64,000 nucleotides of DNA from Hyphomicrobiales bacterium (GTDB taxonomy: Bacteria; Pseudomonadota; Alphaproteobacteria; Rhizobiales; Rhizobiaceae). This document shows positions 1 to 64,000 of this stretch, piece after piece (the first letter of the stretch is position 1; every line of letters starts with the position of its first letter). Made by a program: the position numbers and the translations under genes. The DNA is taken from assembly GCA_900470155.1 (NCBI GenBank), contig UBZT01000010.1:1-64000 (forward strand), in the 5' to 3' direction. The notes beneath the pieces are model-generated. The model searched no databases. It was given only the letters and a program-made list of their open reading frames with translations, and had not been told where the DNA came from.

Positions 1-650
1 GTATCCGAAAGCGGAACGGGGGGGAGTATGGCACATGGGAAAACGAGGGGGATGAAATGGGAGGCGTTTTGTTGAATTTGTTGGGGGATTTGGAAAAGTC
101 ATCCCCGCGGAGGGCGCGCTATTGGCTTGTTTGAGCGGGGAATGCTGTCTTCCGTTGCAAATCCTTGTGTATGGATCCTCGGGTCAAGCCCGAGGATGAC
201 AGAGCGCGGGGCAGTCTTCGGGATTAACCCGAGGACGAGGATGACCCGAGGACGAGGATGACCCAAGAACGCGAATATTCAAGGCGACGACTGAAGTCAC
301 CGACACCTCCCCTCCGTCATCCTCGGGCTTGACCCGAGGATCCATGCGCAAGTTCTCTTCATTCGCACGCGATACGGCTGGCCCCGTCCGTTCGGGCCTT
401 TCCTCCTCGCGATGCGGCGACGGAGAACGAGCCACTATCGGTGTTGCGTGAACCGGTGCGTCTGGATCGCAAGACAGGAGCCATGTCATGGACGAGGTCC
501 TCGCCTTGACGAATAGCGTGGAACCGCAAGGCCGGAGCAGAGTGATCGGTTGCTGCCGGTTTGTGGCACCCCACACAGGAGGCCTCTGTCGTTTGCACCA
601 CGCTTCGGCTAGGCTGGCAGCAACCGAAAAGCCAGGCGCGACGAGGCACG
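1..650. other. Gene-free region at the left edge
   Basis: No convincing coding sequence is visible before the rhomboid gene at 651. The open frames here either run through the palindromic repeat at 171-345 or are antisense or short, and none has a recognisable protein family or a good ribosome-binding site. Positions 1-170 are purine-rich on the plus strand and of lower GC than the rest. Positions 346-650 are GC-rich and presumably hold the promoter of the rhomboid gene, but I could not assign clear -35 and -10 boxes or a known riboswitch. Confidence 0.55.
171..345. repeat. Mosaic intergenic palindromic repeat
   Basis: Two 30-bp copies of the same element lie in opposite orientation at 171-200 and 316-345, and they are exact reverse complements of each other. 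Each copy is itself a hairpin: ATCCTCGGG and CCCGAGGAT flank a 5-base spacer (175-183 and 189-197 in the first copy). Between them a 17-bp unit starting CCCGAGGACGAGG is repeated twice in tandem (228-244 and 245-261). Translated, the element gives the peptide MDPRVKPEDD, which recurs in spurious ORFs of many rhizobial genomes. It is therefore probably a dispersed, non-coding repeat family. Confidence 0.85.
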
Positions 651-1460
651 ATGTTTATTCCCTTGCATGACCGCAACGCGCTCAAGCACATCAAACGGCA
701 ATATGTGACGCTCGGGCTGATCGCGGCCAATGTGGTGATCCATGTGCTGACGCTGCTGATGCCGGAAAAGCTCTTGGAAATGTGCATCTATGGTCTCGGC
801 TTCATTGCCGCGGTCGTCTTCGATTTTGCCGATCTCGATCCGTCGCTGGTGCTGGTGCCGGAAGACACGACCTATGTGACCTATGCCTTCCTGCATGCCA
901 GCTGGCTGCATTTCGGCTCGAACATGCTGTTCCTCTGGGTGTTCGGCGACAATGTCGAGGACGCGCTCGGGCATTGGCGTTTCCTGTTTTTCTATCTCGT
1001 TTGCGCCGCAGCCGGCGCGCTGGTGCATGGACTGCTGGCGCCCACCTCGCAGGCGCCGTTGATCGGCGCATCGGGTGCGGTGTCCGGCGTTGTGGCAGCC
1101 TATCTGATGCTGCATCCCAAGGTGCGCGTCTGGGTTCTGGTGCTGATGCGTTTCCCGCTGCCATTGCCCGCTTTCATTCCGCTGGCGCTGTGGATTGGCC
1201 AGCAATTTGCCCTGCTGCTGTTCAACGCAGACAGCAATGTCTCCTTCGGCGCGCATGTCGGCGGCATCATCGCCGGCGCCCTGCTGGTGCTTGTGCTGCG
1301 CCGTCCGGGCGTGCCGCTGTTTGACCGCACCATCGTCACGCCGCGCGCCGTCGAGCACCTTGAAATCCCCGTGGCCGAGGTCGTCGTTCCGGCGGCAGCA
1401 CAGCCGACAGCCCGGACCGCGGCCCGGACCACACCCCGGGTCACCCATTGGGGACGATAA
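651..1460 (+). CDS. Rhomboid family intramembrane serine protease
   Basis: This is a 269-residue polytopic membrane protein of the rhomboid family, which cleaves transmembrane substrates inside the lipid bilayer. The catalytic serine sits in the motif GASGAVSG (about residues 139-146, Ser141). The partner histidine is in AHVGG (His202) on a later helix. The conserved HFGSNM segment (87-92) belongs to the loop 1/helix 2 region. The last 50 residues are an Ala/Thr/Pro-rich cytoplasmic tail ending in THWGR. The ATG at 651 is chosen because the protein then begins just before the first membrane segment. An in-frame start at 561 would add 30 residues with no family similarity. The substrate is unknown. 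Confidence 0.9.
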   Translation: MFIPLHDRNALKHIKRQYVTLGLIAANVVIHVLTLLMPEKLLEMCIYGLGFIAAVVFDFADLDPSLVLVPEDTTYVTYAFLHASWLHFGSNMLFLWVFGDNVEDALGHWRFLFFYLVCAAAGALVHGLLAPTSQAPLIGASGAVSGVVAAYLMLHPKVRVWVLVLMRFPLPLPAFIPLALWIGQQFALLLFNADSNVSFGAHVGGIIAGALLVLVLRRPGVPLFDRTIVTPRAVEHLEIPVAEVVVPAAAQPTARTAARTTPRVTHWGR

Positions 1461-1482
1461 GCTGTCCGCGCCGCCCCGCTTA

Positions 1483-1504
1483 TTGACGTGAACGTCAACG
1501 TCAA
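1483..1504. promoter_or_regulatory. Palindromic operator candidate upstream of etfBA
   Basis: TTGACGT-GA-ACGTCAA is a perfect 7-bp inverted repeat at 1483-1498, followed at once by another CGTCAA half-site (1499-1504). TTGACG can also serve as a -35 box, with TTATTG about 17 bases downstream as a weak -10, so a protein bound here would overlap the promoter of etfBA. The palindrome resembles sites attributed to MerR-family LiuR regulators of branched-chain amino-acid and fatty-acid catabolism. That assignment is inference from memory of the motif. Confidence 0.5.
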
Positions 1505-1645
1505 TTATTGCTGTCGTCAAACGCCCCGGCATTCGGCGTCAGGCGTTGTGTTTGGACAAAAAATGCGTATCGATGTCGCCAATCGACAAACGGCGGACCG
1601 CTTTCAAGCGCATTTTCCGGCGGAAAGCAGTGAAGGAAGGAACCC

Positions 1646-2395
1646 ATGAAAATCCTAGTGACCGTAAAGCGGGTTGTTGACTACAACGTGAAGATCCGGG
1701 TGAAGCCGGATGGCACCGGCGTCGAGCTGGCCAACGTCAAGATGTCGATGAATCCCTTCGACGAAATCTCCGTCGAGGAAGCACTGCGCCTGAAGGAAGC
1801 CGGCAAGGCTGAGGAAGTGGTTGTCGTCTCGATCGGCCCCGCCAAGGCGGAAGAAACGCTGCGCACGGCGCTGGCCATGGGTGCCGACCGCGCCATCCTG
1901 GTCGAGACCGACGACGCCGTCGAGCCGCTTGCCGTCGCCAAGATCCTGAAAGGTGTCGTCGAAGCCGAACAGCCTGGCCTGGTGATCACCGGCAAGCAGG
2001 CGATCGACGACGATTCGAACCAGACCGGCCAGATGCTTTCGGCCCTGCTCGGCTGGAGCCAGGCGACCTTTGCCTCGAAGCTCGATCTCGGCGCCGACAA
2101 GGCAACCGTCACCCGCGAAGTCGATGGCGGCCTGCAGACCATCGATGTCAAGCTACCGGCGATCGTCACCACCGACCTGCGCTTGAACGAGCCGCGTTAC
2201 GCCTCGCTGCCGAACATCATGAAGGCAAAGAAGAAGCCGCTCGACAAGAAGTCGCCGGCCGATTTCGGCGTCGACACGACGGCCCGCCTGAAGGTGCTGA
2301 AGACCGAGGAACCGTCGGGCCGCAAGGCCGGCGTCAAGGTCAAGAGCGTCGCCGAACTGGTCGACAAGCTCAAGAACGAAGCCGGCGTGCTGTAA
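1646..2395 (+). CDS. etfB: Electron transfer flavoprotein subunit beta
   Basis: EtfB (249 residues, the usual length) pairs with EtfA to carry electrons from acyl-CoA dehydrogenases to ETF:ubiquinone oxidoreductase. The ETF-beta signature is seen at residues 174-197, including [16 protein letters not shown] followed by KAKKK. The adenine-nucleotide-binding stretch [15 protein letters not shown] lies at 115-129. A good ribosome-binding site (GGAAGGAA) precedes the ATG. etfA follows after 25 bp, so the two are co-transcribed. The palindrome at 1483-1504 is the only candidate control element upstream. Confidence 0.97.
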
Positions 2396-2420
2396 GCGGA
2401 ACGCATAGGAGATTACGAAA

Positions 2421-3350
2421 ATGGCCATTCTTCTTTTGGCAGAACATGACAATGCAACGCTGTCCGACCAGACCGCCAAGACACTGACGGCCGCCGCCAA
2501 GATCGGCTCCGACGTGCATGTACTGGTCGCAGGCTCCGGCGCCAAGGCAGCCGCCGATGCCGCCGCAAAGCTCTCGGGCGTCACCAAGGTCCTGCTTGCC
2601 GACGACGCAAGCCTTGCCAACAACCTCGCAGAGCCGCTGGCGGCCCTGATCGTTTCCCTCGCCGGCAGCTATGACACGATCATCGCGCCCGCGACATCGA
2701 TCGGCAAGAACGTTCTGCCGCGCGTCGCTGCCCTGCTCGACGTGATGCAGGTCTCGGAAATCATCGAAGTGGTCTCCGCTGACACCTTCAAGCGCCCGAT
2801 CTACGCCGGCAACGCCATCCAGACCGTGCAGTCGACCGACACCAAGAAGGTGATCACGGTGCGCACCGCCTCGTTTGCCGCCGCAGCCGAAGGCGGTTCC
2901 GCCGCCGTCGAGACGATCGCAGCCACGGCCAATCCGGGCCTGTCGACCCATGTCTCGGACGCATTGTCGTCTTCGGACCGTCCGGAACTGACCTCGGCCA
3001 AGATCATCATCTCGGGTGGCCGTGCCCTCGGTTCGTCGGAAAAGTTCCAGCAGGTCATCCTGCCGGTCGCCGACAAGCTCGGTGCTGCCGTCGGCGCCTC
3101 GCGCGCCGCCGTCGATGCCGGCTATGCGCCGAACGACTGGCAGGTCGGCCAGACCGGCAAGGTGGTCGCGCCACAGCTCTACATTGCCTGCGGCATCTCG
3201 GGTGCGATCCAGCATCTCGCCGGCATGAAGGACTCGAAGGTCATCGTTGCGATCAACAAGGACGAGGAGGCGCCGATCTTCCAGGTTGCCGACTACGGCC
3301 TCGTCGCCGATCTCTTCGAAGCCCTGCCGGAGCTTGAAAAGGCGCTGTGA
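2421..3350 (+). CDS. etfA: Electron transfer flavoprotein subunit alpha
   Basis: EtfA (309 residues, full length) holds the FAD of the electron-transfer flavoprotein. FAD-contacting motifs are visible in the C-terminal domain: SGGRALGS (198-205), QVGQTG (241-246) and [13 protein letters not shown] (253-265). The N-terminal 190 residues form the alpha/beta domain that packs against EtfB. The gene has its own AGGAG-like ribosome-binding site and lies 25 bp after etfB. A rho-independent terminator follows at 3411-3442, so most transcripts probably stop before the dehydrogenase gene downstream. Confidence 0.97.
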
Positions 3351-3410
3351 TCCGGTGCCCTTCGCACCCGCGAAAGGGCTGGAAAAACACCCGGCATGGG
3401 TCTATCAATT

Positions 3411-3442
3411 GCCGGGCTCGCGAAAGCGGGCCCGGCATTTTT
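3411..3442 (+). terminator. Rho-independent terminator after etfA
   Basis: GCCGGGC (3411-3417) pairs with GCCCGGC (3430-3436), and the stem extends inward by four more pairs closing a GAAA tetraloop. Five T residues follow (3438-3442). The 11-bp stem, stable loop and T-run form a canonical intrinsic terminator, placed 60 bp after the etfA stop and 50 bp before the next gene. Confidence 0.88.
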
Positions 3443-3491
3443 GTCCGGTATTTTCGCGATGAATAACAAAGTCGATGGGTAGGAGAGCGGG

Positions 3492-4373
3492 ATGACGACG
3501 ACGATCACCAATGTAGGCGTGGTGGGTGCAGGCCAGATGGGCTGCGGCATCGCCCAGGTTTCGGCCATCGCCGGCTACAAGGTCCACATCTACGATCTCG
3601 CCAAGGAGCGCATCGAGGCCGGCCTTGCCACCATCCACGGCAATCTCGCCCGCCAGGTCGCCAACGGCAAGCTGACCGAAGACGAACGCAAGGCAGCGCT
3701 TGCCCTGATCTCGGGCTCGAGCGACATCAACGACATGGCCGCCACCGACCTCGTCATCGAGGCCGCCACCGAAGACGAAACCGTCAAACGCAAGATATTC
3801 GCCCAGCTCTGCCCGGTGCTGAAGCCCGAGGCGCTGCTCGCCACCAATACCTCTTCCCTGTCGATCACCCGGCTCGCGTCTGCGACCGACCGGCCGGAGC
3901 GCTTCATGGGAATTCATTTCATGAACCCGGTCCCGGTGATGAAGCTGGTCGAACTGGTGCGCGGCATCGCCACCGGCGAAAACACCTTCGAGACGGCCAA
4001 GACCTTCGTCCGCTCGCTCGACAAGACGATCACCGTGGCCGAAGACTTCCCGGCCTTCATCGTCAACCGCATCCTGCTGCCGATGATCAACGAGGCGATC
4101 TATACGCTCTATGAAGGCGTCGGCTCGGTCGAGGCGATCGACACGGCGATGAAGCTCGGCGCCAACCATCCGATGGGCCCGCTGCAGCTCGCCGACTTCA
4201 TCGGCCTCGACACGTGTCTCTCGATCATGCAGGTGCTGCATGACGGTCTGGCGGATTCGAAATACCGCCCGTGCCCGCTGCTGGTCAAATATGTCGAGGC
4301 CGGCTGGCTGGGACGCAAGTCCGGCCGCGGTTTCTACGACTATCGCGGCGAAGTGCCGGTGCCGACCCGGTAG
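3492..4373 (+). CDS. hbd: 3-hydroxybutyryl-CoA dehydrogenase
   Basis: This 293-residue protein is an NAD-dependent short-chain 3-hydroxyacyl-CoA dehydrogenase (oxidising 3-hydroxybutyryl-CoA to acetoacetyl-CoA). The Rossmann fold begins with VGVVGAGQMGCGIAQ, and the dinucleotide motif GAGQMG is at 12-17. The catalytic histidine is in IHFMNP (His142), with the usual NTSSLSI stretch just before it. The C-terminal dimerisation domain ends at GRKSGRGFYDY. A ribosome-binding site AGGAGAG precedes the ATG. Its position after etfBA fits fatty-acid or polyhydroxybutyrate metabolism, but the strong terminator between them suggests partly separate expression. Confidence 0.95.
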   Translation: MTTTITNVGVVGAGQMGCGIAQVSAIAGYKVHIYDLAKERIEAGLATIHGNLARQVANGKLTEDERKAALALISGSSDINDMAATDLVIEAATEDETVKRKIFAQLCPVLKPEALLATNTSSLSITRLASATDRPERFMGIHFMNPVPVMKLVELVRGIATGENTFETAKTFVRSLDKTITVAEDFPAFIVNRILLPMINEAIYTLYEGVGSVEAIDTAMKLGANHPMGPLQLADFIGLDTCLSIMQVLHDGLADSKYRPCPLLVKYVEAGWLGRKSGRGFYDYRGEVPVPTR

Positions 4374-4389
4374 TGCAAAGGCGTCGAAT

Positions 4390-4421
4390 TTTGCGCGCAA
4401 ACGATTGTGGCGCAAAGATTT
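4390..4421 (+). terminator. Possible terminator after hbd
   Basis: TTTGCGC (4390-4396) and GCGCAAA (4410-4416) can form a 7-bp stem over a 13-base loop, followed by GATTTTT. The stem is short and the loop large, so this is a weak candidate. It lies 16 bp after the hbd stop and about 100 bp before cysP. Confidence 0.4.
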
Positions 4422-4522
4422 TTGCCGTCTGCCATGATGATTAGGCGGCCATGCCTCGGAAGCAGCGATCGAAGGCCGTAGGTTGCGGGCTCGATAGTGA
4501 ATGCTTTTGGAGCGAATACACG

Positions 4523-5518
4523 ATGAAGCGTCTGTTTTTGATCGGGGCCGCGCTGTCTGCGCTCGCCGCCTCTTTGTCCGCAACCGGTCCGGCCCAGGCA
4601 GCCGACACGCTGCTCAACGCATCCTATGACGTCGCCCGCGAGGTTTTTGCCGCCGAGAACGAGGCCTTCATCAAGAGCCATCCCGGCGTCACCATCGACC
4701 AGTCGCATGGCGGCACATCCAAGCAGGCCCGCGCCATCGCCGAAGGCCTCGAGGCGGACGTCGTGACCTTCAACCAGGTGACCGACATCGATTTCCTGGT
4801 GAAGCAGGGCTTCGTCTCCGAAAACTGGAAGAGCGAATTCCCCAACAACGCCTCGCCCTTCTATTCCTTCCCGTCCTTCCTCGTGCGCGCCGGCAATCCG
4901 AAGGGCATCAAGGACTGGGACGATCTCGCCCGTGACGACGTCAAGGTGGTCTTCCCCAACCCGAAGACCTCGGGCAATGCCCGCTATACCTATCTGGCGG
5001 CCACCGCCTATGCGAAGGAAAAGTTCGCCGGCGACGAGGCCAAGGTCGAGGAATTCGTCACCAAGATCTTCGACAATGTTCCGGTCTTCGACACCGGCGG
5101 CCGCGCCGCCACCACCACCTTCGTCGAGCGCGAGATCGGCGACGTGATCATCACCTTCGAAGCCGAGACCAAGGCGATCGCCAAGCAGTACGGCACCGAC
5201 AAGTTCGCCCAGGTCGTGCCCTCGGTCAGCCTTCTCGCCGAATTCCCGGTCGCCATCGTCGACAAGGTCGCCGAGAAGAAGGGGTCCGTCGAGCTTGCCA
5301 AGTCCTATCTCGACTTCCTCTACACGCCGGAAGGCCAGACGATTGCCGCCGAATTCGGCCACCGCGTGCATGATGAGGCGGTTGCCGCCAAATTCAAGGA
5401 CCAGTTCCCGGAGATCCGCCTGGTGACGGTCGAAGACGTCTTCGGCGGCTGGAGCAAGGTGTCTGCCGAGCATTTTGCCGAAGGCACGATCCTCGACAGG
5501 ATCTATGGCAGCCGATAA
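4523..5518 (+). CDS. cysP: Sulfate/thiosulfate ABC transporter, periplasmic binding protein
   Basis: This 331-residue protein is the periplasmic sulfate receptor of the CysPTWA importer. It starts with a clear Sec signal peptide (MKRLFLIGAALSALA) and a probable cleavage after AQA at about residue 27. The mature part has LLNASYDVARE, QSHGGTSKQA and the CysP-type NQVTD segment, which are the family's anion-binding and fold signatures. The ATG at 4523 is preferred over an upstream in-frame start at 4451 because it places the signal peptide at the N-terminus. It is the first gene of the operon with cysT, cysW and cysA. Whether it prefers sulfate or thiosulfate cannot be read from sequence. Confidence 0.93.
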   Translation: MKRLFLIGAALSALAASLSATGPAQAADTLLNASYDVAREVFAAENEAFIKSHPGVTIDQSHGGTSKQARAIAEGLEADVVTFNQVTDIDFLVKQGFVSENWKSEFPNNASPFYSFPSFLVRAGNPKGIKDWDDLARDDVKVVFPNPKTSGNARYTYLAATAYAKEKFAGDEAKVEEFVTKIFDNVPVFDTGGRAATTTFVEREIGDVIITFEAETKAIAKQYGTDKFAQVVPSVSLLAEFPVAIVDKVAEKKGSVELAKSYLDFLYTPEGQTIAAEFGHRVHDEAVAAKFKDQFPEIRLVTVEDVFGGWSKVSAEHFAEGTILDRIYGSR

Positions 5519-5542
5519 GACGACCAACGCACCACCTCGATC

Positions 5543-5577
5543 AACCGGCGGCAACCCCGCCGGTTTTCCCTGTTTTC
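5543..5577 (+). terminator. Intra-operon hairpin between cysP and cysT
   Basis: AACCGGCGG (5543-5551) and CCGCCGGTT (5557-5565) form a perfect 9-bp stem with a 5-base loop, followed by TTCCCTGTTTT. It sits between the binding-protein and permease genes and 28 bp before the cysT start. Such a hairpin can act as a leaky terminator or protect the upstream mRNA, so that the binding protein is made in excess over the membrane components. The role is inferred. Confidence 0.6.
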
Positions 5578-5593
5578 TGGAAAGGATCCGCCC

Positions 5594-6415
5594 TTGAAAC
5601 GGCGCGTCTTGCCGGGCCTGAAAGTGTCCCTCGGGATCACCCTGGTCTATACGGCGATCATCATCCTGCTGCCGCTGGCGGCGCTGATCTTCAAGGCGGC
5701 CAGCCTCGGCCCGGCTGACTACTGGCGCATCGTCTCGTCCGAGCGTGCGGTGGCGAGTTATGTCGTCACCATCGGCAGCGCCCTGGCGGCAACCGTCTTC
5801 AACCTGTTCTTCGGCCTCGGCCTTGCCTGGATCCTGGTGCGTTACCGCTTTCCCGGACGCCGCATCATCGATGCCCTGGTCGATCTGCCCTTTGCCCTGC
5901 CGACGGCGGTTGCCGGTATCGCGCTGACCACGCTGTTTGCCGCCAATGGCTGGTTTGGCGCAGCGCTTGGCCAGATCGGCATCAAGGTCGCCTATACGCC
6001 GCTCGGCATCATGATCGCCATGGCTTTCACCAGCCTGCCCTTCATCGTGCGCACGGTTCAGCCGGTGCTGGAGGAGCTGGATCCGGCGCTCGAAGAGGCC
6101 GGACAGACGCTCGGCAGCAGCGACTGGTCGATCTTCCGTTGGGTGATGCTGCCATTGCTGGCGCCGGCATTGCTGGCCGGGACGTCGCTTGCCTTTGCCC
6201 GCAGCCTGGGTGAATTCGGCGCGATCATCTTCATCGCCGGCAACCAGCCCTACGAGACGGAGATCACCGCCCTTCTCGCCTTCATCAGGCTTGAGGAATA
6301 CGACTATCCGGCATCGGCCGCGATTGCCTCCGTCATGCTGATCGCCGCCTTCCTGATGCTGGCGATCACCAATATCCTGCAGGGGCGCGCGCTGCGTTAC
6401 ACGGTAAAGGGCTGA
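5594..6415 (+). CDS. cysT: Sulfate ABC transporter permease CysT
   Basis: CysT (CysU; 273 residues) is one of the two inner-membrane permeases of the sulfate importer. Six membrane segments are apparent. The cytoplasmic EAA loop that contacts the ATPase is seen as EEAGQTLGSSDWSIFRWVML, at about residues 170-190. The start is a TTG at 5594 with a good AAAGGAT ribosome-binding site 7 bases upstream. No ATG gives the full first membrane segment, so a rare start codon is likely real. cysW begins 4 bp after the stop, which implies translational coupling. Confidence 0.93.
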   Translation: MKRRVLPGLKVSLGITLVYTAIIILLPLAALIFKAASLGPADYWRIVSSERAVASYVVTIGSALAATVFNLFFGLGLAWILVRYRFPGRRIIDALVDLPFALPTAVAGIALTTLFAANGWFGAALGQIGIKVAYTPLGIMIAMAFTSLPFIVRTVQPVLEELDPALEEAGQTLGSSDWSIFRWVMLPLLAPALLAGTSLAFARSLGEFGAIIFIAGNQPYETEITALLAFIRLEEYDYPASAAIASVMLIAAFLMLAITNILQGRALRYTVKG

Positions 6416-6419
6416 CGTC

Positions 6420-7313
6420 ATGAGCAAAGTCACCGGCCGACGGCCGCCCCGGGTCGGAGATGCGCCGCTGTTCAGGGCCATCCTGCTGACCGTTATTCTC
6501 ATCCTGGTGGCGCTTGTCATCGTCGCGCCACTGCTGGTCATCGGCATCGAAGCCTTTTCGAAGGGCCTGCCCTTCTTTGCCAAGACGATCGCCGATCCGG
6601 ACACGCGCCACGCGATTATGCTGACGGTCCTGACGGCGCTGATTGCCGTGCCGATCAACACGGTCTTCGGCGTGGCCGCCGCCTGGGCGATCACCAAGCA
6701 CGACTTTTTCGGCAAGCGTCTGCTGACCATCCTCATCGAGATCCCGTTCTCGGTCTCGCCGATCGTTGCCGGCGTCTCCTATCTCTTCGTCTACGGCCTG
6801 CAGGGCCTGTTCGGCCCGGCGCTGGACAGTGCCGAGATCAAGATCATGTTCGCCCTGCCCGGCATCGTGCTCGCCTCGATGTTCGTCACGGCACCCTTTG
6901 TCGCCCGCGAGCTCATCCCGCTGATGCAGGCCCAGGGCCGCGATCTCGAAGAAGCCGCAACCTCGCTCGGCGCGAGCGGCCTGCGCACCTTCTTCTCGGT
7001 GACGCTGCCGAACATCAAATGGGCGCTGCTCTACGGCGTGGTGCTGTGCAATTCCCGCGTCATGGGCGAATTCGGCGCCGTCTCGGTCGTCTCGGGCAAT
7101 ATCCGCGGCCAGACCAACACGCTGCCGCTGCATATCGAACTGCTCTACCACGACTACAACGCCATCGGCGCCTTTGCCGCCGCCACCATTCTGGCAACGC
7201 TTGCCATCGTTACCCTGTTTGCCAAGGTCCTGCTGGAACGCCAGGGGGCAGGCCGTCGCGCTCGCCCTGCCACGCTTGCCGGCACAGCTATTCTTCCGGA
7301 GGTCAAATCGTGA
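6420..7313 (+). CDS. cysW: Sulfate ABC transporter permease CysW
   Basis: CysW (297 residues) is the second permease subunit, forming a heterodimer with CysT. Six hydrophobic segments are predicted by eye. The EAA loop reads [21 protein letters not shown], at about residues 178-198. Conserved [11 protein letters not shown] and [12 protein letters not shown] segments are typical of the family. The gene starts 4 bp after cysT and its stop overlaps the GTG start of cysA in the sequence GTGA. Confidence 0.95.
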
Positions 7314-8332
7314 AAATCCGCCTCGACACCGTCGTCAAGACCTTCGACACCTTTCGCGCCGTGCATGGCGTTTCCCTGGATATCGAGAGCGGCGAGCTGG
7401 TCGCACTTCTCGGACCGTCAGGCTCCGGCAAGACCACCATTCTGCGCATGGTCGCCGGCCTCGAACACGCCGATGGCGGTCAGGTCTTCTTCGGCGACGA
7501 GGATGCGACGAATATCCCGGTGCGCGACCGCGGCGTCGGTTTCGTCTTCCAGCACTATGCGCTCTTCCCGCATATGACAGTCGCTGAAAACATCGCCTTT
7601 GGGATGAAGGTTTCCAAGGTCAAGCGCAACACGGCGGCCATCGACACCCGCGTCGCGGAACTGCTGGCGCTCGTCCAGCTGACCGGTCTCGGCAACCGCT
7701 TCCCGGCCCAGATCTCCGGCGGCCAGCGCCAGCGCGTGGCGCTCGCCCGGGCGCTCGCCGTCGATCCCAAGGTTCTGCTGCTCGATGAACCCTTCGGCGC
7801 ACTGGATGCCAATGTGCGCCGCGACCTGCGCCGCTGGCTGCGTAAAATTCACGACGAGCTGGGCATCACCACGCTGTTTGTCACCCATGACCAGGAAGAG
7901 GCGCTCGACCTCGCCGACCGCGTCGTCATCCTGGAAAAGGGCCAGATCGTCCAGCAGGGCACGCCGGAAGAGGTCTGCCGCACGCCGGCAAATGCCTTCG
8001 TCATGCGCTTTCTCGGCGATGCCAACACGCTGAGTGCCACGGCCCTCGACGGCAAGGCGGATGTTGAGGCAGTGGCCTATGACGCGCCGGAGGTCAAGGA
8101 TGGTCCGGCCGAGGTCCTGTTTCGCCCATCGGACGCGACCTGGCATGCCGAAGGCGGCCAAGGCATCGCCGCCCGTATCCTGCGTGTTCTCGACCGGCCC
8201 GGTTCACGGCGCGTGCTGGCCCAGACCCTCGGCGGCCAGCCGGTGGAATTCGACACCACGCCCGAATTTCCCTATCGCAAGGATGATGTCGGCGTGATCG
8301 AAATCAGCCGCCCGCGCATCTACGCCGTCTGA
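7310..8332 (+). CDS. cysA: Sulfate ABC transporter ATP-binding protein CysA
   Basis: CysA (340 residues) energises the CysTW permease. Visible motifs are Walker A GPSGSGKT (35-42), the Q-loop [12 protein letters not shown], the ABC signature [14 protein letters not shown], Walker [13 protein letters not shown] and the H-loop FVTHDQEEA. The C-terminal 100 residues are a TOBE-like regulatory domain. The start is the GTG at 7310 inside the cysW stop (GTGA). A longer open frame from 7019 lies wholly inside cysW and is not coding. The operon cysPTWA is complete. Confidence 0.96.
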
Positions 8333-8345
8333 GCACAGGGACCGA

Positions 8346-9017
8346 TCAGATCCCGATCGCCGTGCTGGCGGCCCCGACAAGCGCCTTGGCGTCCGGGCTG
8401 TCCCAGGCGGCCGGGCCGTTCATCGCGCCGAGCAGACAACCCTTGCCATCGATCAGAAGGGTCGCCGGCAGACCGAAGGCGAGGCCCTGCTTTTTCAGGT
8501 TGTTGAACACGCCCATCGAGGCATCGCGGTAAAGGCCGAGCGCATCGACACCGGTTTCCTCGAGAAAGGTCTTCGGCTTTTCCACGTCGCCCGTGTCGAT
8601 ATTGATCGCCAGGACCTGGAACGTCTCGCCGCCGGCCGCCTTCTGCAGATTGTTGAGCGCCGGCATCTCCTCGCGACAGGGCACGCACCAGGTGGCCCAG
8701 AGATTGAGAAGCACCGTCTTGCCGGCAAAATCGGCCGTCGTCATCGACTTGCCGGAGGCATCGGCGAATGTCAGGCCCTCGATCGGTTTGGGCTGTTCGA
8801 CCGGCACCATGGCCGCGACATCGCCGGTCATGTAGGGGGTCAAGGCGCTGGCGCGGGCGACAGAGCCCTCGCATTGGCCGGCAGCGGCTGTCTCCGCGCC
8901 ATTGCCAGACACCGTCTGCTTCACGTATACCGCTGCCGCGCCGGCGATTACGCCGGCAATCGCCGCAATCGCAACCAGCTTGGCGGGGAAGAGGCCGGAC
9001 GGTCTTTTTTCAGTCAT
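8346..9017 (-). CDS. tlpA: TlpA-type thiol:disulfide interchange protein
   Basis: This 223-residue membrane-anchored periplasmic thioredoxin is of the TlpA family, which in Bradyrhizobium reduces proteins of cytochrome oxidase biogenesis. An N-terminal membrane anchor (about residues 12-31) is followed by a thioredoxin fold with the active site [13 protein letters not shown] (CVPC at 111-114) and the cis-proline segment GLPATLLID. Further cysteines at 49 (QCEG) and near the C-terminus (KGCLLG) match the extra disulfide of TlpA. The ATG at 9017 is chosen because it puts the anchor at the N-terminus. The gene diverges from argH with only 24 bp between start codons. Confidence 0.92.
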
Positions 9018-9041
9018 GTCATTCTCCAGGATAGGCATTTC

Positions 9042-10445
9042 ATGGCCGAGGACAATAAGGACACCAAATCCTCCAACCAGATGTGGGGCGGTCGCTTCGC
9101 CTCCGGCCCGGCAGCCATCATGGAGGAGATAAATGCCTCGATCGGTTTCGACAAGAAGCTTTACGCCCAGGACATCCGCGGCTCTATAGCGCATGCGACC
9201 ATGCTGGCGCAGCAAGGCATCATCTCGGGCGAAGATAAAGACAAGATCCTTCACGGCCTGAACACGATCCTGTCAGAGATCGAGGCCGGCCAGTTCGTCT
9301 TCTCGCGCAAGCTCGAAGACATCCACATGAACATCGAGGCGCGCCTCGCCGACCTGATCGGCCCAGCCGCCGGCCGCCTGCACACCGCCCGCTCGCGCAA
9401 TGACCAGGTGGCGCTCGACTTCCGCCTCTGGGTCAAGGAAGAGCTACAGCGGACGGAACAGGCCCTCACCGGCCTGATCGCCGCCTTCCTCGACCGCGCC
9501 GAAGAACATGCCGACACCGTCATGCCCGGCTTTACCCATCTGCAGACCGCCCAGCCGGTGACCTTCGGTCATCACTGCATGGCCTATGTCGAGATGTTCG
9601 GCCGTGATCGTCAGCGCGTGCGCCATGCGATCGAACACCTCGACGAAAGCCCGATCGGGGCTGCTGCCCTTGCCGGCACCGGTTACCCGATCGACCGCCA
9701 CATGACCGCCAAGGCGCTGGGCTTCCGCGAACCGACCCGCAACTCGATCGACACCGTTTCGGATCGCGACTTTGCGCTCGAATTCCTCTCGATCGCCTCG
9801 ATTGCCGCCGTGCACCTGTCGCGCCTCGCCGAAGAGATCGTCATCTGGTCGACGCCACAATTCGGCTTCATCCGCCTATCGGACGCCTTTTCGACCGGCT
9901 CCTCGATCATGCCGCAGAAGAAGAACCCGGATGCCGCCGAACTGGTGCGCGCCAAGACCGGCCGCATCAACGGCTCGCTGATCGCGCTGCTGACCATCAT
10001 GAAGGGCCTGCCGCTCGCCTATTCCAAGGACATGCAGGAAGACAAGGAACAGGTCTTCGACGCCGCAGAAAGCCTGGAACTGGCGATTGCCGCCATGACC
10101 GGCATGGTGACCGACATGACCATCCGCACCGACCGCATGAAGGCGGCCGCCGGCTCCGGCTATTCGACCGCGACCGATCTCGCCGACTGGCTGGTGCGGG
10201 AAGCTGGCCTTCCCTTCCGCGACGCCCATCATGCGACGGGCCATGCCGTGGCGCTGGCGGAGAGCAAGAGTTGCGATCTGGCCGAACTGTCGCTGGAAGA
10301 CCTGCAGGGCATCCATGCGTCGATCACCGCCGATGTCTTCAACGTGTTGACGGTCGAAGCCTCGGTTGCCAGCCGCAAGAGCTTCGGCGGCACGGCACCT
10401 TCGGAAGTCAGGAAGCAGATCGCCTGGTGGCGCGCCAGAAACTGA
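9042..10445 (+). CDS. argH: Argininosuccinate lyase
   Basis: ArgH (467 residues) splits argininosuccinate into arginine and fumarate, the last step of arginine synthesis. The fumarase/aspartase superfamily signature [11 protein letters not shown] is present near residue 290, as are [12 protein letters not shown] and [12 protein letters not shown]-type segments (here [16 protein letters not shown]). The ATG at 9042 gives the usual length; an in-frame extension to 8874 overlaps tlpA and is rejected. It is followed by lptM and lysA in the arrangement commonly seen in rhizobia. Confidence 0.97.
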
Positions 10446-10566
10446 TCAAGCACCAGGTCGGGCGACCGATCACGCAGGCATCAGGTATTCATCACGAGAA
10501 TCAGGGTGCACAAGCGCCCTGTTTTTCGCTAGAGCCTTTGGACAACATAATTCGATGGATTGGATC

Positions 10567-10755
10567 ATGGTGAAAACGCTTAACCGCCCGACGATCGCCG
10601 TATCTCTGCTTCTGGCTGCAACGCTTGCGCTTTCCGGCTGCGGCCGCAAGGGCGACCTCGATCCGCCGAGCACGCCGATCGACCAGCAGAACAAGCGCGA
10701 TTCCAAGCCGCAGGCGACGCCCGACTCGCCTTTCCTCCTCGATCCGCTCCTTTGA
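10567..10755 (+). CDS. lptM: Small lipoprotein LptM/YifL-like
   Basis: This is a 62-residue lipoprotein with a signal peptide ending in the lipobox LSGC and followed by GRKGDLDPP, the hallmark of the LptM/YifL family. In E. coli LptM binds the LPS translocon LptDE and helps its disulfide maturation; the same role here is inference. The mature part is Pro/Gln/Lys-rich and ends in FLLDPLL. The ATG at 10567 is preferred; an in-frame ATG at 10555 would add MDWI. It lies 122 bp after argH and 14 bp before lysA. Confidence 0.88.
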   Translation: MVKTLNRPTIAVSLLLAATLALSGCGRKGDLDPPSTPIDQQNKRDSKPQATPDSPFLLDPLL

Positions 10756-10768
10756 CAGGTTTTTTCCG

Positions 10769-12037
10769 GTGAACCATTTCGACTATCGCGACGGCGTCCT
10801 CTATGCCGAGGACGTGGCCATCCCCGAGATCGCCCGCGCCGTCGGCACGCCTTTCTACTGCTATTCGACCGCCACGCTCGAGCGCCACTACAAGGTCTTT
10901 TCCAAAGCCTTCGACGGTGTCGACGCGATGGTCTGCTATGCGATGAAGGCCAATTCAAACCAGGCCGTGCTGAAGACGCTGGGTCGCCTTGGCGCCGGCG
11001 TTGACGTGGTCTCGGAAGGCGAATTGCGCCGTGCGCTCGCCGCCGGCATTCCGGCATCGCGCATCATGTTTTCCGGCGTCGGCAAGACGCCGAGCGAGAT
11101 GGATCTCGGGCTTGAGGTTGGCATCTACTGCTTCAACGTCGAGAGCGAACCCGAGCTGGAAATCCTCAACCAGCGCGCCATCAAGGCCGGCAAGAAGGCG
11201 CATGTCTCCTTCCGCATCAATCCCGATGTCGATGCCAAGACCCATGCCAAGATCTCGACCGGCAAGAAGGAAAACAAGTTCGGCATTTCCTACGAGCGCG
11301 CCCGTGCCGTCTATGCCCGCGCGGCCACCCTCGAAGGCATCCAGGTCAGCGGCATCGATATGCATATCGGCAGCCAGATCACCGAGCTGCAGCCATTCGA
11401 GGAAGCCTTCCGCCTGCTGCGCGAACTGGTCGAGACCCTGCGCACCGATGGCCATGCGATCGACCATGTCGATGTCGGCGGCGGCCTTGGCATTCCCTAT
11501 AAGGACGACAACAACCCGCCGCCCGAACCGGACGCCTATGCGCGGATCGTCAAGGACCAGTTGGCCAGCCTCAACTGCAAGATCGTCACCGAACCCGGCC
11601 GCCTGCTTGTCGGCAATGCCGGCATTCTGGTCACCGAGGTGATCTATGTGAAGGATGGCGGCAACAAGACATTCGTCATCGTCGATGCGGCGATGAACGA
11701 CCTGATCCGCCCGACGCTTTACGAGGCCTATCACGAGATCCGCCCGGTGATCCTGTCGGCTGCCAGCGCGCCGCGCATTCGCGCCGACGTCGTCGGTCCG
11801 GTCTGCGAAACCGGCGACTATCTGGCGCTCGACCGAGAAATGTCGATGCCGAAGCCCGGCGACTTGATCTCGGTCGGCTCGGCCGGGGCCTATGGCGCAG
11901 TGCAGGCCGGCACCTACAACACCCGCCGGCTGATCCCCGAAGTGCTGGTCAAGGGCAGCGAATTCCATGTGATTCGCCCTCGCCCGAGCTATGAAGAGCT
12001 GATCGGGCTCGATTCCGTTCCCGACTGGCTCGACTGA
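10769..12037 (+). CDS. lysA: Diaminopimelate decarboxylase
   Basis: LysA (422 residues) converts meso-diaminopimelate to lysine. It is a fold-type III PLP enzyme: the PLP lysine is in CYAMKANSN (Lys60), the HIGSQI segment and the GGGLGIPY phosphate-binding loop follow, and GPVCETGDYLA contains the catalytic cysteine. The start is a GTG at 10769, giving MNHFDYRDGVLYAED, the conserved rhizobial N-terminus. A longer frame beginning at 10625 overlaps lptM and is not credible. An AGG 9 bases upstream is the only ribosome-binding site. Confidence 0.95.
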   Translation: MNHFDYRDGVLYAEDVAIPEIARAVGTPFYCYSTATLERHYKVFSKAFDGVDAMVCYAMKANSNQAVLKTLGRLGAGVDVVSEGELRRALAAGIPASRIMFSGVGKTPSEMDLGLEVGIYCFNVESEPELEILNQRAIKAGKKAHVSFRINPDVDAKTHAKISTGKKENKFGISYERARAVYARAATLEGIQVSGIDMHIGSQITELQPFEEAFRLLRELVETLRTDGHAIDHVDVGGGLGIPYKDDNNPPPEPDAYARIVKDQLASLNCKIVTEPGRLLVGNAGILVTEVIYVKDGGNKTFVIVDAAMNDLIRPTLYEAYHEIRPVILSAASAPRIRADVVGPVCETGDYLALDREMSMPKPGDLISVGSAGAYGAVQAGTYNTRRLIPEVLVKGSEFHVIRPRPSYEELIGLDSVPDWLD

Positions 12038-12207
12038 CCGGACCTCTCGGTTTCCAGCGGAACCGAATGGCTCGGCGTTCACATTTCAGCGATATGGCGG
12101 GAAAAACCACCGGCTTTCCCGCCTCGCCCTCGTCTTCGCCACAAAGCCTGCTATCTTCAAGGCCTGAGGTCGTCATGCGGCGGCCTGTGCACTCGGAGAC
12201 CTGACGG

Positions 12208-14862
12208 ATGCCGCAATCCCGCCCGGCCGGCCAACGGAAAGGCGCGTTCAAGACAGATCCTGCTCTGGCGCGCCGGGTTGGTTTCAAGCGCCTGCTGGCA
12301 CGGCTGGTGCTGTTTGCCGAACGCCTCCTGCCGCTGTTTCTCCCGGTTGCCGGCATTGCCGCCGTCTTCGTTTCGCTTGCCTGGCTCGGCGTCTATCGCG
12401 AACTGCCTGAATATCTGCGCCTGCCGCTGGTCTTTGTCCTGATCTTCGCGCTTGTCGCGTCGCTCCTGCCCTTCCTGCGGCTGAAACTGCCGACCACGCA
12501 GGAAGCCGACCGGCTGCTGGAGGATCGCAACGGCCTGCCGCACCAGCCGGTTGCGGTGCAGGACGACGAGCCCGCCTTCGAGACACCGTTTGCCCGTGCG
12601 CTCTGGCAGGAACACCAGCGCCGCATGGCCGAGCGCATCGCCGCCCTCGACACCGGACTGCCGCAGCCCGACATCGCCCGTTTCGACCGTTATGCCCTCC
12701 GGGCGATCCCCGCTTTGCTGTTCGTGACGGCGCTTGCCTATTCCGGCTCGAACGGCGCCGGCACGATTGCCGATGCCTTCCGTCAGCATGTGGCCGAGAG
12801 CCAGACGCCGGACATGCGCATCAATGCCTGGATCACGCCGCCGGCCTATACCGGCCAGGCGCCCGTCTTCCTGTCGGGCCTCGGAACCCAGGACGACAAC
12901 GGCGTCAGTGTGCCGCAGCATTCGAAGATCACCGTGCGCATCAGCGGCGGGGTGGCCGACGAAAAGGTCTATTATCGCAAGGCGGACGACGGCGAAGTGA
13001 TCGAGGTGGCGGCCAAGGAAGAGGCTGCAACTGCCACAGCGACCGGGTCGCCAGCTTCCGGTTCGCAAGCCTCCGGTTCGCCGGCGTCCGGCGACCAGCC
13101 TCCGGTACCTGCGACCCCGCTGGCCGCCCGCACCCACGAACTGGAGCTGGCCGACGCCGGCCAGCTGCGCGTTGGCCAGCGCCAGTGGACCATTCAGGTG
13201 ACACCGGACAAGGCGCCCGAGATCGCCTTCGACGGCACGCCGCGCCGGGCGATCAACGGTGCGCTGGAGATCGCCTTCACCGCCAAGGACGACTACGGCC
13301 TGCAGAAGGCCCATGCGGAGATCGTGCCGCTCGAAACCAAGGCCGGCGCAACGCCGCTTTATCCGCAGCCGGACTACAAGCTTGACCTGCCGCGCAACAA
13401 TGCCCGCGAAACAAAGGGTGTTTCGAGCCGCAATATCACCGAACATCCGCTGGCCGGCGCCAAGGTATCGATCACGCTGGTCGCCACCGATGGCGCGGGC
13501 CAGGTCGGCCGCAGTCCGCCGGTGGAGATGGTCCTGCCGTCGCGAAACTTCTCGGAGAAGCTGGCAGCCGCCGTGGCCGAACAGCGCCAGGTCTTTTCGC
13601 TCGACACCCGCGACATGCCGCGGGCCATTGCGCTGAACGAAGCGATCACCCTTCGCGCCGACGAGACCATCCCCAATCTCACCCATTTCCTGCTGATCGA
13701 ATCGGCCCGCGCCCGCATGATCCAGGCCAAGGGCACCGAGGCATTGCAGGAGACGGCGGATTATCTCTGGGAGATCGCGCTCGGCATCGAGGATGGCGAC
13801 CTGTCGCTGGCCGAAAAGCGGCTGCGCGATGCGCAGAAGAACCTCGCCGATGCGCTGGATCGTGATGCCCCGGACGAGGAAATCAAGAAGCTGATGGACG
13901 AGCTTCGCGCCGCCATGCAGGAATTCATGACCGCGATGGCCGAGCGCATGCAAAACCAGAACGGCGAGCAGCAGAGCGCCCAGAACACCGTGCGCCAGCA
14001 GGATCTCGACAACCTGCTCGACCAGCTGGAAAACCTCGCCCGTTCGGGCAACAAGGACGAGGCGCGCCAGCTGCTCAACGAGCTGAGCCGGATGATGAAC
14101 AACATGCAGGCCGGACGCCCGCAGCGCGGCGGCGAGCAGCAGAACAGCGAGGCGCGCAAGCAAATCGACAAGCTCGGCGAGATCATGCAGCAGCAACAGC
14201 AGCTGATGGACGAGACCTTCAAGCTCGACCAGGCGCTACGCGACCGCATGCAGCGCGGCGACCCGGGCGAAGGCGAAGAGGGCGAAAACGGCGAACCGCA
14301 GCAGGATCCGCAGGGGCAAGGCGAGCAGGGTGAACAAGGTCAGCAGGGCACCGATCAGATGACGGCCGAACAGCTTCGCGAGGCGCTGAAGAACCTGCGC
14401 CAGCAGCAGGAAGGCCTCGGCAAGCAGCTCGGCGAGTTGCAGGAGGGGCTGAAAGGCCTCGGCCTTGATCCCGGCGAAGGTTTCGGCCAGGCGCAGGGAG
14501 AAATGAAGGGCGCCGGCGAAGCGCTTGGCAAGAGCCAGGGTGACCGTGCCGTGGAAGGCCAGGGCCGCGCACTGGAAGCGCTGCGCCAGGGTGCGCGCGA
14601 CATGATGGGCCAGATGCAGGCCATGCAAGGCCAGCAGGGCGAAGGCCAGCAGATGGGTCAGGGCAACCAGAACGGCCGTGATCCGCTCGGCCGGCCGCGC
14701 GCAACGTCAGGCCCGGATTTCGGAGAAAGGGTCAGGGTGCCGGACGAGATCGACGTGCAGCGCGCTCGCGAAATTCTCGAGGCCATCCGCGAAAAGCTCG
14801 GCCAGAATTCGAGCCCGGAGCTGGAACGGCGTTATCTCGAGCGCCTGCTCGAGATCCAGTAG
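12208..14862 (+). CDS. DUF4175/TIGR02302 family large membrane protein
   Basis: This 884-residue protein matches the alphaproteobacterial family TIGR02302/DUF4175, whose function is unknown. Three hydrophobic segments lie near residues 41-61, 71-91 and 164-180. A periplasmic beta-rich stretch (about 190-470) follows, interrupted by a linker of three SPAS/SQAS-type repeats. The C-terminal half (about 500-830) is helical and very rich in Gln, Glu and Gly, with long QQ and GEQGEQG runs that suggest coiled coils. The final 40 residues (RVPDEIDVQRAREIL and onwards) are conserved in the family by recollection. It stands alone between lysA and cpdR. Confidence 0.85.
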   Translation: MPQSRPAGQRKGAFKTDPALARRVGFKRLLARLVLFAERLLPLFLPVAGIAAVFVSLAWLGVYRELPEYLRLPLVFVLIFALVASLLPFLRLKLPTTQEADRLLEDRNGLPHQPVAVQDDEPAFETPFARALWQEHQRRMAERIAALDTGLPQPDIARFDRYALRAIPALLFVTALAYSGSNGAGTIADAFRQHVAESQTPDMRINAWITPPAYTGQAPVFLSGLGTQDDNGVSVPQHSKITVRISGGVADEKVYYRKADDGEVIEVAAKEEAATATATGSPASGSQASGSPASGDQPPVPATPLAARTHELELADAGQLRVGQRQWTIQVTPDKAPEIAFDGTPRRAINGALEIAFTAKDDYGLQKAHAEIVPLETKAGATPLYPQPDYKLDLPRNNARETKGVSSRNITEHPLAGAKVSITLVATDGAGQVGRSPPVEMVLPSRNFSEKLAAAVAEQRQVFSLDTRDMPRAIALNEAITLRADETIPNLTHFLLIESARARMIQAKGTEALQETADYLWEIALGIEDGDLSLAEKRLRDAQKNLADALDRDAPDEEIKKLMDELRAAMQEFMTAMAERMQNQNGEQQSAQNTVRQQDLDNLLDQLENLARSGNKDEARQLLNELSRMMNNMQAGRPQRGGEQQNSEARKQIDKLGEIMQQQQQLMDETFKLDQALRDRMQRGDPGEGEEGENGEPQQDPQGQGEQGEQGQQGTDQMTAEQLREALKNLRQQQEGLGKQLGELQEGLKGLGLDPGEGFGQAQGEMKGAGEALGKSQGDRAVEGQGRALEALRQGARDMMGQMQAMQGQQGEGQQMGQGNQNGRDPLGRPRATSGPDFGERVRVPDEIDVQRAREILEAIREKLGQNSSPELERRYLERLLEIQ
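13048..13092 (+). repeat. Three tandem 15-bp units inside the DUF4175 gene
   Basis: Three consecutive 15-bp units (13048-13062, 13063-13077, 13078-13092) encode variants of SPASG/SQASG. They are imperfect copies of TCGCCAGCTTCCGGT. The frame is kept, so this is a length-variable linker within the coding sequence. Confidence 0.75.
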
Positions 14863-14879
14863 GTTTTCGAAAGAGAAAA

Positions 14880-15239
14880 TCAGCCGGCCAGAGCGCTGGC
14901 CACGGCAGCACGGATATCGGTCAGCGCGAAGGGCTTCGGCACAACGTCGATGATCTTCGAGGCGAGGTCGTCGGCGCGCTCGCGCTGTTCGGCATAGCCG
15001 GTCATCAAAAGGATCTTCAGGTCGGGGAAATGCGACGAGGCCCGGTGGGCAAGCTCGATGCCGTCCATGACCGGCATGCGGATATCCGACAGCAACAAGT
15101 CGAAAGGCGCCTCGCAGAGCAGCGCAAGGCCCTCTTCACCATCGGCGGCCTCGCTGGTTTCGTGGCCGTCGAGACGCAGGGCGCGGGCGACGAAGGTGCG
15201 CAGCGAATCTTCGTCTTCGGTGATCAAGATTCTCGCCAT
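14880..15239 (-). CDS. cpdR: Single-domain response regulator CpdR
   Basis: This 119-residue protein consists of one receiver domain and no output domain, as in CpdR. In Caulobacter, CpdR is dephosphorylated to place ClpXP at the pole and start degradation of CtrA and other cell-cycle regulators. The acidic pocket EDED (8-11), the phosphoacceptor Asp52 in LLLSDIRMP, the Thr in LLMTGYA and Lys in VVPKPF are all present. The ATG at 15239 begins MARILITEDED; an in-frame extension to 15290 adds 17 residues without family support. The C-terminus ASALAG resembles alanine-ended ClpXP-recognised tails, which is only an observation. Confidence 0.92.
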   Translation of the reverse strand: MARILITEDEDSLRTFVARALRLDGHETSEAADGEEGLALLCEAPFDLLLSDIRMPVMDGIELAHRASSHFPDLKILLMTGYAEQRERADDLASKIIDVVPKPFALTDIRAAVASALAG

Positions 15240-15315
15240 GTTTGCATTCAACTCCCGCGATCCGTTTTCATGCCTGTCAGGGCAAATCAACAGAGTTTCC
15301 TTGTCGAGAGGTAAA

Positions 15316-15336
15316 CGCGGGACACCCGGTCCCGCG
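15316..15336 (-). terminator. Hairpin between hpt and cpdR
   Basis: CGCGGGAC (15316-15323) and GTCCCGCG (15329-15336) form an 8-bp perfect stem with a 5-base loop. On the minus strand only a short T-run (TTTACC) follows, so this is a moderate candidate terminator for hpt. Confidence 0.45.
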
Positions 15337-15391
15337 CCATAGTTAACAAGCTGTCAGTGACAGACGGCCAGATGTCGTGAAACGATACGTG

Positions 15392-15934
15392 CTATGCGTC
15401 GCCGGTCACCACGCCGACGAACGGCAGTTCGCGGAAGGCGTAGGCGACATCCATGCCGTAGCCGACGACGAAATAGTCGGGGCATTCGAAGCCGACGAAA
15501 TCAGCCTCAAACACTTCTTTCCGTTTCACTTTCTTGTCGAGCAGCACGGCAATGGTGACATGTGCAGCGCCGCGCTCGTACATCAGTTCCTTGGCGAACA
15601 GCAGCGTGCGGCCGGACTCGAGAATATCGTCGATGAGCAGCACATTGCGGCCCTTCACGTCGCTATCGATGTCCTTGATGATCCTGACACCCTGCGACAC
15701 CGTGCCTGTGCCATAGCTGGACAGGGTGATGAATTCGACTTCCGGCGCAAGTCCGACATCATGCAACGCACGAATGAGATCGGCGGCGAAGATGAACGAG
15801 CCCTTGAGCACCGAAATCACCAGAAGATCGTCACAGGGACCCTTCATGATCTCGGCGGCAAGCTCGTGATTGCGCTCGGCGATCTGCGCGGCGGTGAACA
15901 GGGGTTCGATATTCTTGCCGCGGACGACGGGCAT
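15392..15934 (-). CDS. hpt: Hypoxanthine phosphoribosyltransferase
   Basis: This 180-residue purine-salvage enzyme transfers phosphoribose from PRPP to hypoxanthine or guanine. The PRPP-binding motif VLLIDDILESGRT is at 98-110. The flexible-loop residues SSYGTG (72-77) and the purine-contacting FVVGYGMD near the C-terminus are typical of Hpt. The ATG at 15934 gives the standard N-terminus. It is transcribed toward cpdR, with a hairpin between the two. Confidence 0.95.
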   Translation of the reverse strand: MPVVRGKNIEPLFTAAQIAERNHELAAEIMKGPCDDLLVISVLKGSFIFAADLIRALHDVGLAPEVEFITLSSYGTGTVSQGVRIIKDIDSDVKGRNVLLIDDILESGRTLLFAKELMYERGAAHVTIAVLLDKKVKRKEVFEADFVGFECPDYFVVGYGMDVAYAFRELPFVGVVTGDA

Positions 15935-16015
15935 GGACTTCTCCTTGATGATCGGCCGGTTTCGGCCTTCAGCCCGGCAGCCTGAGACTGCCGGAAAGGC
16001 AAGCCCTTAGCACAG

Positions 16016-16672
16016 TCAGGAAGGCGAGACACCCGGATCCTCGAAGGAAAGCCTGAGTTCCGGCGTTTTTCCACCAGGATGCTGGAGCCGGGCGGCCACG
16101 CCGCGGCTGTGGCCACCATCGAGATCGGTGACCGGCGCATCGATATAGGTGCTGGCAATGATCTGCCCGCCGATCAGGAGATCGGCCCTGAGTTTCGGCA
16201 GGCTGACGCTTTCTCCGGAACGATTCTCGACAATCGCGTTCAGCAGCAGGACCTGCATGCCGTTCCTGTATTGCGGCGTCAGGCTGACATGGGTGATGTC
16301 GAGCGGGTTGCGCACGGTATCAGTCGAGCCGGAGCCCAAATAGAGCTGTCCCGCCATGCCGAAGATGGCAGCGAAGCAGCCGGCGACCAGAAGGGCGAAG
16401 CTGACATCGGACAACCGCTGCAGATGGTGCTCGACGCTGCGCAGCACAGACTTAAGGCCGGCGAGGAAATCCGGAGCAGCAGGAACGCTCGCCGCTGATA
16501 CCGCCTGGAATTTGGCTCTCTGTGGTGGATCGCGCACTACGACAAAATGCGCATCGACGACATCATTGGCCGTCTGGAAATGCTGGCGCTCGATGCGGCG
16601 GCGTGCCCGGTCTGGCGGCAGCAGATCCTGGTCCGGGGCTGTTGCCTGCTTTTGGAAACGGAAGGCGTTCAT
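16016..16672 (-). CDS. Single-pass membrane protein of unknown function, divergent from ftsEX
   Basis: The 218-residue product has a charged N-terminal cytoplasmic part, one membrane helix at about 91-112 (VSFALLVAGCFAAIFG) and a periplasmic beta-type domain (about 120-218) of the DUF3426-like kind. Rhizobial genomes usually have, at this place next to ftsE, a protein with an N-terminal MJ0042-type zinc finger. No CxxC pair is seen here, so the finger is absent or the true start differs. The function is unknown. Confidence 0.65.
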   Translation of the reverse strand: MNAFRFQKQATAPDQDLLPPDRARRRIERQHFQTANDVVDAHFVVVRDPPQRAKFQAVSAASVPAAPDFLAGLKSVLRSVEHHLQRLSDVSFALLVAGCFAAIFGMAGQLYLGSGSTDTVRNPLDITHVSLTPQYRNGMQVLLLNAIVENRSGESVSLPKLRADLLIGGQIIASTYIDAPVTDLDGGHSRGVAARLQHPGGKTPELRLSFEDPGVSPS

Positions 16673-16873
16673 CTCAGCCGTACCTTTCGCACAGCCAATT
16701 CCGGATACCCGAAACTCGGCAGTTGAAACGAATCCACTCCAGACGTAAATTCAAATGGTTAATGCTTCGAAAATGTCGGCCACAGGGCTGCTGTTTTGCG
16801 GGCATGTTTACCGGCCGTTGACGATCCTCGTTTACGAGCCCCAGACCTCGGACACGTCAGACTGGCCCAGCCG

Positions 16874-17533
16874 TTGATCCACTTTGAAAATGTCGGCCTT
16901 CGGTATGGAATGGGACCGGAGATCCTCCGCGACCTGACCTTCGACATTCCCAAGAGCTCCTTTCAGTTCCTCACCGGCCCGTCCGGTGCGGGCAAGACGA
17001 CATTGCTGCGCCTGCTGTTCATGTCGCTGCAGCCGACACGCGGCATCATCCAGAGCTTCGGCCGCGACATCACCCGCATCCCCAGGAGCGAACTGCCGAT
17101 GCTGCGCCGCCGCGTCGGCATCGTCTTCCAGGATTTCCGCCTGCTCGACCATCTGACCACCTATGAAAATGTCGCCCTGCCGCTGCGCGTGCGTGGCAAG
17201 GAGGAGGGCAGCTACCGGCGCGACGTCATCGAACTGTTGAAATGGGTCGGCCTGGGCGAGCGCATCAACGTACTGCCGGCCGTGCTGTCGGGCGGCGAAA
17301 AACAGCGCGTCGCCATCGCCCGTGCGCTGATCGACCGGCCGGAAATCCTGCTCGCCGACGAACCGACCGGCAATGTCGACCCGCCGATGGCCCGCCGCCT
17401 GCTCAGCCTGTTTCTCGAACTGAACCGGCTGGGCACGGCCGTCGTCATCGCCACCCACGACCTGGCGCTGATGGACCAGGTCGATGCGCGCCGCATGATC
17501 CTCACCGACGGGCGGCTCGATATCTATGAGTGA
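16874..17533 (+). CDS. ftsE: Cell division ATP-binding protein FtsE
   Basis: FtsE (219 residues) is the ATPase that with FtsX regulates septal peptidoglycan hydrolysis at the divisome. It has Walker A GPSGAGKT (35-42), the signature SGGEKQRVAIARAL, Walker B ILLADEPTGNVDP and the H-loop ATHD. The start is read as the TTG at 16874, giving MIHFENVGLRYG, the conserved N-terminus of FtsE. An upstream TTG at 16796 would add 26 residues with no homology. The stop overlaps the ftsX start by 8 bp. Confidence 0.92.
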   Translation: MIHFENVGLRYGMGPEILRDLTFDIPKSSFQFLTGPSGAGKTTLLRLLFMSLQPTRGIIQSFGRDITRIPRSELPMLRRRVGIVFQDFRLLDHLTTYENVALPLRVRGKEEGSYRRDVIELLKWVGLGERINVLPAVLSGGEKQRVAIARALIDRPEILLADEPTGNVDPPMARRLLSLFLELNRLGTAVVIATHDLALMDQVDARRMILTDGRLDIYE

Positions 17534-18539
17534 GACAGGCACCAACACCCCGCAGCAACCGGATGGCAAGCAGAAGCGCCGGGTCGAAATGACGGTCAGG
17601 CCGACCGGACCGATCCTGCCGCCCTCCAACATTCAAGGCAATGCGCTGATGGTGGTCATTGCCATCATGGCATTCCTCGCCTGCCTGACGCTCGGAGCCG
17701 TGTCGATGGTTCGGGCAACGGCTGCCGGCTGGCAGAGCCAGATTTCCCGCGAGGTGACCATCCAGATCAAGCCGGAGGACGGCCTCGACATGGGCGCGGC
17801 CCTGGTCAAGGCGCGCGATCTTGCGCTGACCTTTGTCGGCACGCGCGATGGCCGGATCATGGATGACGATGCGACGGCACGCCTTCTTGAGCCCTGGCTC
17901 GGAACCGGCCTCAATCTCGAGGACCTGCCGGTTCCGCGCCTGATCGTCATCACCATCGACGAAAGCAATCCGCCCGACTTTGCCTCGATGCGCGACCTGC
18001 TGAAGGTCGAAGTGCCGCAGGCGTTTCTCGATGACCATCGCACCTGGGTCGACCGCCTCGTGCAGATGGCGCGCACCACCGTGCTGATCGGTTCCGGCGT
18101 GCTGATCCTGGTATTTACCGCCATGGTGCTGACGGTGGTCTTTGCCACGCGCGGCGCGCTGTCGGGCAATCGCCATATCATCGAGGTGCTGCATTTTGTC
18201 GGCGCGGAAAGCAGCTTCGTCGCCCAGGAATTCCAGAAGCATTTCCTCAAGATCAGCCTGAAGGGTGCGGCGGCCGGTGGCTTGCTTGCAGCCGGCCTGT
18301 TTGCCGCCGCCAACTTCTGGCAGACCCGATCGATGGCCACGCCGGAAAGCGACCAGGCAACGGCCCTGTTCGGCACCTTCACCATCGGCTGGACCGGCTA
18401 TCTCGGCATATTTGCCACGATGATCGTGATTGCGCTGCTGACCACGATCACGGCCCGCCTGACCGTCATGCGCACCATCTACGAGATCGACCTCATTCGC
18501 TCGGATCCGGCGCGTACCGATGGACTTATGGACGATTAA
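17526..18539 (+). CDS. ftsX: Cell division protein FtsX
   Basis: FtsX (337 residues) is the membrane partner of FtsE, with four membrane segments (near residues 42-60, 190-215, 240-262 and 285-310) and a large periplasmic loop between the first two that binds hydrolase activators. The cytoplasmic N-terminus is longer and Pro/Lys-rich, as in other alphaproteobacteria. The reading frame begins 8 bp before the end of ftsE, so the two are translationally coupled. Confidence 0.93.
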   Translation: MSETGTNTPQQPDGKQKRRVEMTVRPTGPILPPSNIQGNALMVVIAIMAFLACLTLGAVSMVRATAAGWQSQISREVTIQIKPEDGLDMGAALVKARDLALTFVGTRDGRIMDDDATARLLEPWLGTGLNLEDLPVPRLIVITIDESNPPDFASMRDLLKVEVPQAFLDDHRTWVDRLVQMARTTVLIGSGVLILVFTAMVLTVVFATRGALSGNRHIIEVLHFVGAESSFVAQEFQKHFLKISLKGAAAGGLLAAGLFAAANFWQTRSMATPESDQATALFGTFTIGWTGYLGIFATMIVIALLTTITARLTVMRTIYEIDLIRSDPARTDGLMDD

Positions 18540-18611
18540 TCGTCAAGGAAGCGTGTTGACTTGCCTTAAAGCCGCCTGTTCCGTGTGGAAAATCCACGCT
18601 ATTCACGGACA

Positions 18612-19343
18612 ATGAGCATGGACCGGATGACCCGAAACCAACCGTCTCAAGGGGACCGGCCCGACACGTCGGGCCGCGGCCTGTTTGCGCGCCGTGGTCT
18701 CCTGCGCCGGTTCCTGCGCTACAGCGGCTTGCTCGTCCTGCTGTGCGCGGCCCTGCTCGTCGCCGGTTTCCTGCATTTTGCCGATAGCGTGACCACGCTG
18801 CGCCCGCCGGAAAACGTCAAGGCCGACGCAATCGTGGTTCTGACCGGCGGCTACCAGCGCATCGACCAGGCCATCGACCTTCTGAAACGCGGCTATGGCG
18901 GCCGTCTGCTGATTTCCGGCGTCAATCCCTCGACCACCGCCAGCCAGATCCGTCGCGCCACGCGCAGTTCTCCCGAACTCTTCGATTGCTGCATCGATAT
19001 CGGCTATGCCGCCATCGACACGATCGGCAATGCCAACGAAACAGCCACCTGGATCCGCGACCGCGGCTACAAATCCGTCCTTGTGGTCACCAGCAATTAC
19101 CACATGGCCCGCAGCCTGATGGAGTTGCGCCGCTCCGACACGGTGACGCAGTTCATCGGCTATCCCGTGGTCAATGCCGACCTCAAGACCCGCGCCTGGT
19201 ACCGCGAGCCGGATGCGATGCGGACCATGCTGGCCGAATATGCCAAAAGCGTCATCGCCTATGCCCGAGGCATTGTCGGCTGGAGCGTCGGTCCCGGCTT
19301 GCGTTCCTCGGGAGAAATCGCGGATCCGGCGATCAAGCCCTGA
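18612..19343 (+). CDS. YdcF/SanA-like DUF218 membrane protein
   Basis: This 243-residue protein has an N-terminal membrane anchor (LLVLLCAALLVAGFLHF) followed by a DUF218 (YdcF/ElyC/SanA) domain. The typical motifs are ADAIVVLTGG near the start of the domain, ANETATWIRDRGYKSVLVVTSNYHMARS in the middle, and a C-terminal AKSVIAYARG helix. The family is associated with envelope integrity, but its biochemistry is poorly known. It lies about 70 bp after ftsX and 78 bp before plsC. The ATG at 18612 is chosen over an upstream GTG at 18585. Confidence 0.88.
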   Translation: MSMDRMTRNQPSQGDRPDTSGRGLFARRGLLRRFLRYSGLLVLLCAALLVAGFLHFADSVTTLRPPENVKADAIVVLTGGYQRIDQAIDLLKRGYGGRLLISGVNPSTTASQIRRATRSSPELFDCCIDIGYAAIDTIGNANETATWIRDRGYKSVLVVTSNYHMARSLMELRRSDTVTQFIGYPVVNADLKTRAWYREPDAMRTMLAEYAKSVIAYARGIVGWSVGPGLRSSGEIADPAIKP

Positions 19344-19421
19344 GCGATTCCAGGTAAACCGGCTTTTGCTTGGCGATGTTTTGCGATAGGCACGTTTTCG
19401 CCTGTCCACGGAAATGTCCCG

Positions 19422-20204
19422 ATGATCACCCTGCGTTCCATCCTGTTCAACACGGCCTTCTACATCAACATGATCCTTCGCATGATCCTGTTGTCGCCCT
19501 TCTATTTTCTCGCACCTCGCAAGACGGCGTTCTGGGTGCCGAAAACCTGGGCGAGTTCGTCGCACTGGCTGATGAAGACGATCGTCGGCACGACCTTCAC
19601 CGTCGAGGGGCTGGAGAACATTCCCAAGGGTGGCTATATCCTGGCCCCCAAGCACCAGTCCTTCTGGGACACATTCGCCCTGCTGCCCTGGCTCGACGAT
19701 CCGGTCTATATCCTCAAGCGCGAACTGATGTGGATTCCGATCTTCGGCTGGTATGTCGCCAAGCAGCGGATGATCCCGGTCAACCGCGGCGCCAAGGGCA
19801 AGGTGATGGCGGAGGTGATCGAGCGCACCAAGGCCGAGATGCGCAACGGCCGCCAGCTGATCATCTATCCGGAAGGCACCCGCCGGCCGCCGGGCGCCAC
19901 GCCCGAATACAAATACGGCATTGCCCGACTCTACCGCGATCTCGAAGTTCCGGTCGTGCCGGTCGCCATGCATCCCGGCCTGTTCTGGCCACGTCGCAAG
20001 TTCCAGCGCTATCCCGGCCATTTCAAGGTGCGTATCCTGCCGGCCATCGAGCCGGGTCTTGATCCGGATGTATTTTTCGACACGCTAATGGCACGCCTCG
20101 AGGCAGCGAGCGACGAATTGCTGATCGAGACTGCGCGTGACAACCCGGATGTGCCGCTGCCACCGACGGCGGTGAAGCGCCTGGCGGAACTGCAGGCAAG
20201 CTGA
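19422..20204 (+). CDS. plsC: 1-acyl-sn-glycerol-3-phosphate acyltransferase
   Basis: PlsC (260 residues) acylates lysophosphatidic acid to phosphatidic acid. The catalytic block appears as KHQSFWD (77-83; His78 and Asp83), with Lys in place of the usual Asn before the histidine. The substrate-binding motif reads YPEGTRRPPG. One N-terminal membrane segment (about 8-32) anchors it. No close operon partner is evident; the ChaC-like gene converges on it 31 bp downstream. Confidence 0.92.
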   Translation: MITLRSILFNTAFYINMILRMILLSPFYFLAPRKTAFWVPKTWASSSHWLMKTIVGTTFTVEGLENIPKGGYILAPKHQSFWDTFALLPWLDDPVYILKRELMWIPIFGWYVAKQRMIPVNRGAKGKVMAEVIERTKAEMRNGRQLIIYPEGTRRPPGATPEYKYGIARLYRDLEVPVVPVAMHPGLFWPRRKFQRYPGHFKVRILPAIEPGLDPDVFFDTLMARLEAASDELLIETARDNPDVPLPPTAVKRLAELQAS

Positions 20205-20235
20205 AACACCGAAAGAAATGAGCACGGGCTGCCTG

Positions 20236-20769
20236 TCAGCCCGGCTGACCGATCGCCTCGATCGCAGCGACCACGCCTTCAAGCCAATGGTCGCGGATGC
20301 CCATTTCGCGCAGATGGGCGGCCGTATTGGCCACATAGGTCGGGTTCGGACCCGACTGGCCAACCGCGCTGGCAACGATTTGCGCCGCCTCCTCGACCGT
20401 GACCGCGCCGCCATATTGCGGATGCGCCCGGTCGACGACATAAGTCAGCCCCGTCACCTGGCGTCCGTCATCGAACCTGAGACGGACACTGCGCTCCAGA
20501 TAGACCTTGGTGACCAGCTCACGCTCGCGCAGATAGGCGAGCGTCTCCGGCCATTGCGCGGGATCGACGCGAAAAGCGATGCCGCGGCACGAGCCGCCAC
20601 GATCGAGGCCCAGCACCAGGCCGGGTCGCGCTTCGGTTCCCCGATGCACCCAGGAGCGCACGCAGAGCGACCGCCGATAGCCGGTCAGGCGGGCCTGAAC
20701 CCGCTCCTCGAATTCAAAGCCCGGGTTCCACATCAAGGATCCGTAGCCAAAGACCCAAAATTCGTCCAT
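20236..20769 (-). CDS. ChaC-like gamma-glutamylcyclotransferase
   Basis: The 177-residue protein belongs to the ChaC branch of gamma-glutamylcyclotransferases, which release 5-oxoproline from glutathione. The substrate-binding loop FGYGSLMWNPGF is at about 7-18, and GRQVTGLTYVVDRAHPQYGG is typical of the family. The ATG at 20769 (MDEFWVFGYG) is preferred over an in-frame start at 20781. It converges with plsC and diverges from the DUF2125 gene. Confidence 0.9.
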   Translation of the reverse strand: MDEFWVFGYGSLMWNPGFEFEERVQARLTGYRRSLCVRSWVHRGTEARPGLVLGLDRGGSCRGIAFRVDPAQWPETLAYLRERELVTKVYLERSVRLRFDDGRQVTGLTYVVDRAHPQYGGAVTVEEAAQIVASAVGQSGPNPTYVANTAAHLREMGIRDHWLEGVVAAIEAIGQPG

Positions 20770-20821
20770 ATCGCAGGCCAATCCACTTACTCAGGATTTG
20801 ATCGTCAATCAGGAGCACCCC

Positions 20822-21835
20822 ATGGCAACGCCGTCCACAGCGCCCGCAAGCGCCACAAGCCGCAAGGTGTTTCGTCTGGGCGTTTTTATCGTCCTGTTCA
20901 TCGCTGTCTATAGCGTCGCCTGGTATTTTGCCGCCGAATATCTGCGCCGGCAGATCGTTGCCTTCTTCGAGGGCGGCAATCCGGCAGCCATCACCGCCAA
21001 TTGCGAACAGCCGCGGATCGGCGGTTATCCGTTCCGCTTCCGGCTGAATTGCGACCAGCTGTCGCTCGACGACAACTACCAGGGCATTTCGGCCTCCTTC
21101 GGCGCCGTGCGGGCCGCAGCCCAGATCTATGCGCCCGGCCATGTCGTCTGGGAACTGGATGGGCCGGCCGAAATCCGCTCGGCACTCGGCTTCAACTCGA
21201 CGATCGAATGGGACGACCTGCGGTCGAGCTTCAATGCGACGCTGTCCGGCCTGCAGCGCAGCTCGCTCGAGATCCGCGACCTGAAGGCGCAGCTGATCTC
21301 GACCGTCAGCCCACTCAAGCTTGAACTGACCGCGCCGCATGCCGAAAGCCATCTGCGCGAGCGCGAGGGCAACCTGGATTATGCCGCCTTGCTGCGCGAC
21401 GCAGTCATTGCAATCGGCGGCAACCCGGTCGGCCTGCCGCCCGCCTCGGCCAGCATCGACGTGACCTTCGCCGACCGTGGTGGCCTGCTGCAGCCGGCCA
21501 ATGCGCACAACCAGAGGCTCTACGGCACCAAGGGCGAGATCCGCCGGCTTGTCACCGATCTAGGCGAAGGCCGTGTGCTGACCCTGAGCGGCCCGTTTTC
21601 CGTCGGCGAAGACGGCCTGATTTCCGCAGAGGTCCGTGCAGAAATCGAGGGAATCAGGGCCTGGAACGAAGCCCTCGGCATCGCCTATCCGCAGATGAAG
21701 GAGACGTTCGACGACGTCGCCAAGGTTCTGGCCGTGGTCTCCTTCGGCCAGGACAAGGGCTCGGCCGAGATCACCATCCGCGACGGCGTCGCCTCGCTCG
21801 GGTTCATCCCGCTCGGCACCATCCCGCCGCTCTGA
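20822..21835 (+). CDS. DUF2125 domain-containing membrane-anchored protein
   Basis: The 337-residue product has an N-terminal anchor (about 15-38) and a periplasmic DUF2125 domain, a family restricted largely to alphaproteobacteria with unknown function. It has the conserved CEQPRIGGYPFRFRLNC stretch near residues 59-75, with two cysteines that could form a disulfide. The start at 20822 has a strong AGGAG ribosome-binding site and is preferred over an in-frame start at 20798. Confidence 0.88.
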   Translation: MATPSTAPASATSRKVFRLGVFIVLFIAVYSVAWYFAAEYLRRQIVAFFEGGNPAAITANCEQPRIGGYPFRFRLNCDQLSLDDNYQGISASFGAVRAAAQIYAPGHVVWELDGPAEIRSALGFNSTIEWDDLRSSFNATLSGLQRSSLEIRDLKAQLISTVSPLKLELTAPHAESHLREREGNLDYAALLRDAVIAIGGNPVGLPPASASIDVTFADRGGLLQPANAHNQRLYGTKGEIRRLVTDLGEGRVLTLSGPFSVGEDGLISAEVRAEIEGIRAWNEALGIAYPQMKETFDDVAKVLAVVSFGQDKGSAEITIRDGVASLGFIPLGTIPPL

Positions 21836-21875
21836 GGAGCACAGCGGCAGGGCTTGGACGGCAAGGGCTAAAACG

Positions 21876-22799
21876 CTATTTGTCGAGCGTATGGCGGCCG
21901 AAATCCGGCACGTCGACATCCTGGCCGGCCTCGATGATCGAGCGGCGCACCGCGCGGGTACGGGTGAACAGCTCGATCAGCTTATCGCCCTCGCCCCAGC
22001 GGATCGCCCGCTGCAGATAGGCGAGATCCTCGGAAAAGCGCGCCAGCATTTCAAGGATCGCATCCTTGTTGTGCAGGCAGACGTCGCGCCACATGGTCGG
22101 ATCGGAGGCGGCAAGACGGGTGAAATCGCGGAAACCCGAGGCCGAATACTTGATCACCTCGGATTCGGTCACCGCTTCCAGATCATCCGCCGTGCCTACG
22201 ATGTTGTAGGCGATGATATGCGGCAGGTGCGAGACGATCGCCAGCACCTTGTCGTGATGATGCGGATCCATCTCGTCGACCCGCGAGCCGAGCGCCTGCC
22301 AGAAGCCGCTGAGGCGGGCCAGCGCATCCGCATCGGTGTCCGGCAGCGGCGTGAAAATGCACCAGCGACCCTTGAACAGACCGGCAAAGCCGGCATCCGG
22401 GCCGGACTTTTCCGTACCCGCCAGCGGATGGCCGGGAATGAAATGCACGCCATCGGGCATATGCGGCGCCATCTGCGCGATCACCGAAGCCTTGGTCGAG
22501 CCGACATCGGTGACGATGGCGCCAGGCTTCAGGCTGGACGCGATCTGTTTTGCCACCGCTTCCGATGCGCCGACCGGGACCGAAACGATAACCAGGTCTG
22601 CATCCCGGACCGCCTCTGACGCCGATGTCGTATACGACGTTCCGAGATCGAGCTCTTCCGCCCGCTTCAGGGTTTCGGCACTGCGCGTCGAGATCACCAC
22701 CTCCCGCGCCAGCCCCAGTTTCTGAATGTCGCGTGCGATCGACGAACCGATGAGGCCGATACCGATCAGGGCAATGCGATTGAACAGGATTTCAGACAT
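21876..22799 (-). CDS. tyrC: Prephenate/arogenate dehydrogenase
   Basis: This 307-residue NAD(P)-dependent enzyme oxidises prephenate or arogenate for tyrosine synthesis. The Rossmann motif GIGLIG is at 13-18. The segments FIPGHPLAGTEKSGP and HDKVLAIVSHLPHIIAY carry the catalytic and substrate-binding histidines. Its ATG shares one base with the stop of hisC (TGATG), so the two form a translationally coupled pair for aromatic amino-acid synthesis. The choice between prephenate and arogenate cannot be made from the sequence. Confidence 0.93.
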   Translation of the reverse strand: MSEILFNRIALIGIGLIGSSIARDIQKLGLAREVVISTRSAETLKRAEELDLGTSYTTSASEAVRDADLVIVSVPVGASEAVAKQIASSLKPGAIVTDVGSTKASVIAQMAPHMPDGVHFIPGHPLAGTEKSGPDAGFAGLFKGRWCIFTPLPDTDADALARLSGFWQALGSRVDEMDPHHHDKVLAIVSHLPHIIAYNIVGTADDLEAVTESEVIKYSASGFRDFTRLAASDPTMWRDVCLHNKDAILEMLARFSEDLAYLQRAIRWGEGDKLIELFTRTRAVRRSIIEAGQDVDVPDFGRHTLDK

Positions 22800-23905
22800 C
22801 ACGTGCGTTCCATGAATTCTGTGAGGGCGGCAACTAAGCCGGTATTGGCCTCTTCGCTACCGATCGTCATGCGAAGTGCATTGGGAAAGCCGTAGGCGCG
22901 CACGGCACGCAGGATGAAGCCGCGACTGGTCAGGAAGTCATCCGCATCGGTGGCGCGTTTGCCATCAGTATCCGGAAAATGGATCAGGACAAAATTGGCA
23001 ACCGACGGCGTGACTGTCAGGCCGAGCGCCGTCAGATCCTGCGACACCCGGGCCAGCCAGTCCAGGTTATGCGCCACCGATCGCGCGGTGAAGGCCTGGT
23101 CGCGGATCGCGGCGGCACCGGCGGCAATCGCTGGAGCATTGATGTTGAACGGCCCGCGCACCCGGTCGAGCGCATCGATGATCTCGGCCGGTGCATAGGC
23201 CCAGCCGATACGAAGCGCCGCCAGGCCATAGACCTTCGAGAACGTCCGCGTCATCACGACATTGCGGTTGCTGGACACAAGCTCGATGCCGGCCTCGTAA
23301 TCGTTGCGACGGACGTATTCGGCGTAGGCGGCGTCGAGAACCAGGATGACATGCGGCGGCAGGCCGGCATGCAGACGGCGCACCTCGCTGAGCGGCACAT
23401 AAGTCCCGGTCGGGTTGCCGGGATTGGCGAGAAAGACAATCTTCGTCTTGTCGGTGACCGCTGCAAGGATCGCATCGACATCGACCCGGCATTCGCTCTC
23501 CTTGACCGTGACCGGCGTGGCGCCTGCTGCCATGATCTGGATTTTGTAGACGAGGAATCCGTGTTCGGTGACGATGCCCTCGTCGCCGGGGCCGAGATAG
23601 ACGTGGCAGAGCAGGCCGAGCAGCTCGTCCGAGCCGTTACCGCAGAGGATATTGGCCGTGTTCAGCCCGTGAACCTCGGCAATCGCCTCGCGCAAGGCAT
23701 TGGCCTGGCCATCCGGGTATTTTTCCAGCTGAACGGCCGCCGACGCAAAGGCCTCGATCGCCTTCGGGCTCGGCCCGAACGGTGTTTCGTTCGACGACAG
23801 CTTGAAGACGCGGGCGACACCCGGCGCATGTTCCTTGCCGGGCACATAGGCAGCGATATCAAGGATGCCCGGCCGTGGCATCGGCTTCGTCATGGCGACA
23901 CGCAT
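22799..23905 (-). CDS. hisC: Histidinol-phosphate/aromatic aminotransferase
   Basis: This fold-type I PLP aminotransferase (368 residues from the ATG at 23905) has the PLP lysine in [16 protein letters not shown], the [11 protein letters not shown] substrate loop near the N-terminus and the phosphate-binding NGSDELLG. It is coupled to tyrC, which suggests that here it acts as the aromatic aminotransferase of tyrosine and phenylalanine synthesis as well as, or instead of, histidinol-phosphate transamination. Another start, 12 bases downstream at 23893 (MTKPMPRPG), is possible. The AGAGAGA tract favours 23905. Confidence 0.92.
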
Positions 23906-24005
23906 GCGACTGTCTCTCTGTCGTGAAACGGTGCGGCAACGGCACCCCTGGATAAGCTCATGGCATAAAATGGATAAAGGTTTTTGTCGAGGCTCGCCCG
24001 CGTCG

Positions 24006-24758
24006 TCAAGGGTGGTCAGCGGCGGCTCTGGTGGTCGGCACGCCATGCGGCGCAAGCACCGGCGCAAAGACCCGTCGCGACGCGCGCGACGCCACCGGCA
24101 GCCCCTGATACAGCCGCTTCTGTGCCTCGACGACGATCACCCCGGAAAATGCCGGCCACAACATGCCGCCGAGCTTTTCGAAGCCGCGGCGCAGGCGCAG
24201 CACCGCACGGATCTTCGACGGCGGGAAAAACAGCGCTTCGGCGCTGGCACCGGGGGTGAAATTCGTCTCGCGCAACAAGGCCGTCAGCTGCCCGCGCGAA
24301 TAGGGCCGGCCGGATCCGAACGGCGTATGCTCCATGCGCGCCCAGACACCGCGGCGGTTGGGCACCACGATGACCAGCCGACCGCCGGGCGCCAGAACCC
24401 GCCAGATTTCCTTCAGTGTCTCGCGCGGGTTTTCGGCAAATTCCAACGAATGCACCATCAATACGCGGTCAACGGAGGAATCCGGCAGCGGCAACTCTTC
24501 CTCGAAGACCAGTGCCGTGGCCGACGGTTCGCCGACCGGCCAGTTCACCGCCCCCTGCCCTGCCGGCATGAAGGCGAAGGTACGCTCGGTGTCGGCGCGG
24601 AAGCGATCGAGAAACGGCGTGCAATAGCCGAGCCCCACCAGCCGCTCCTGCGGCAGCCGGGCCCAGAGCGAAGAAAGCGCCAGAGCGATCGACTGTTCAG
24701 CCACGCGCCCGAGCATGGTGTAGTAGAATTGGCGAAGGTCAACGATATCGACATGCAT
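24006..24758 (-). CDS. Class I SAM-dependent methyltransferase
   Basis: The 250-residue protein has a methyltransferase type 11-like core. The glycine-rich motif I is replaced by [14 protein letters not shown], the acidic strand end is missing or divergent, and the motif [40 protein letters not shown] is clear (about residues 96-134). The tail is Arg/Ala/Pro-rich. The substrate is unknown. It is divergent from gloB with 86 bp between starts, an arrangement I recall from other rhizobia. Confidence 0.85.
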
Positions 24759-24844
24759 GACACCATTGTTAGCAGCCAGCGATTGGACTTCAAGAGTTTA
24801 CCAGCTACATTCGCGCCAACAACGTGGGAACGGATGGCTGGACA

Positions 24845-25615
24845 ATGAAATCCCTTGAAATCGATGTGTTTCTCTGCCGCAGCGACAACTTCGGCGTGCT
24901 GCTGCATTGCCCGGATTCAGGCCTCACGGCTTGCATCGACGCACCTGAACTCGAACCGATCCTGGCAGCCGCCAAGCGCCGCGATTGGACGATCACCCAC
25001 ATTTTCACGACGCACCATCACGGCGACCATGTGGAAGCCAATCTGGCCCTGAAGGAGCGGTTCGACTGCGAGATCATCGGCCCGCGCAACGAGGCCGTGG
25101 CCATCCCCGGCATTGACCGCACCGTCGGCGACGGCGACGAGTTCACCTTCGGCAAACATCTGGTCCGGGTAATCGAGACCCCGGGCCATACGGCAGGCCA
25201 TGTCTGCTATCACCTGCCGGAAGACAAGTTGCTGTTTTCAGCCGACACGCTGTTTGCGCTTGGATGCGGCCGCCTGTTCGAGCGCTCGGCGATAGACATG
25301 TGGCATTCGCTGCAGAAGCTGGCCGAATTGCCGGACGAAACCATCGTCTATTTCGGCCACGAATATACCCTGTCGAACGCCCGGTTTGCCCTCACCATCG
25401 ATCCGGACAACAGCCGGCTGAAATCGCGCGCCCAGGATATCGAGATCATGCGGGCGAGGGGCGATTTCACCGTGCCGACGACGATCGCACTCGAAAAGGA
25501 AACCAATCCCTTCCTGCGCGCCAATGAACCGGACATCCGCCGGACGCTCGGCATGCCGACAGAAAGCAATGAGGATGTCTTTGCCGAGATCCGCAAGCGC
25601 AAGGATAATTTCTGA
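24845..25615 (+). CDS. gloB: Hydroxyacylglutathione hydrolase (glyoxalase II)
   Basis: GloB (256 residues) hydrolyses S-lactoylglutathione in methylglyoxal detoxification. The binuclear metal site motif THHHGDH is at 56-62. Further ligands lie in [12 protein letters not shown], the [13 protein letters not shown] segment and the FGHEYT motif, as in class II glyoxalases. The ATG at 24845 ([15 protein letters not shown]) matches the family start. An in-frame start 21 bases upstream is possible. The stop overlaps the next start as TGATG. Confidence 0.95.
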
Positions 25616-26043
25616 TGACGGCGGCCGATATCATCGAAACCCTCGGCATGGAGCGCCATCCCGAGGGCGGCTGGTATGTGCAAACCTTCAGGGATGCCAG
25701 CGGCGGCACCCGCGGCCATTCCACCGCGATCTACTACCTGCTTGAAGCCGGCGAGCGCTCGCATTGGCACAGGGTCAGGGATGCGGCCGAGGTCTGGCAT
25801 TATTATGCCGGCGCGCCGCTGGCGCTCAGCAGGTCGAGCGACGGACAGACGGTCGAAACCGTCATTCTCGGCACCGATCTCCTCGAGGGCGAACGGCCGC
25901 AGGCGATCATTGCCGCCAATGAATGGCAGGCGGCCGAAAGCCTCGGCGCTTATACGCTGGTCGGCTGCACCGTGGCACCCGGTTTCGACTTTTCCGCCTT
26001 CGAGATGGCGCCACCCGGCTGGGCGCCGGGTAAGGGCGACTAA
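25615..26043 (+). CDS. DUF985 cupin-fold protein
   Basis: This 142-residue protein belongs to the DUF985 (YML079-like) cupin family. MERHPEGGWYVQTFRD near the N-terminus, STAIYYLLEAGERSHWHRV and AAEVWHYYAGAPLAL are its conserved blocks, and the two histidines in SHWHRV could bind a metal. The biochemical role is unknown. It overlaps gloB by one base and is therefore co-translated with it. Confidence 0.88.
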   Translation: MTAADIIETLGMERHPEGGWYVQTFRDASGGTRGHSTAIYYLLEAGERSHWHRVRDAAEVWHYYAGAPLALSRSSDGQTVETVILGTDLLEGERPQAIIAANEWQAAESLGAYTLVGCTVAPGFDFSAFEMAPPGWAPGKGD

Positions 26044-26047
26044 ACGA

Positions 26048-26692
26048 TCAGGCAGCCGACAGCGTGACGGTCAGGATCAGTTGCGCCGCATAATAGGTCG
26101 CCCAGACGGCATAGGCGGCCGGGCTATCGAACCGGTGATCCGGCCCCCAGCGAAACCGGCGCAGCGCAAGCACGGTGTCCGACACGATGAAAGTGGCCGT
26201 GCCCACGACTACCCAGGGATTGGCGATCCTGAGCGCCGTCCAGCCCACCAAAAGAAAAACCGCCACATAGGCGAGGATTGCCGGCAAAAGCCGACCGGCC
26301 TCACGCCGGATCAGACCGACGACGATCAGGGTATGGAAAAGCAGCAGCAGGCCCGCAACCGGGCGCCAACCTTCGGCAAACACGAGGCCGGGTATACCGA
26401 GCGGCGCCATGACGGCGGCATAGACGAGATGCGACAGGAGAAAGGCGACGAGACCGCCGACAAAGGCGCGGGCACCGTCAAAGGCGAGGAAGGCATCACC
26501 GGCAGCACCGAGCAGCAGGGCGATAATCAGCATAACGGGCGCACCGACAAGCAGACCATAGGCGGCGAGCAGCAGGATCGGCAGTGTTTTCCACACCGCC
26601 CGCCACGTGGTCTTCGGTCGCGGCAGAACCCAGAAATAGCCGAGGCCCAGCGCGACCGAGAGCATCAGAACACCGGTCGCTGGCGTGGCCAT
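26048..26692 (-). CDS. YhhN family membrane protein
   Basis: The 214-residue protein has about seven or eight hydrophobic segments and matches the YhhN/TMEM86 family, whose animal members are lysoplasmalogenases. The conserved GAAGDAFLAF acidic block and SDTVLALRRF near the C-terminus agree with this. Whether a lysoplasmalogenase activity exists in this bacterium is unknown. It converges with the cupin gene with only 4 bp between them. Confidence 0.85.
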   Translation of the reverse strand: MATPATGVLMLSVALGLGYFWVLPRPKTTWRAVWKTLPILLLAAYGLLVGAPVMLIIALLLGAAGDAFLAFDGARAFVGGLVAFLLSHLVYAAVMAPLGIPGLVFAEGWRPVAGLLLLFHTLIVVGLIRREAGRLLPAILAYVAVFLLVGWTALRIANPWVVVGTATFIVSDTVLALRRFRWGPDHRFDSPAAYAVWATYYAAQLILTVTLSAA

Positions 26693-26703
26693 GCTGTCTC
26701 CGT

Positions 26704-27582
26704 CTAGGACTGAACCTTGCTTCGTTTGAACACCATATCGCGCGCCGCCAGCATTGCACCACCGGTGATCAGCACGCAGGCCAGGCCAATTCTGACGCTA
26801 ACCTCGCCAAAGCCAAAAAAGATCAGGATCAGCGTCGAGAGAAGCGGCGCGGCATAGCTCGAGGCGCCGAGGATCTGGATATCACCGTTCTTGACGCCGT
26901 AGTCCCAGACATAGAAGGCGGCACCGACCGGCAACAGACCGAGGCCAACGACCGCTGCCCATTGCATCCAGTCGACCGGCCAGACGGTGGTCTCCAGCCC
27001 GAGATGGCAGGCGAGCGACAGCAGCGAGGTGGCGAGGCAGAAACCGGTGACGACATCGGTGGACACCGCCTCGAAACGCCGGCTGAGCAGCGAATAGCCG
27101 GCCCAGGTGAAGGCGCAAAGGAAGGCAGCGAAATAGCCGAGCGTATAGGCCGGATCGAAGGCAACGCCATTCTTGGCAACGATCAGGATCGTGCCGGCAA
27201 GGCCGGCCAGCGCGCCGACGATGTGATGCCAGCCGAGCCGTTCGCCCGGCAAAAGCGCCGAGCCGACGACGATCAGCAACGGCCACAGATAGGCGATCAG
27301 ACCGGCCTCAACCGCCGGTGCATTCCGAAGGGCTGTGAAATAGAGAAAATGATAGCCGAACAGCCCGCCGACGCCGATCAGCCAGACCTTGGCCGGCTGG
27401 CGCAGCGCCTTCAGCCGTTCAGGCCTTGCCGCAAAGATCAGAAGTCCCGGCAGGCTGCCGATGGCAAAGGTGATCGCCGACAGCTGGAACGGCGGCATCG
27501 TGCCGGAGGCGGCCGTCATCAGCGCCAGGAAGGACCACATCAAGATTGCAGTAAAGCCGATCAGCGTCGCCTTGGTCTTCAT
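26704..27582 (-). CDS. EamA/DMT-family transporter (YddG-like)
   Basis: This 292-residue ten-helix transporter of the drug/metabolite superfamily has two EamA repeats. The arrangement and the segments FLYFTALRNAPAVEAGLIAYLWPLLIV and WAGYSLLSRRF are similar to the aromatic amino-acid exporter YddG. The substrate is not proven. It precedes the YhhN gene by 11 bp on the same strand and may be co-transcribed with it. Confidence 0.88.
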   Translation of the reverse strand: MKTKATLIGFTAILMWSFLALMTAASGTMPPFQLSAITFAIGSLPGLLIFAARPERLKALRQPAKVWLIGVGGLFGYHFLYFTALRNAPAVEAGLIAYLWPLLIVVGSALLPGERLGWHHIVGALAGLAGTILIVAKNGVAFDPAYTLGYFAAFLCAFTWAGYSLLSRRFEAVSTDVVTGFCLATSLLSLACHLGLETTVWPVDWMQWAAVVGLGLLPVGAAFYVWDYGVKNGDIQILGASSYAAPLLSTLILIFFGFGEVSVRIGLACVLITGGAMLAARDMVFKRSKVQS

Positions 27583-27650
27583 TCATCCCCCATGCCGGCC
27601 CCATACGGGGCCTAAGCGGCCGCCAAAGGCGGGATGAAAACCCGCGCACG

Positions 27651-28415
27651 CTAGCCGTCGAATTTCTGCGCTGAAACGTAAATCGTCCCATAGCGTGTCG
27701 GCACGCGCGCATAGACCGGAGCATATAGCTTGAGGGTTGCGGTCTTGGCAAACCAGATCTCCATGCCCTCGACCGAGCGCAGGTATTCGATATCCTTGCG
27801 GCCTTTGCGATAGCCGGATTTCGGGACATACTTGACCCCACAGACCACCGCCTCACCCTTCAGCTTGCCGGCGGAGTAACCTTCGGTCCGCTTCGGCGAC
27901 AGGACCAGATCCATCCGGCTCTCGCCGTCATAGACCGGCAGTGTCTGCGAACAGACATCGGCATCTCCCGGAATGAGAAAGGCACCGATCGGATCGAGTA
28001 CGGCTTTCAGATCGCCGTCGGCAATTGGAACCCAGGTCTCCGGTCTCGGTTTCGGCTTCGGTTCAACCACGGTTTCCACCACGCTGCCGCCGCGATACTT
28101 CACGTCATAGGTGCTGGTCTTGCGACCGTCCTTATATTCAAGCTGGTAGCGCTCGGGCTGGAAACGCTGGCCATCGACCTGGCCTGAAACGCTGCTGGTG
28201 GCAGAGATTTCCTTGACGAGGTCGACGATGCCCGAGGAGCGGAAACGTCCGCCGATCGTGTAGCGTCCATCATTGACAGCCGTCTCGAAAGACAGCCGCG
28301 CGATCGGCAGGACACCGAGGGAAACGCTGTATTCGGTATTGTAGCGCACCTCCGCGGCATCGGCAGCGCCGAGGGAGGACAGGACTAGACCGATAACCAG
28401 ACTGGCTGTACGCAA
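27651..28415 (-). CDS. DUF3108 periplasmic protein
   Basis: The 254-residue product has a Sec signal peptide (MRTASLVIGLVLSSLGAADA, cleavage near residue 20) and a DUF3108 domain, thought to form a beta-barrel-like ligand-binding fold in the periplasm. The blocks YSVSLGVLPIARLSFE and KTSTYDVKYRGG are typical of the family. Two cysteines (in DVCSQT and VVCGVKY) may form a disulfide. The role is unknown. It is divergent from rpmB. Confidence 0.85.
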   Translation of the reverse strand: MRTASLVIGLVLSSLGAADAAEVRYNTEYSVSLGVLPIARLSFETAVNDGRYTIGGRFRSSGIVDLVKEISATSSVSGQVDGQRFQPERYQLEYKDGRKTSTYDVKYRGGSVVETVVEPKPKPRPETWVPIADGDLKAVLDPIGAFLIPGDADVCSQTLPVYDGESRMDLVLSPKRTEGYSAGKLKGEAVVCGVKYVPKSGYRKGRKDIEYLRSVEGMEIWFAKTATLKLYAPVYARVPTRYGTIYVSAQKFDG

Positions 28416-28535
28416 TGATCGACCCTCAGCGAATGGGGCCGAAAATCCGGCATCCCGATTTCGGCATCTTACCGTGGACTATGGCAATAAAATAACGCAA
28501 TGACGGTTGCGCGCCCGGAAAATCCAAGGTTTGGC

Positions 28536-28564
28536 TTGACGCGCGGGTTCAGCCTGACTATAGA
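28536..28564 (+). promoter_or_regulatory. Housekeeping sigma-70-type promoter of rpmB
   Basis: TTGACG (28536-28541) and TATAGA (28559-28564) are separated by exactly 17 bases. Each box has five of six consensus bases. Transcription would start near 28571, leaving an 80-base leader before rpmB. This is the best RpoD-type promoter found in the window and fits a ribosomal protein gene. Confidence 0.75.
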
Positions 28565-28653
28565 ACCGCAACTTTCCAATCAAGCGCTGTTGGATTGCCT
28601 GCCCGGCATTTGGCCGGAGGCGATGCGATAGCCTAGAAAAAAATAGGTGTACC

Positions 28654-28944
28654 ATGTCCCGCAGTTGCGAATTGACCGGCAAGGGCGTCCAGTCGGGCAA
28701 CAATGTTAGCCACGCGAACAACAAGACCAAGCGCAAGTTCCTGCCGAACCTGTGCGATGTCACGTTGATTTCGGATGCTCTCAACCAGCGTTACCGTCTG
28801 CGCGTTTCGGCTGCAGCACTGCGCACGGTCGAGCATCGCGGTGGTCTCGATGCATTCCTGATCAAGGCTTCTGAAACCGACCTGAGCATGCGCGCTCGTC
28901 TGCTGCGTCGCCAGATCGTCAAGAAGACCGCCGAAGCCGCTTAA
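28654..28944 (+). CDS. rpmB: 50S ribosomal protein L28
   Basis: L28 (96 residues) is the alphaproteobacterial long form. The N-terminus [20 protein letters not shown] and the KRKFLPNL block are conserved. The C-terminus carries the extra basic helix seen in rhizobia. It is monocistronic: a consensus promoter lies upstream and an intrinsic terminator directly downstream. Confidence 0.97.
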
Positions 28945-28969
28945 TCTCAAGCGCTGACGCAGGCTTTAA

Positions 28970-29000
28970 AGGCTTGGCCGGACATCCGGACAAGCCTTTT
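28970..29000 (+). terminator. Rho-independent terminator of rpmB
   Basis: AGGCTTG (28970-28976) and CAAGCCT (28991-28997) pair, and inside them GGCCGG-type bases pair with CCGG around a short loop. TTTT follows. It lies 25 bp after the rpmB stop and before the yhhQ leader. Confidence 0.85.
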
Positions 29001-29067
29001 CGTTTGAGATGAATCCGGCGGATGCCATCGGCTTCATCGACGACCCTATACATCATTGTTCCTCCAA

Positions 29068-29097
29068 CTGGTGGCATCACCCAGGATAAAAAAATGC
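29068..29097 (+). promoter_or_regulatory. Probable preQ1-I riboswitch controlling yhhQ
   Basis: The 30 bases just before and into yhhQ can fold as an H-type pseudoknot. P1 is CTGG (29068-29071) with CCAG (29081-29084). P2 is GCAT in the P1 loop (29074-29077) with ATGC (29094-29097), which includes the ATG start codon. A 9-base A-rich strand GATAAAAAA (29085-29093) joins P1 to P2. A cytosine at 29080 sits directly before the 3' strand of P1, where preQ1-I aptamers hold the ligand-pairing C. The Shine-Dalgarno AGGA (29083-29086) is partly in P1. Ligand binding would hide both signals, giving translational OFF control by a queuosine precursor. Confidence 0.72.
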
Positions 29098-29729
29098 TGA
29101 AGACGCGCTATTTCGTTCTCTACAGCCTGCTCATGACGGCAATCGTCGTCGCCTCCAACTTCCTCGTGCAGTTCCCTCTGGGCGGCACGTTGGCAGGCAT
29201 CAATCTCGCCGACCTTCTGACCTTCGGCGCATTCACCTATCCGATCTCCTTCCTGATCACCGACCTGACCAACCGTCAGTTTGGCCCGGGCACCGCGCGC
29301 AAGGTCGTGTTTGTCGGCTTTATCGTCGGCGTCGCCCTGTCGATCGCACTCGCCAGCCCGCGGATCGCGATTGCCTCCGGTTCCGCCTTCCTCGTCGGCC
29401 AGCTTCTCGACATCTCGGTGTTCAACCGCCTGCGTCAGCTGTCCTGGTGGAAGGCCCCGCTGATGGGTTCGCTGATCGGCTCGGTTCTCGACACGGTGAT
29501 CTTCTTCTCCCTGTCCTTCGCGCCGATCTTCAGCTTCATCGGCCCGAATGACGATTTTGCCATCGCCTCGGCACCGATCTTCGGCGTGCTCGCCGCGGAA
29601 GCCCCGCGCTGGATCTCCTGGGCACTCGGCGACTTCGCCGTGAAGATGCTGGTCGGCATCGTCATGCTGTTGCCCTACGGTGCGCTGATGAGCGTTGTCC
29701 GGCCGATGCCGGCTCGCACCACCGCCTGA
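29094..29729 (+). CDS. yhhQ: Queuosine precursor transporter (YhhQ/QPTR)
   Basis: This 211-residue membrane protein has about six helices and belongs to the YhhQ/vitamin ECF-like family that imports preQ0 and preQ1 for queuosine modification of tRNA. The conserved segments ASNFLVQFPL, FGAFTYPISFLITDLTNRQFGP and GQLLDISVFNRLR are present. The start at 29094 follows an AGGA site. An in-frame ATG at 29022 would add 24 residues that are non-hydrophobic and overlap the predicted riboswitch. The riboswitch supports the transporter assignment independently. Confidence 0.93.
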   Translation: MLKTRYFVLYSLLMTAIVVASNFLVQFPLGGTLAGINLADLLTFGAFTYPISFLITDLTNRQFGPGTARKVVFVGFIVGVALSIALASPRIAIASGSAFLVGQLLDISVFNRLRQLSWWKAPLMGSLIGSVLDTVIFFSLSFAPIFSFIGPNDDFAIASAPIFGVLAAEAPRWISWALGDFAVKMLVGIVMLLPYGALMSVVRPMPARTTA

Positions 29730-29765
29730 CACCGGCAAGAACGGATCAAGACCGCCTGGACCCGC

Positions 29766-30788
29766 TCAGGGCTCCAGGCGGAACTCCAGCATCACCGTGC
29801 GCTGCAGGATCGAATGATTGTCGTCCGAGACGGCGATCAGGTGCGTGGAACCATCATCCGCCACGACGGCGTCGATCCCTTCCATGTTGTCGATCTCGGA
29901 TGCGTTGTCGGCCTCGAAGATGACCTGGCCATCGACGATCGCGCCGGGCCGGATAGAGGCGCCATCGATGCGGCGCAACCGCATGGCAACCCCGCTGGCG
30001 ATCGAGAAGCGGCGTTCCAGCAGGACAAGCTCGCCGGACGGCAGGAAGACACCATCGGTGATCTCGAAGCCGTCATGCGGGCGCACACGAAATTCTCCGG
30101 CAAGCGGTCCATCAAGGATGCCGGCAAAATTGTTGCCGTCTTCATCGACGCTCTTTTCCGAGATCGCCACCACCGCACCGGCGAGCGGGCCATCGGTCGG
30201 TGAGACCACCAGCGCCTCTATGCCGCCATTGCCGCGCAGGCGCGAGACCGCAAAGGGCAGCGGCAAAGGCGGTGACGGGCGCGCCGTCGCCAATGAGGCG
30301 AGCGGGGTATAGGCAACGACCCGATGGTGCTGCTCGAAGCCGACAATGGCTTGATTGTCGACAATCGCAAGGCTCTCGGCATCGACCTGATACTTGCTGG
30401 CGCTCTCGCGTCCGTCCCGATCGAGCATGGCGGCAAGCCTGGCATCGCTGACGCCGGACAGCATGCCGTCGGGGCCGCGCTCCATCCGGCCCTCGATCCA
30501 GTATCCTGTGTCGAAGACCCCGACGAAACGCGCATCGTCCAGAAAACGAATCGAGGAAAAGGCGCCGAACAGCGGCTCATCGGACGAAAGCTCCAGCCCG
30601 CCGATAAACTGGACCCCCTCGGCAAGGCGCGGCGATCCGCCCAATGTGGCGATGGCACGGGATTCGATGCGGATCGGCAGCGCTTCCCCCGGCTTCAGCG
30701 CCGATGGCGTGCAGGAGGCCAAAAGCAGCGCAACGGAGAGCGTCAGAAGGATTGCGCCAGAGCGACGACCCGCAACCGGCCTAGGCAC
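29766..30788 (-). CDS. Lipoprotein with esterase-like (phytase-like) domain
   Basis: The 340-residue product from the GTG at 30788 begins [11 protein letters not shown], then a hydrophobic stretch ending in the lipobox LLASC, so it is a secreted lipoprotein. The rest matches the 'esterase-like activity of phytase' beta-propeller family (blocks [53 protein letters not shown]). The substrate is unknown. An open frame up to 30821 exists but would overlap cobT by 41 bp. With the GTG the overlap is 8 bp and the signal peptide is standard. The gene follows cobT on the same strand. Confidence 0.8.
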
Positions 30789-32676
30789 GACGGCGGCGTC
30801 CACCACCCGAGCCAGAGGCATTGTCTTCGAACAGCGAGGCCAACTGCTCGGTCATCGCACCCGCCAATTCATCGGCATCGACGATGGTCACGGCGCGGCG
30901 ATAGTAGCGCGTCACATCGTGGCCGATGCCGATCGCCAGCAGTTCCACCGGCGAGCGCGTCTCGATCTGCTCGATGACCGCACGCAGATGGCGCTCGAGA
31001 TAGTTGCCCGGATTGACCGACAGCGTCGAATCGTCGACCGGCGCGCCGTCCGAGATCATCATCATGATCTTGCGCTGTTCGCGCCGCGCCATCAGCCGGT
31101 TATGCGCCCACATCAGCGCCTCGCCGTCGATGTTTTCCTTGAGCAGGCCTTCGCGCATCATCAGGCCGAGATTGCGCCGTGCCCGGCGCCAGGGGGCGTC
31201 GGCCGACTTGTAGATGATATGGCGCAGGTCGTTGAGACGGCCGGGCGTCGGCGGCTTGCCGCTGGCCAGCCATTTCTCTCTGGACTGCCCGCCCTTCCAC
31301 GCCTTGGTGGTGAAGCCGAGGATCTCGACCTTGACGCCGCAGCGCTCCAGCGTGCGGGCAAGGATGTCGGCGCAGGTGGCGGCAACCGTGATCGGTCGGC
31401 CGCGCATCGAGCCGGAATTGTCGATCACCAGCGTCACGACGGTGTCGCGGAACTTGGTGTCCTTTTCCTTCTTGAAGGACAAGGGCTGCATCGGGTCGAT
31501 GACCAAACGAACCAGGCGCGCCGGATCGAGATAGCCCTCTTCCAGATCGAATTCCCAGGAGCGGTTCTGCTGCGCCATCAGGCGACGCTGCAGCCGGTTC
31601 GCCAGGCGACCGACGGCCCCCTGCAGATGCGCCAGCTGCTTGTCGAGAAAGGCGCGCAGGCGATCAAGTTCGGCTTCGTCACACAGCTCTTCCGCGGTGA
31701 TCTCTTCGTCGAACTCTTCGGTGAAGATCTTGTAGTCGACCTTCTCGTTGAAATCGTCAAACGGCGTCGACGGCCGGCGCATTTCGCCCGGCGTCTCGCT
31801 GTCGTCCTCACCCTCGTCGGCCATGTCGTCGTCGGAAATCTCCGCGCCGTCCATTTCGCCGTCGTCCATCTGCTCCTGAGAGGCTTCGCTCTCGTCGGCG
31901 GGCGCAGATTCGGAACCCGCCTCTTCCTCGGCGCTTTCCTGGTCCTCGTCACCGCTGCGCGGCTGGTCCTCGTCGGTCGACTCGTCGTCCTCGCCCTGCT
32001 CCTGGTCGTCGCCGACATCCTCGGCCATTTCCATGGCCGACAGCATGTGGCGGATCACCCGGGCAAAATTCTGCTGGTCGTTGATCGCATTCGGCAGATT
32101 GTCGAGATCGGCGCCGGCCTTGTCCTCGATGAACGAGCGCCAGAGATCAAGCACCTTGCCGGCCGACTCCGGCGGCTTCTGGCCGGTGAGCTTCTCGCGC
32201 ACCAGCATGGCAACGGCTTCCTGGATCGGCGCATCTTCCTGGCGGCTGATCGTCGAGAAATTGGCTTTCGCATATTTCTCGGTGTTCATCGACTGGATAT
32301 TGGAGGCAACGCCCGGCATGCGCAGCGAGCCGATCGCCTCGACGCGCGCCTGCTCGACGGCATCGAAGATCATCCGGGCGTCGGCACCCTGCGGCGCCAT
32401 GCTCGCATGGATCTTCTGGTCGTGGCAGGCGATCCTGAGTGCCATGCTGTCGCCGAGACCACGGGTCACGGCGAGTTCATGGGCGGTCGGACGCTTCGAC
32501 AGTTCCGGCAGGCGCACGCGCTCGCCGGCAAGGCCGGGTCGTTCATTGGCAAAGGCCACCTCGACCTGCGGATCTCCCGCAATCGAGCGGACGCAGCCGG
32601 TAATCGCACGGCGCAAAGGCTCCGTGTCCACGCCTGCGCCCGTCTTGGCCCTGCTGTTGTCGCCGCGCCCTGCCAT
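30781..32676 (-). CDS. cobT: Cobaltochelatase subunit CobT
   Basis: CobT (631 residues) acts with CobS as the AAA+ chaperone module of the aerobic cobaltochelatase CobNST, inserting cobalt into hydrogenobyrinate diamide for vitamin B12. The C-terminal von Willebrand A domain carries the MIDAS motif DNSGSMRG. The middle has a long Asp/Glu-rich stretch (about residues 210-310), as usual. The ATG at 32676 ([12 protein letters not shown]) gives the family N-terminus; the upstream frame to 32856 overlaps cobS. It lies 14 bp after cobS. Confidence 0.95.
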
Positions 32677-32690
32677 GCTGATCCGTTCCC

Positions 32691-33683
32691 TTACGCGCCA
32701 AGCACGATGTTGGCGGCACTTTCCTTCAGCTCGACGCCGAAGGCGCGCTGATACTGTTCGGCGACCAGCGTCCGCTCCAGCTCGTCGCACTTGTTGAGGA
32801 AGGTGACGCGGAAGGCAAAGGCCACATCGCCGAAGATCTCGGCATTCTCGGCCCACGTGATCACCGTACGCGGGCTCATCACGGTCGACAGGTCACCGTT
32901 GATGAAGGCGGCGCGGGTCAGATCGGCAAGGCGGACCATGCGCGAAACCGTGTCACGGCCTTCGGCCGTTGCACCGAAACTCTTGACCTTGGCAGCGACG
33001 ATTCCGACTTCGTTGTCGTGCGGCAGGTAGTTCAGCGTGGTGACGATCGACCAACGGTCCATCTGCGCCTGGTTGATCTGCTGCGTGCCGTGATAGAGGC
33101 CGGTGGTGTCACCGAGGCCGACGGTATTGGCCGTGGCAAACAGGCGGAAGGCCGGGTGCGGGCGGATGACGCGGCTCTGGTCGAGCAGGGTCAGGCGGCC
33201 GGAACTTTCCAGCACGCGTTGGATGACGAACATCACGTCCGGTCGACCGGCATCGTATTCGTCGAAGACGAGCGCGACATTGTGCTGGTAGGCCCAGGGC
33301 AGTATGCCGTCCTTGAATTCGGTGATCTGCTTGCCGTCCTTCAGGACGATGGCGTCCTTGCCGACGAGATCGATACGGCTGACATGGCTGTCGAGGTTGA
33401 CGCGCACGCAGGGCCAGTTGAGACGGGCGGCGACCTGCTCGATATGGGTCGACTTGCCCGTGCCGTGGAAGCCCGACACCATGACGCGGCGGTTATGGGC
33501 AAAACCGGCGAGGATGGCGAGCGTCGTGTCGCGATCGAACAGATAGTCCGGATCGAAATCCGGCACGTAAGGGTCGCCCTTGCTGTAGGCCGGGACGCGG
33601 ATATCGCTGTCTATTCCAAAAACCTCGCGCACCGACACGGTCGTGTCGGGGAGATTGGAAATATCAAGATCAATTTTGCTCAT
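32691..33683 (-). CDS. cobS: Cobaltochelatase subunit CobS
   Basis: CobS (330 residues) is the AAA+ (MoxR-like) ATPase of the aerobic cobaltochelatase. Walker A is GFHGTGKST, Walker B is ALVFDEYDA and the sensor region reads [14 protein letters not shown]. The ATG at 33683 ([16 protein letters not shown]) matches the conserved start; 12 further in-frame residues upstream are disregarded. cobS and cobT form an operon away from other cobalamin genes. The cobN subunit is not in this window. Confidence 0.95.
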
Positions 33684-33741
33684 CGTTTCTCCATGCCAGG
33701 CGCTGCCGACTGGCCGCATATCGTCGCTGCTGCTTCTCGGA

Positions 33742-34368
33742 TTAACAGAAACCCGCCTGCTTTAACAATTGGTAGGCTTGAATAACAGCGCGAAAACGCT
33801 CTTCCGAACCCCTGTCTCCGCCATTTGCATCGGGATGGTGTTTTTTTACAAGCTCCTTGTAGCGGGTCTTGATCTCGGTCGCCGTCGAACTGGCCGAAAG
33901 GCCAAGCGTATCCAGCGCCTTGGCCTCCATCGTCTTGAGCTTGCGCAACTGCGGCTGAAAGCGCGAACCGCCGGGCTTGCCCTGCTGCACGAAGCCGAAA
34001 GGGTCCTTCATGCGCGCCTGTGACGCAGCCGAACCGGAGCGCGCCGTCGAATGCAGCGGGCTGGACTTGGCCGCCTTGTTGACACCCACGGTCCAGGTCG
34101 GCCGGTGCCCGGTGATCGCTTCCTTCTGGTAGCGGGCGATCTCGGTGTCCGACAGGCCGGAAAAATAGTTGTAGCCCTTGTTGTAGTCCTTCACGTGCTC
34201 GAAGCAGAACATGAAGAACTGGCCCTCGGCATGACGGCCCACGGGCGCGCGATGGGCACCCGGCTTTTCACAGCCGTCCCACTGGCAAACTGGATTGGAT
34301 GGCTCCGGCTCCGCAGTGCGTCTGCGTCTGGTCCGGATCCGATCGAAATATTTCGAGTCGAGTTTCAT
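33742..34368 (-). CDS. J-domain (DnaJ-like) protein
   Basis: The 208-residue protein carries a C-terminal J-domain (about 146-208) with the HPD motif in [10 protein letters not shown], which stimulates the ATPase of an Hsp70. The N-terminal part has [15 protein letters not shown] and [16 protein letters not shown], whose Cys and His residues could bind zinc. This is a distinct alphaproteobacterial type. Its client is unknown. The ATG at 34368 starts [12 protein letters not shown]. It is divergent from the BolA gene and followed by cobS. Confidence 0.9.
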
Positions 34369-34486
34369 GCGGTAATTATGGTGCCTAGACAGTGGCGCGA
34401 CAAGAATTGACAAATCGGAATGTTGCGCGCTTTGTGGGGCTTTTGCCGCAAGCCAGACCACGCCAGCAGATCACAGGGAACATCAC

Positions 34487-34768
34487 ATGTCCGTGCGCAA
34501 CCGCATCGAGGAAACACTGCGTCAGGGCTTTGCCCCGGAGCGGCTGGATGTGATCGATGAGAGCGCTCATCACGCCGGCCATCAGCCCGACATTACCGGC
34601 ACCGGCGAAACCCATATGCGGGTGCGCATCGTCTCCGAAAAATTCAACGGCCTGAGCAGGCTTGCACGCCACCGCGCCGTGACAGAATTGCTGAAGCCGG
34701 AGCTGGATGCCGGCCTGCATGCGCTGGCGATCGAACCGGCTGCACCGGGCGAACCGACGCGCTGGTAG
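34487..34768 (+). CDS. BolA family protein
   Basis: This 93-residue protein is of the BolA/IbaG family, which bind [2Fe-2S] clusters together with monothiol glutaredoxins. The class II KH-like fold blocks HMRVRIVSEKFNGLSRLARHRAV and LHALAIEP are present, as is the conserved histidine in the FNG-LARHR segment. It is a short monocistronic gene. Confidence 0.92.
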   Translation: MSVRNRIEETLRQGFAPERLDVIDESAHHAGHQPDITGTGETHMRVRIVSEKFNGLSRLARHRAVTELLKPELDAGLHALAIEPAAPGEPTRW

Positions 34769-34812
34769 AACAAGAGTCGCTCAGGCCTCGGTCCCACCAC
34801 ACAGCTGTCTTG

Positions 34813-36117
34813 TCAAGCCTCTGTCTTGACGGGTTCGATTGGCCGAATGCGCAATTTGGTGATGCGGTTCTTTTCCCGTTTCATCACGATGAAGCGCTTG
34901 CCGTAAAAGGTGAAGGCCTGGCGTTCTTCGGGAATCGATTTTGATTCGTGGATGACAAGGCCGGCGATTGTCGTTGCCTCTTCGTCCGGCAGATCCCAGT
35001 CGAGGGCGCGATTGAGATCGCGGATAGGCACGGCGCCATCAACCACCATCGATCCGTCGGATTCCTGCCGAACGCCCTGGATTTCCAGGTCATGTTCGTC
35101 CGAAATGTCGCCGACGATCTCTTCGAGAATATCTTCCAGCGTCACGACGCCCTGGACTTCGCCATACTCGTCGACCACGACGGCAAAATGCGTCTTGCGG
35201 CGCAGGAAGGCGTTGAGCTGATCCTTGAGATTGGTCGTATCCGGCACGAACCAGGGCTTCTGGGCAATCTTGACGATATCGAGGTCCTTTGGCTCGACAT
35301 TCGGCTCGGCCAGCGCCCGGATGAGGTCCTTGGCATGAATGACGCCGATGATGTTGTCTGTCGCACCGCGCCAGACCGGCATGCGGGTATACGGGCTTTC
35401 GAGAATGCTGCGGATCGCATTTTCCGGCGTGTCATCCGCGTTGACCGCGCGCATCGCCGTGCGGTGGATCATGATGTCGGAAACTTCCAACTCGCCGAGG
35501 TCAAGAACGCCACCGAGGCGGTCGCGGTCGGCCTTGACCACGGCGCCGTCACGATGCAGGAGCGCCACCGCACCACGCAGTTCCTCATGGCCGGACAACA
35601 TCGAGGCCTCACCGGAGATCGACACGCCGAAAATGCCGAGCAGCTTGCGCACGATCCAGTTGACCACGCTCGACAACGGGCCGACCACGGCGACAAAGGG
35701 CCGCACTGCCGGCGCGACGAAAAGTGCGAACCGCTCGGGCGTCGAAATCGCCCAGCTCTTCGGCAAAACCTCGGAAAAGATGACAAGCAAAACCGTCATC
35801 AGCACGGTGGCAATCGCCACGCCGGAATCGCCGAAAAGACCGAGGAAGAGGCTGGTGGTGAGCGAGGAGGCGAGAATGTTGACCAGGTTGTTGCCGATCA
35901 AAAGCGCCCCGATCAGCCGGTCACGACGCTCGATCAGCGAATTGACCAGCCCGGCGCGCACATCGCCATTGACCTCGAGGCTGTGCATGCGGGCACGCGA
36001 CGTTGCCGTCAGCGCGGTTTCGGACCCGGAGAAAAAAGCCGACGCACAGATCAGCAGGAAAATGGCCACGAGCGTCAGCCAATAGTCCGACAGGCTGGAC
36101 AGGATGGTCTCGATCAT
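34813..36117 (-). CDS. CNNM/HlyC-CorC family transporter-like protein
   Basis: The 434-residue protein has an N-terminal DUF21 membrane domain (about 1-190) with the FFSGSETALTATS signature, two CBS domains (about 205-330) and a C-terminal CorC_HlyC domain ending in KLRIRPIEPVKTEA. Bacterial CNNM/CorC proteins are linked to magnesium or cobalt efflux; older names call it a hemolysin. It is the third gene after aroK-aroB, and its ATG overlaps the aroB stop (ATGA), so it shares that transcript. Confidence 0.93.
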   Translation of the reverse strand: MIETILSSLSDYWLTLVAIFLLICASAFFSGSETALTATSRARMHSLEVNGDVRAGLVNSLIERRDRLIGALLIGNNLVNILASSLTTSLFLGLFGDSGVAIATVLMTVLLVIFSEVLPKSWAISTPERFALFVAPAVRPFVAVVGPLSSVVNWIVRKLLGIFGVSISGEASMLSGHEELRGAVALLHRDGAVVKADRDRLGGVLDLGELEVSDIMIHRTAMRAVNADDTPENAIRSILESPYTRMPVWRGATDNIIGVIHAKDLIRALAEPNVEPKDLDIVKIAQKPWFVPDTTNLKDQLNAFLRRKTHFAVVVDEYGEVQGVVTLEDILEEIVGDISDEHDLEIQGVRQESDGSMVVDGAVPIRDLNRALDWDLPDEEATTIAGLVIHESKSIPEERQAFTFYGKRFIVMKREKNRITKLRIRPIEPVKTEA

Positions 36118-37241
36118 GACGGGCGCATTTCATCGAGAAAGCGCACCACTTCCGACGACGGCACGTCATCAGCGACGAAGGCTTCGCCAAGGCCGCGCGT
36201 CAGGATGAAGGTCAGCTTGCCGCCCTTCACCTTCTTGTCCTGCGCGATCGCATCCATCAGGACGTCCGTCGGCGGCAGTTCGCCGGGGATCTCGTCCATC
36301 CGGGTGGGCAGGCCGACCGCGCGCAGATGCGCTTCGACGCGGCTTGCAAGATCCGGGCTGGCAAGGTTCATCCGGGCGGAAAATTGGTGCGCCAGCACCA
36401 TGCCGATCGACACGCCTTCGCCATGCACCAGGCGTTTGCTGTCATAGTGCGTCGCCGCTTCGAGCGCGTGGCCGAAGGTATGGCCGAGATTGAGCAGCGC
36501 CCGGCGACCGTTTTCGCGTTCGTCGGCTACCACGACATCGGCCTTGGCCTGACAGCTCACGGCGATTGCCTCGATCCGGGCGGGCCCGCCGGCAAAGACG
36601 TCGCGCCAGTTCGTCTCCAGCCATTCGAAGAAATCCGGCTTGTCGATCAGGCCGTATTTCGCCACTTCCGCGTAACCGGCGCGGAATTCGCGCTCCGACA
36701 GCGTATTGAGCACATCGGTATCGGCCAGAACCAGATCCGGCTGGTTGAAGATGCCGATCAGGTTCTTGCCCTGTCTTGCATTGATGCCGGTCTTGCCACC
36801 GACGGAACTGTCGACCTGCGACAGAAGCGAGGTCGGGATCTGCACGAAGCGCACCCCGCGACGCACGATGCCGGCGGCAAAGCCGGTCAGATCGCCGATC
36901 ACCCCACCGCCGAGCGCAATCACCGCATCATTGCGCTCGATGCGCGCCTCGAGCAGCACGTCGCAGACCTGGGTCAGGCTGGAAAAACTCTTGGTCTTTT
37001 CGCCGGCGGGCAAGGTCACAGACACCGCCTCGATGCCGTCCGTCTGCAAGCTGTCCATAAGGCCGTCGAGATATTGGGCGCCGACATTCTCGTCCGTGAC
37101 GATGGCGGCACGTCTGCCCTTGATCCGGCTGGAAATCTCGCCGCCAGCGCGCGCAAGTAGGCCGGGCCCGATCAGGATATCATAGGCGCGCTCGCCAAGC
37201 GGCACATGCACCAGACGTTCCGAATTCTCCACCTTGCTCAT
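36114..37241 (-). CDS. aroB: 3-dehydroquinate synthase
   Basis: AroB (375 residues) cyclises DAHP to 3-dehydroquinate, step two of the shikimate pathway. The NAD-binding GGGVIGDLTGFAAG, the RGVRFVQIPTSLLSQVDSSVGGKTGIN block and the metal ligands (including FGHALE within HTFGHALEAATHYDSKRLVHGE) are all present. It overlaps aroK upstream and the CNNM gene downstream by ATGA junctions. Confidence 0.97.
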   Translation of the reverse strand: MSKVENSERLVHVPLGERAYDILIGPGLLARAGGEISSRIKGRRAAIVTDENVGAQYLDGLMDSLQTDGIEAVSVTLPAGEKTKSFSSLTQVCDVLLEARIERNDAVIALGGGVIGDLTGFAAGIVRRGVRFVQIPTSLLSQVDSSVGGKTGINARQGKNLIGIFNQPDLVLADTDVLNTLSEREFRAGYAEVAKYGLIDKPDFFEWLETNWRDVFAGGPARIEAIAVSCQAKADVVVADERENGRRALLNLGHTFGHALEAATHYDSKRLVHGEGVSIGMVLAHQFSARMNLASPDLASRVEAHLRAVGLPTRMDEIPGELPPTDVLMDAIAQDKKVKGGKLTFILTRGLGEAFVADDVPSSEVVRFLDEMRPS

Positions 37242-37858
37242 GCTGTGTCACCTTTGCCGCTGTGTTCTGCACCAGTCTTTTCGGCGCCACTCTGTTCGAG
37301 GATCGCCATCAGCACTTCGTTGGCAATCACTTCCTTGCGCACATCTCGTGACTGGATCGTCAGATCCGCCAGTTCGTAGATCGGATAGCGCTTGTCCATC
37401 AGATCCTTGAGGGTCTGCTTGGGGTTTTCCGTCTTCAGCAAGGGCCGATGATCGCGCTTGTTGACCCGCTCCCAAAGGACATCGAGATCGGCCTTCAGCC
37501 ACAGCGAGATACCGCCACGCTCGATCTGCTTGCGCGTCTTCTCGTTGATGAAGGCTCCTCCGCCGGTCGACACCACGCGCGGCCCCGAGCGCAACAGGCG
37601 CTTGATCACCCGCGTTTCCAATGCCCGAAACTCATCCTCGCCATAGGCGGCGAACAATTCGCTGATTGACATGCGCGACACGCGTTCGATTTCGACATCG
37701 GTATCGACGAACGGCAAGCCAAGCTGGTTGGCGACCATCCGGCCGACCGCCGACTTGCCGGCACCCATCAGGCCGACGAAAACCAGGTTGCGTCTACCGA
37801 GCGCTGCCCTGGCGCGCGCGCCCAGACTGGAGGCAAGATTGAGGATCGTATCGGTCAT
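37238..37858 (-). CDS. aroK: Shikimate kinase
   Basis: AroK (206 residues) phosphorylates shikimate at C3. Walker A GLMGAGKS is at 29-36. The shikimate-binding FVDTDVEIE and STGGGAF motifs are typical. The ATG at 37858 is used; an in-frame ATG at 37906 would add 16 residues. It is the first gene of the aroK-aroB-CNNM operon, and it is divergent from the small gene at 38008. Confidence 0.95.
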   Translation of the reverse strand: MTDTILNLASSLGARARAALGRRNLVFVGLMGAGKSAVGRMVANQLGLPFVDTDVEIERVSRMSISELFAAYGEDEFRALETRVIKRLLRSGPRVVSTGGGAFINEKTRKQIERGGISLWLKADLDVLWERVNKRDHRPLLKTENPKQTLKDLMDKRYPIYELADLTIQSRDVRKEVIANEVLMAILEQSGAEKTGAEHSGKGDTA

Positions 37859-38007
37859 CGGCCCGTTCGCAACTGTTTCATCACGGTATTGACAAATGCG
37901 GGGCAAGCGTCAAGCCGTTGACGCAAATCGACACAAGGATCACAGCACCCTTGCAAGTCACAATGCCTATTCCCTATGTTCAGCGCTTCGAAGGCCAAGG
38001 ACCCTAC

Positions 38008-38160
38008 ATGCCGACATTGTTTCGCTTTCTCTTCATCTGCGCAACGATCGCCGGCATCATCTATGCCATCATGTGGTCGCTCACGGTGTTCGTCGAGCCC
38101 AGGGAACGGGATGTAACGATCAAGATCCCGTCCGAACGCGTGAACCCGGTCGAACAGTAA
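38008..38160 (+). CDS. Small single-pass membrane protein (50 aa)
   Basis: The 50-residue product begins MPTLFRFLFICATIAGI and has one membrane helix (about 5-28) followed by a charged tail ending in VNPVEQ. It lies between aroK and xerD, where a similar tiny protein is found in other rhizobia by recollection, often misnamed histidine kinase. A CAAGG ribosome-binding site precedes the ATG. A longer frame from 37918 is less likely. The function is unknown. Confidence 0.7.
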   Translation: MPTLFRFLFICATIAGIIYAIMWSLTVFVEPRERDVTIKIPSERVNPVEQ

Positions 38161-38190
38161 CGCTAGACAACAGCAAGGACACCCAATTCT

Positions 38191-39132
38191 GTGGCGGATC
38201 TGAGCCAGGCACGGGTCGAGGCTTTCCTCGAAATGATGAGCGCCGAACGCGGCGCCGCGGCCAATACACTCTCGTCCTATGAGCGCGACCTCGACGACCT
38301 GCAGTCCTTCCTGACAAGTCGCAAGGCAACACTCGGCAGCGCTGACCGCGCCGACCTGACTGCCTATCTGTCGGATCTCGCCAAACGCGGTTTTCAGGCA
38401 ACATCGCAAGCCCGCAGGCTTTCGGCGATGCGCCAATTCTACAAGTTTCTGTATGCCGAAGGCCTGCGAGCCGATGATCCGACGGCCATCCTCGATGCGC
38501 CGAAAAAGGCGCGCCCGCTGCCGAAGACACTGACGGTGGAGGATGTCGGCACCATGCTGGCGCTGGCCGAACAGGAAGCGGCCCAGCCCGGCACGGACCA
38601 AGCTGCACGGCTCAGGCTGCTGGTGCTTCTGGAACTGCTCTATGCGACCGGCATGCGCGTCAGCGAATTGGTGTCGCTGCCGGCCAAGGTGCTGGCGCAG
38701 GAGGGACGGTTTCTCGTCGTCAAGGGCAAGGGCAACAAGGAGCGCCTGGTGCCGCTGTCGCGCACAGCCATCGAGGCGCTGGCCCGCTACAGCGAAACGC
38801 GGGCGGCAACGCCCGGCCATGCCGACAGCCCCTTCCTTTTCCCATCCACCAGCAAGGAGGGCCATCTGCCCCGCCAGGTCTTTGCCCGCGACCTGAAGGA
38901 TCTTGCCATTCGCTCGGGCCTGCCGGCGGCAAGTGTGTCGCCGCATGTGCTGCGCCATGCCTTTGCCAGCCATCTTCTCGGCAATGGTGCCGACCTGCGC
39001 GTCGTGCAGGAATTGCTCGGCCATAGCGACATTTCAACGACACAAATCTATACACATGTACTGGACGAGAGGCTGCAGCAACTGGTCCAAACGCATCACC
39101 CCCTTGCAAAACAGGCGAAAAACCACGATTAG
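38191..39132 (+). CDS. xerD: Tyrosine recombinase XerD
   Basis: XerD (313 residues) resolves chromosome dimers at dif together with XerC. The N-terminal core-binding domain starts [20 protein letters not shown]. The catalytic Arg is in [13 protein letters not shown], the lysine beta-hairpin is [13 protein letters not shown], and the [28 protein letters not shown] block carries the His-Arg-His-Tyr residues. The start is a GTG at 38191. It is followed after 62 bp by accA. Confidence 0.95.
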
Positions 39133-39194
39133 GACCGGCAATACCGGTTCCTGTCAGCCGGAAGGCAAGGGACAAAACGATCGGAACGCACTCC

Positions 39195-40148
39195 ATGCAT
39201 AATTATCTCGACTTCGAAAAGCCAATCTCCGACCTCGAAGCCAAGATCCGCGAACTGAAGAAGATCGCGGAGGAGGACGAGAGCATCGACACTTCGGAAG
39301 AAATCAGCCGGCTCGAAGGCCGCGTCGAAGAGGCGATGGCCGACATCTATTCCAAGCTGAACGCCTGGCAGAAGACGCAGGTTGCACGTCACCCGTCCCG
39401 TCCGCATTTCGTCGATTATGCCGGCCAATTGCTCACCGACTTCACGCCGCTTGCCGGTGACCGCAAGTTTGCCGAAGACGCCGCCATCCAGGCTGGCCTC
39501 GCCCGCTTCCGCGGCCAGCCGGTTGCGGTGATCGGACAGGAAAAGGGCAACGACACGAAGTCGCGCCTCAAGCACAATTTCGGCAGCCCACGCCCCGAAG
39601 GCTACCGCAAGGCGATCAGGGTCCTGGAAATGGCCGATCGCTTCGGCCTGCCGGTGATTACCCTGATCGATACCGCAGGCGCCTATCCTGGCGTCGGCGC
39701 CGAGGAACGCGGCCAGGCGGAAGCCATCGCCCGTTCGACCGAAATGTGCCTCGGCCTCAAGGTGCCGATGGTATCGGTGGTCATCGGCGAAGGCGGCTCC
39801 GGTGGCGCGATCGCGATTGCTACAGGCAACCGGGTCTACATGCTCGAGCATGCGATCTACTCGGTCATCTCGCCGGAAGGGGCAGCCTCGATCCTCTGGC
39901 GCGATTCGACCCGCGCCAAGGAAGCGGCGACCAACATGAAGATCACGGCGGAAGACCTGAAGGGCTTCGGCATTATCGACGGCATCATCCAGGAACCGGT
40001 CGGCGGCGCTCACCGTGCGCCGGACGTGGTCATCAAGGCGACCGGCGACGTCATCGCAGCGGCACTGGCCGACCTGACGCCGCTGCCGGGCGAAAAACTG
40101 CGCAACGACCGTCGCCAGAAATTCCTCGATATCGGTCGCAATCTCTAG
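39195..40148 (+). CDS. accA: Acetyl-CoA carboxylase carboxyltransferase subunit alpha
   Basis: AccA (317 residues) with AccD forms the carboxyltransferase that makes malonyl-CoA, the first committed step of fatty-acid synthesis. The start MHNYLDFEKPISDLEAKI is the family start. The GRPEGYRKA-type block (here RPEGYRKAIRVLEMADRF), DTAGAYPGVGAEERGQAEAIA and GEGGSGGAIAI make the oxyanion hole and CoA site. A weak terminator hairpin follows. Confidence 0.97.
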   Translation: MHNYLDFEKPISDLEAKIRELKKIAEEDESIDTSEEISRLEGRVEEAMADIYSKLNAWQKTQVARHPSRPHFVDYAGQLLTDFTPLAGDRKFAEDAAIQAGLARFRGQPVAVIGQEKGNDTKSRLKHNFGSPRPEGYRKAIRVLEMADRFGLPVITLIDTAGAYPGVGAEERGQAEAIARSTEMCLGLKVPMVSVVIGEGGSGGAIAIATGNRVYMLEHAIYSVISPEGAASILWRDSTRAKEAATNMKITAEDLKGFGIIDGIIQEPVGGAHRAPDVVIKATGDVIAAALADLTPLPGEKLRNDRRQKFLDIGRNL

Positions 40149-40207
40149 GGCGACGGCCGGATCCGGCCATCACTCTGCCGCTTTGCAACAGTATCGCAGC
40201 AAAATGC

Positions 40208-40240
40208 CCACGGGATGAATTGCTCCGTGGTTTATAATTT
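40208..40240 (+). terminator. Possible terminator after accA
   Basis: CCACGG (40208-40213) and CCGTGG (40225-40230) can pair over an 11-base loop and are followed by TTTATAATTT. The stem is only 6 bp, so this is a moderate candidate. Confidence 0.4.
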
Positions 40241-40319
40241 GTGAAGAAAGCAGTCATAAACTAAAAGAGGCCTGGCTTGCTCGGGTCGCTTGATCTGTTC
40301 TTGAAAAGAGCTTTTGCGA

Positions 40320-41693
40320 ATGCGTTGGAAATCGACAGCCCTTGTACTGATCTTCACTGCAGCGCTTGCCGGCTGCAACGACACGCTGGAAAGCGCGACG
40401 TATGATTCTCCCAAGGTCTCCAACAAGATAGAACAGCCACTGCCAGCGCGCCTGCTCGCCGAGATCCGGCAGAAGGGCATGGATCGCAATGCGCCGATCA
40501 TGCTGCGCATCTTCAAGGAAGAAGGCGTGCTGGAGGTCTGGAAGGCCAAGACCAACAATCGATTCGACAAGGTGGTCCAGTATGACATCTGTGCCTGGTC
40601 GGGACGACTGGGTCCCAAGGTCAAGGAAGGCGACCGGCAGGCACCGGAAGGTTTCTATCCGCTGTCGCCGTATCACCTGAACCCGAATTCGAAATATTTC
40701 CTCGCGATCAATACCGGTTTCCCCAACCGGTTCGACCAGGCGAACGGCCGCAACGGCTCCAACCTGATGATCCATGGCGCCTGCTCGTCTTCGGGCTGCT
40801 ATTCGATGACCGACGCGCAGATTCTGGAAATCTATGCTTTTGCCCGCGACGCCTTCAAGGGCGGCCAGCAGAACATTCAGTTGCAGGCATTCCCGTTCCG
40901 CATGACGGCGGAAAACATGGCACGCCACCGCCACAGCCAGCACTATGACTTCTGGAAGATGCTGAAGGTCGGCTACGACAATTTCGAAGTGACCAAGCGC
41001 CCGCCGGAAGTGGGCGTCTGCAACAAGGGCTACGTCTTCAACCAGCTGACGGCTGGTGGCCAGGCTTTCAACCCGCAAGCCGCCTGCCCGCCGATGTCGA
41101 CACCGCCGGCCCTGCAGATGTCCCTGGCGCAGTACAACAGCGCCTATGACCGTGACTATGCCAAGGCGATGAAGAAATTTGACGGGAAGATCTGGTACGA
41201 TCCGAGCGAAGCCGAACGCAAGGCCCTGGTCGTCGATCTGCGCAAGTCGCGCTCGCACGACCTCGCCTTTGCCCCGACAGGCTCAGCGCTGAAGGCCGGC
41301 AAGCTGATCGACATCGACAACACCGATCCGGCAAAGATCGCGACCGCGACATCGGCTGGCGCCGCGATCAACCAACTGACGGCGAAGAAGCCCGCAGGCG
41401 CCGCAACCGCGGAGGCGCCCGTTGCAACGGCAACGGCAGCACCCGTCGCAGCGCCGGCAACGACAGCAACTGCAGCTATCACGCCGGCTCCGACCACTGT
41501 CCCGGCTCCGGCAATAGCGGCAACGGAGACCGCAGCACCGACACACGCTGCGCCGCTTGCGGCAACAGCAACGGCCCAAACTGGCCAGACGGTCGTGCCG
41601 GTACCTCAGCCCAACCCGCAGGTGGTCGAAACGACCGTCGCGGAAGCCCCGCAGAAGAAAAAGCCGTTCTGGAAGATCTGGTCGACGGAATGA
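40320..41693 (+). CDS. L,D-transpeptidase (YkuD) family lipoprotein
   Basis: The 457-residue product starts MRWKSTALVLIFTAALAGC, so it is a lipoprotein with lipobox LAGC. A YkuD domain follows, with the catalytic histidine and cysteine in HGACSSSGCYSM. L,D-transpeptidases form 3-3 crosslinks in peptidoglycan or attach proteins to it; the YafK-like branch is closest by eye. The C-terminal 130 residues are Ala/Thr/Pro-rich and probably extended, ending in a KKKPFWKIW motif. The ATG at 40320 is preferred over a TTG 6 bases upstream. Confidence 0.88.
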   Translation: MRWKSTALVLIFTAALAGCNDTLESATYDSPKVSNKIEQPLPARLLAEIRQKGMDRNAPIMLRIFKEEGVLEVWKAKTNNRFDKVVQYDICAWSGRLGPKVKEGDRQAPEGFYPLSPYHLNPNSKYFLAINTGFPNRFDQANGRNGSNLMIHGACSSSGCYSMTDAQILEIYAFARDAFKGGQQNIQLQAFPFRMTAENMARHRHSQHYDFWKMLKVGYDNFEVTKRPPEVGVCNKGYVFNQLTAGGQAFNPQAACPPMSTPPALQMSLAQYNSAYDRDYAKAMKKFDGKIWYDPSEAERKALVVDLRKSRSHDLAFAPTGSALKAGKLIDIDNTDPAKIATATSAGAAINQLTAKKPAGAATAEAPVATATAAPVAAPATTATAAITPAPTTVPAPAIAATETAAPTHAAPLAATATAQTGQTVVPVPQPNPQVVETTVAEAPQKKKPFWKIWSTE

Positions 41694-41932
41694 CCGATCC
41701 GGTCGTCTACGACCTAAAGGGGCTGAAATGCCCCTTGCCGGTCCTCAAGACACGCCGCCGGCTTGACGATTTGCCGCCGGGTGCGCTGCTGGTGATCGAG
41801 ACCACCGATCCGCTGGCCGTGATCGATATTGCCCATTTCTGCCGCGAAGACGGCCATGCGCTGCTCGAGACCCGACCGCTCGAGAGCGGTCATCGGTTCC
41901 GGATCCGCAAGGGCGGCACAGGCGCGGCCTAG
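41690..41932 (+). CDS. TusA/SirA-like sulfurtransferase
   Basis: The 80-residue protein has the TusA fold with the active cysteine in LKCPLPVLKT (Cys14). TusA proteins relay sulfur to molybdenum-cofactor or tRNA thiolation enzymes. Its ATG overlaps the stop of the L,D-transpeptidase gene (ATGA). It converges with the COG0523 GTPase, overlapping it by 4 bp. Confidence 0.88.
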   Translation: MTDPVVYDLKGLKCPLPVLKTRRRLDDLPPGALLVIETTDPLAVIDIAHFCREDGHALLETRPLESGHRFRIRKGGTGAA

Positions 41933-43092
41933 AGGCGGTAACCCGGCACGGCGAGAGGATTGTCGACCATCGCCGCACGATCCGGCCGGTCGACCCCGAT
42001 GCTGCCGGTAAAGGCGCCGAACAGTTCGCGCACATAATCTTCCGACAGATCCTTGGTGATCAGCACCAGCCGCGTCTTGCGGTCGGACCCTTCCGGCCAG
42101 GCCGGCAGGCGCACCGGCATATGGAAGATCGACTGCACGCCATGCAGGACGAGCGGCCGGTCCGGCTGGTCGGTCAGAGCGACGATCGCCTTCATCCGCA
42201 GAATCTTCTCACCATGGGCGGACCGCAGCAGGTCGATGAACATGTTGAGCGCCATGGGATCGATCGGCTGGTCATGGATGATCGAATAGGAGCGAATGGA
42301 TGTGCCATGCCGGTTCACGTCATGATGGTGGTCATGACCATGCTGGTGCTGGTGGCCGTGATCGTGTTCGCCATCGTCGTGGTGACTGTGATGCCCATGC
42401 TCGTGATCATGGTGGTCATGCGCCACCTCGTCCTTCAGCCAGCGATCGACATCGGCGATCTTGCTGGCCGGATCGTAGAGGCCGTTGACCAGGATGGCAG
42501 CACTGCCGGCCTCGTCGGCATCGCCATTGGTGATCGGCGCCCGCGGATTGAGCGCCCGGAGACGCGCAACGAGCGCCTTCGTATCGCCGGCTTCCGGCAG
42601 CGTGGTCTTGGTCAGGATCAGCCGGTCGGCAACGGCGATCTGCTTGTACGCCTCGGTGAAACCATCGATCGTCGACAATCCGTTGACCGCATCGACAACG
42701 GTGATCACGCCATCGAGATCGAAATGCTGCGAAATCGCCGGATGGCCCATCACCGACTGCATAACAGGTGCCGGATCGGCAAGGCCGGTGGTCTCGATGA
42801 CGATGCGCGACAACGGCTTGATCTTGCCGGTCTGCATGCCGTCGACCAGTTCGGCCAGCGTGTCGACCAGCTCGCCGCGCACCGTGCAGCACAGGCAGCC
42901 GTCGGACAGTTCGACGACCGTATCGCTGGAGGATTCGACGAGCAGATGGTCGATGCCGACTTCGCCGAATTCGTTGATGATGACCGCTGCATCCTTCATC
43001 GCCGGATCCTTGAGGATCCGGTTGAGCAGCGTCGACTTGCCCGCACCGAGAAACCCGGTCAGGATCGATACGGGTATACGTTCGATGCTCAT
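41929..43092 (-). CDS. His-rich COG0523 (CobW/G3E) GTPase
   Basis: The 387-residue protein from the ATG at 43092 is a G3E GTPase of the COG0523 family, members of which deliver metals (zinc, cobalt, iron). Walker A GFLGAGKST is at 13-21 and the metal-site motif GCLCCT at 65-70. The central linker is a strikingly His/Asp-rich stretch (about residues 224-265, around 20 His) that could bind or store metal. The C-terminal domain is CobW_C. A GTG start 9 bases upstream is also possible. The role is probably metal supply, not cobalamin synthesis specifically. Confidence 0.88.
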   Translation of the reverse strand: MSIERIPVSILTGFLGAGKSTLLNRILKDPAMKDAAVIINEFGEVGIDHLLVESSSDTVVELSDGCLCCTVRGELVDTLAELVDGMQTGKIKPLSRIVIETTGLADPAPVMQSVMGHPAISQHFDLDGVITVVDAVNGLSTIDGFTEAYKQIAVADRLILTKTTLPEAGDTKALVARLRALNPRAPITNGDADEAGSAAILVNGLYDPASKIADVDRWLKDEVAHDHHDHEHGHHSHHDDGEHDHGHQHQHGHDHHHDVNRHGTSIRSYSIIHDQPIDPMALNMFIDLLRSAHGEKILRMKAIVALTDQPDRPLVLHGVQSIFHMPVRLPAWPEGSDRKTRLVLITKDLSEDYVRELFGAFTGSIGVDRPDRAAMVDNPLAVPGYRL

Positions 43093-43132
43093 ATCATTCA
43101 CTTTCCATCAAAGGGTCCGAACGATCGCCGGA

Positions 43133-44248
43133 TCAGAAGGTCGGCCGCGGCCGCGGGATCGGCACATTGGCGATTTCGCTCACCTGTGCCCCCGTCTTCG
43201 GCTTGCCCGCCGGTTCTCCGCCGGAGATCAGCCCTGCATAGCTGAAGCTGGGCTCGTGATCCATTTCATGGATATAGGGCGACATGAGCTTCATCCGCCC
43301 CACTTCGTCGCGCCCTTCGCTGCGAACCTGGCGGGCCTTCGGATTGCAGATCTCGCTGCTAATATCCACCACTTGGTCGAGACCTTCGCCATAGGGCTGA
43401 AGGTTCTCCAGGCGCCCGCCCGCCGTCGAGGTCGTCAGCCCCTTCTGCAGCAGCTCGGCCGACTGGTCGGCGCGCGCGCCAAGGCTGTCGGCACCCAGCA
43501 CGACCGAAATCACCGTGCGGCCATTGCGGGTGGCGGATGATACCTGGTTGAAGCCGGAGGCGCAGATATAACCGGTCTTCATGCCGTCGGCACCGGCGAA
43601 CCGGCCGACCAGCAGATTATAGGCCGCGTAGTTCTTCTTTCCCGTCGTCACCCCTTCCAGCGCGAAATAGCTGGCATATTCCGGAAACTCGCGGCGGATC
43701 GCGGCCGCGAGCAAGGCAAGGTCGCGCGCCGTCGTATATTGCCCCTTGCCCGGCAGGCCGTTCGGATTGACGAAGCGCGACGACGTCATGCCGAGCGCCT
43801 TGGCATCGGCATTCATCCGCGCGACGAAACGTTCCTCGCTGCCGCTCACCGTTTCGGCGATCGCAACCGCGATGTCATTGGCCGACTTGACGATCAGCAG
43901 CTTGAACGCACTGTCGAGCGTCAGTTTCGATCCCGGCTTGAAATAGGTCTTGCTGGCAGGTTCCGCCGCCGCATGCGCGCTCATCGTCACGATGCTCTGC
44001 AGCGACAATTCGCCGGCCCGGATCGCCTTGAAGGCGGTATAGGCCGTCATCAGCTTGGTCAGCGAGGCCGGATACCATTTGCGGAAGGCTTCCTGATGCT
44101 CGATCACGCGGCCGCTTTTGACATCGACGACGATCATCGGATTGGCCACGGCGAAATTCGGCACGGCAACCGCCGACAGACAGGCAACGACGGCGACCCG
44201 GCGCAGCGCTCCTGCTGAAGACAATATGCTTGGAAACTTCGTGGACAC
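43133..44248 (-). CDS. D-alanyl-D-alanine carboxypeptidase (penicillin-binding protein)
   Basis: This 371-residue PBP5-like enzyme of the S11 family removes the terminal D-Ala of peptidoglycan stem peptides. Motifs are SLTK (62-65; active serine), the SAN triad in VKSANDIA and KTG in GMKTGYIC. A signal peptide precedes NPMIVVD (cleavage near residue 36). The start is read as the GTG at 44248 because a GAGAGG site precedes it and the signal peptide is standard; an in-frame frame to 44368 is longer. The C-terminus is Pro-rich. Confidence 0.92.
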   Translation of the reverse strand: MSTKFPSILSSAGALRRVAVVACLSAVAVPNFAVANPMIVVDVKSGRVIEHQEAFRKWYPASLTKLMTAYTAFKAIRAGELSLQSIVTMSAHAAAEPASKTYFKPGSKLTLDSAFKLLIVKSANDIAVAIAETVSGSEERFVARMNADAKALGMTSSRFVNPNGLPGKGQYTTARDLALLAAAIRREFPEYASYFALEGVTTGKKNYAAYNLLVGRFAGADGMKTGYICASGFNQVSSATRNGRTVISVVLGADSLGARADQSAELLQKGLTTSTAGGRLENLQPYGEGLDQVVDISSEICNPKARQVRSEGRDEVGRMKLMSPYIHEMDHEPSFSYAGLISGGEPAGKPKTGAQVSEIANVPIPRPRPTF

Positions 44249-44404
44249 GACTGCAATCCTCTCACATTGGGGATATCTCGCATTCGGCATCTGTTTGCCG
44301 TAGCAATGCAAGCAATGGCAAAGCCTATTGAATACGTCAATCAGGAGGCGCACATTCCGCGCCGACAATCACGTGATCCGCAATGCACCGACCAGGACAG
44401 CCAC

Positions 44405-45568
44405 ATGCCAATTCTGAACCGCGCCGCCGAACTCCAGTCGGAGGCCACCGAATGGCGCCGCCATCTGCACGCAAATCCCGAAATCCTCTATGACGTTGAA
44501 AATACGGCGAGCTTTGTCGAACAGAAGTTGAAGGAATTCGGTGTCGACGAGGTGGTGACAGGCATTGGCCGCACCGGCGTTGTCGGCGTTATCAAGGGAC
44601 GCGGCCAGGGCGATCGCGCCATCGGCCTGCGCGCCGACATGGACGCGCTGCCGCTGACCGAGATCACCGGCAAGCCCTGGGCATCGACGACAGAGGGCCG
44701 GATGCATGCCTGCGGCCATGACGGCCATACCGCCATGCTTCTGGGTGCGGCGAAGTACCTGGCCGAAACCCGCACCTTCCATGGCAATGTCGTGGTCATC
44801 TTCCAGCCTGCCGAAGAAGGCGGACGCGGCGCGCTGGCCATGGTCGAAGACGGCCTGATGGAGCGTTTCGGCATTGCGGAAGTCTACGGCATGCACAACA
44901 TGCCGGGCATGGCAGCCGGCAGCTTTGCCATCCGCAAGGGCGGCATCATGGCCGCACCCGACAAGTTCGCCATCAAGATCGGCGGCCGCGGCGGCCATGC
45001 TGCCGAGCCGCACAACACCATCGATCCTATCGTCGTCGGCGCGCAGATCGTCGGCGCGCTGCAGACGATTGCCGCCCGCAACGCCAATCCGCTGCGCTCC
45101 GTGGTGGTGTCGGTCACCCAGTTCCACGCTGGAACGACCCACAACATTATCCCGGAAGAAGCCTATCTGACCGGCACAGTGCGTTCGCTGGACGAGGCCG
45201 TGCGCGACCTTGCCGAAAAGCGGATCGCCGAGCTGGCCCATGGGATCGCTGCGGCAAACGGCGCAAAGGCCGAATTCGAATATGAACGCGCCTGCCCGGT
45301 GACGGTCAACCATCCAGCCGAAACGAACTATGCTGCACAGGCTGCCATCGACATCGCCGGCGTTCACAATGTCGATACCGATGTCGACGCCTCGATGGCG
45401 GGCGAAGACTTCGCCTTCATGCTGCAGGCAAGACCCGGCGCCTACATCATGATCGGCAATGGCAAAACCGCCGGCCTTCACAATCCTGCCTATGACTTCA
45501 ACGACGACGTCATAGGCCTTGGTATTTCCTATTGGGTCCGCCTGGCCGAACGCCGACTGACCGAATAA
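44405..45568 (+). CDS. M20 family amidohydrolase (hippurate-hydrolase-like)
   Basis: The 387-residue protein is an M20D metallopeptidase/amidohydrolase. The metal motif HACGHDGH is at 101-108, the Glu pair lies in QPAEEGG and the dimerisation-domain segment GRGGHAAEPH is typical. Substrates of this family include hippurate, N-acyl-amino acids and IAA conjugates; the one used here is unknown. The ATG at 44405 has an AGGA ribosome-binding site. The upstream in-frame region (44267-44404) is not supported. Confidence 0.9.
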   Translation: MPILNRAAELQSEATEWRRHLHANPEILYDVENTASFVEQKLKEFGVDEVVTGIGRTGVVGVIKGRGQGDRAIGLRADMDALPLTEITGKPWASTTEGRMHACGHDGHTAMLLGAAKYLAETRTFHGNVVVIFQPAEEGGRGALAMVEDGLMERFGIAEVYGMHNMPGMAAGSFAIRKGGIMAAPDKFAIKIGGRGGHAAEPHNTIDPIVVGAQIVGALQTIAARNANPLRSVVVSVTQFHAGTTHNIIPEEAYLTGTVRSLDEAVRDLAEKRIAELAHGIAAANGAKAEFEYERACPVTVNHPAETNYAAQAAIDIAGVHNVDTDVDASMAGEDFAFMLQARPGAYIMIGNGKTAGLHNPAYDFNDDVIGLGISYWVRLAERRLTE

Positions 45569-45650
45569 TCGCGCTCAGGCGTTGCCAGCACGGAGGTGGC
45601 AAGCAAAATCACTTGGCTTGCCGGCTTTGCTTTTGTATGGAGAAGGAAGT

Positions 45651-45727
45651 GGTCCCGTAGCTCAGCAGGATAGAGCATCAGATTCCTAATCTGAGGGTCA
45701 CGCGTTCGAATCGCGTCGGGATCACCA
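45651..45727 (+). tRNA. tRNA-Arg (anticodon CCU)
   Basis: This 77-base tRNA folds as a cloverleaf. The acceptor GGTCCCG pairs with CGGGATC and CCA is encoded. The anticodon stem TCAGA/TCTGA closes the loop TTCCTAA, giving anticodon CCT (reads AGG, arginine). The T loop GTTCGAATC is standard. tRNA-Arg(CCU) genes are frequent integration sites of mobile elements in bacteria, and the small-gene region begins right after it. Confidence 0.97.
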
Positions 45728-45854
45728 TTTGACCAATTTTTGCGGGTAAACGTTGAAGGGTTGTATTCGGACTGGAAACAGTCATGATGGCAACTTATGC
45801 TACGCCGACGTTTTGTATTCCAAATGCGTCAGCCTTGAACGGGAGGAAGCCATC

Positions 45855-46091
45855 ATGGCATCTGTATCCCTCGGCTCCTTGGCTCGTGAAAAAGCCGACA
45901 TCGTCGAACGTGCGGTAAGACGGATCAGTCGCCAGGAAAACTTGATCCTCGATACGAAACAGGCCGACAATGCCACCGCTTTGCTGATCTATCTGGTGGA
46001 AAGCGGCGTGCAGGATGTAGACGAGCTGGTTGAATTCGCCTCCCTTGCCAAAGGAAAGCGCTACGACCCCATGGACGGCAGTTTCACGTAG
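45855..46091 (+). CDS. Hypothetical protein (78 aa)
   Basis: The 78-residue protein begins MASVSLGSLAREKADIVE with a strong GGGAGGAAG ribosome-binding site. It is charged and likely helical, with no membrane segment or known domain. It follows the tRNA-Arg and ends before the minus-strand small gene. I do not recognise it. The in-frame extension to 45753 runs back near the tRNA and is not credible. Confidence 0.6.
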   Translation: MASVSLGSLAREKADIVERAVRRISRQENLILDTKQADNATALLIYLVESGVQDVDELVEFASLAKGKRYDPMDGSFT

Positions 46092-46144
46092 GCAGACGCC
46101 GCGCCCAGGCGAATGCGACGTTCGCGATGTGGGCGCGAGCCCGA

Positions 46145-46300
46145 CTACCGATCATCCTTGCCATAGATTTCCCCCGTCAATGCATCCCGGCGATAGCGGT
46201 TATTGGCGTGATCACGCATCTGCATCATCCCGTAGGCGATCACAGCGCCGACGAGAACGGGGCCGAGCACCAGTCCCAACAGCCATAGAAAATTGGACAT
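46145..46300 (-). CDS. Small single-pass membrane protein (51 aa)
   Basis: A 51-codon frame on the minus strand begins MSNFLWLLGLVLGPVLVGAV after a strong GGGAGGAGAG ribosome-binding site. It has one hydrophobic helix (residues 4-23) and a charged C-terminus with MMQMRDHANNRYRRD and a KDDR end. It is the last gene of a minus-strand group and lies 78 bp after the stop of the next small gene. The function is unknown. Confidence 0.65.
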   Translation of the reverse strand: MSNFLWLLGLVLGPVLVGAVIAYGMMQMRDHANNRYRRDALTGEIYGKDDR

Positions 46301-46378
46301 CCGCTCTCCTCCCAAGCAGATACATAAGGCTATACTTATTTACCAGAGTTGGGCGAAAGAGTCTCGCAAAACAACCGA

Positions 46379-46564
46379 TCAGGTTTCTTTTTCGCCCGCG
46401 GTCTTTTCCTCGATCGCTGCCTGCAACTCCAGGGCCAGCTTGATCAGATTTGTCGGCACGTGTTCGCGTGTATGTTCTTCCATCAGGAGATCGAGCTTTT
46501 CCCGGACAAGACCGCCCGCCCGATGGCGACGGCCCTTGCCCGACGCTCCCGCTGCTTTTTCCAT
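46379..46564 (-). CDS. Small protein weakly resembling NepR (61 aa)
   Basis: The 61-residue protein is basic at the N-terminus and helical in the middle: LVREKLDLLMEEHTREHVPT followed by NLIKLALELQ. The spacing of leucines, glutamates and the VP dipeptide recalls the NepR anti-sigma family (which has REL-LYxxVVxEPVPDRxLDLL). That resemblance is weak and by eye only. The gene sits about 840 bp from an EcfG-like sigma factor but in opposite orientation, which would be unusual for nepR. A GGGGGACC stretch serves as ribosome-binding site. Confidence 0.5.
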   Translation of the reverse strand: MEKAAGASGKGRRHRAGGLVREKLDLLMEEHTREHVPTNLIKLALELQAAIEEKTAGEKET

Positions 46565-46600
46565 TCGGTCCCCCGATCTTCATAATGCTTCATGTGGTCA

Positions 46601-46641
46601 CTGTTTCGCACTATCGGACAAACGACGCGTTTGCGAAACAG
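46601..46641. repeat. Perfect inverted repeat between two small genes
   Basis: CTGTTTCGCA (46601-46610) and TGCGAAACAG (46632-46641) are exact reverse complements, separated by 21 bases. No T-run follows on either strand, so a terminator is unlikely. It could be an operator or a long-loop RNA hairpin in the leader of the 61-residue gene. Confidence 0.7.
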
Positions 46642-46698
46642 GATTTGAGTGCGTTGATCGCCGATAGGCACCGTTCCGGTCAAACCGGCCGGGTGCTG

Positions 46699-47034
46699 CT
46701 ATGCATCACCGGGCTTCAGTTCGGGAAACTGCGCCAGAAGTGCCGCATCGTCGCTGAACGACTGCGGCGCACCGCTTAGGATGACGCTGACATTGTCACC
46801 AACCTCGACAGGCTCGTCATGGCTGACGTCTGTTTGTTCGCCGCTGGCGAGAACCAGGGTCGCACGCGACTTGAAACCTTGCTTGAGCAGCCAGTCGCGC
46901 GGCGCATGCATCGTGACGGTGGCCTGGTAGCGCGCGTCGACCCGCTCGACGGATACCTGGTAGGCCACCGGTGAAAGCCGCCCGCCTATCAAGATCTGTC
47001 CCTGCCCGTCGGCGTTTTCGAGATGCTGGGTCAT
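46699..47034 (-). CDS. Hypothetical protein (111 aa) under a stress-type promoter
   Basis: The 111-residue protein starts MTQHLENADGQGQILIGG with a good AAGGACGGAG ribosome-binding site. It has a predicted beta-rich core (LSPVAYQVSVERVDARYQATVTM and SRATLVLASGEQTDVS) and an acidic C-terminus. There is no known family that I recognise. A GGAAC-N16-TGTT sequence lies 62 bp upstream on the same strand, so it is likely part of the general stress regulon. An in-frame extension to 47154 would cross that promoter and is rejected. Confidence 0.65.
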   Translation of the reverse strand: MTQHLENADGQGQILIGGRLSPVAYQVSVERVDARYQATVTMHAPRDWLLKQGFKSRATLVLASGEQTDVSHDEPVEVGDNVSVILSGAPQSFSDDAALLAQFPELKPGDA

Positions 47035-47095
47035 CGCTCCGTCCTTTTCAGTGCTCTTCCGACTGTGCCATGGCACGCTGAATACCTGTCGAAAG

Positions 47096-47120
47096 AACAC
47101 TTGCCAGTGGCAGTTGTTCC
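47096..47120 (-). promoter_or_regulatory. EcfG-type promoter of the 111-residue gene
   Basis: On the minus strand GGAAC (47120-47116) and TGTT (47099-47096) are separated by exactly 16 bases. This matches the alphaproteobacterial general stress response consensus GGAAC-N16/17-CGTT with one mismatch. The start codon at 47034 is 62 bases downstream. Confidence 0.68.
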
Positions 47121-47336
47121 CCAGCTTCGCTGAAGCCGGGGCCGGAAGGCACAATTCAACCTACACTTTGTCGGGAGGCTTCGGCGAGGACCGCGCTTCG
47201 GCGATGGACGTATTCCAGCAACGTGCCCCCGCTTGGCCAGCAACGTGCCCCGCGTGGGGGAGAACCGCTTGGAATGCCTCAGGACATCCCTGGAATACAA
47301 TGCGCAACCGGGCGTAGGGCTTGCCGCATCGCCTTG

Positions 47337-47361
47337 GGAACTATGCGTATGGCGATGCGTT
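47337..47361 (+). promoter_or_regulatory. EcfG-type promoter of the ECF sigma gene
   Basis: GGAAC (47337-47341) and CGTT (47358-47361) are separated by 16 bases, a perfect match to the EcfG (RpoE2/SigT-type) consensus. Transcription would start near 47368, and the predicted TTG start of the sigma gene is at 47404. This suggests autoregulation, or control by another EcfG paralogue. Confidence 0.75.
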
Positions 47362-47403
47362 TCCAATCCATTGCGCTGATTGTTACCGTGGAGGGTGGTG
47401 AAC

Positions 47404-47913
47404 TTGTCGATCCGTAGAGCCGAGCTTGCTGCACAGTCCGATGTCGTGGACCTCATTCCGGCACTGCGTGCCTTCGCGCGCACCTTTTGCCAGAAGCCCG
47501 AGGAAGCCGACGACCTGGTGCAGGAAACACTGATGAGGGCCCTGGCCAATCTCGACAAGTTCGAGCCCGGCACCCGGCTGAAATCCTGGTTGTTCACCAT
47601 CATGCGCAACACCTTTTGCACGCGGATCAAGAAGAGCAGCCGTGAGAGTGTCGGGCTGCCTGAGGCACTGACGGCAACGCTGGTCACCGAGGCCAGTCAG
47701 GACTGGGTTGTGCAGGCTGACGAAGTTCGCCGCGCGCTGGAGCGGCTCCCCGCCCACCATCGCGAGATTCTGGTTCTGATCGTGATGCTGGGCGAGCGTT
47801 ACGAAGATGCAGCCGTGATCTGCGGGTGTGCAGTCGGCACGATCAAGAGCCGCCTCAACCGCGCCCGCGAACAGTTGAAGCGGGAACTTGGCGAAACCGC
47901 CGCCAGCCAGTGA
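47404..47913 (+). CDS. EcfG-like ECF RNA polymerase sigma factor
   Basis: This 169-residue ECF sigma factor has region 2 (DLIPALRAFARTF, ADDLVQETLMRA and LKSWLFTIMRN) and region 4 (VICGCAVGTIKSRLNRAREQL). The GCAVGTIKSR segment is strongly reminiscent of the EcfG family that directs the general stress response of alphaproteobacteria. The start is the TTG at 47404, preceded by GGAGGG at 8 bases; an upstream TTG at 47380 and GTGs at 47395 and 47398 have poor spacing. A consensus EcfG promoter precedes it. No PhyR gene is nearby. Confidence 0.85.
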   Translation: MSIRRAELAAQSDVVDLIPALRAFARTFCQKPEEADDLVQETLMRALANLDKFEPGTRLKSWLFTIMRNTFCTRIKKSSRESVGLPEALTATLVTEASQDWVVQADEVRRALERLPAHHREILVLIVMLGERYEDAAVICGCAVGTIKSRLNRAREQLKRELGETAASQ

Positions 47914-48107
47914 AGAAGCGTCGCCGTTTCATGCCTGTATGAAATGCTGGGCTCTTCCATGCCGGCCCGAGAGGACTGCGCCCTCGTCGATCAAGGCGCG
48001 CCCATTGCCCAGTCCGCACGACACCTCCAGCCATTCACAATGCAGATGATCTGAAACCGCAATTCGGTGCAGGTTTTCGATCAGGCGTTTTGAGAAGACA
48101 CAATGCA

Positions 48108-48136
48108 CAAGGCCGGCAACAGGGTTACCGGCCTTG
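48108..48136. terminator. Hairpin between the ECF sigma gene and the DUF892 gene
   Basis: CAAGGCCGG (48108-48116) and CCGGCCTTG (48128-48136) form a perfect 9-bp stem with an 11-base loop. It lies 19 bp after the stop of the minus-strand DUF892 gene. There is no strong T-run on either side, so it may act as a factor-assisted or weak bidirectional terminator. The rest of 47914-48154 shows no gene. Confidence 0.5.
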
Positions 48137-48154
48137 CAGGTCTCATTCTGACAA

Positions 48155-48655
48155 TTATGCCGCTTTCTTCTGCGCGGCCGAATTGACCGCGGTTTGCGCC
48201 AGCTTGGTCAGCGTCTCATCGGTCTTGGATTCTTCGGCAAGCGTTGCATCCAGAAGCTTCACGGCTTCGGTGAGACCAAGCTGCTGCGCCCAGGCGCGAA
48301 GCGTGCCATAGCGGCTGATCTCGTAATGCTCGACAGCCTGGGCTGCGGCAAGCAGACCGGCATCATGCGCCGGCGAGCCCTTGAACTCGTCCATGATCTC
48401 TTCGCCTTCTTCGACGATGCCGTCGATAGCGGCACAGGTCTTGGCGCGCGGACGCTTGCCGATGATCTCGAACACGTCCTGTAGGCGCTCGATATGCCCT
48501 TCGGTCTCGTCCTTGTGCTGCAGGAAGGCCGCCTTCAGCTTCTCGCTCTGAGCGGCGCGCGCCATCTTCGGCAGCGTCTTCAGGATCTTGCGTTCGGCGT
48601 AGTAGATGTCCTTGAGTGTTTCGTAAAACAGATCGTCGAGGGTCTTGTCTGCCAT
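48155..48655 (-). CDS. DUF892 ferritin-like protein (YciE/YciF family)
   Basis: This 166-residue all-helical protein is of the DUF892 family, whose E. coli members YciE and YciF are stress-induced and ferritin-like. The blocks LDDLFYETLKDIYYAERKI, HKDETEGHIERL and AVEHYEISRYGTLRAWAQQLG carry the Glu and His residues that bind a di-iron centre. A perfect EcfG-type promoter precedes it and a strong GAGGAG ribosome-binding site is present. The role is presumably stress protection. Confidence 0.92.
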   Translation of the reverse strand: MADKTLDDLFYETLKDIYYAERKILKTLPKMARAAQSEKLKAAFLQHKDETEGHIERLQDVFEIIGKRPRAKTCAAIDGIVEEGEEIMDEFKGSPAHDAGLLAAAQAVEHYEISRYGTLRAWAQQLGLTEAVKLLDATLAEESKTDETLTKLAQTAVNSAAQKKAA

Positions 48656-48690
48656 TGGAGTTTCTCCTCAGTTTGAAATGACAAGACTCG

Positions 48691-48715
48691 AACGGCTCTC
48701 GACGCCGAAAGTTCC
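48691..48715 (-). promoter_or_regulatory. EcfG-type promoter of the DUF892 gene
   Basis: On the minus strand GGAAC (48715-48711) is followed after 16 bases by CGTT (48694-48691), a perfect consensus match. The start codon at 48655 is 36 bases from the -10. This is the third such site within 1.7 kb. Confidence 0.78.
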
Positions 48716-48809
48716 TGGAACACAGCGGCTTTCGCGACAAAGGCGTGCAAAAGCGACAGGCAGCACCCGACCCGCTGCTCACCGATTTGGCGCCAGTGGA
48801 AAGGGAAAA

Positions 48810-50645
48810 TCAGCGGGCGCTGCTGAGCGCCCGTAGCGCATTGAGGATGACGGCGACATCGATGACTTCCTGGAGCAGCGCACCCTGTACCGGCGCGAGA
48901 TAGCCGAAAGCCGCCGCGATCATTGCACCGCCGGACAGGACGAGTCCAGCCACGGCACTCTGCACGGCGATGAACCGGGCGCGTCTGGCGATCGCCACCG
49001 CCACCGGCAGGCGGGACAGGTCATCCACCAGCAACACCACATCGGCCGTCTCCGACGAGGCCGCCGCGCCGCGTGCGCCGATCGCCACGCCGACATCGGC
49101 AACCGCCAGTGCCGGCGCGTCGTTGACGCCGTCGCCGACCATCATCACCGATCCATGCTGCCGCTCGGCTTCGATCACCGCCACCTTGAGCTCGGGCGAC
49201 AGGTCACCATGGGCGCCATCGAGACCGAGCCGGGCGGCGGCGGCCGTGACGATATCGCTGCGATCGCCCGACGCCATGACCAGCCGCGTGATGCCGACCT
49301 TGCGGAAGGCATCGACCGTCAGGCCGGCATCCGCCCGTACCTGATCGGAGAGCAGGATATGGCCGGCACCGCGGCCGTCGATGGCAACCGCGACCACGGC
49401 CGTTTCAGCCGGCACGACCTGGCGCGGCAGCAGTTCGCCCGGCGCCAGCCGCGAGGCGACAAATCCCCCGCCGCCAACCGTCACGCGGTGGCCGGTGACA
49501 AGACCTTCGATACCAAACCCGGCGGTCTCGTGAATGTCTTCGGGCAGGTCGAGATGCAGGCCGCGCGCGACCGCGGCCCGCACCAGCGCTTCGGCCGTGA
49601 CATGGCCGGACGCCTGATCCAGCGACGCTGCGAGCCGCAGGATGTCATCGGCGACAAAGCCCGGACAACAGCGGATCTCGCTGACCTCGGGCCGACCGGC
49701 CGTCAGGGTGCCGGTCTTGTCCAGCACCACGACCTTGACCGCTGCCAGCGCTTCCAGTCCGCCGCCGCTCTTGATCAGCACGCCATGGGCGGCGGCCCGT
49801 GACATGCCGGATATCACAGCGACGGGAACGGCGAGAATCAATGGACAGGGCGTTGCCACCACCAGCACGGCAAGAACCCGGGTCGCATCCTGGCTGAACC
49901 CGTAGGCCAGACCTGCCAGGGCAAGGGTGAAAGCCAGGAAAGCCAGGGCGTAACGATCCGCCAGCCGGACCATCGGCGCCCGGCTTTTCTGCGCATTTTC
50001 CACCAGCCTGACGATGCCGGCATAGGTACTCGCGGCAGACTCGCGCAGGACCAGAAGGTCGAAGGCTGCACCGACGACCGTCGCACCGCTCGGCACTTCG
50101 GCGCCTTGCACAAACCGCACCGGCATCGGCTCGCCGGTCAGCGCAGAGAGATCGAGCTCGACCACACTGGCAAGAACGCGGCCATCGACGGGAATGACCT
50201 CGCCGACGCGCATCAATGCGCGGTCGCCGGGCTTGAGGGTCTCGATCGGGGCGGAGACCAGCTCTGCGCCGCGATAGACCATGGCGGTGCGGGCAACGCG
50301 GCCCAGAAGCGCCGTCATGTCGCGCCGCGCCCGCCCCTCGGCAAAACTCTCCAGCTGCTGCCCGCCGGCATACATCACGGCAACGATCGCGCCGGCCAGC
50401 GTTTCGCCCAGAATGAGGGCCACGCCGATCGACAGCGCGGCAATCGCATCGACACCGACCCGGCCGGCAAGCACCGAGCGGGCGATCTCGGTCAATAGCG
50501 CGATCAGCACGACCAGTCCGCTGACGAACCAGGCGGTCGACGCAAGATCCGGTCGGCCAAGCAGATAAAGCAGGCCACCGCCGGCCAGCCCCAGAAGGGC
50601 AAAGCCAGCCAGAAGGGCGGGTGCCATTTCGCGCAAACGCAGCAT
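48810..50645 (-). CDS. Heavy-metal translocating P-type ATPase without N-terminal metal-binding domain
   Basis: The 611-residue P1B-like ATPase starts at the ATG at 50645 (MLRLREMAPALL), which has an AGGA site. The transmembrane ion-site motif is TPCPLIL (265-271), the phosphorylated Asp309 lies in DKTGT (309-313), the actuator motif reads SALTGEPMP and the hinge GDGVNDAPAL. There is no HMA or His-rich N-terminus, and the usual Ser-Glu-His-Pro is replaced by SGHV (346-349). The transported metal is unclear. Longer in-frame starts up to 50831 overlap or crowd the divergent dxr gene. An operon partner is not seen. Confidence 0.85.
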   Translation of the reverse strand: MLRLREMAPALLAGFALLGLAGGGLLYLLGRPDLASTAWFVSGLVVLIALLTEIARSVLAGRVGVDAIAALSIGVALILGETLAGAIVAVMYAGGQQLESFAEGRARRDMTALLGRVARTAMVYRGAELVSAPIETLKPGDRALMRVGEVIPVDGRVLASVVELDLSALTGEPMPVRFVQGAEVPSGATVVGAAFDLLVLRESAASTYAGIVRLVENAQKSRAPMVRLADRYALAFLAFTLALAGLAYGFSQDATRVLAVLVVATPCPLILAVPVAVISGMSRAAAHGVLIKSGGGLEALAAVKVVVLDKTGTLTAGRPEVSEIRCCPGFVADDILRLAASLDQASGHVTAEALVRAAVARGLHLDLPEDIHETAGFGIEGLVTGHRVTVGGGGFVASRLAPGELLPRQVVPAETAVVAVAIDGRGAGHILLSDQVRADAGLTVDAFRKVGITRLVMASGDRSDIVTAAAARLGLDGAHGDLSPELKVAVIEAERQHGSVMMVGDGVNDAPALAVADVGVAIGARGAAASSETADVVLLVDDLSRLPVAVAIARRARFIAVQSAVAGLVLSGGAMIAAAFGYLAPVQGALLQEVIDVAVILNALRALSSAR

Positions 50646-50766
50646 TGTCGCATCCTGTCTCGGTGCCAGCCCTGGATCACGCGACCGTTGGACGGCCCGG
50701 GCCTTGCTGGTCCCTGCGTTCCCTTGTAGAGCCATCTCTGAATGAAGCAATTCGGACATAAGCAGC

Positions 50767-51945
50767 ATGATCGACAGCGACCGGCATCGCCGCATCACCG
50801 TTCTCGGTTCCACCGGTTCGATCGGCGTCAATACACTCGACGTGATCGAGCAATTGGGTGGTCGCGAACGCTATGAGATCATGGCCGTTACCGGTAACGG
50901 CAATATCGAACTCCTGGCGGAACAGGCCCGCCGCACCGGGGCAAAGCTGGCGGTGACAGCCGACGAAAGCCAGTATATCGCGCTGAAATCGGCGCTTGCC
51001 GGGTCTGGCGTCGATGTGGCGGCCGGAAGCGCGGGCCTGGATGAAGCAGCAGACATGGATGCCGGCTGGGTCATGGCCGCGATCGTCGGCACGGCCGGCC
51101 TTGCGCCGACACTGCGCGCAGCTTCACGCGGCGCCGATATCGCGCTTGCCAACAAGGAATGCCTGGTTTCGGCTGGCGCGCTGTTCGTCGACGCCGTGCG
51201 TCAGGCCGGCGGCCGGTTGATCCCCGTGGATAGCGAACATTCGGCGATTTTCCAATGCCTCGACAACGACCAGCGACACGCCCTGGAGCGCGTCGTGCTG
51301 ACGGCATCCGGCGGCCCCTTCCGCACGCACACACGCGAACAGATGGCCAATGTCACCGTCCAGACCGCCCGCAGCCATCCCAACTGGTCGATGGGCCTGA
51401 AGATCTCCGTCGGCAGTGCTTCGATGTTCAACAAGGCGCTGGAAATGATCGAGGCGAAATATCTCTTCGATCTGCGCCCCGACCAGATCGAGGTCATCGT
51501 GCATCCGCAGTCGATCGTGCATTCGATGGTCGGATATGCCGATGGCTCGGTGATCGCCCAACTCGGCGTGCCGGACATGCGCACGGCGATCGGCTATGCG
51601 CTGACCCATCCGAAACGCTGCAGCCTCAACGTCGACCGGCTGGATTTCGCCAAGATCGCCCGCCTCGATTTCGAGGCACCGGACGAAACCCGTTTTCCGG
51701 CGATCCGGCTTGCCCGCACAGCACTGGAACGCGGCGGCCTCCAGGGCGCGATCCTCAATGCGGCCGAAGAAACCGCTTTCGACGCCTTCGTCGAGGAGCG
51801 CATCGGCTTCCTCGCCATGGCAGACATCGTCGAACAGGTGATGGACGACATGGTGGGTGTCAGCCGGGCATCGACCATAGCCGATGTCTTTGCTGCCGAC
51901 CGCGAGGCGCGCAGGCAGGCGGCAAGTGTCATCGCAAAATTCTGA
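50767..51945 (+). CDS. dxr: 1-deoxy-D-xylulose 5-phosphate reductoisomerase
   Basis: Dxr (IspC; 392 residues) makes MEP, the second step of non-mevalonate isoprenoid synthesis. The NADPH motif GSTGSIG is at 14-20. Catalytic residues lie in LANKECLVSAG and PVDSEHSAIFQCL, with the metal-binding acidic side chains, and MFNKALEMIEAKYLF is conserved. Its last 17 bp overlap the serine-hydrolase gene in convergent orientation. Confidence 0.96.
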   Translation: MIDSDRHRRITVLGSTGSIGVNTLDVIEQLGGRERYEIMAVTGNGNIELLAEQARRTGAKLAVTADESQYIALKSALAGSGVDVAAGSAGLDEAADMDAGWVMAAIVGTAGLAPTLRAASRGADIALANKECLVSAGALFVDAVRQAGGRLIPVDSEHSAIFQCLDNDQRHALERVVLTASGGPFRTHTREQMANVTVQTARSHPNWSMGLKISVGSASMFNKALEMIEAKYLFDLRPDQIEVIVHPQSIVHSMVGYADGSVIAQLGVPDMRTAIGYALTHPKRCSLNVDRLDFAKIARLDFEAPDETRFPAIRLARTALERGGLQGAILNAAEETAFDAFVEERIGFLAMADIVEQVMDDMVGVSRASTIADVFAADREARRQAASVIAKF

Positions 51946-53071
51946 CCACCGAGCCGGGATCGTAGACTGCCGATCTCAGCATTTCCGGATAGGCGCCGGT
52001 ACAGCCTTCCACCGCATTGTTGGTCATGCTGACCACGGTCAGCCGCTCGGCCGGGTCGATGAACCAGGTATTGCCGTAGACGCCACCCCATTGGATGGCG
52101 CCCTTGGGCAAGGCCGTGCCGGCTGCCTGCGGATCGACGATCAGCGCACCGAGAAAACCGAACCGCGCGCCGGGCTCTCCCTCCAGATCGCCGATCTGGT
52201 TCGACAGGGCAGCGGCTGCCGTTTCCGGCTTCAACAGCGGCGCAGCGCCGGTCCGCAGCGTTTCCAGGAGTTTCAGCACGTCATGGGCGGTGCCCGCCAT
52301 GCCGGCACCGCCGGACTGGAAGGCCTTGGCGTTGAAGATCCGTGACGGCGAAAACACCGTTCGCCAGGCCGCATCCTCGCCGGCGATCCACGGATCCGGC
52401 ATGCGCTGCGGCCGGAGGGCGGCATCGGCGTAGGGTACGGCGAGACGGCTCACATCCGTGACATGAAACCGCGCATCGCGCATGTCGAGCGGGCCGGCGA
52501 CATAATGCACCACGGCGTCTTCCAGCGTGCCGCCATGGATCGCAGCGATGATGGCACCCAGGATATCGGTGGCAAAGGAATAGCCCCAGCGTGCGCCGGG
52601 TTCGAAGGCCAGCGGAATGTGATTGTGGCGGGAGAAATTTTCCTCGAGGTCGAGATCCGTATCGCCGAGCCCGAGCGTCAACGCCTTGTCCGCGTCCAGC
52701 ACTTCCAGTGCCGGATCGTAGAGCAGGCCTGATGTGTGTGTCAGCAGATGCCGGATGGTGATCGGCGCCTGCGCGCCAGAGGCTGTCTTCGGGCAGAACC
52801 AGGGAATATGATCGACCGCCAGATCATCGAGCCCGAGCAGTCCGGCATCGATCATCGCCAGCGCCGTGGTCGCAACGATCGGCTTGGTGACGGAAGCATA
52901 ACGGAAGATCGTGTCCAGCTGGACGGGAATGCCGGCTTCGCGGTCCGCAAGCCCTGCAGCGCGCTCAAGCAACGGCTTGCCGTCCTGATAGACCAGCACC
53001 ACCGCGCCTGTAATGCGCTCACTACCGATGCTCTGGTCGATGATACGGTTGACGCGCGCAGCAATGGTCAT
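51929..53071 (-). CDS. Class C beta-lactamase-like serine hydrolase
   Basis: The 380-residue protein from the ATG at 53071 is of the beta-lactamase/penicillin-binding superfamily (family S12, esterase EstB-like). The active serine is in SVTK (60-63), the tyrosine motif is YSF (in WGYSFATDI) and LTHTSGL is typical. It has no signal peptide, so it is probably cytoplasmic. The substrate is unknown and the name beta-lactamase should not be read as resistance. A TTG 6 bases upstream is an alternative start. Confidence 0.88.
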   Translation of the reverse strand: MTIAARVNRIIDQSIGSERITGAVVLVYQDGKPLLERAAGLADREAGIPVQLDTIFRYASVTKPIVATTALAMIDAGLLGLDDLAVDHIPWFCPKTASGAQAPITIRHLLTHTSGLLYDPALEVLDADKALTLGLGDTDLDLEENFSRHNHIPLAFEPGARWGYSFATDILGAIIAAIHGGTLEDAVVHYVAGPLDMRDARFHVTDVSRLAVPYADAALRPQRMPDPWIAGEDAAWRTVFSPSRIFNAKAFQSGGAGMAGTAHDVLKLLETLRTGAAPLLKPETAAAALSNQIGDLEGEPGARFGFLGALIVDPQAAGTALPKGAIQWGGVYGNTWFIDPAERLTVVSMTNNAVEGCTGAYPEMLRSAVYDPGSVVRILR

Positions 53072-53148
53072 CGGCAATATCCCTCACATGAAAAATGCGG
53101 ACCATGTCGCCATGGCCCGCATCGTTATGCGAAGGATTTACGCTGCGA

Positions 53149-54363
53149 TCAAGCGACCGCGCGGGCGAGTGCGCAGCGCGACCAGAGCTGGTGCAGCGAA
53201 TGGACCAGATGTTCGAGATCCTCGTCCGAATGCAGCGGCGTCGGCGTGATGCGCAGGCGCTCGGTCTTCTTCGGCACGGTCGGATAGTTGATCGGCTGGA
53301 CATAAATGCCACAGTTGTCGAGCAGGAGATCGGAGATCCACTTGCACTTGGACGCATCGCCGACGATGACCGGCACGATATGGCTTGGATTGTGCAGGTG
53401 CGGAATGCCGGCGGCATCCAGCATGTTGCGCAGCCGGCGCACGCGCTCCTGATGGGCGAAGCGTTCGATCTGGCTGGTCTTCAGGTGACGGATCGAGGCA
53501 ACCGCACCGGCTGCCAGCGATGGCGGCAGGGCGGTGGTGAAGATGAAGCCCGAGGCAAACGAACGGACAAAATCGCACAGGGCACTGGACGCCGCGATGT
53601 AGCCGCCCATCACTCCGAAGGCCTTGCCGAGCGTGCCTTCGATGACGGTCAGGCGGTGCATCAGGCCTTCGCGTTCGGCAATACCGCCACCATGGGCGCC
53701 ATACATGCCGACAGCATGCACTTCATCGAGATAGGTCATCGCGCCATATTTGTCGGCGAGATCACAGATTTCCTTGATCGGCGCGATGTCGCCATCCATC
53801 GAATAGACGGACTCAAATGCGATCATCTTCGGAGCGCGCGGGTCGGCGGCAGCCAGCTTGGCTTCGAGATCCTTGACGTCGTTATGCTTCCAGATCACCC
53901 GTTCGCACTTTGCATGGCGGATGCCTTCGATCATCGATGCGTGATTGAGCGCATCCGAGAAAATGATCAGGCCGGGGATCTTGGCGCCGAGCGTACCGAG
54001 CGCCGCCCAATTCGAGACATAGCCGGAGGTGAAGATCAGCGCCGATTCCTTGCCGTGCAGGTCGGCAAGTTCGCGCTCGAGCAGAACATGGTAGTGATTG
54101 GTGCCAGAGATATTCCGGGTGCCTCCAGCACCCGCGCCACAGTGATCGATCGCGCCCTTCATGGCCTCGATCACCTTGGGATTCTGGCCCATGCCGAGAT
54201 AATCGTTCGAACACCAGACGGTAACGTCCTGGGTGCCTTTTTCGGTGTAGCGGGTGGCGCGCGGAAAATTGCCCTGCTGACGTTCTAGATCAGCAAAGAC
54301 ACGGTAGCGCCCTTCCTCGTGAAGCCCTTCAAGCTCGTTCTTGAAAAACGCCTCGAAATCCAT
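53149..54363 (-). CDS. hemA: 5-aminolevulinate synthase
   Basis: HemA (404 residues) condenses glycine and succinyl-CoA to 5-aminolevulinate, the C4 entry to tetrapyrrole synthesis in alphaproteobacteria. The PLP lysine is Lys247 in EGTLGKAFG. The segments [25 protein letters not shown] and [12 protein letters not shown] match the family. The ATG at 54363 has a GGAG site; an in-frame extension to 54417 is not needed. A palindrome resembling an FNR/FixK box lies 147 bp upstream, suggesting oxygen control. Confidence 0.97.
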
Positions 54364-54509
54364 GCCTAAACTCCAGCTTTTTGACTCTCTTTTGAAAGTC
54401 TCCGGCGTTGCGGTCAACCCCGTTTTGTAAATTCATTCTAAACTGCGACAAATGGCGCGAGCTTTAGACTTATCGCATATAAATCCTAAAGGATCACCCT
54501 CAGCGAAAC

Positions 54510-54523
54510 TTGATCTGCGTCAA
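54510..54523. promoter_or_regulatory. FNR/FixK-type anaerobox upstream of hemA
   Basis: TTGATCTGCGTCAA is a 14-bp palindromic site with one mismatch to the FNR/FnrN/FixK consensus TTGAT-N4-ATCAA. It lies in the hemA upstream region, 147 bp before the hemA start. A plausible -10 (TATGCG or GATAAG on the minus strand) lies about 40 bp further downstream of its centre. hemA is the probable target, because the other neighbour, coxM, ends here. Confidence 0.7.
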
Positions 54524-54585
54524 GCTGCAACAGAAAAGGACGGCTTCGGCCGCCCTTTTCCAGTTTTTTGCACCGAGACCGGCAC

Positions 54586-55386
54586 TTACGCGGCCTGAAC
54601 GGCGCGTTTTGCCATGACACGAACGAGATTGGCTCGGTATTCCGCCGTGCAATGCAGGTCCGACATCAGGTCGGCCGAATCAATCTGCACACCGGACACG
54701 GCCTGCGGCGACCAATCGGCCGTAAGCGCCTGCTCAAGACCGGCATGGCGAAAGACCCCCGACGAACCGGCACCGGTCACCGCAACCCGCACACCGCCCT
54801 CGCCCTTCGTGACGAACACGCCGGTCATGGCAAACCGCGAAGCCGGGTTGGCGAACTTCGCATAACCGGCTTTCTCCGGCGCCTGGAAGCGCACGGCGGT
54901 GACGATCTCGTCGTCGCGGAGCGCGGTCTCGAACAGGCTGACGAAGAAATCGTCGGCCGCGATCTCGCGCCGGTTGGTGACAACCGTGGCGCCGAGCCCG
55001 AGCACGGCCGCCGGATAATCGGCAGCGGGGTCGTCATTGGCAATCGAACCGCCGATCGTGCCCATGTGGCGCACATGCGGATCGCCGATCAGCGATGCGA
55101 GATGCGAAACGGCAGGGCAGACAGAGCGGATCGAGGCCGACGCGGCGACCTCCGCATGGGTGACGCCGGCACCGATCGTCACCGTGCGACCATCGACGGT
55201 GATACCCTTCAAGGCTGCGATATGGCGCAGGTCGACCAGGTCCGACGGCTGCGCCAGGCGTTGCTTCAACGTGGCTATCAGGGTCTGCCCTCCGGCGATG
55301 AACTTGCCGTCCGCGGCGCCGGAAAGCAGCTTTCCGGCGTCCTCAAGCGAAGAGGCGCGGTGATAGCTGGTGGAATAGAGATGCAT
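54586..55386 (-). CDS. coxM: CO dehydrogenase-like FAD subunit (form II CoxM)
   Basis: The 266-residue FAD-binding subunit of a xanthine-dehydrogenase-family molybdoenzyme starts [17 protein letters not shown]. The FAD motifs FIAGGQTLI and [20 protein letters not shown] are present. It is the last gene of the S-L-M operon. Together with coxS and coxL it forms a molybdenum hydroxylase; the order is typical of form II, and the substrate is uncertain. Confidence 0.92.
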
Positions 55387-55399
55387 GGTTATTCCTCCC

Positions 55400-57766
55400 T
55401 TATTCGGCCGCTTGCCGGATCTGGCGCGCCTGCAGCGCGGACCAGACGGCGAGTGGCGTTGCCGGCATGTTGAGCATGTTGTTGCCGATCGCATCGGTGA
55501 TCGCATTGATCAGCGCCGGCGGCGAACCGATGGCACCGGCTTCGCCGCAGCCCTTGATGCCGAGCGGATTGCCCGGACATGGCGTGTTCTGGTGCGAGAC
55601 GCTGAACGACGGCAGGTCGTCGGCGCGTGGCATGGCATAATCCATGTAACTTGCCGTCAGAAGCTGGCCGTTCGCCGGATCGTAGTGCACGCCTTCCAGC
55701 AGCGCCTGGCCGATGCCTTGCGCAATGCCCCCATGCACCTGCCCTTCGACGATCATCGGGTTGATGATATTGCCGAAGTCGTCGGCTGCGACGAACTGGA
55801 CGATCTCGGTCTTGCCGGTTTCCGGATCGACTTCCACCTCGGCAATGTAGCAGCCGGCCGGGAAGGTGAAGTTGGACGGATCGTAAAACGCGCCTTCCTT
55901 CAGGCCCGGCTCCATGCCAGACGGCAGGTTGTGCCCGGTATAGGCGGCCAGCGTCACCTGGAACCAAGGCACACTCTTGTCGGTGCCGGCGACCTTCATC
56001 TCGCCATTGCCGATGACGATATCGCTTTCGTCCGCCTCCATCAGATGCGCCGCGATCTTCTTTGCCTTGGCCTCGACCTTGTCGAGTGCCTTGACGATCG
56101 CCGACATGCCGACGGCACCGGAGCGCGAGCCATAGGTGCCCATGCCCATCTGCACCTTGTCGGTATCGCCATGCACGATGGAGATATTGTCGAGCGGTAC
56201 ACCGAGTCGTTCCGAGACAAGCTGGGCGAAGGTCGTTTCATGCCCCTGGCCATGGCTGTGCGAGCCGGTCAGCACTTCGACTGTGCCGACCGCATTGACC
56301 CGGACCTCGGCCGATTCCCACAGACCGACGCCGGCACCGAGCGAGCCGACGGCCGCCGACGGCGCAATGCCGCAGGCCTCGATATAGCAGCTCATGCCGA
56401 TGCCGCGCAGCATGCCGCGTCGGGCAGCCTCTGCCTTGCGGGCGGAAAAGCCGTTCCAGTCGGATGCCTGCAAGGCCGCCTCCAGCGACGCATCGTAGTC
56501 GCCGGCGTCATAGTTCATGATCACCGGTGTCTGATGCGGGAAGGAGCGGATGAAGTTCTTCCGACGCAATTCGACCGGCGAAATGCCGAGCTCACGCGCC
56601 GCCGTCTCGACGGTCCGCTCCAGAAGATAGGTCGCTTCCGGTCGCCCGGCACCGCGATAGGCATCGACCGGAACCGTATTGGTATAAACGGTGCGCACAT
56701 TGCAGTGGATCGCGGCAATATCATACTGGCCGGACAGCAGCGTCGCATAGAGATAGGTGGGCACGGCGGACGAAAACAGCGACATATAGGCGCCGAGATT
56801 GGCAACTGTATCGACTTTCAGGCCGATGATCTTGTGATCCTTGTCGAAGGCCATCTTGACCTTCGAGACATGGTCGCGGCCATGTGCATCGGTGAGGAAG
56901 GCTTCGGTGCGATCCGATGTCCACTTGACCGGAACCCCGGTCTTCTTCGATGCCCAGAGACAGACGATCTCTTCGGGATAGATATAGATCTTCGAGCCGA
57001 AGCCGCCGCCGACGTCGGGCGCGATCACCCGCAGCTTGTTTTCCGGCGCGACATTGTAGAAAGCGCTCATCACCAGACGCGCCACATGCGGGTTCTGCGA
57101 TGTCGTATAGCAGGTGTAGTGGTCTTCCGAACCGTCATAGATGCCGAGCGTCGCGCGCGGTTCCATCGGATTGGGTGACAGCCGGTTGTTGAAGATCTCG
57201 ATCTCGGTGACATGCGCCGCCTGCGCGATCGCCGCATCGGCGGCCGCACTGTCGCCGATCTCCCAATCGAAGATCAGGTTGCCGGGTGCTTCGGGATGCA
57301 GTTCGGGTGCGCCGGGCTTGAGGGCGTCGACGGCAATGGTGACCACCGGAAGCTCGTCGTAGGACACGGACACGACTTCGGCCGCATCCCGCGCCTCGCC
57401 GAAACTGTCGGCAACGACGATTGCAACGGCATCGCCGACATAGCGCACGGTGTCATGCGCCAAAGGCCGCCAGCCGCCCATTTTCATCGGCGAGCCGTCT
57501 TTCGAATGGATCATCCAGCCGCAGATCAGATTGCCGATGCCATCCGCCAGCAGCTGCTTTCCGTCGAGCACATCGATCACGCCCGGCATGGCTTTTGCGG
57601 CCGAGGCATCGATGCCCGTGATGCGGGCATGCGCATAAGGCGAACGGACAAAGTAGGCATATTTCATTCCGGGCACGACCATGTCGTCCGTATACCGGCC
57701 CTTGCCGGTCAGGAAGCGCTTGTCTTCCTTGCGCGCCACGCGCGCGCCAATTCCTTCAACACCCAT
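55400..57766 (-). CDS. coxL: Form II CO dehydrogenase-like molybdenum subunit (CoxL family)
   Basis: The large, molybdopterin-cytosine-dinucleotide-type subunit has 788 residues from the ATG at 57766. Counting from an in-frame ATG two codons upstream (57772), the GGGFGSK motif is at 255-261 and the active-site loop AYRGAGR at 371-377. The GCGEAGAIG motif with the general-base Glu is near the C-terminus. True CO-oxidising form I enzymes have AYxCSFR in the loop, so this is form II. The GGAGGAG site abuts the 57772 ATG but is 6 bases from 57766, which favours the latter. It is followed by coxM after 13 bp. Confidence 0.9.
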
Positions 57767-57876
57767 TTTCATCTCCTCCAGAGATCAGGATAAAGGCAGT
57801 CAGGCAGTGGCGGCAGGCAGGGGTCGTGTCGAGGCGACAAGCGCCGATACCATTCCCGAAGGCTACCGCCTTTTCG

Positions 57877-58365
57877 TCACTCGGCGGCCTGACGGCCGGC
57901 GTGCATCTCCGCATTGGCAGACAGGACCGCCTTCACGATGTTGTGGTAGCCCGTGCATCGACAGATATTGCCCTCGAGCTCATGGCGCACGGTGGCCTCG
58001 TCGAGCGTTCCGTTGTGACGACCGATGATGTCGATCGCGGTCATCACCATGCCTGGCGTGCAGAAGCCACATTGCAGGCCGTGATGTTCCTTGAAGGCCG
58101 CCTGGACCGGATGCATCTCGCCATTGACCGCCACGCCCTCGATCGTCGTGATGCTCGATCCGGCGGCCTGTACGGCCAGGATCGAACAGCTCTTGATCGA
58201 CTTGCCGTCCATATGCACAACGCAGGTTCCGCATTGTGTCGTGTCGCAACCGACATGCGTGCCGGTCAATCCCAGTGTCTCGCGAATAAAATGCACAAGC
58301 AGCGTGCGGTCCTCGCATTCGCCACTCACCGTCCGGCCATTCACCGTCAGCGTCACTTTTGCCAT
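57877..58365 (-). CDS. coxS: CO dehydrogenase-like iron-sulfur subunit (form II CoxS)
   Basis: The 162-residue subunit carries two [2Fe-2S] clusters. The plant-type cluster uses Cys40, Cys45, Cys48 and Cys60 (GCDTTQCGTC), and the helical-domain cluster uses Cys99, Cys102, Cys135 and Cys137 (CGFCTPG and CRCTGY). The ATG at 58365 has a GAGGAGGAA ribosome-binding site. It is the first gene of the operon. The gap to coxL is 110 bp and seems to hold no gene. Confidence 0.95.
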   Translation of the reverse strand: MAKVTLTVNGRTVSGECEDRTLLVHFIRETLGLTGTHVGCDTTQCGTCVVHMDGKSIKSCSILAVQAAGSSITTIEGVAVNGEMHPVQAAFKEHHGLQCGFCTPGMVMTAIDIIGRHNGTLDEATVRHELEGNICRCTGYHNIVKAVLSANAEMHAGRQAAE

Positions 58366-58680
58366 GTTGTTCCTCCTCGTGTCTCTCCCTGACACGAAGG
58401 CATCGTGTGTCTTTTCTTAAGCCCGATCAACAGTCCGGATGAGCCGAATTGAAATAAATATATGCCGCAACGCAGCATTGAAGCCTTGTTTCTCAGGCGT
58501 GCCGCTTATTTGCCTAATAGACTGAAATTTGCCCAGGCGCCGGTAGGCGTGGCGCATGGACTTTCGCGAATTGACCGCTATTCTGCCGCTTGCCGCCGCC
58601 ATATTAGAAAAGCCTGAATGCGGATGGATGTTCTCGATCAAAACCGGCTGGACCGGATGCGTAACAGTGGAGAAAACAAA
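58366..58680. other. Intergenic region between coxS and the glycine-zipper lipoprotein
   Basis: No gene is supported in these 315 bases. The open frames are short and have no good ribosome-binding site. The stretch near 58450-58530 is relatively AT-rich (AAATAAATATATG), as expected for divergent promoters of the cox operon and the lipoprotein gene. I could not assign -35/-10 pairs with confidence. Confidence 0.5.
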
Positions 58681-58944
58681 ATGAAAAAAGCTCTCATGCT
58701 TGTACTGGTCGGCCTGTCGGTCGCTGGCTGCACCCAGACCGAAAAGGGCGCCGGCATCGGCGCTGTCGGCGGCGCGATCATCGGCGGCGCGATCACCGGC
58801 GACGTGCGTGGTGCAGCAGTCGGTGCCGCCATCGGCGGCGTATCCGGCGCCATCATCGGCAACGTTTCGGACCAGCCGGGCCAGTGCTACTACCGCGACC
58901 GTTACGGCCGCCGCTACATCGACAACTGCCCGCGCGGCTACTGA
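58681..58944 (+). CDS. Glycine-zipper lipoprotein
   Basis: The 87-residue product has a signal peptide with lipobox VAGC and then glycine-zipper repeats (GAGIGAVGGAIIGGAITG and AVGAAIGGVSGAIIGN) that can form membrane-associated helices. The C-terminus is basic and aromatic (CYYRDRYGRRYIDNCPRGY), and its two cysteines may form a disulfide. The family resembles outer-membrane lipoproteins of the Rickettsia 17 kDa/SlyB type. The ATG at 58681 has a GGAGAA site. A perfect terminator follows. Confidence 0.85.
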   Translation: MKKALMLVLVGLSVAGCTQTEKGAGIGAVGGAIIGGAITGDVRGAAVGAAIGGVSGAIIGNVSDQPGQCYYRDRYGRRYIDNCPRGY

Positions 58945-58955
58945 CCCACATGACG

Positions 58956-58984
58956 GGGACGCGCGATGAGCGCGTCCCTTTTTT
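58956..58984 (+). terminator. Rho-independent terminator of the lipoprotein gene
   Basis: GGGACGCGC (58956-58964) and GCGCGTCCC (58970-58978) form a perfect 9-bp GC-rich stem with a 5-base loop, followed directly by six T residues (58979-58984). Confidence 0.93.
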
Positions 58985-59085
58985 ATAGAATTTTAAGAAA
59001 AGAGTATGCCTTTTTTAGCATTTTCTCCTAAGTTGCCCCTTGGCGGGGGTGGACCAGCCAGGTCGCGATAAGCGAAAATGTGCGT

Positions 59086-61017
59086 ATGCCGAGTGGATTT
59101 GTGTTGCCGAAAATGAGTGTCGCGTTCCGGCTCGGTATGGCTCTGTTGACCGTGAGCCCCTTGTTGCTCGGGCCTGTTTTTGCTTCAAAAGCAGCAGCCT
59201 TCGAGCTTTTCGGGATTCGTCTGTTTGGCGAAGACGACAAACCCAACGATGTGATCGACCCGGTCAACTACTCCATTGCACTGACGACCGGCGACGCCGA
59301 CAGGGCTCTTGCCAAATCCCTGCGACGAACCTCGCTTCTGCTCACAGGCGAGGACGAACCTGTCTCCGGCGATCTCGGACTGGTGATCAAGGCGAAAGAC
59401 GATCGCGATCGCCTGCTGGCAACCCTCTACGAGAACGCCCGTTATGGCGCGGTGGTCACCGTCTTGGTCGACGGACGCAACATCGACAGCCTGCCGCCAA
59501 ATCCGACTTTCGATAGGTCGAGACCAATCCCGGTCGCGATCACCGTGGAGACGGGTCCCGTCTTCACGCTGGGCGAGGTCACCCTGGCGGGGGACGCCGC
59601 GCGTCTCGATCCGGCGGAATTCGAACTCGCACCCGGCGGTGCCGCAGGCTCGCTGACAATTCTCAAAGCTGCAGCGCAGATCGCCGACACCTTGAAGGCG
59701 GAAGGCCGGCCGCTGGCTGAACTCACAAGGCGCGAGGTCGTCGCCGACCATGACACCAATACCGTCGATGTGACGATCGCCGTCGAGGCCGGTCCGATCG
59801 CCCCGCTCGGCGATGTGACCGTCAAGGGCGCACGCCAGGTCAATGCCGAATTCATCGAGCGCTATTCACGACTTCGGCCGGGCCAGCCGTATTCGCCTGA
59901 ACAATTGCGCAAGGCTGGCGAACGCCTGCGCACGCTTGGGGTATTCTCGTCCGTGACCATCGACGAGCCGGAAGCGCTTGCAGCCGACGGCTCCTGGCCG
60001 CTGGGCATCACCGTCTCGGAAGGCAAACACCGCTATTTCGGCTTTGGCGCCAGCTATTCGTCGATCGACGGTGGCGGGCTGGAGGGTTACTGGGGCCATC
60101 GCAACCTGTTCGGCAACGCCGAATCATTGCGGCTGGAAGGTGCTGTGCGCGGCCTTGGCGAAGCCAGCGATGTCAGCAACCTGTCCGATCTCGACTACGA
60201 GGCAGGCCTGACCTTCATCAAGCCCGGCGCGTTTTTCCCTTCGGCAACGCTGGAGGCAAGCATCAAGGCCAGCACGCTGGACAGCGAGCACTATGATGCC
60301 GCAACGATCGCCGGAAAAGTCGCGCTGGCCTATGAGCTGAGCGATATCGACACGGTCACCGGCGGCGTATCGCTGACCTATGACAGCATCGAGGATGCCT
60401 TCGGCGAGAACGAATACCTGACCTTCGGCGTTCCGCTCGGCTATACCCGCGACAGCCGTGACAACAAGCTCAATCCGACCGAGGGCTATCTGGCGTCCCT
60501 ATCGACGACCCCGAGCTACGAGATCAACGGCAGCACTGTCTTCGCCTCGGTCGAGGGCTCTGCTTCCGGCTATCTTGGCCTCGGCGCTGAAGACCGCATC
60601 GTCCTGGCCGGCAAACTCTCTGCCGGCAGCCTGTTTGGCGGCGGTGATCTGGCGGCGATTCCGGCCACCCGACGCTTCTTTGTCGGCGGCGGCGGTTCGG
60701 TGCGCGGCTATGCCTACCAGGCGATCTCGCCCTACAATGATGCAGGCGACGCGACGGGCGGCAGATCCTATGCCACCGGCTCCTTCGAGGTCCGGATGCA
60801 GGTGACCGAAACGATCGGCATCGTGCCCTTTTTTGATGTGGGCACCGTTTCGGCCGATAATGTGCCGGATTTCTCCGATATTCGCATGGGCGCAGGCGTT
60901 GGACTGCGCTACATGACACCTTTCGGGCCGCTCAGGCTCGATGTTGCTGTTCCGTTGCAACGATATGACGACGGCAGCAGTTATGGCATTTATGCCGGCA
61001 TCGGTCAGAGCTTCTGA
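59086..61017 (+). CDS. tamA: Outer-membrane translocation module TamA (Omp85 family)
   Basis: TamA (643 residues from the ATG at 59086) is an Omp85-family outer-membrane protein that works with TamB in envelope biogenesis, first described for autotransporter assembly. A signal peptide precedes AFELFGIRLFG. POTRA domains (about 50-320) include GPVFTLGEVTL and GPIAPLGDVTVKGARQV. The C-terminal 16-strand barrel carries the loop-6 motif GGGGSVRGY and ends in GIGQSF with the terminal Phe. A GTG 6 bases upstream is an alternative start. tamB follows after 36 bp. Confidence 0.93.
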   Translation: MPSGFVLPKMSVAFRLGMALLTVSPLLLGPVFASKAAAFELFGIRLFGEDDKPNDVIDPVNYSIALTTGDADRALAKSLRRTSLLLTGEDEPVSGDLGLVIKAKDDRDRLLATLYENARYGAVVTVLVDGRNIDSLPPNPTFDRSRPIPVAITVETGPVFTLGEVTLAGDAARLDPAEFELAPGGAAGSLTILKAAAQIADTLKAEGRPLAELTRREVVADHDTNTVDVTIAVEAGPIAPLGDVTVKGARQVNAEFIERYSRLRPGQPYSPEQLRKAGERLRTLGVFSSVTIDEPEALAADGSWPLGITVSEGKHRYFGFGASYSSIDGGGLEGYWGHRNLFGNAESLRLEGAVRGLGEASDVSNLSDLDYEAGLTFIKPGAFFPSATLEASIKASTLDSEHYDAATIAGKVALAYELSDIDTVTGGVSLTYDSIEDAFGENEYLTFGVPLGYTRDSRDNKLNPTEGYLASLSTTPSYEINGSTVFASVEGSASGYLGLGAEDRIVLAGKLSAGSLFGGGDLAAIPATRRFFVGGGGSVRGYAYQAISPYNDAGDATGGRSYATGSFEVRMQVTETIGIVPFFDVGTVSADNVPDFSDIRMGAGVGLRYMTPFGPLRLDVAVPLQRYDDGSSYGIYAGIGQSF

Positions 61018-61053
61018 TCTGCGCAAATTCGGCAGAACAAGGACCATAAGACA

Positions 61054-64000
61054 ATGATCTGGCTGAAACGCATCCTCAGATGGACGATCCGGCTTTTCGC
61101 CGGGCTTGTCGCGACCCTTGTGACGCTGACAATCCTCGTCGTCGTGGTCGGCGGCCTGTCGGCCAGCGGCAGCCAGTTCCTCGCAAACCAGATCGCGGCC
61201 CTGATCTCGAAAGACAATCAGCAGATCACCATCACCGCGCCCAGCGCCTTGCTCAGCGAGACCCTGACCATCGAGCGGATCACGGTCGCCGATGCGAAAG
61301 GCACCTACGCGACCATCGACGACCTAGCGCTTGACTGGACCCCTCTCGATCTTCTGTCACGGCGTTTCACCGCTGAAAGGCTGGCGGCCCGCTCGATTGA
61401 GATCGACCGTGCGCCGGAGACGAGCGCTATACCCGAACCCGTGTCGGACGAACCTTTCTCGCTACCCGTCGCGATCGACATCGCGGCCGTAGACCTGCCG
61501 TCGATCAAGGTGGGTGCGGCACTGGCGCGCCGTGACGTCGAAATCGCGGCAAAAGGTGCGGCCCAGATCATCGGCAGCGACATCACCAGCCAGCTATCGG
61601 CCACCTTGCTCGGCGACCCCTCGGCAAATCTCGTCGCCGATGTGCTCTTCGCGCCGAACGACGACCGGCTGCGCCTGAAGCTGGACTATGCCGAACCGAA
61701 GGGCGGCGTTGCCGGAAACATGCTGCAATTGCCGGATCAGTCGGCGCTGGATCTGAGGGTCGATGGCGATGGCGCCATCAGCAACTGGGCCGGCAAGATC
61801 ACCGCCGCCCTGGATGGCAAGCAGACCATTTCCGTCGATGCAACGCATCAGCTTGCAGCCGACGAAACGCGCAATGTCACGCTCATCGGCGGCGGCAACT
61901 TTGCCAGCCTGATGCCGCCGCAATTGCGCGACCTGTTTGCCGGCGAAACGGCCATCGATCTTGCGGCCCGCATCGCGCCCGATGGCGGGATTGAGATCAG
62001 CAAGGGGGAACTTTCCACGCAGGCTGCGCGGGTCTCGGCATCGGGCCGTTACGATCCCAAGGGAGTGAATGATCTCACCCTTTTGGCGCAGGCGGTTGCC
62101 GAGCCGGTCAGGCTGCAGTGGCAGCAGGACAAGGCAATCTATGGCGTGGCCGTGCGGAGCGCCAATCTGACGCTGAGCGGCAATGCTGAGGCAGCAGCCC
62201 TGAAGGCAGCCGTCGACCTGTCCACCCTGTCTGCCCCGCAGGGCACCCTGTCAGGCATCGACCTGACAGCCGAAAGTGCGGGTTTCGATATCGCCAATCG
62301 CCAGGGGCCTGTCGATCTGCAGCTTGCCGTGCGGGCAGCCGCGTTCACCGACCCCCAGCTTGAAAACTATGTTCGCGCGCCCCTGAAGATTGCCGCCCCT
62401 CTGACGATCGAACAGGATGCCATCGCAACCGACAGGCTGACGCTTGAGAGCGCCGGCATCGGCGGGGAATTGACCGGTCGCTATGTGCTCTCGGCACAGA
62501 CCTTTGCCGGTGCGCTGAAGGCCTTCGTGCTGCCCGACCTCCTGCCACCGGCGCTGGCCGAAAAACTCACAAAACAGGTGGCGATTTCGACCCGGATCGA
62601 TTTTGCAGCACCAAAGGCTGTCAGCCTGCGCGATCTTCAACTGCAGACCGACCTCGGCTCGGCTGAGGGCGCCGTCTCGCTTGCGCCCGATGGCATCGTT
62701 GCGGCCGACCTCACCGGTCGATTGAACGATATCGCAGCCTTCCAGCCGCGGATCAGCGGTGGCGCCGCATTCGACATTTCGGCCTCAGGCCCGCCGGATG
62801 CAATCGAAGGCAATGTGAATATCGTTGTCGAGCAGGGAAAAGCGGCAGGATACGAGTTGCGCGACCTTTCGCTGCAAATCGAAGGGCTCGCCGATCGACA
62901 AGCGCCGCGCGGACAAGTGCGGCTAACCGGGCAGATCGATGGCCAAGCGGTCGATGGATCTGCCGACGTGGTGTCGGAGAAAGGTGAAACCAAAATCCCG
63001 GCTCTGACGCTCAATGTCGGCACCAACCGCCTCTCCGGTGCGCTGGCGCTGGATGCGGCGTTCCGGCCGACGGGTGACTTGGCCTTCGATTTTCCGCAGC
63101 TTTCGCTGCTTGCGGCTCTGGGTGGCCAAAACGTAAGCGGCGATCTCGCGGGCAAGATTGCCTTTACTTCTGCGAACGATCGCATTGCAGCCAAGATCGA
63201 TGCATCGGGCAAGGCGCTGAGCCGCGACAATCTGCGCATCGAAAGCCCCAACATCCAGCTGGCCATCGGCGATCTGGCGGCACTTTCGGTCGAGGGCTCC
63301 GTGAGGGCAGCCGTAGTTGCCAGCGGAGCCAACCGCCTCGACACCCCTGAAGTCACATTTTCCCGAGCCGGAAGCCGCACGGATTTTAATGCCAAGGCGC
63401 AATATGATGCGGCACCGCTCGAAGCGGCCGGCAGCATCGAACAGCAGTCGCAGGGGCTGGCAATCGCGCTGGATCGCTTCTCCGCAAGACCCCGCGGTAT
63501 AGCGCTTGCATTGGCGGCGCCGACCAAGCTTGCCGTGGTTGATGGCACAGTGCAGATAGGCAAGACCGTGATCAACGCCGGGACCGGCACTGTGACGGTC
63601 ACCGGCAGCGCTGGCGCGACGCTGGATATCAGGGCCGATATTGCATCTCTCCCGGCGTCTCTTGCCGCAACCTTTGCCCCGGCTCTTGCCCCCGCCGGCA
63701 CCATTTCCGGACTGGTCGAAGCAAAAGGCACGTCATCGGCGCCCGATGTCACCTATGAGCTCGACTGGCGCAATGCGGAGCTGGCCCAGACACGGGCAGC
63801 CGGACTGGTTCCGCTGGACATCGCTGCCAATGGCCGCTTCCAGAACCAGACGCTTTCGCTCGACACCCGGCTTTCCGGCGGCGGCGGCATCGGCCTCAGC
63901 GGCGGCGGCAAACTCAATGTCTCCGGCATGGAGCTCGACATGCGCTTTGAAGGCAGCCTGCCGCTGGCAGCCGCCAACACGATCCTCGGTCGACAGGGAC
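61054..64000 (+). CDS. tamB: Translocation and assembly module protein TamB (partial)
   Basis: The frame is open from an ATG at 61054 to the window end (982 complete codons seen), so the 3' part is missing. The product begins MIWLKRILRWTIRLF and has one N-terminal membrane helix (about 8-35). A long periplasmic beta-rich region follows, as in the AsmA/TamB family (DUF490 domain expected at the missing C-terminus). Such proteins form a beta-taco bridge thought to carry lipids to the outer membrane. It is translated right after tamA. Confidence 0.92.
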   Translation, partial: MIWLKRILRWTIRLFAGLVATLVTLTILVVVVGGLSASGSQFLANQIAALISKDNQQITITAPSALLSETLTIERITVADAKGTYATIDDLALDWTPLDLLSRRFTAERLAARSIEIDRAPETSAIPEPVSDEPFSLPVAIDIAAVDLPSIKVGAALARRDVEIAAKGAAQIIGSDITSQLSATLLGDPSANLVADVLFAPNDDRLRLKLDYAEPKGGVAGNMLQLPDQSALDLRVDGDGAISNWAGKITAALDGKQTISVDATHQLAADETRNVTLIGGGNFASLMPPQLRDLFAGETAIDLAARIAPDGGIEISKGELSTQAARVSASGRYDPKGVNDLTLLAQAVAEPVRLQWQQDKAIYGVAVRSANLTLSGNAEAAALKAAVDLSTLSAPQGTLSGIDLTAESAGFDIANRQGPVDLQLAVRAAAFTDPQLENYVRAPLKIAAPLTIEQDAIATDRLTLESAGIGGELTGRYVLSAQTFAGALKAFVLPDLLPPALAEKLTKQVAISTRIDFAAPKAVSLRDLQLQTDLGSAEGAVSLAPDGIVAADLTGRLNDIAAFQPRISGGAAFDISASGPPDAIEGNVNIVVEQGKAAGYELRDLSLQIEGLADRQAPRGQVRLTGQIDGQAVDGSADVVSEKGETKIPALTLNVGTNRLSGALALDAAFRPTGDLAFDFPQLSLLAALGGQNVSGDLAGKIAFTSANDRIAAKIDASGKALSRDNLRIESPNIQLAIGDLAALSVEGSVRAAVVASGANRLDTPEVTFSRAGSRTDFNAKAQYDAAPLEAAGSIEQQSQGLAIALDRFSARPRGIALALAAPTKLAVVDGTVQIGKTVINAGTGTVTVTGSAGATLDIRADIASLPASLAATFAPALAPAGTISGLVEAKGTSSAPDVTYELDWRNAELAQTRAAGLVPLDIAANGRFQNQTLSLDTRLSGGGGIGLSGGGKLNVSGMELDMRFEGSLPLAAANTILGRQG

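Follow-up and report, generated by a model that had tools for sequence, protein, structure and literature searches.

A non-canonical EcfG-type sigma factor island with a NepR-related candidate anti-sigma factor in a Hyphomicrobiales bacterium

The window, by which we mean the whole 64,000-nucleotide stretch of DNA analysed, contains a compact island of five genes in which a sigma factor gene and a ferritin-like protein gene adjoin three small genes on the minus strand. The features are as follows.

46145-46315, minus strand: protein of ~50 residues with one hydrophobic stretch, start codon uncertain (sequence)
46379-46564, minus strand: 61-residue protein related to NepR, candidate anti-sigma factor of the EcfG2-type sigma (profile comparison, linkage)
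46699-47034, minus strand: uncharacterised 111-residue protein, predicted mostly beta (no Pfam match)
47096-47120, minus strand: EcfG-type promoter GGAAC-N16-TGTT ahead of the 111-residue protein gene (motif scan)
47337-47361, plus strand: EcfG-type promoter GGAAC-N16-CGTT ahead of the sigma gene (motif scan)
47404-47913, plus strand: EcfG2/RpoE5-type ECF sigma gene (Pfam domains, tree)
48155-48655, minus strand: DUF892 (ferritin-like) protein gene (Pfam DUF892, E 2.3e-60)
48691-48715, minus strand: EcfG-type promoter GGAAC-N16-CGTT ahead of the DUF892 gene (motif scan)

The start of the sigma gene is uncertain (GTG at 47395, GTG at 47398 or TTG at 47404). Its product matches Sigma70_r2, Sigma70_r4_2 and PhyR_sigma2 in Pfam, and the ECF15/EcfG pattern of an ECF sigma with regions 2 and 4 that groups with EcfG is found here, bearing out the class proposed from the sequence-only reading. 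In a tree from which identical proteins had been removed beforehand, the sigma falls within a 105-row clade that also holds Sinorhizobium meliloti RpoE5 and Rhizobium etli EcfG2, both classed as ECF15 in print; the support of the clade fork is 93/100, just under the star threshold, and three canonical sigmas fall outside the clade. By its place in the tree the sigma is a member of the established non-canonical RpoE5/EcfG2 clade, so that a second EcfG branch here is of a known kind. Of the 28 residues in the σ4 recognition part, 21 are identical in the canonical sigma of the same genome and 12 in either of two further ECF sigmas of that genome, an indirect hint that the protein may recognise EcfG-type promoters. 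Second EcfG copies are well known in R. etli, S. meliloti, Methylobacterium extorquens and Sphingopyxis.

The sigma, DUF892 and 111-residue protein genes each follow an EcfG-type site at a distance of 33–61 bp, two of the sites being perfect and one a TGTT variant, just as had been proposed. The ECF15 feature of a GGAAC-N16/17-CGTT promoter before the sigma's own gene and its targets is thus present at the island. When upstream sequences with at least 20 shared 12-mers are counted as one, sites with at most one mismatch in the −10 element precede 61 of 74 sigma homologues (shuffle mean 1.6). Such sites also precede 34 of 36 DUF892 homologues, whether beside the sigma or not and mostly with GGTT as the −10 element (shuffle mean 1.0), and all 10 homologues of the 111-residue protein, with GGTT, TGTT or AGTT (shuffle mean 0.17). 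The three genes are shown by this conservation to own predicted promoters of the form GGAAC-N16/17-NGTT (or CATT). An Rfam scan of 45500-49000 returned nothing except one tRNA.

The earlier claim that three sites in so short a span lie far above chance is overstated, as spacing taken alone counts for little. In a preset 2571-bp stretch, 0.044 perfect sites are expected and the probability of two or more is 9e-4; over the genome, ~2.2 pairs of perfect sites spaced as closely are expected and 11 are observed, six of which belong to the canonical locus and one of which comes from a palindromic overlap. The suggested check of the motif against its random frequency gave a divided answer. The bare GGAAC-N16/17-CGTT string is not enriched, with 94 copies in the 5.48-Mb genome compared with 131 of a reversed control string, but it is placed upstream of genes: 38/94 sites are intergenic with a gene on the same strand following within 300 bp, compared with 8/91 controls (Fisher p 5e-7), and 18/94 lie 15–60 bp upstream of a gene, compared with 0/91 (p 3e-6). 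For this comparison we predicted the genes ourselves from codon usage, with the window as training set, and 91 of the 131 reversed-string copies served as controls, repeats of one string being counted once. The signal above chance is promoter position and conservation, not string frequency or spacing. Motif rarity by itself was dropped as evidence. The absence of genome-wide enrichment and the number of close pairs expected speak for the cluster being a coincidence of a common string; position and conservation already contradict this explanation, to which we attach a negligible probability.

The canonical nepR-ecfG and phyR genes lie on a different contig (C16), where NepR, EcfG, PhyR and six perfect sites fall within 5.4 kb; phyR and nepR do not flank the island sigma, in agreement with the earlier view that this is not the canonical locus. 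PhyR and both Pfam-NepR genes of the genome are on C16, and searching the genome with Pfam NepR at E≤10 yielded these two genes, one match at E 1.5 and nothing else. Since this search missed the gene at 46379-46564, the latter is detectable by family comparison alone.

The product of that gene matched nothing in Pfam or NCBIfam, the Pfam NepR model included at E≤1. Across its family of 42 sequences, however, Pfam NepR (PF18557) is the commonest weak match (22 members at E≤1, best 1.8e-4), and the NCBIfam NepR model matches one member (E 0.032). Homology was found by profile comparison between the family and NepR, which gave a probability of 92.7% and a score of 36.3; the best of 100 column shuffles scored 19.9. 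Among PDB sequences, the best matches of the family profile, both weak, were two NepR chains (E 0.3 and 0.41). The better of these, 5uxx_B, shares its entry with 5uxx_A, the solved chain closest in sequence to the sigma. A local NepR profile ranks the window protein last among 21 members (E 0.095 for a set of this small size), does not recover its gene from the six reading frames of the window at E≤10, and finds matches at E≤0.01 in just 10 of 80 sigma loci.

NepR carries LRxxY and an E-x-[IV]-P core, and L[RK]xxY is present in all 29 NepR sequences compared. The family lacks LRxxY, the leucine being replaced by I/L/V, the arginine mostly by A/D/S and the tyrosine mostly by L/M; it retains the glutamate and proline of the core, with LL changed to LA after the proline. 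We therefore class the protein as distantly related to NepR on sequence criteria, not as NepR. Residues L27, P37, A44, L47, Q48 and A50 are invariant across the 42 sequences. The structure model (pLDDT 69.6) has two helices flanking VP, and a fold search with it against the PDB gave no match. The sequence-only reading, which had correctly placed two more small genes (46379-46564 and 46145-46315) on the same strand after the hypothetical gene, passed over the NepR relationship of one of them, a candidate private regulator. About 134 bp separate the gene of this protein from that of the 111-residue protein.

Of 80 loci with this sigma, 44 have a family member nearby, every time encoded on the other strand; with a profile built from the window's own group alone, the count is 43 of 80. 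The family profile at E≤0.01 gave no match over 130 stretches (306 kb) of the same genome. Within the genus, a confident match (E<1e-6) occurs in 19 of 26 genomes with the sigma and in 0 of 10 without it (Fisher p 8e-5), where "without" means without a close relative, as several of the ten carry another EcfG-like sigma at 42–48% identity (for example G012, G015, G027 and G033), near a DUF892 match in G012, G015 and G033. The limits were set by ourselves, at least 57% identity for the sigma (partial in G030) and E<1e-6 for the small gene, and genomes G060–G063 were left out of the count. Weak matches in seven genomes (E 5e-5 to 4e-3) were left uncounted: those in G029, G035 and G063 are canonical NepR genes; G022 and G011 have theirs on the contig that carries the sigma, and G004 on a different one; and the match in G013, which belongs to the ten, is not among the listed NepR genes. 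What appears to be new here, as judged from sequence, is this NepR-related family and its link to the second sigma.

No family member was detected in the DNA searched at the other 36 of the 80 loci, which would fit a gene of NepR origin that has since drifted into a different role or become a relic, leaving the second sigma without protein-level control, as has been reported for certain EcfG2 sigmas. The weak resemblance of the window copy to NepR points the same way, as does the statement, in the part of PMC3892343 available, that EcfG2 of Caulobacter crescentus and Sphingomonas does not interact with NepR. The invariant core and the constant opposite-strand linkage argue against drift, which we regard as improbable.

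Known systems resemble the island in part. R. etli EcfG2 (PF00052, plasmid p42f), whose gene is flanked by the two primer sequences given in PMC3188799, which supports its identity, is likewise a non-canonical EcfG-clade sigma, with no phyR or nepR nearby according to the available part of PMC3892343. It directly adjoins a ferritin-like gene, apparently of the DUF892 type, and GGAAC-N16-NGTT occurs no more than 300 bp upstream of 6 of the 11 genes examined there. Unlike the island, it is only 49% identical to the window sigma, has no GGAAC-N16/17-CGTT (0–1 mismatch in the −10 element) within 300 bp upstream, and has no family member in a 20-kb stretch; the search of R. etli and Agrobacterium tumefaciens stretches found none. 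The same available text of PMC3892343 reports no anti-sigma gene near R. etli ecfG2.

S. meliloti RpoE5 (SMb21484, pSymB) is 57% identical to the window sigma and has the same promoter type before its gene. A family member lies on the opposite strand (locus L136, 4519-4674), just downstream of the sigma and convergent with it, rather than upstream as here. This ORF fits, by position and strand alone, an unannotated RsiA-like ORF opposite SMb21687 in the accessible text of PMC6180224, so that one probable member was noted in print in 2018. At the locus of strain 4H41 (L102), no DUF892 or 111-residue protein homologue was found within ~6 kb. The S. meliloti rpoE5 promoter has been mapped experimentally, and rpoE5 depends on RpoE2, as given in the portions seen of PMC6180224 and PMC3616915; the mapped sequence is that before the sigma in L102. 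Given this dependence, the canonical sigma probably feeds into the second branch, by analogy with S. meliloti. The idea of a second, separately controlled branch is thus upheld as to the branch, with the chances of separate control about even.

Our preferred reading, which we hold to be somewhat probable, is a non-canonical EcfG (ECF15; EcfG2/RpoE5-like) island in which a feed-forward second sigma is accompanied by a candidate anti-sigma factor. The PhyR–NepR switch would free canonical EcfG, which would transcribe the second sigma gene, and the second sigma would then reinforce its own promoter and the island genes in a feed-forward loop. Less certainly, the 61-residue protein, encoded beside the sigma on the opposite strand without an EcfG promoter of its own, may bind and hold the second sigma and set a threshold, as NepR does for the canonical sigma; we infer this anti-sigma function from sequence and linkage.

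Sphingopyxis granuli also has two EcfG sigmas in a hierarchy, as far as the consulted part of PMC7083833 describes it, but there a constitutive sigma without an EcfG promoter is divergent from the nepR2-ecfG1 operon, whereas the second sigma gene here is preceded by an EcfG promoter and lies apart from phyR and nepR. Extra NepR-like proteins where NepR is already present are known from M. extorquens and from S. melonis (NepR2). Those shown to act bind PhyR and have not been shown to bind EcfG: in two-hybrid tests two M. extorquens NepR paralogues bound PhyR and 0/3 bound an EcfG (PMC4814048, available part), and S. melonis NepR2 bound PhyR, its assay with EcfG giving no clear outcome (PMC6599016, likewise). 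Together with the activation of rpoE5 by RpoE2 and the single target found on RpoE5 overexpression (PMC6180224, sections available), this favours an island that merely belongs to the canonical EcfG regulon, in which the second sigma adds little and the 61-residue protein is a PhyR-binding feedback antagonist like NepR2. We consider this explanation rather unlikely. Unlike those paralogues, the family has lost LRxxY, of which the Leu and Tyr matter for S. melonis NepR function in the published text available, and its gene is linked to the second sigma, being confidently matched in none of the ten genomes without a close relative of that sigma. Moreover, an EcfG site is absent upstream of the gene in 11/11 non-redundant relatives, yet META2p0735 of M. 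extorquens and S. melonis NepR2 are EcfG-controlled according to the same partial sources.

Under the preferred reading, loss of LRxxY suggests that the 61-residue protein would pair with the divergent sigma and not with PhyR. We advance only tentatively the wider proposal that sigmas of the RpoE5/EcfG2 clade have a dedicated, overlooked anti-sigma family, NepR-derived, lacking LRxxY and with its genes on the other strand from the sigma; in that case the second branch would be shielded from PhyR and answer a different signal. Such a family, recognised weakly or not at all by Pfam and NCBIfam, could explain the near-absence of targets on RpoE5 overexpression. The abstract of PMC3892343 puts extra EcfG sigmas in roughly half of the complete genomes of Alphaproteobacteria, and the family is a concrete candidate for what restrains them.

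A literature search for a link between DUF892 and EcfG showed no occurrence of the word DUF892 among the matches listed. The DUF892 protein is presumably a stress-protection target. Pfam gave no match for the three small proteins (111, 61 and ~50 residues). The model of the 111-residue protein (pLDDT 86.6, built from 3 sequences) found no PDB fold at E≤0.001. The ~50-residue protein is, from its sequence, probably a membrane protein; a scan before the window copy found no EcfG-type site, and its homologues in relatives adjoin the same genes and carry such a site in 6 of 7 non-redundant upstream sequences.

The sequence-only reading had described an EcfG-type sigma factor gene among several target promoters, and this arrangement is real: the sigma gene and a DUF892 gene each have a perfect EcfG-type site, and the first of three small genes on one strand has a site ending in TGTT.

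46379-46564, minus strand: 61-aa gene, after the 111-aa gene
minus strand, after the 111-aa gene: about 50-aa gene
46699-47034, minus strand: 111-aa gene
47096-47120, minus strand: GGAAC-N16-TGTT, 61 bp before the 111-aa gene
47337-47361, plus strand: GGAAC-N16-CGTT, perfect, 33 bp before the sigma gene
47404-47913, plus strand: sigma gene, start codon uncertain
48155-48655, minus strand: DUF892 gene
48691-48715, minus strand: GGAAC-N16-CGTT, perfect, 35 bp before the DUF892 gene

The 111-aa protein belongs to an uncharacterised family, predicted to be mostly beta, with a conserved PRDWL motif; a fold search with its model returned no match at E≤0.001.

The claim that the sites are far more than chance would give failed on frequency but stood on position. 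The perfect motif occurs 94 times genome-wide and a reversed control string 131 times, so that rarity is no argument. Codon usage, or the avoidance of stray promoters, might account for the deficit of GGAAC-N16/17-CGTT relative to the control. For a preset stretch, two perfect sites per 2.6 kb have P of about 9e-4; across the genome, chance would give about 2.2 pairs this close, and 11 exist, six of them at the canonical locus. Position relative to genes was assessed in the flanking DNA of all 94 sites and of 91 of the 131 controls, with genes called by our own codon-usage finder. Thirty-eight of 94 sites, against 8 of 91 controls, lie between genes and no more than 300 bp ahead of a gene on their own strand (p 5e-7), and 18 of 94 against 0 of 91 lie 15-60 bp upstream (p 3e-6). 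The window's sigma and DUF892 sites both fall in the latter group; the TGTT site, not being a perfect string, lies outside the 94.

Conservation was scored in non-redundant homologous sequences against a shuffle control, requiring intact GGAAC and at most one mismatch in CGTT within 200 bp upstream. Such a site precedes 61 of 74 sigma homologues (shuffle mean 1.6), 34 of 36 DUF892 homologues, counted irrespective of sigma adjacency (1.0), 10 of 10 homologues of the 111-aa gene (0.17) and 6 of 7 of the 50-aa gene (0.12). No EcfG-type site was found before the window copy of the 50-aa gene, nor upstream of the 61-aa gene (0/11 relatives), the flanking 78-aa gene (0/3) or the P-type ATPase (0/2). 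The -10 element is mostly CGTT or CATT before sigma genes and mostly GGTT or TGTT before the DUF892 and 111-aa genes, which makes the TGTT of the window ordinary for its gene. Judged from these sequences, promoter control of the island by an EcfG-type sigma factor is very probable. The gene-specific -10 elements might separate the preferences of the two sigmas.

As proposed, the region is not the canonical nepR-ecfG-phyR locus, since NepR, EcfG and PhyR were found on contig C16 of the same genome. There, about 6.4 kb holds NepR with EcfG, PhyR, a second NepR divergent from PhyR, and a CsbD gene; the canonical stretch (L009, G000 C16:1094000-1113000) has six perfect EcfG sites spread over 5.4 kb. 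One of its two nepR genes precedes ecfG and the other is divergent from phyR; of 40 same-genus genomes, 37 show two NepR matches and three show one. Canonical EcfG and the window sigma are 46% identical. S. meliloti RpoE5 and R. etli EcfG2 group with the window protein in a 105-row clade (fork 93/100) of a 112-sigma tree, and the three canonical sigmas included fall outside it.

The further suggestion of a separately controlled branch holds for the distinct locus; independent control is doubtful. In the accessible parts of the sources, S. meliloti rpoE5 is RpoE2-dependent (PMC6180224, PMC3616915), and the rpoE5 promoter of PMC6180224 is the one found upstream at the S. meliloti 4H41 locus. By analogy with this dependence and the matching promoter, the island most likely lies downstream of the canonical sigma. 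That this sigma feeds forward to the island is probable, and the second sigma would reinforce island transcription. For R. etli ecfG2, the available part of the source describes induction of a promoter fusion.

The 61-aa gene is often linked to the sigma gene. A narrow profile trained only on 15 sequences from the window's own group (E≤0.01) detected members at 43 of the 80 named-genome loci, 40 of these loci being outside the training set; every member is on the strand opposite the sigma, and 130 own-genome stretches (306 kb) gave no hit. Adding a wider profile gave 44 of 80, 0.3 to 5.3 kb from sigma and on the opposite strand in 44/44. Among 26 genomes of the genus whose sigma reaches at least 57% identity (G000 is one of them), 19 have a confident match, against 0 of the 10 that lack such a sigma (p 8e-5); both limits (57% identity, E<1e-6) were chosen by us, and weaker matches exist beyond the latter. 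The link is sometimes loose, the two genes lying on different contigs in G007 and about 18 kb apart in G023, both same-genus genomes. On S. meliloti pSymB, a member that lies directly downstream of rpoE5, on the opposite strand, fits an unannotated RsiA-like ORF in the accessible part of PMC6180224, and therefore one probable instance of the family is already in print; among the papers listed in literature searches, judged by titles and the openings of abstracts, no description of the set as a conserved family was recognised.

The window protein has no Pfam or NCBIfam match. Its homologues follow the majority pattern LLTEIExExVPDRLxxLAxELQxAL, and their profile (21 sequences) aligns with that of 29 distinct NepR sequences at a probability of 92.7% and a score of 36.3, against at most 19.9 for 100 column-shuffled versions and 14.9 for the reversed one. 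NepR is also the Pfam family matched by most members, weakly (22/42 at E≤1, best 1.8e-4), and two NepR chains head the PDB search (E 0.3 and 0.41, weak alone), one from the entry holding the chain closest to the window sigma. The predicted structure has two helices interrupted at VP (pLDDT 69.6). The relationship is distant, because a NepR-only profile (E≤0.01) reaches 10 of 80 loci and misses the window copy. Whereas L[RK]xxY is present in 29/29 NepR sequences, the family has [ILV]-x-x-L-x, with A, D or S in the second place in 53/57 and Tyr replaced by L or M in 53/57 (Y kept in one); the second leucine of the NepR LL after proline is alanine in 57/57. According to the available part of PMC6599016, changing the motif's Leu or Tyr to Ala weakens the function of S. 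melonis NepR; we therefore class the gene as NepR-related rather than as NepR itself. That the 61-aa protein is an anti-sigma factor of the second sigma has, on sequence grounds, about an even chance; against it counts that NepR paralogues elsewhere, as far as the accessible text goes, bound PhyR, with no binding to EcfG shown for them.

On R. etli p42f, both primers printed in PMC3188799 flank the gene taken as ecfG2. As in the window, a ferritin-like gene (inferred DUF892 type) adjoins it, and GGAAC-N16-NGTT lies within 300 bp upstream of 6 of 11 genes tested (46000-66000); unlike the window sigma, ecfG2 has no such site upstream. Its surroundings may form a stress island that exceeds the window's in size. 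Of the 80 named-genome loci, covering up to about 6 kb each side, 22 contain a DUF892 homologue, three of these being partial or weak. In G012, G015 and G033, same-genus genomes without a close sigma, another EcfG-like sigma (42-43% identity) has a DUF892 match no more than 1 kb away; given these, the pairing of sigma and DUF892 may predate the 105-row clade.
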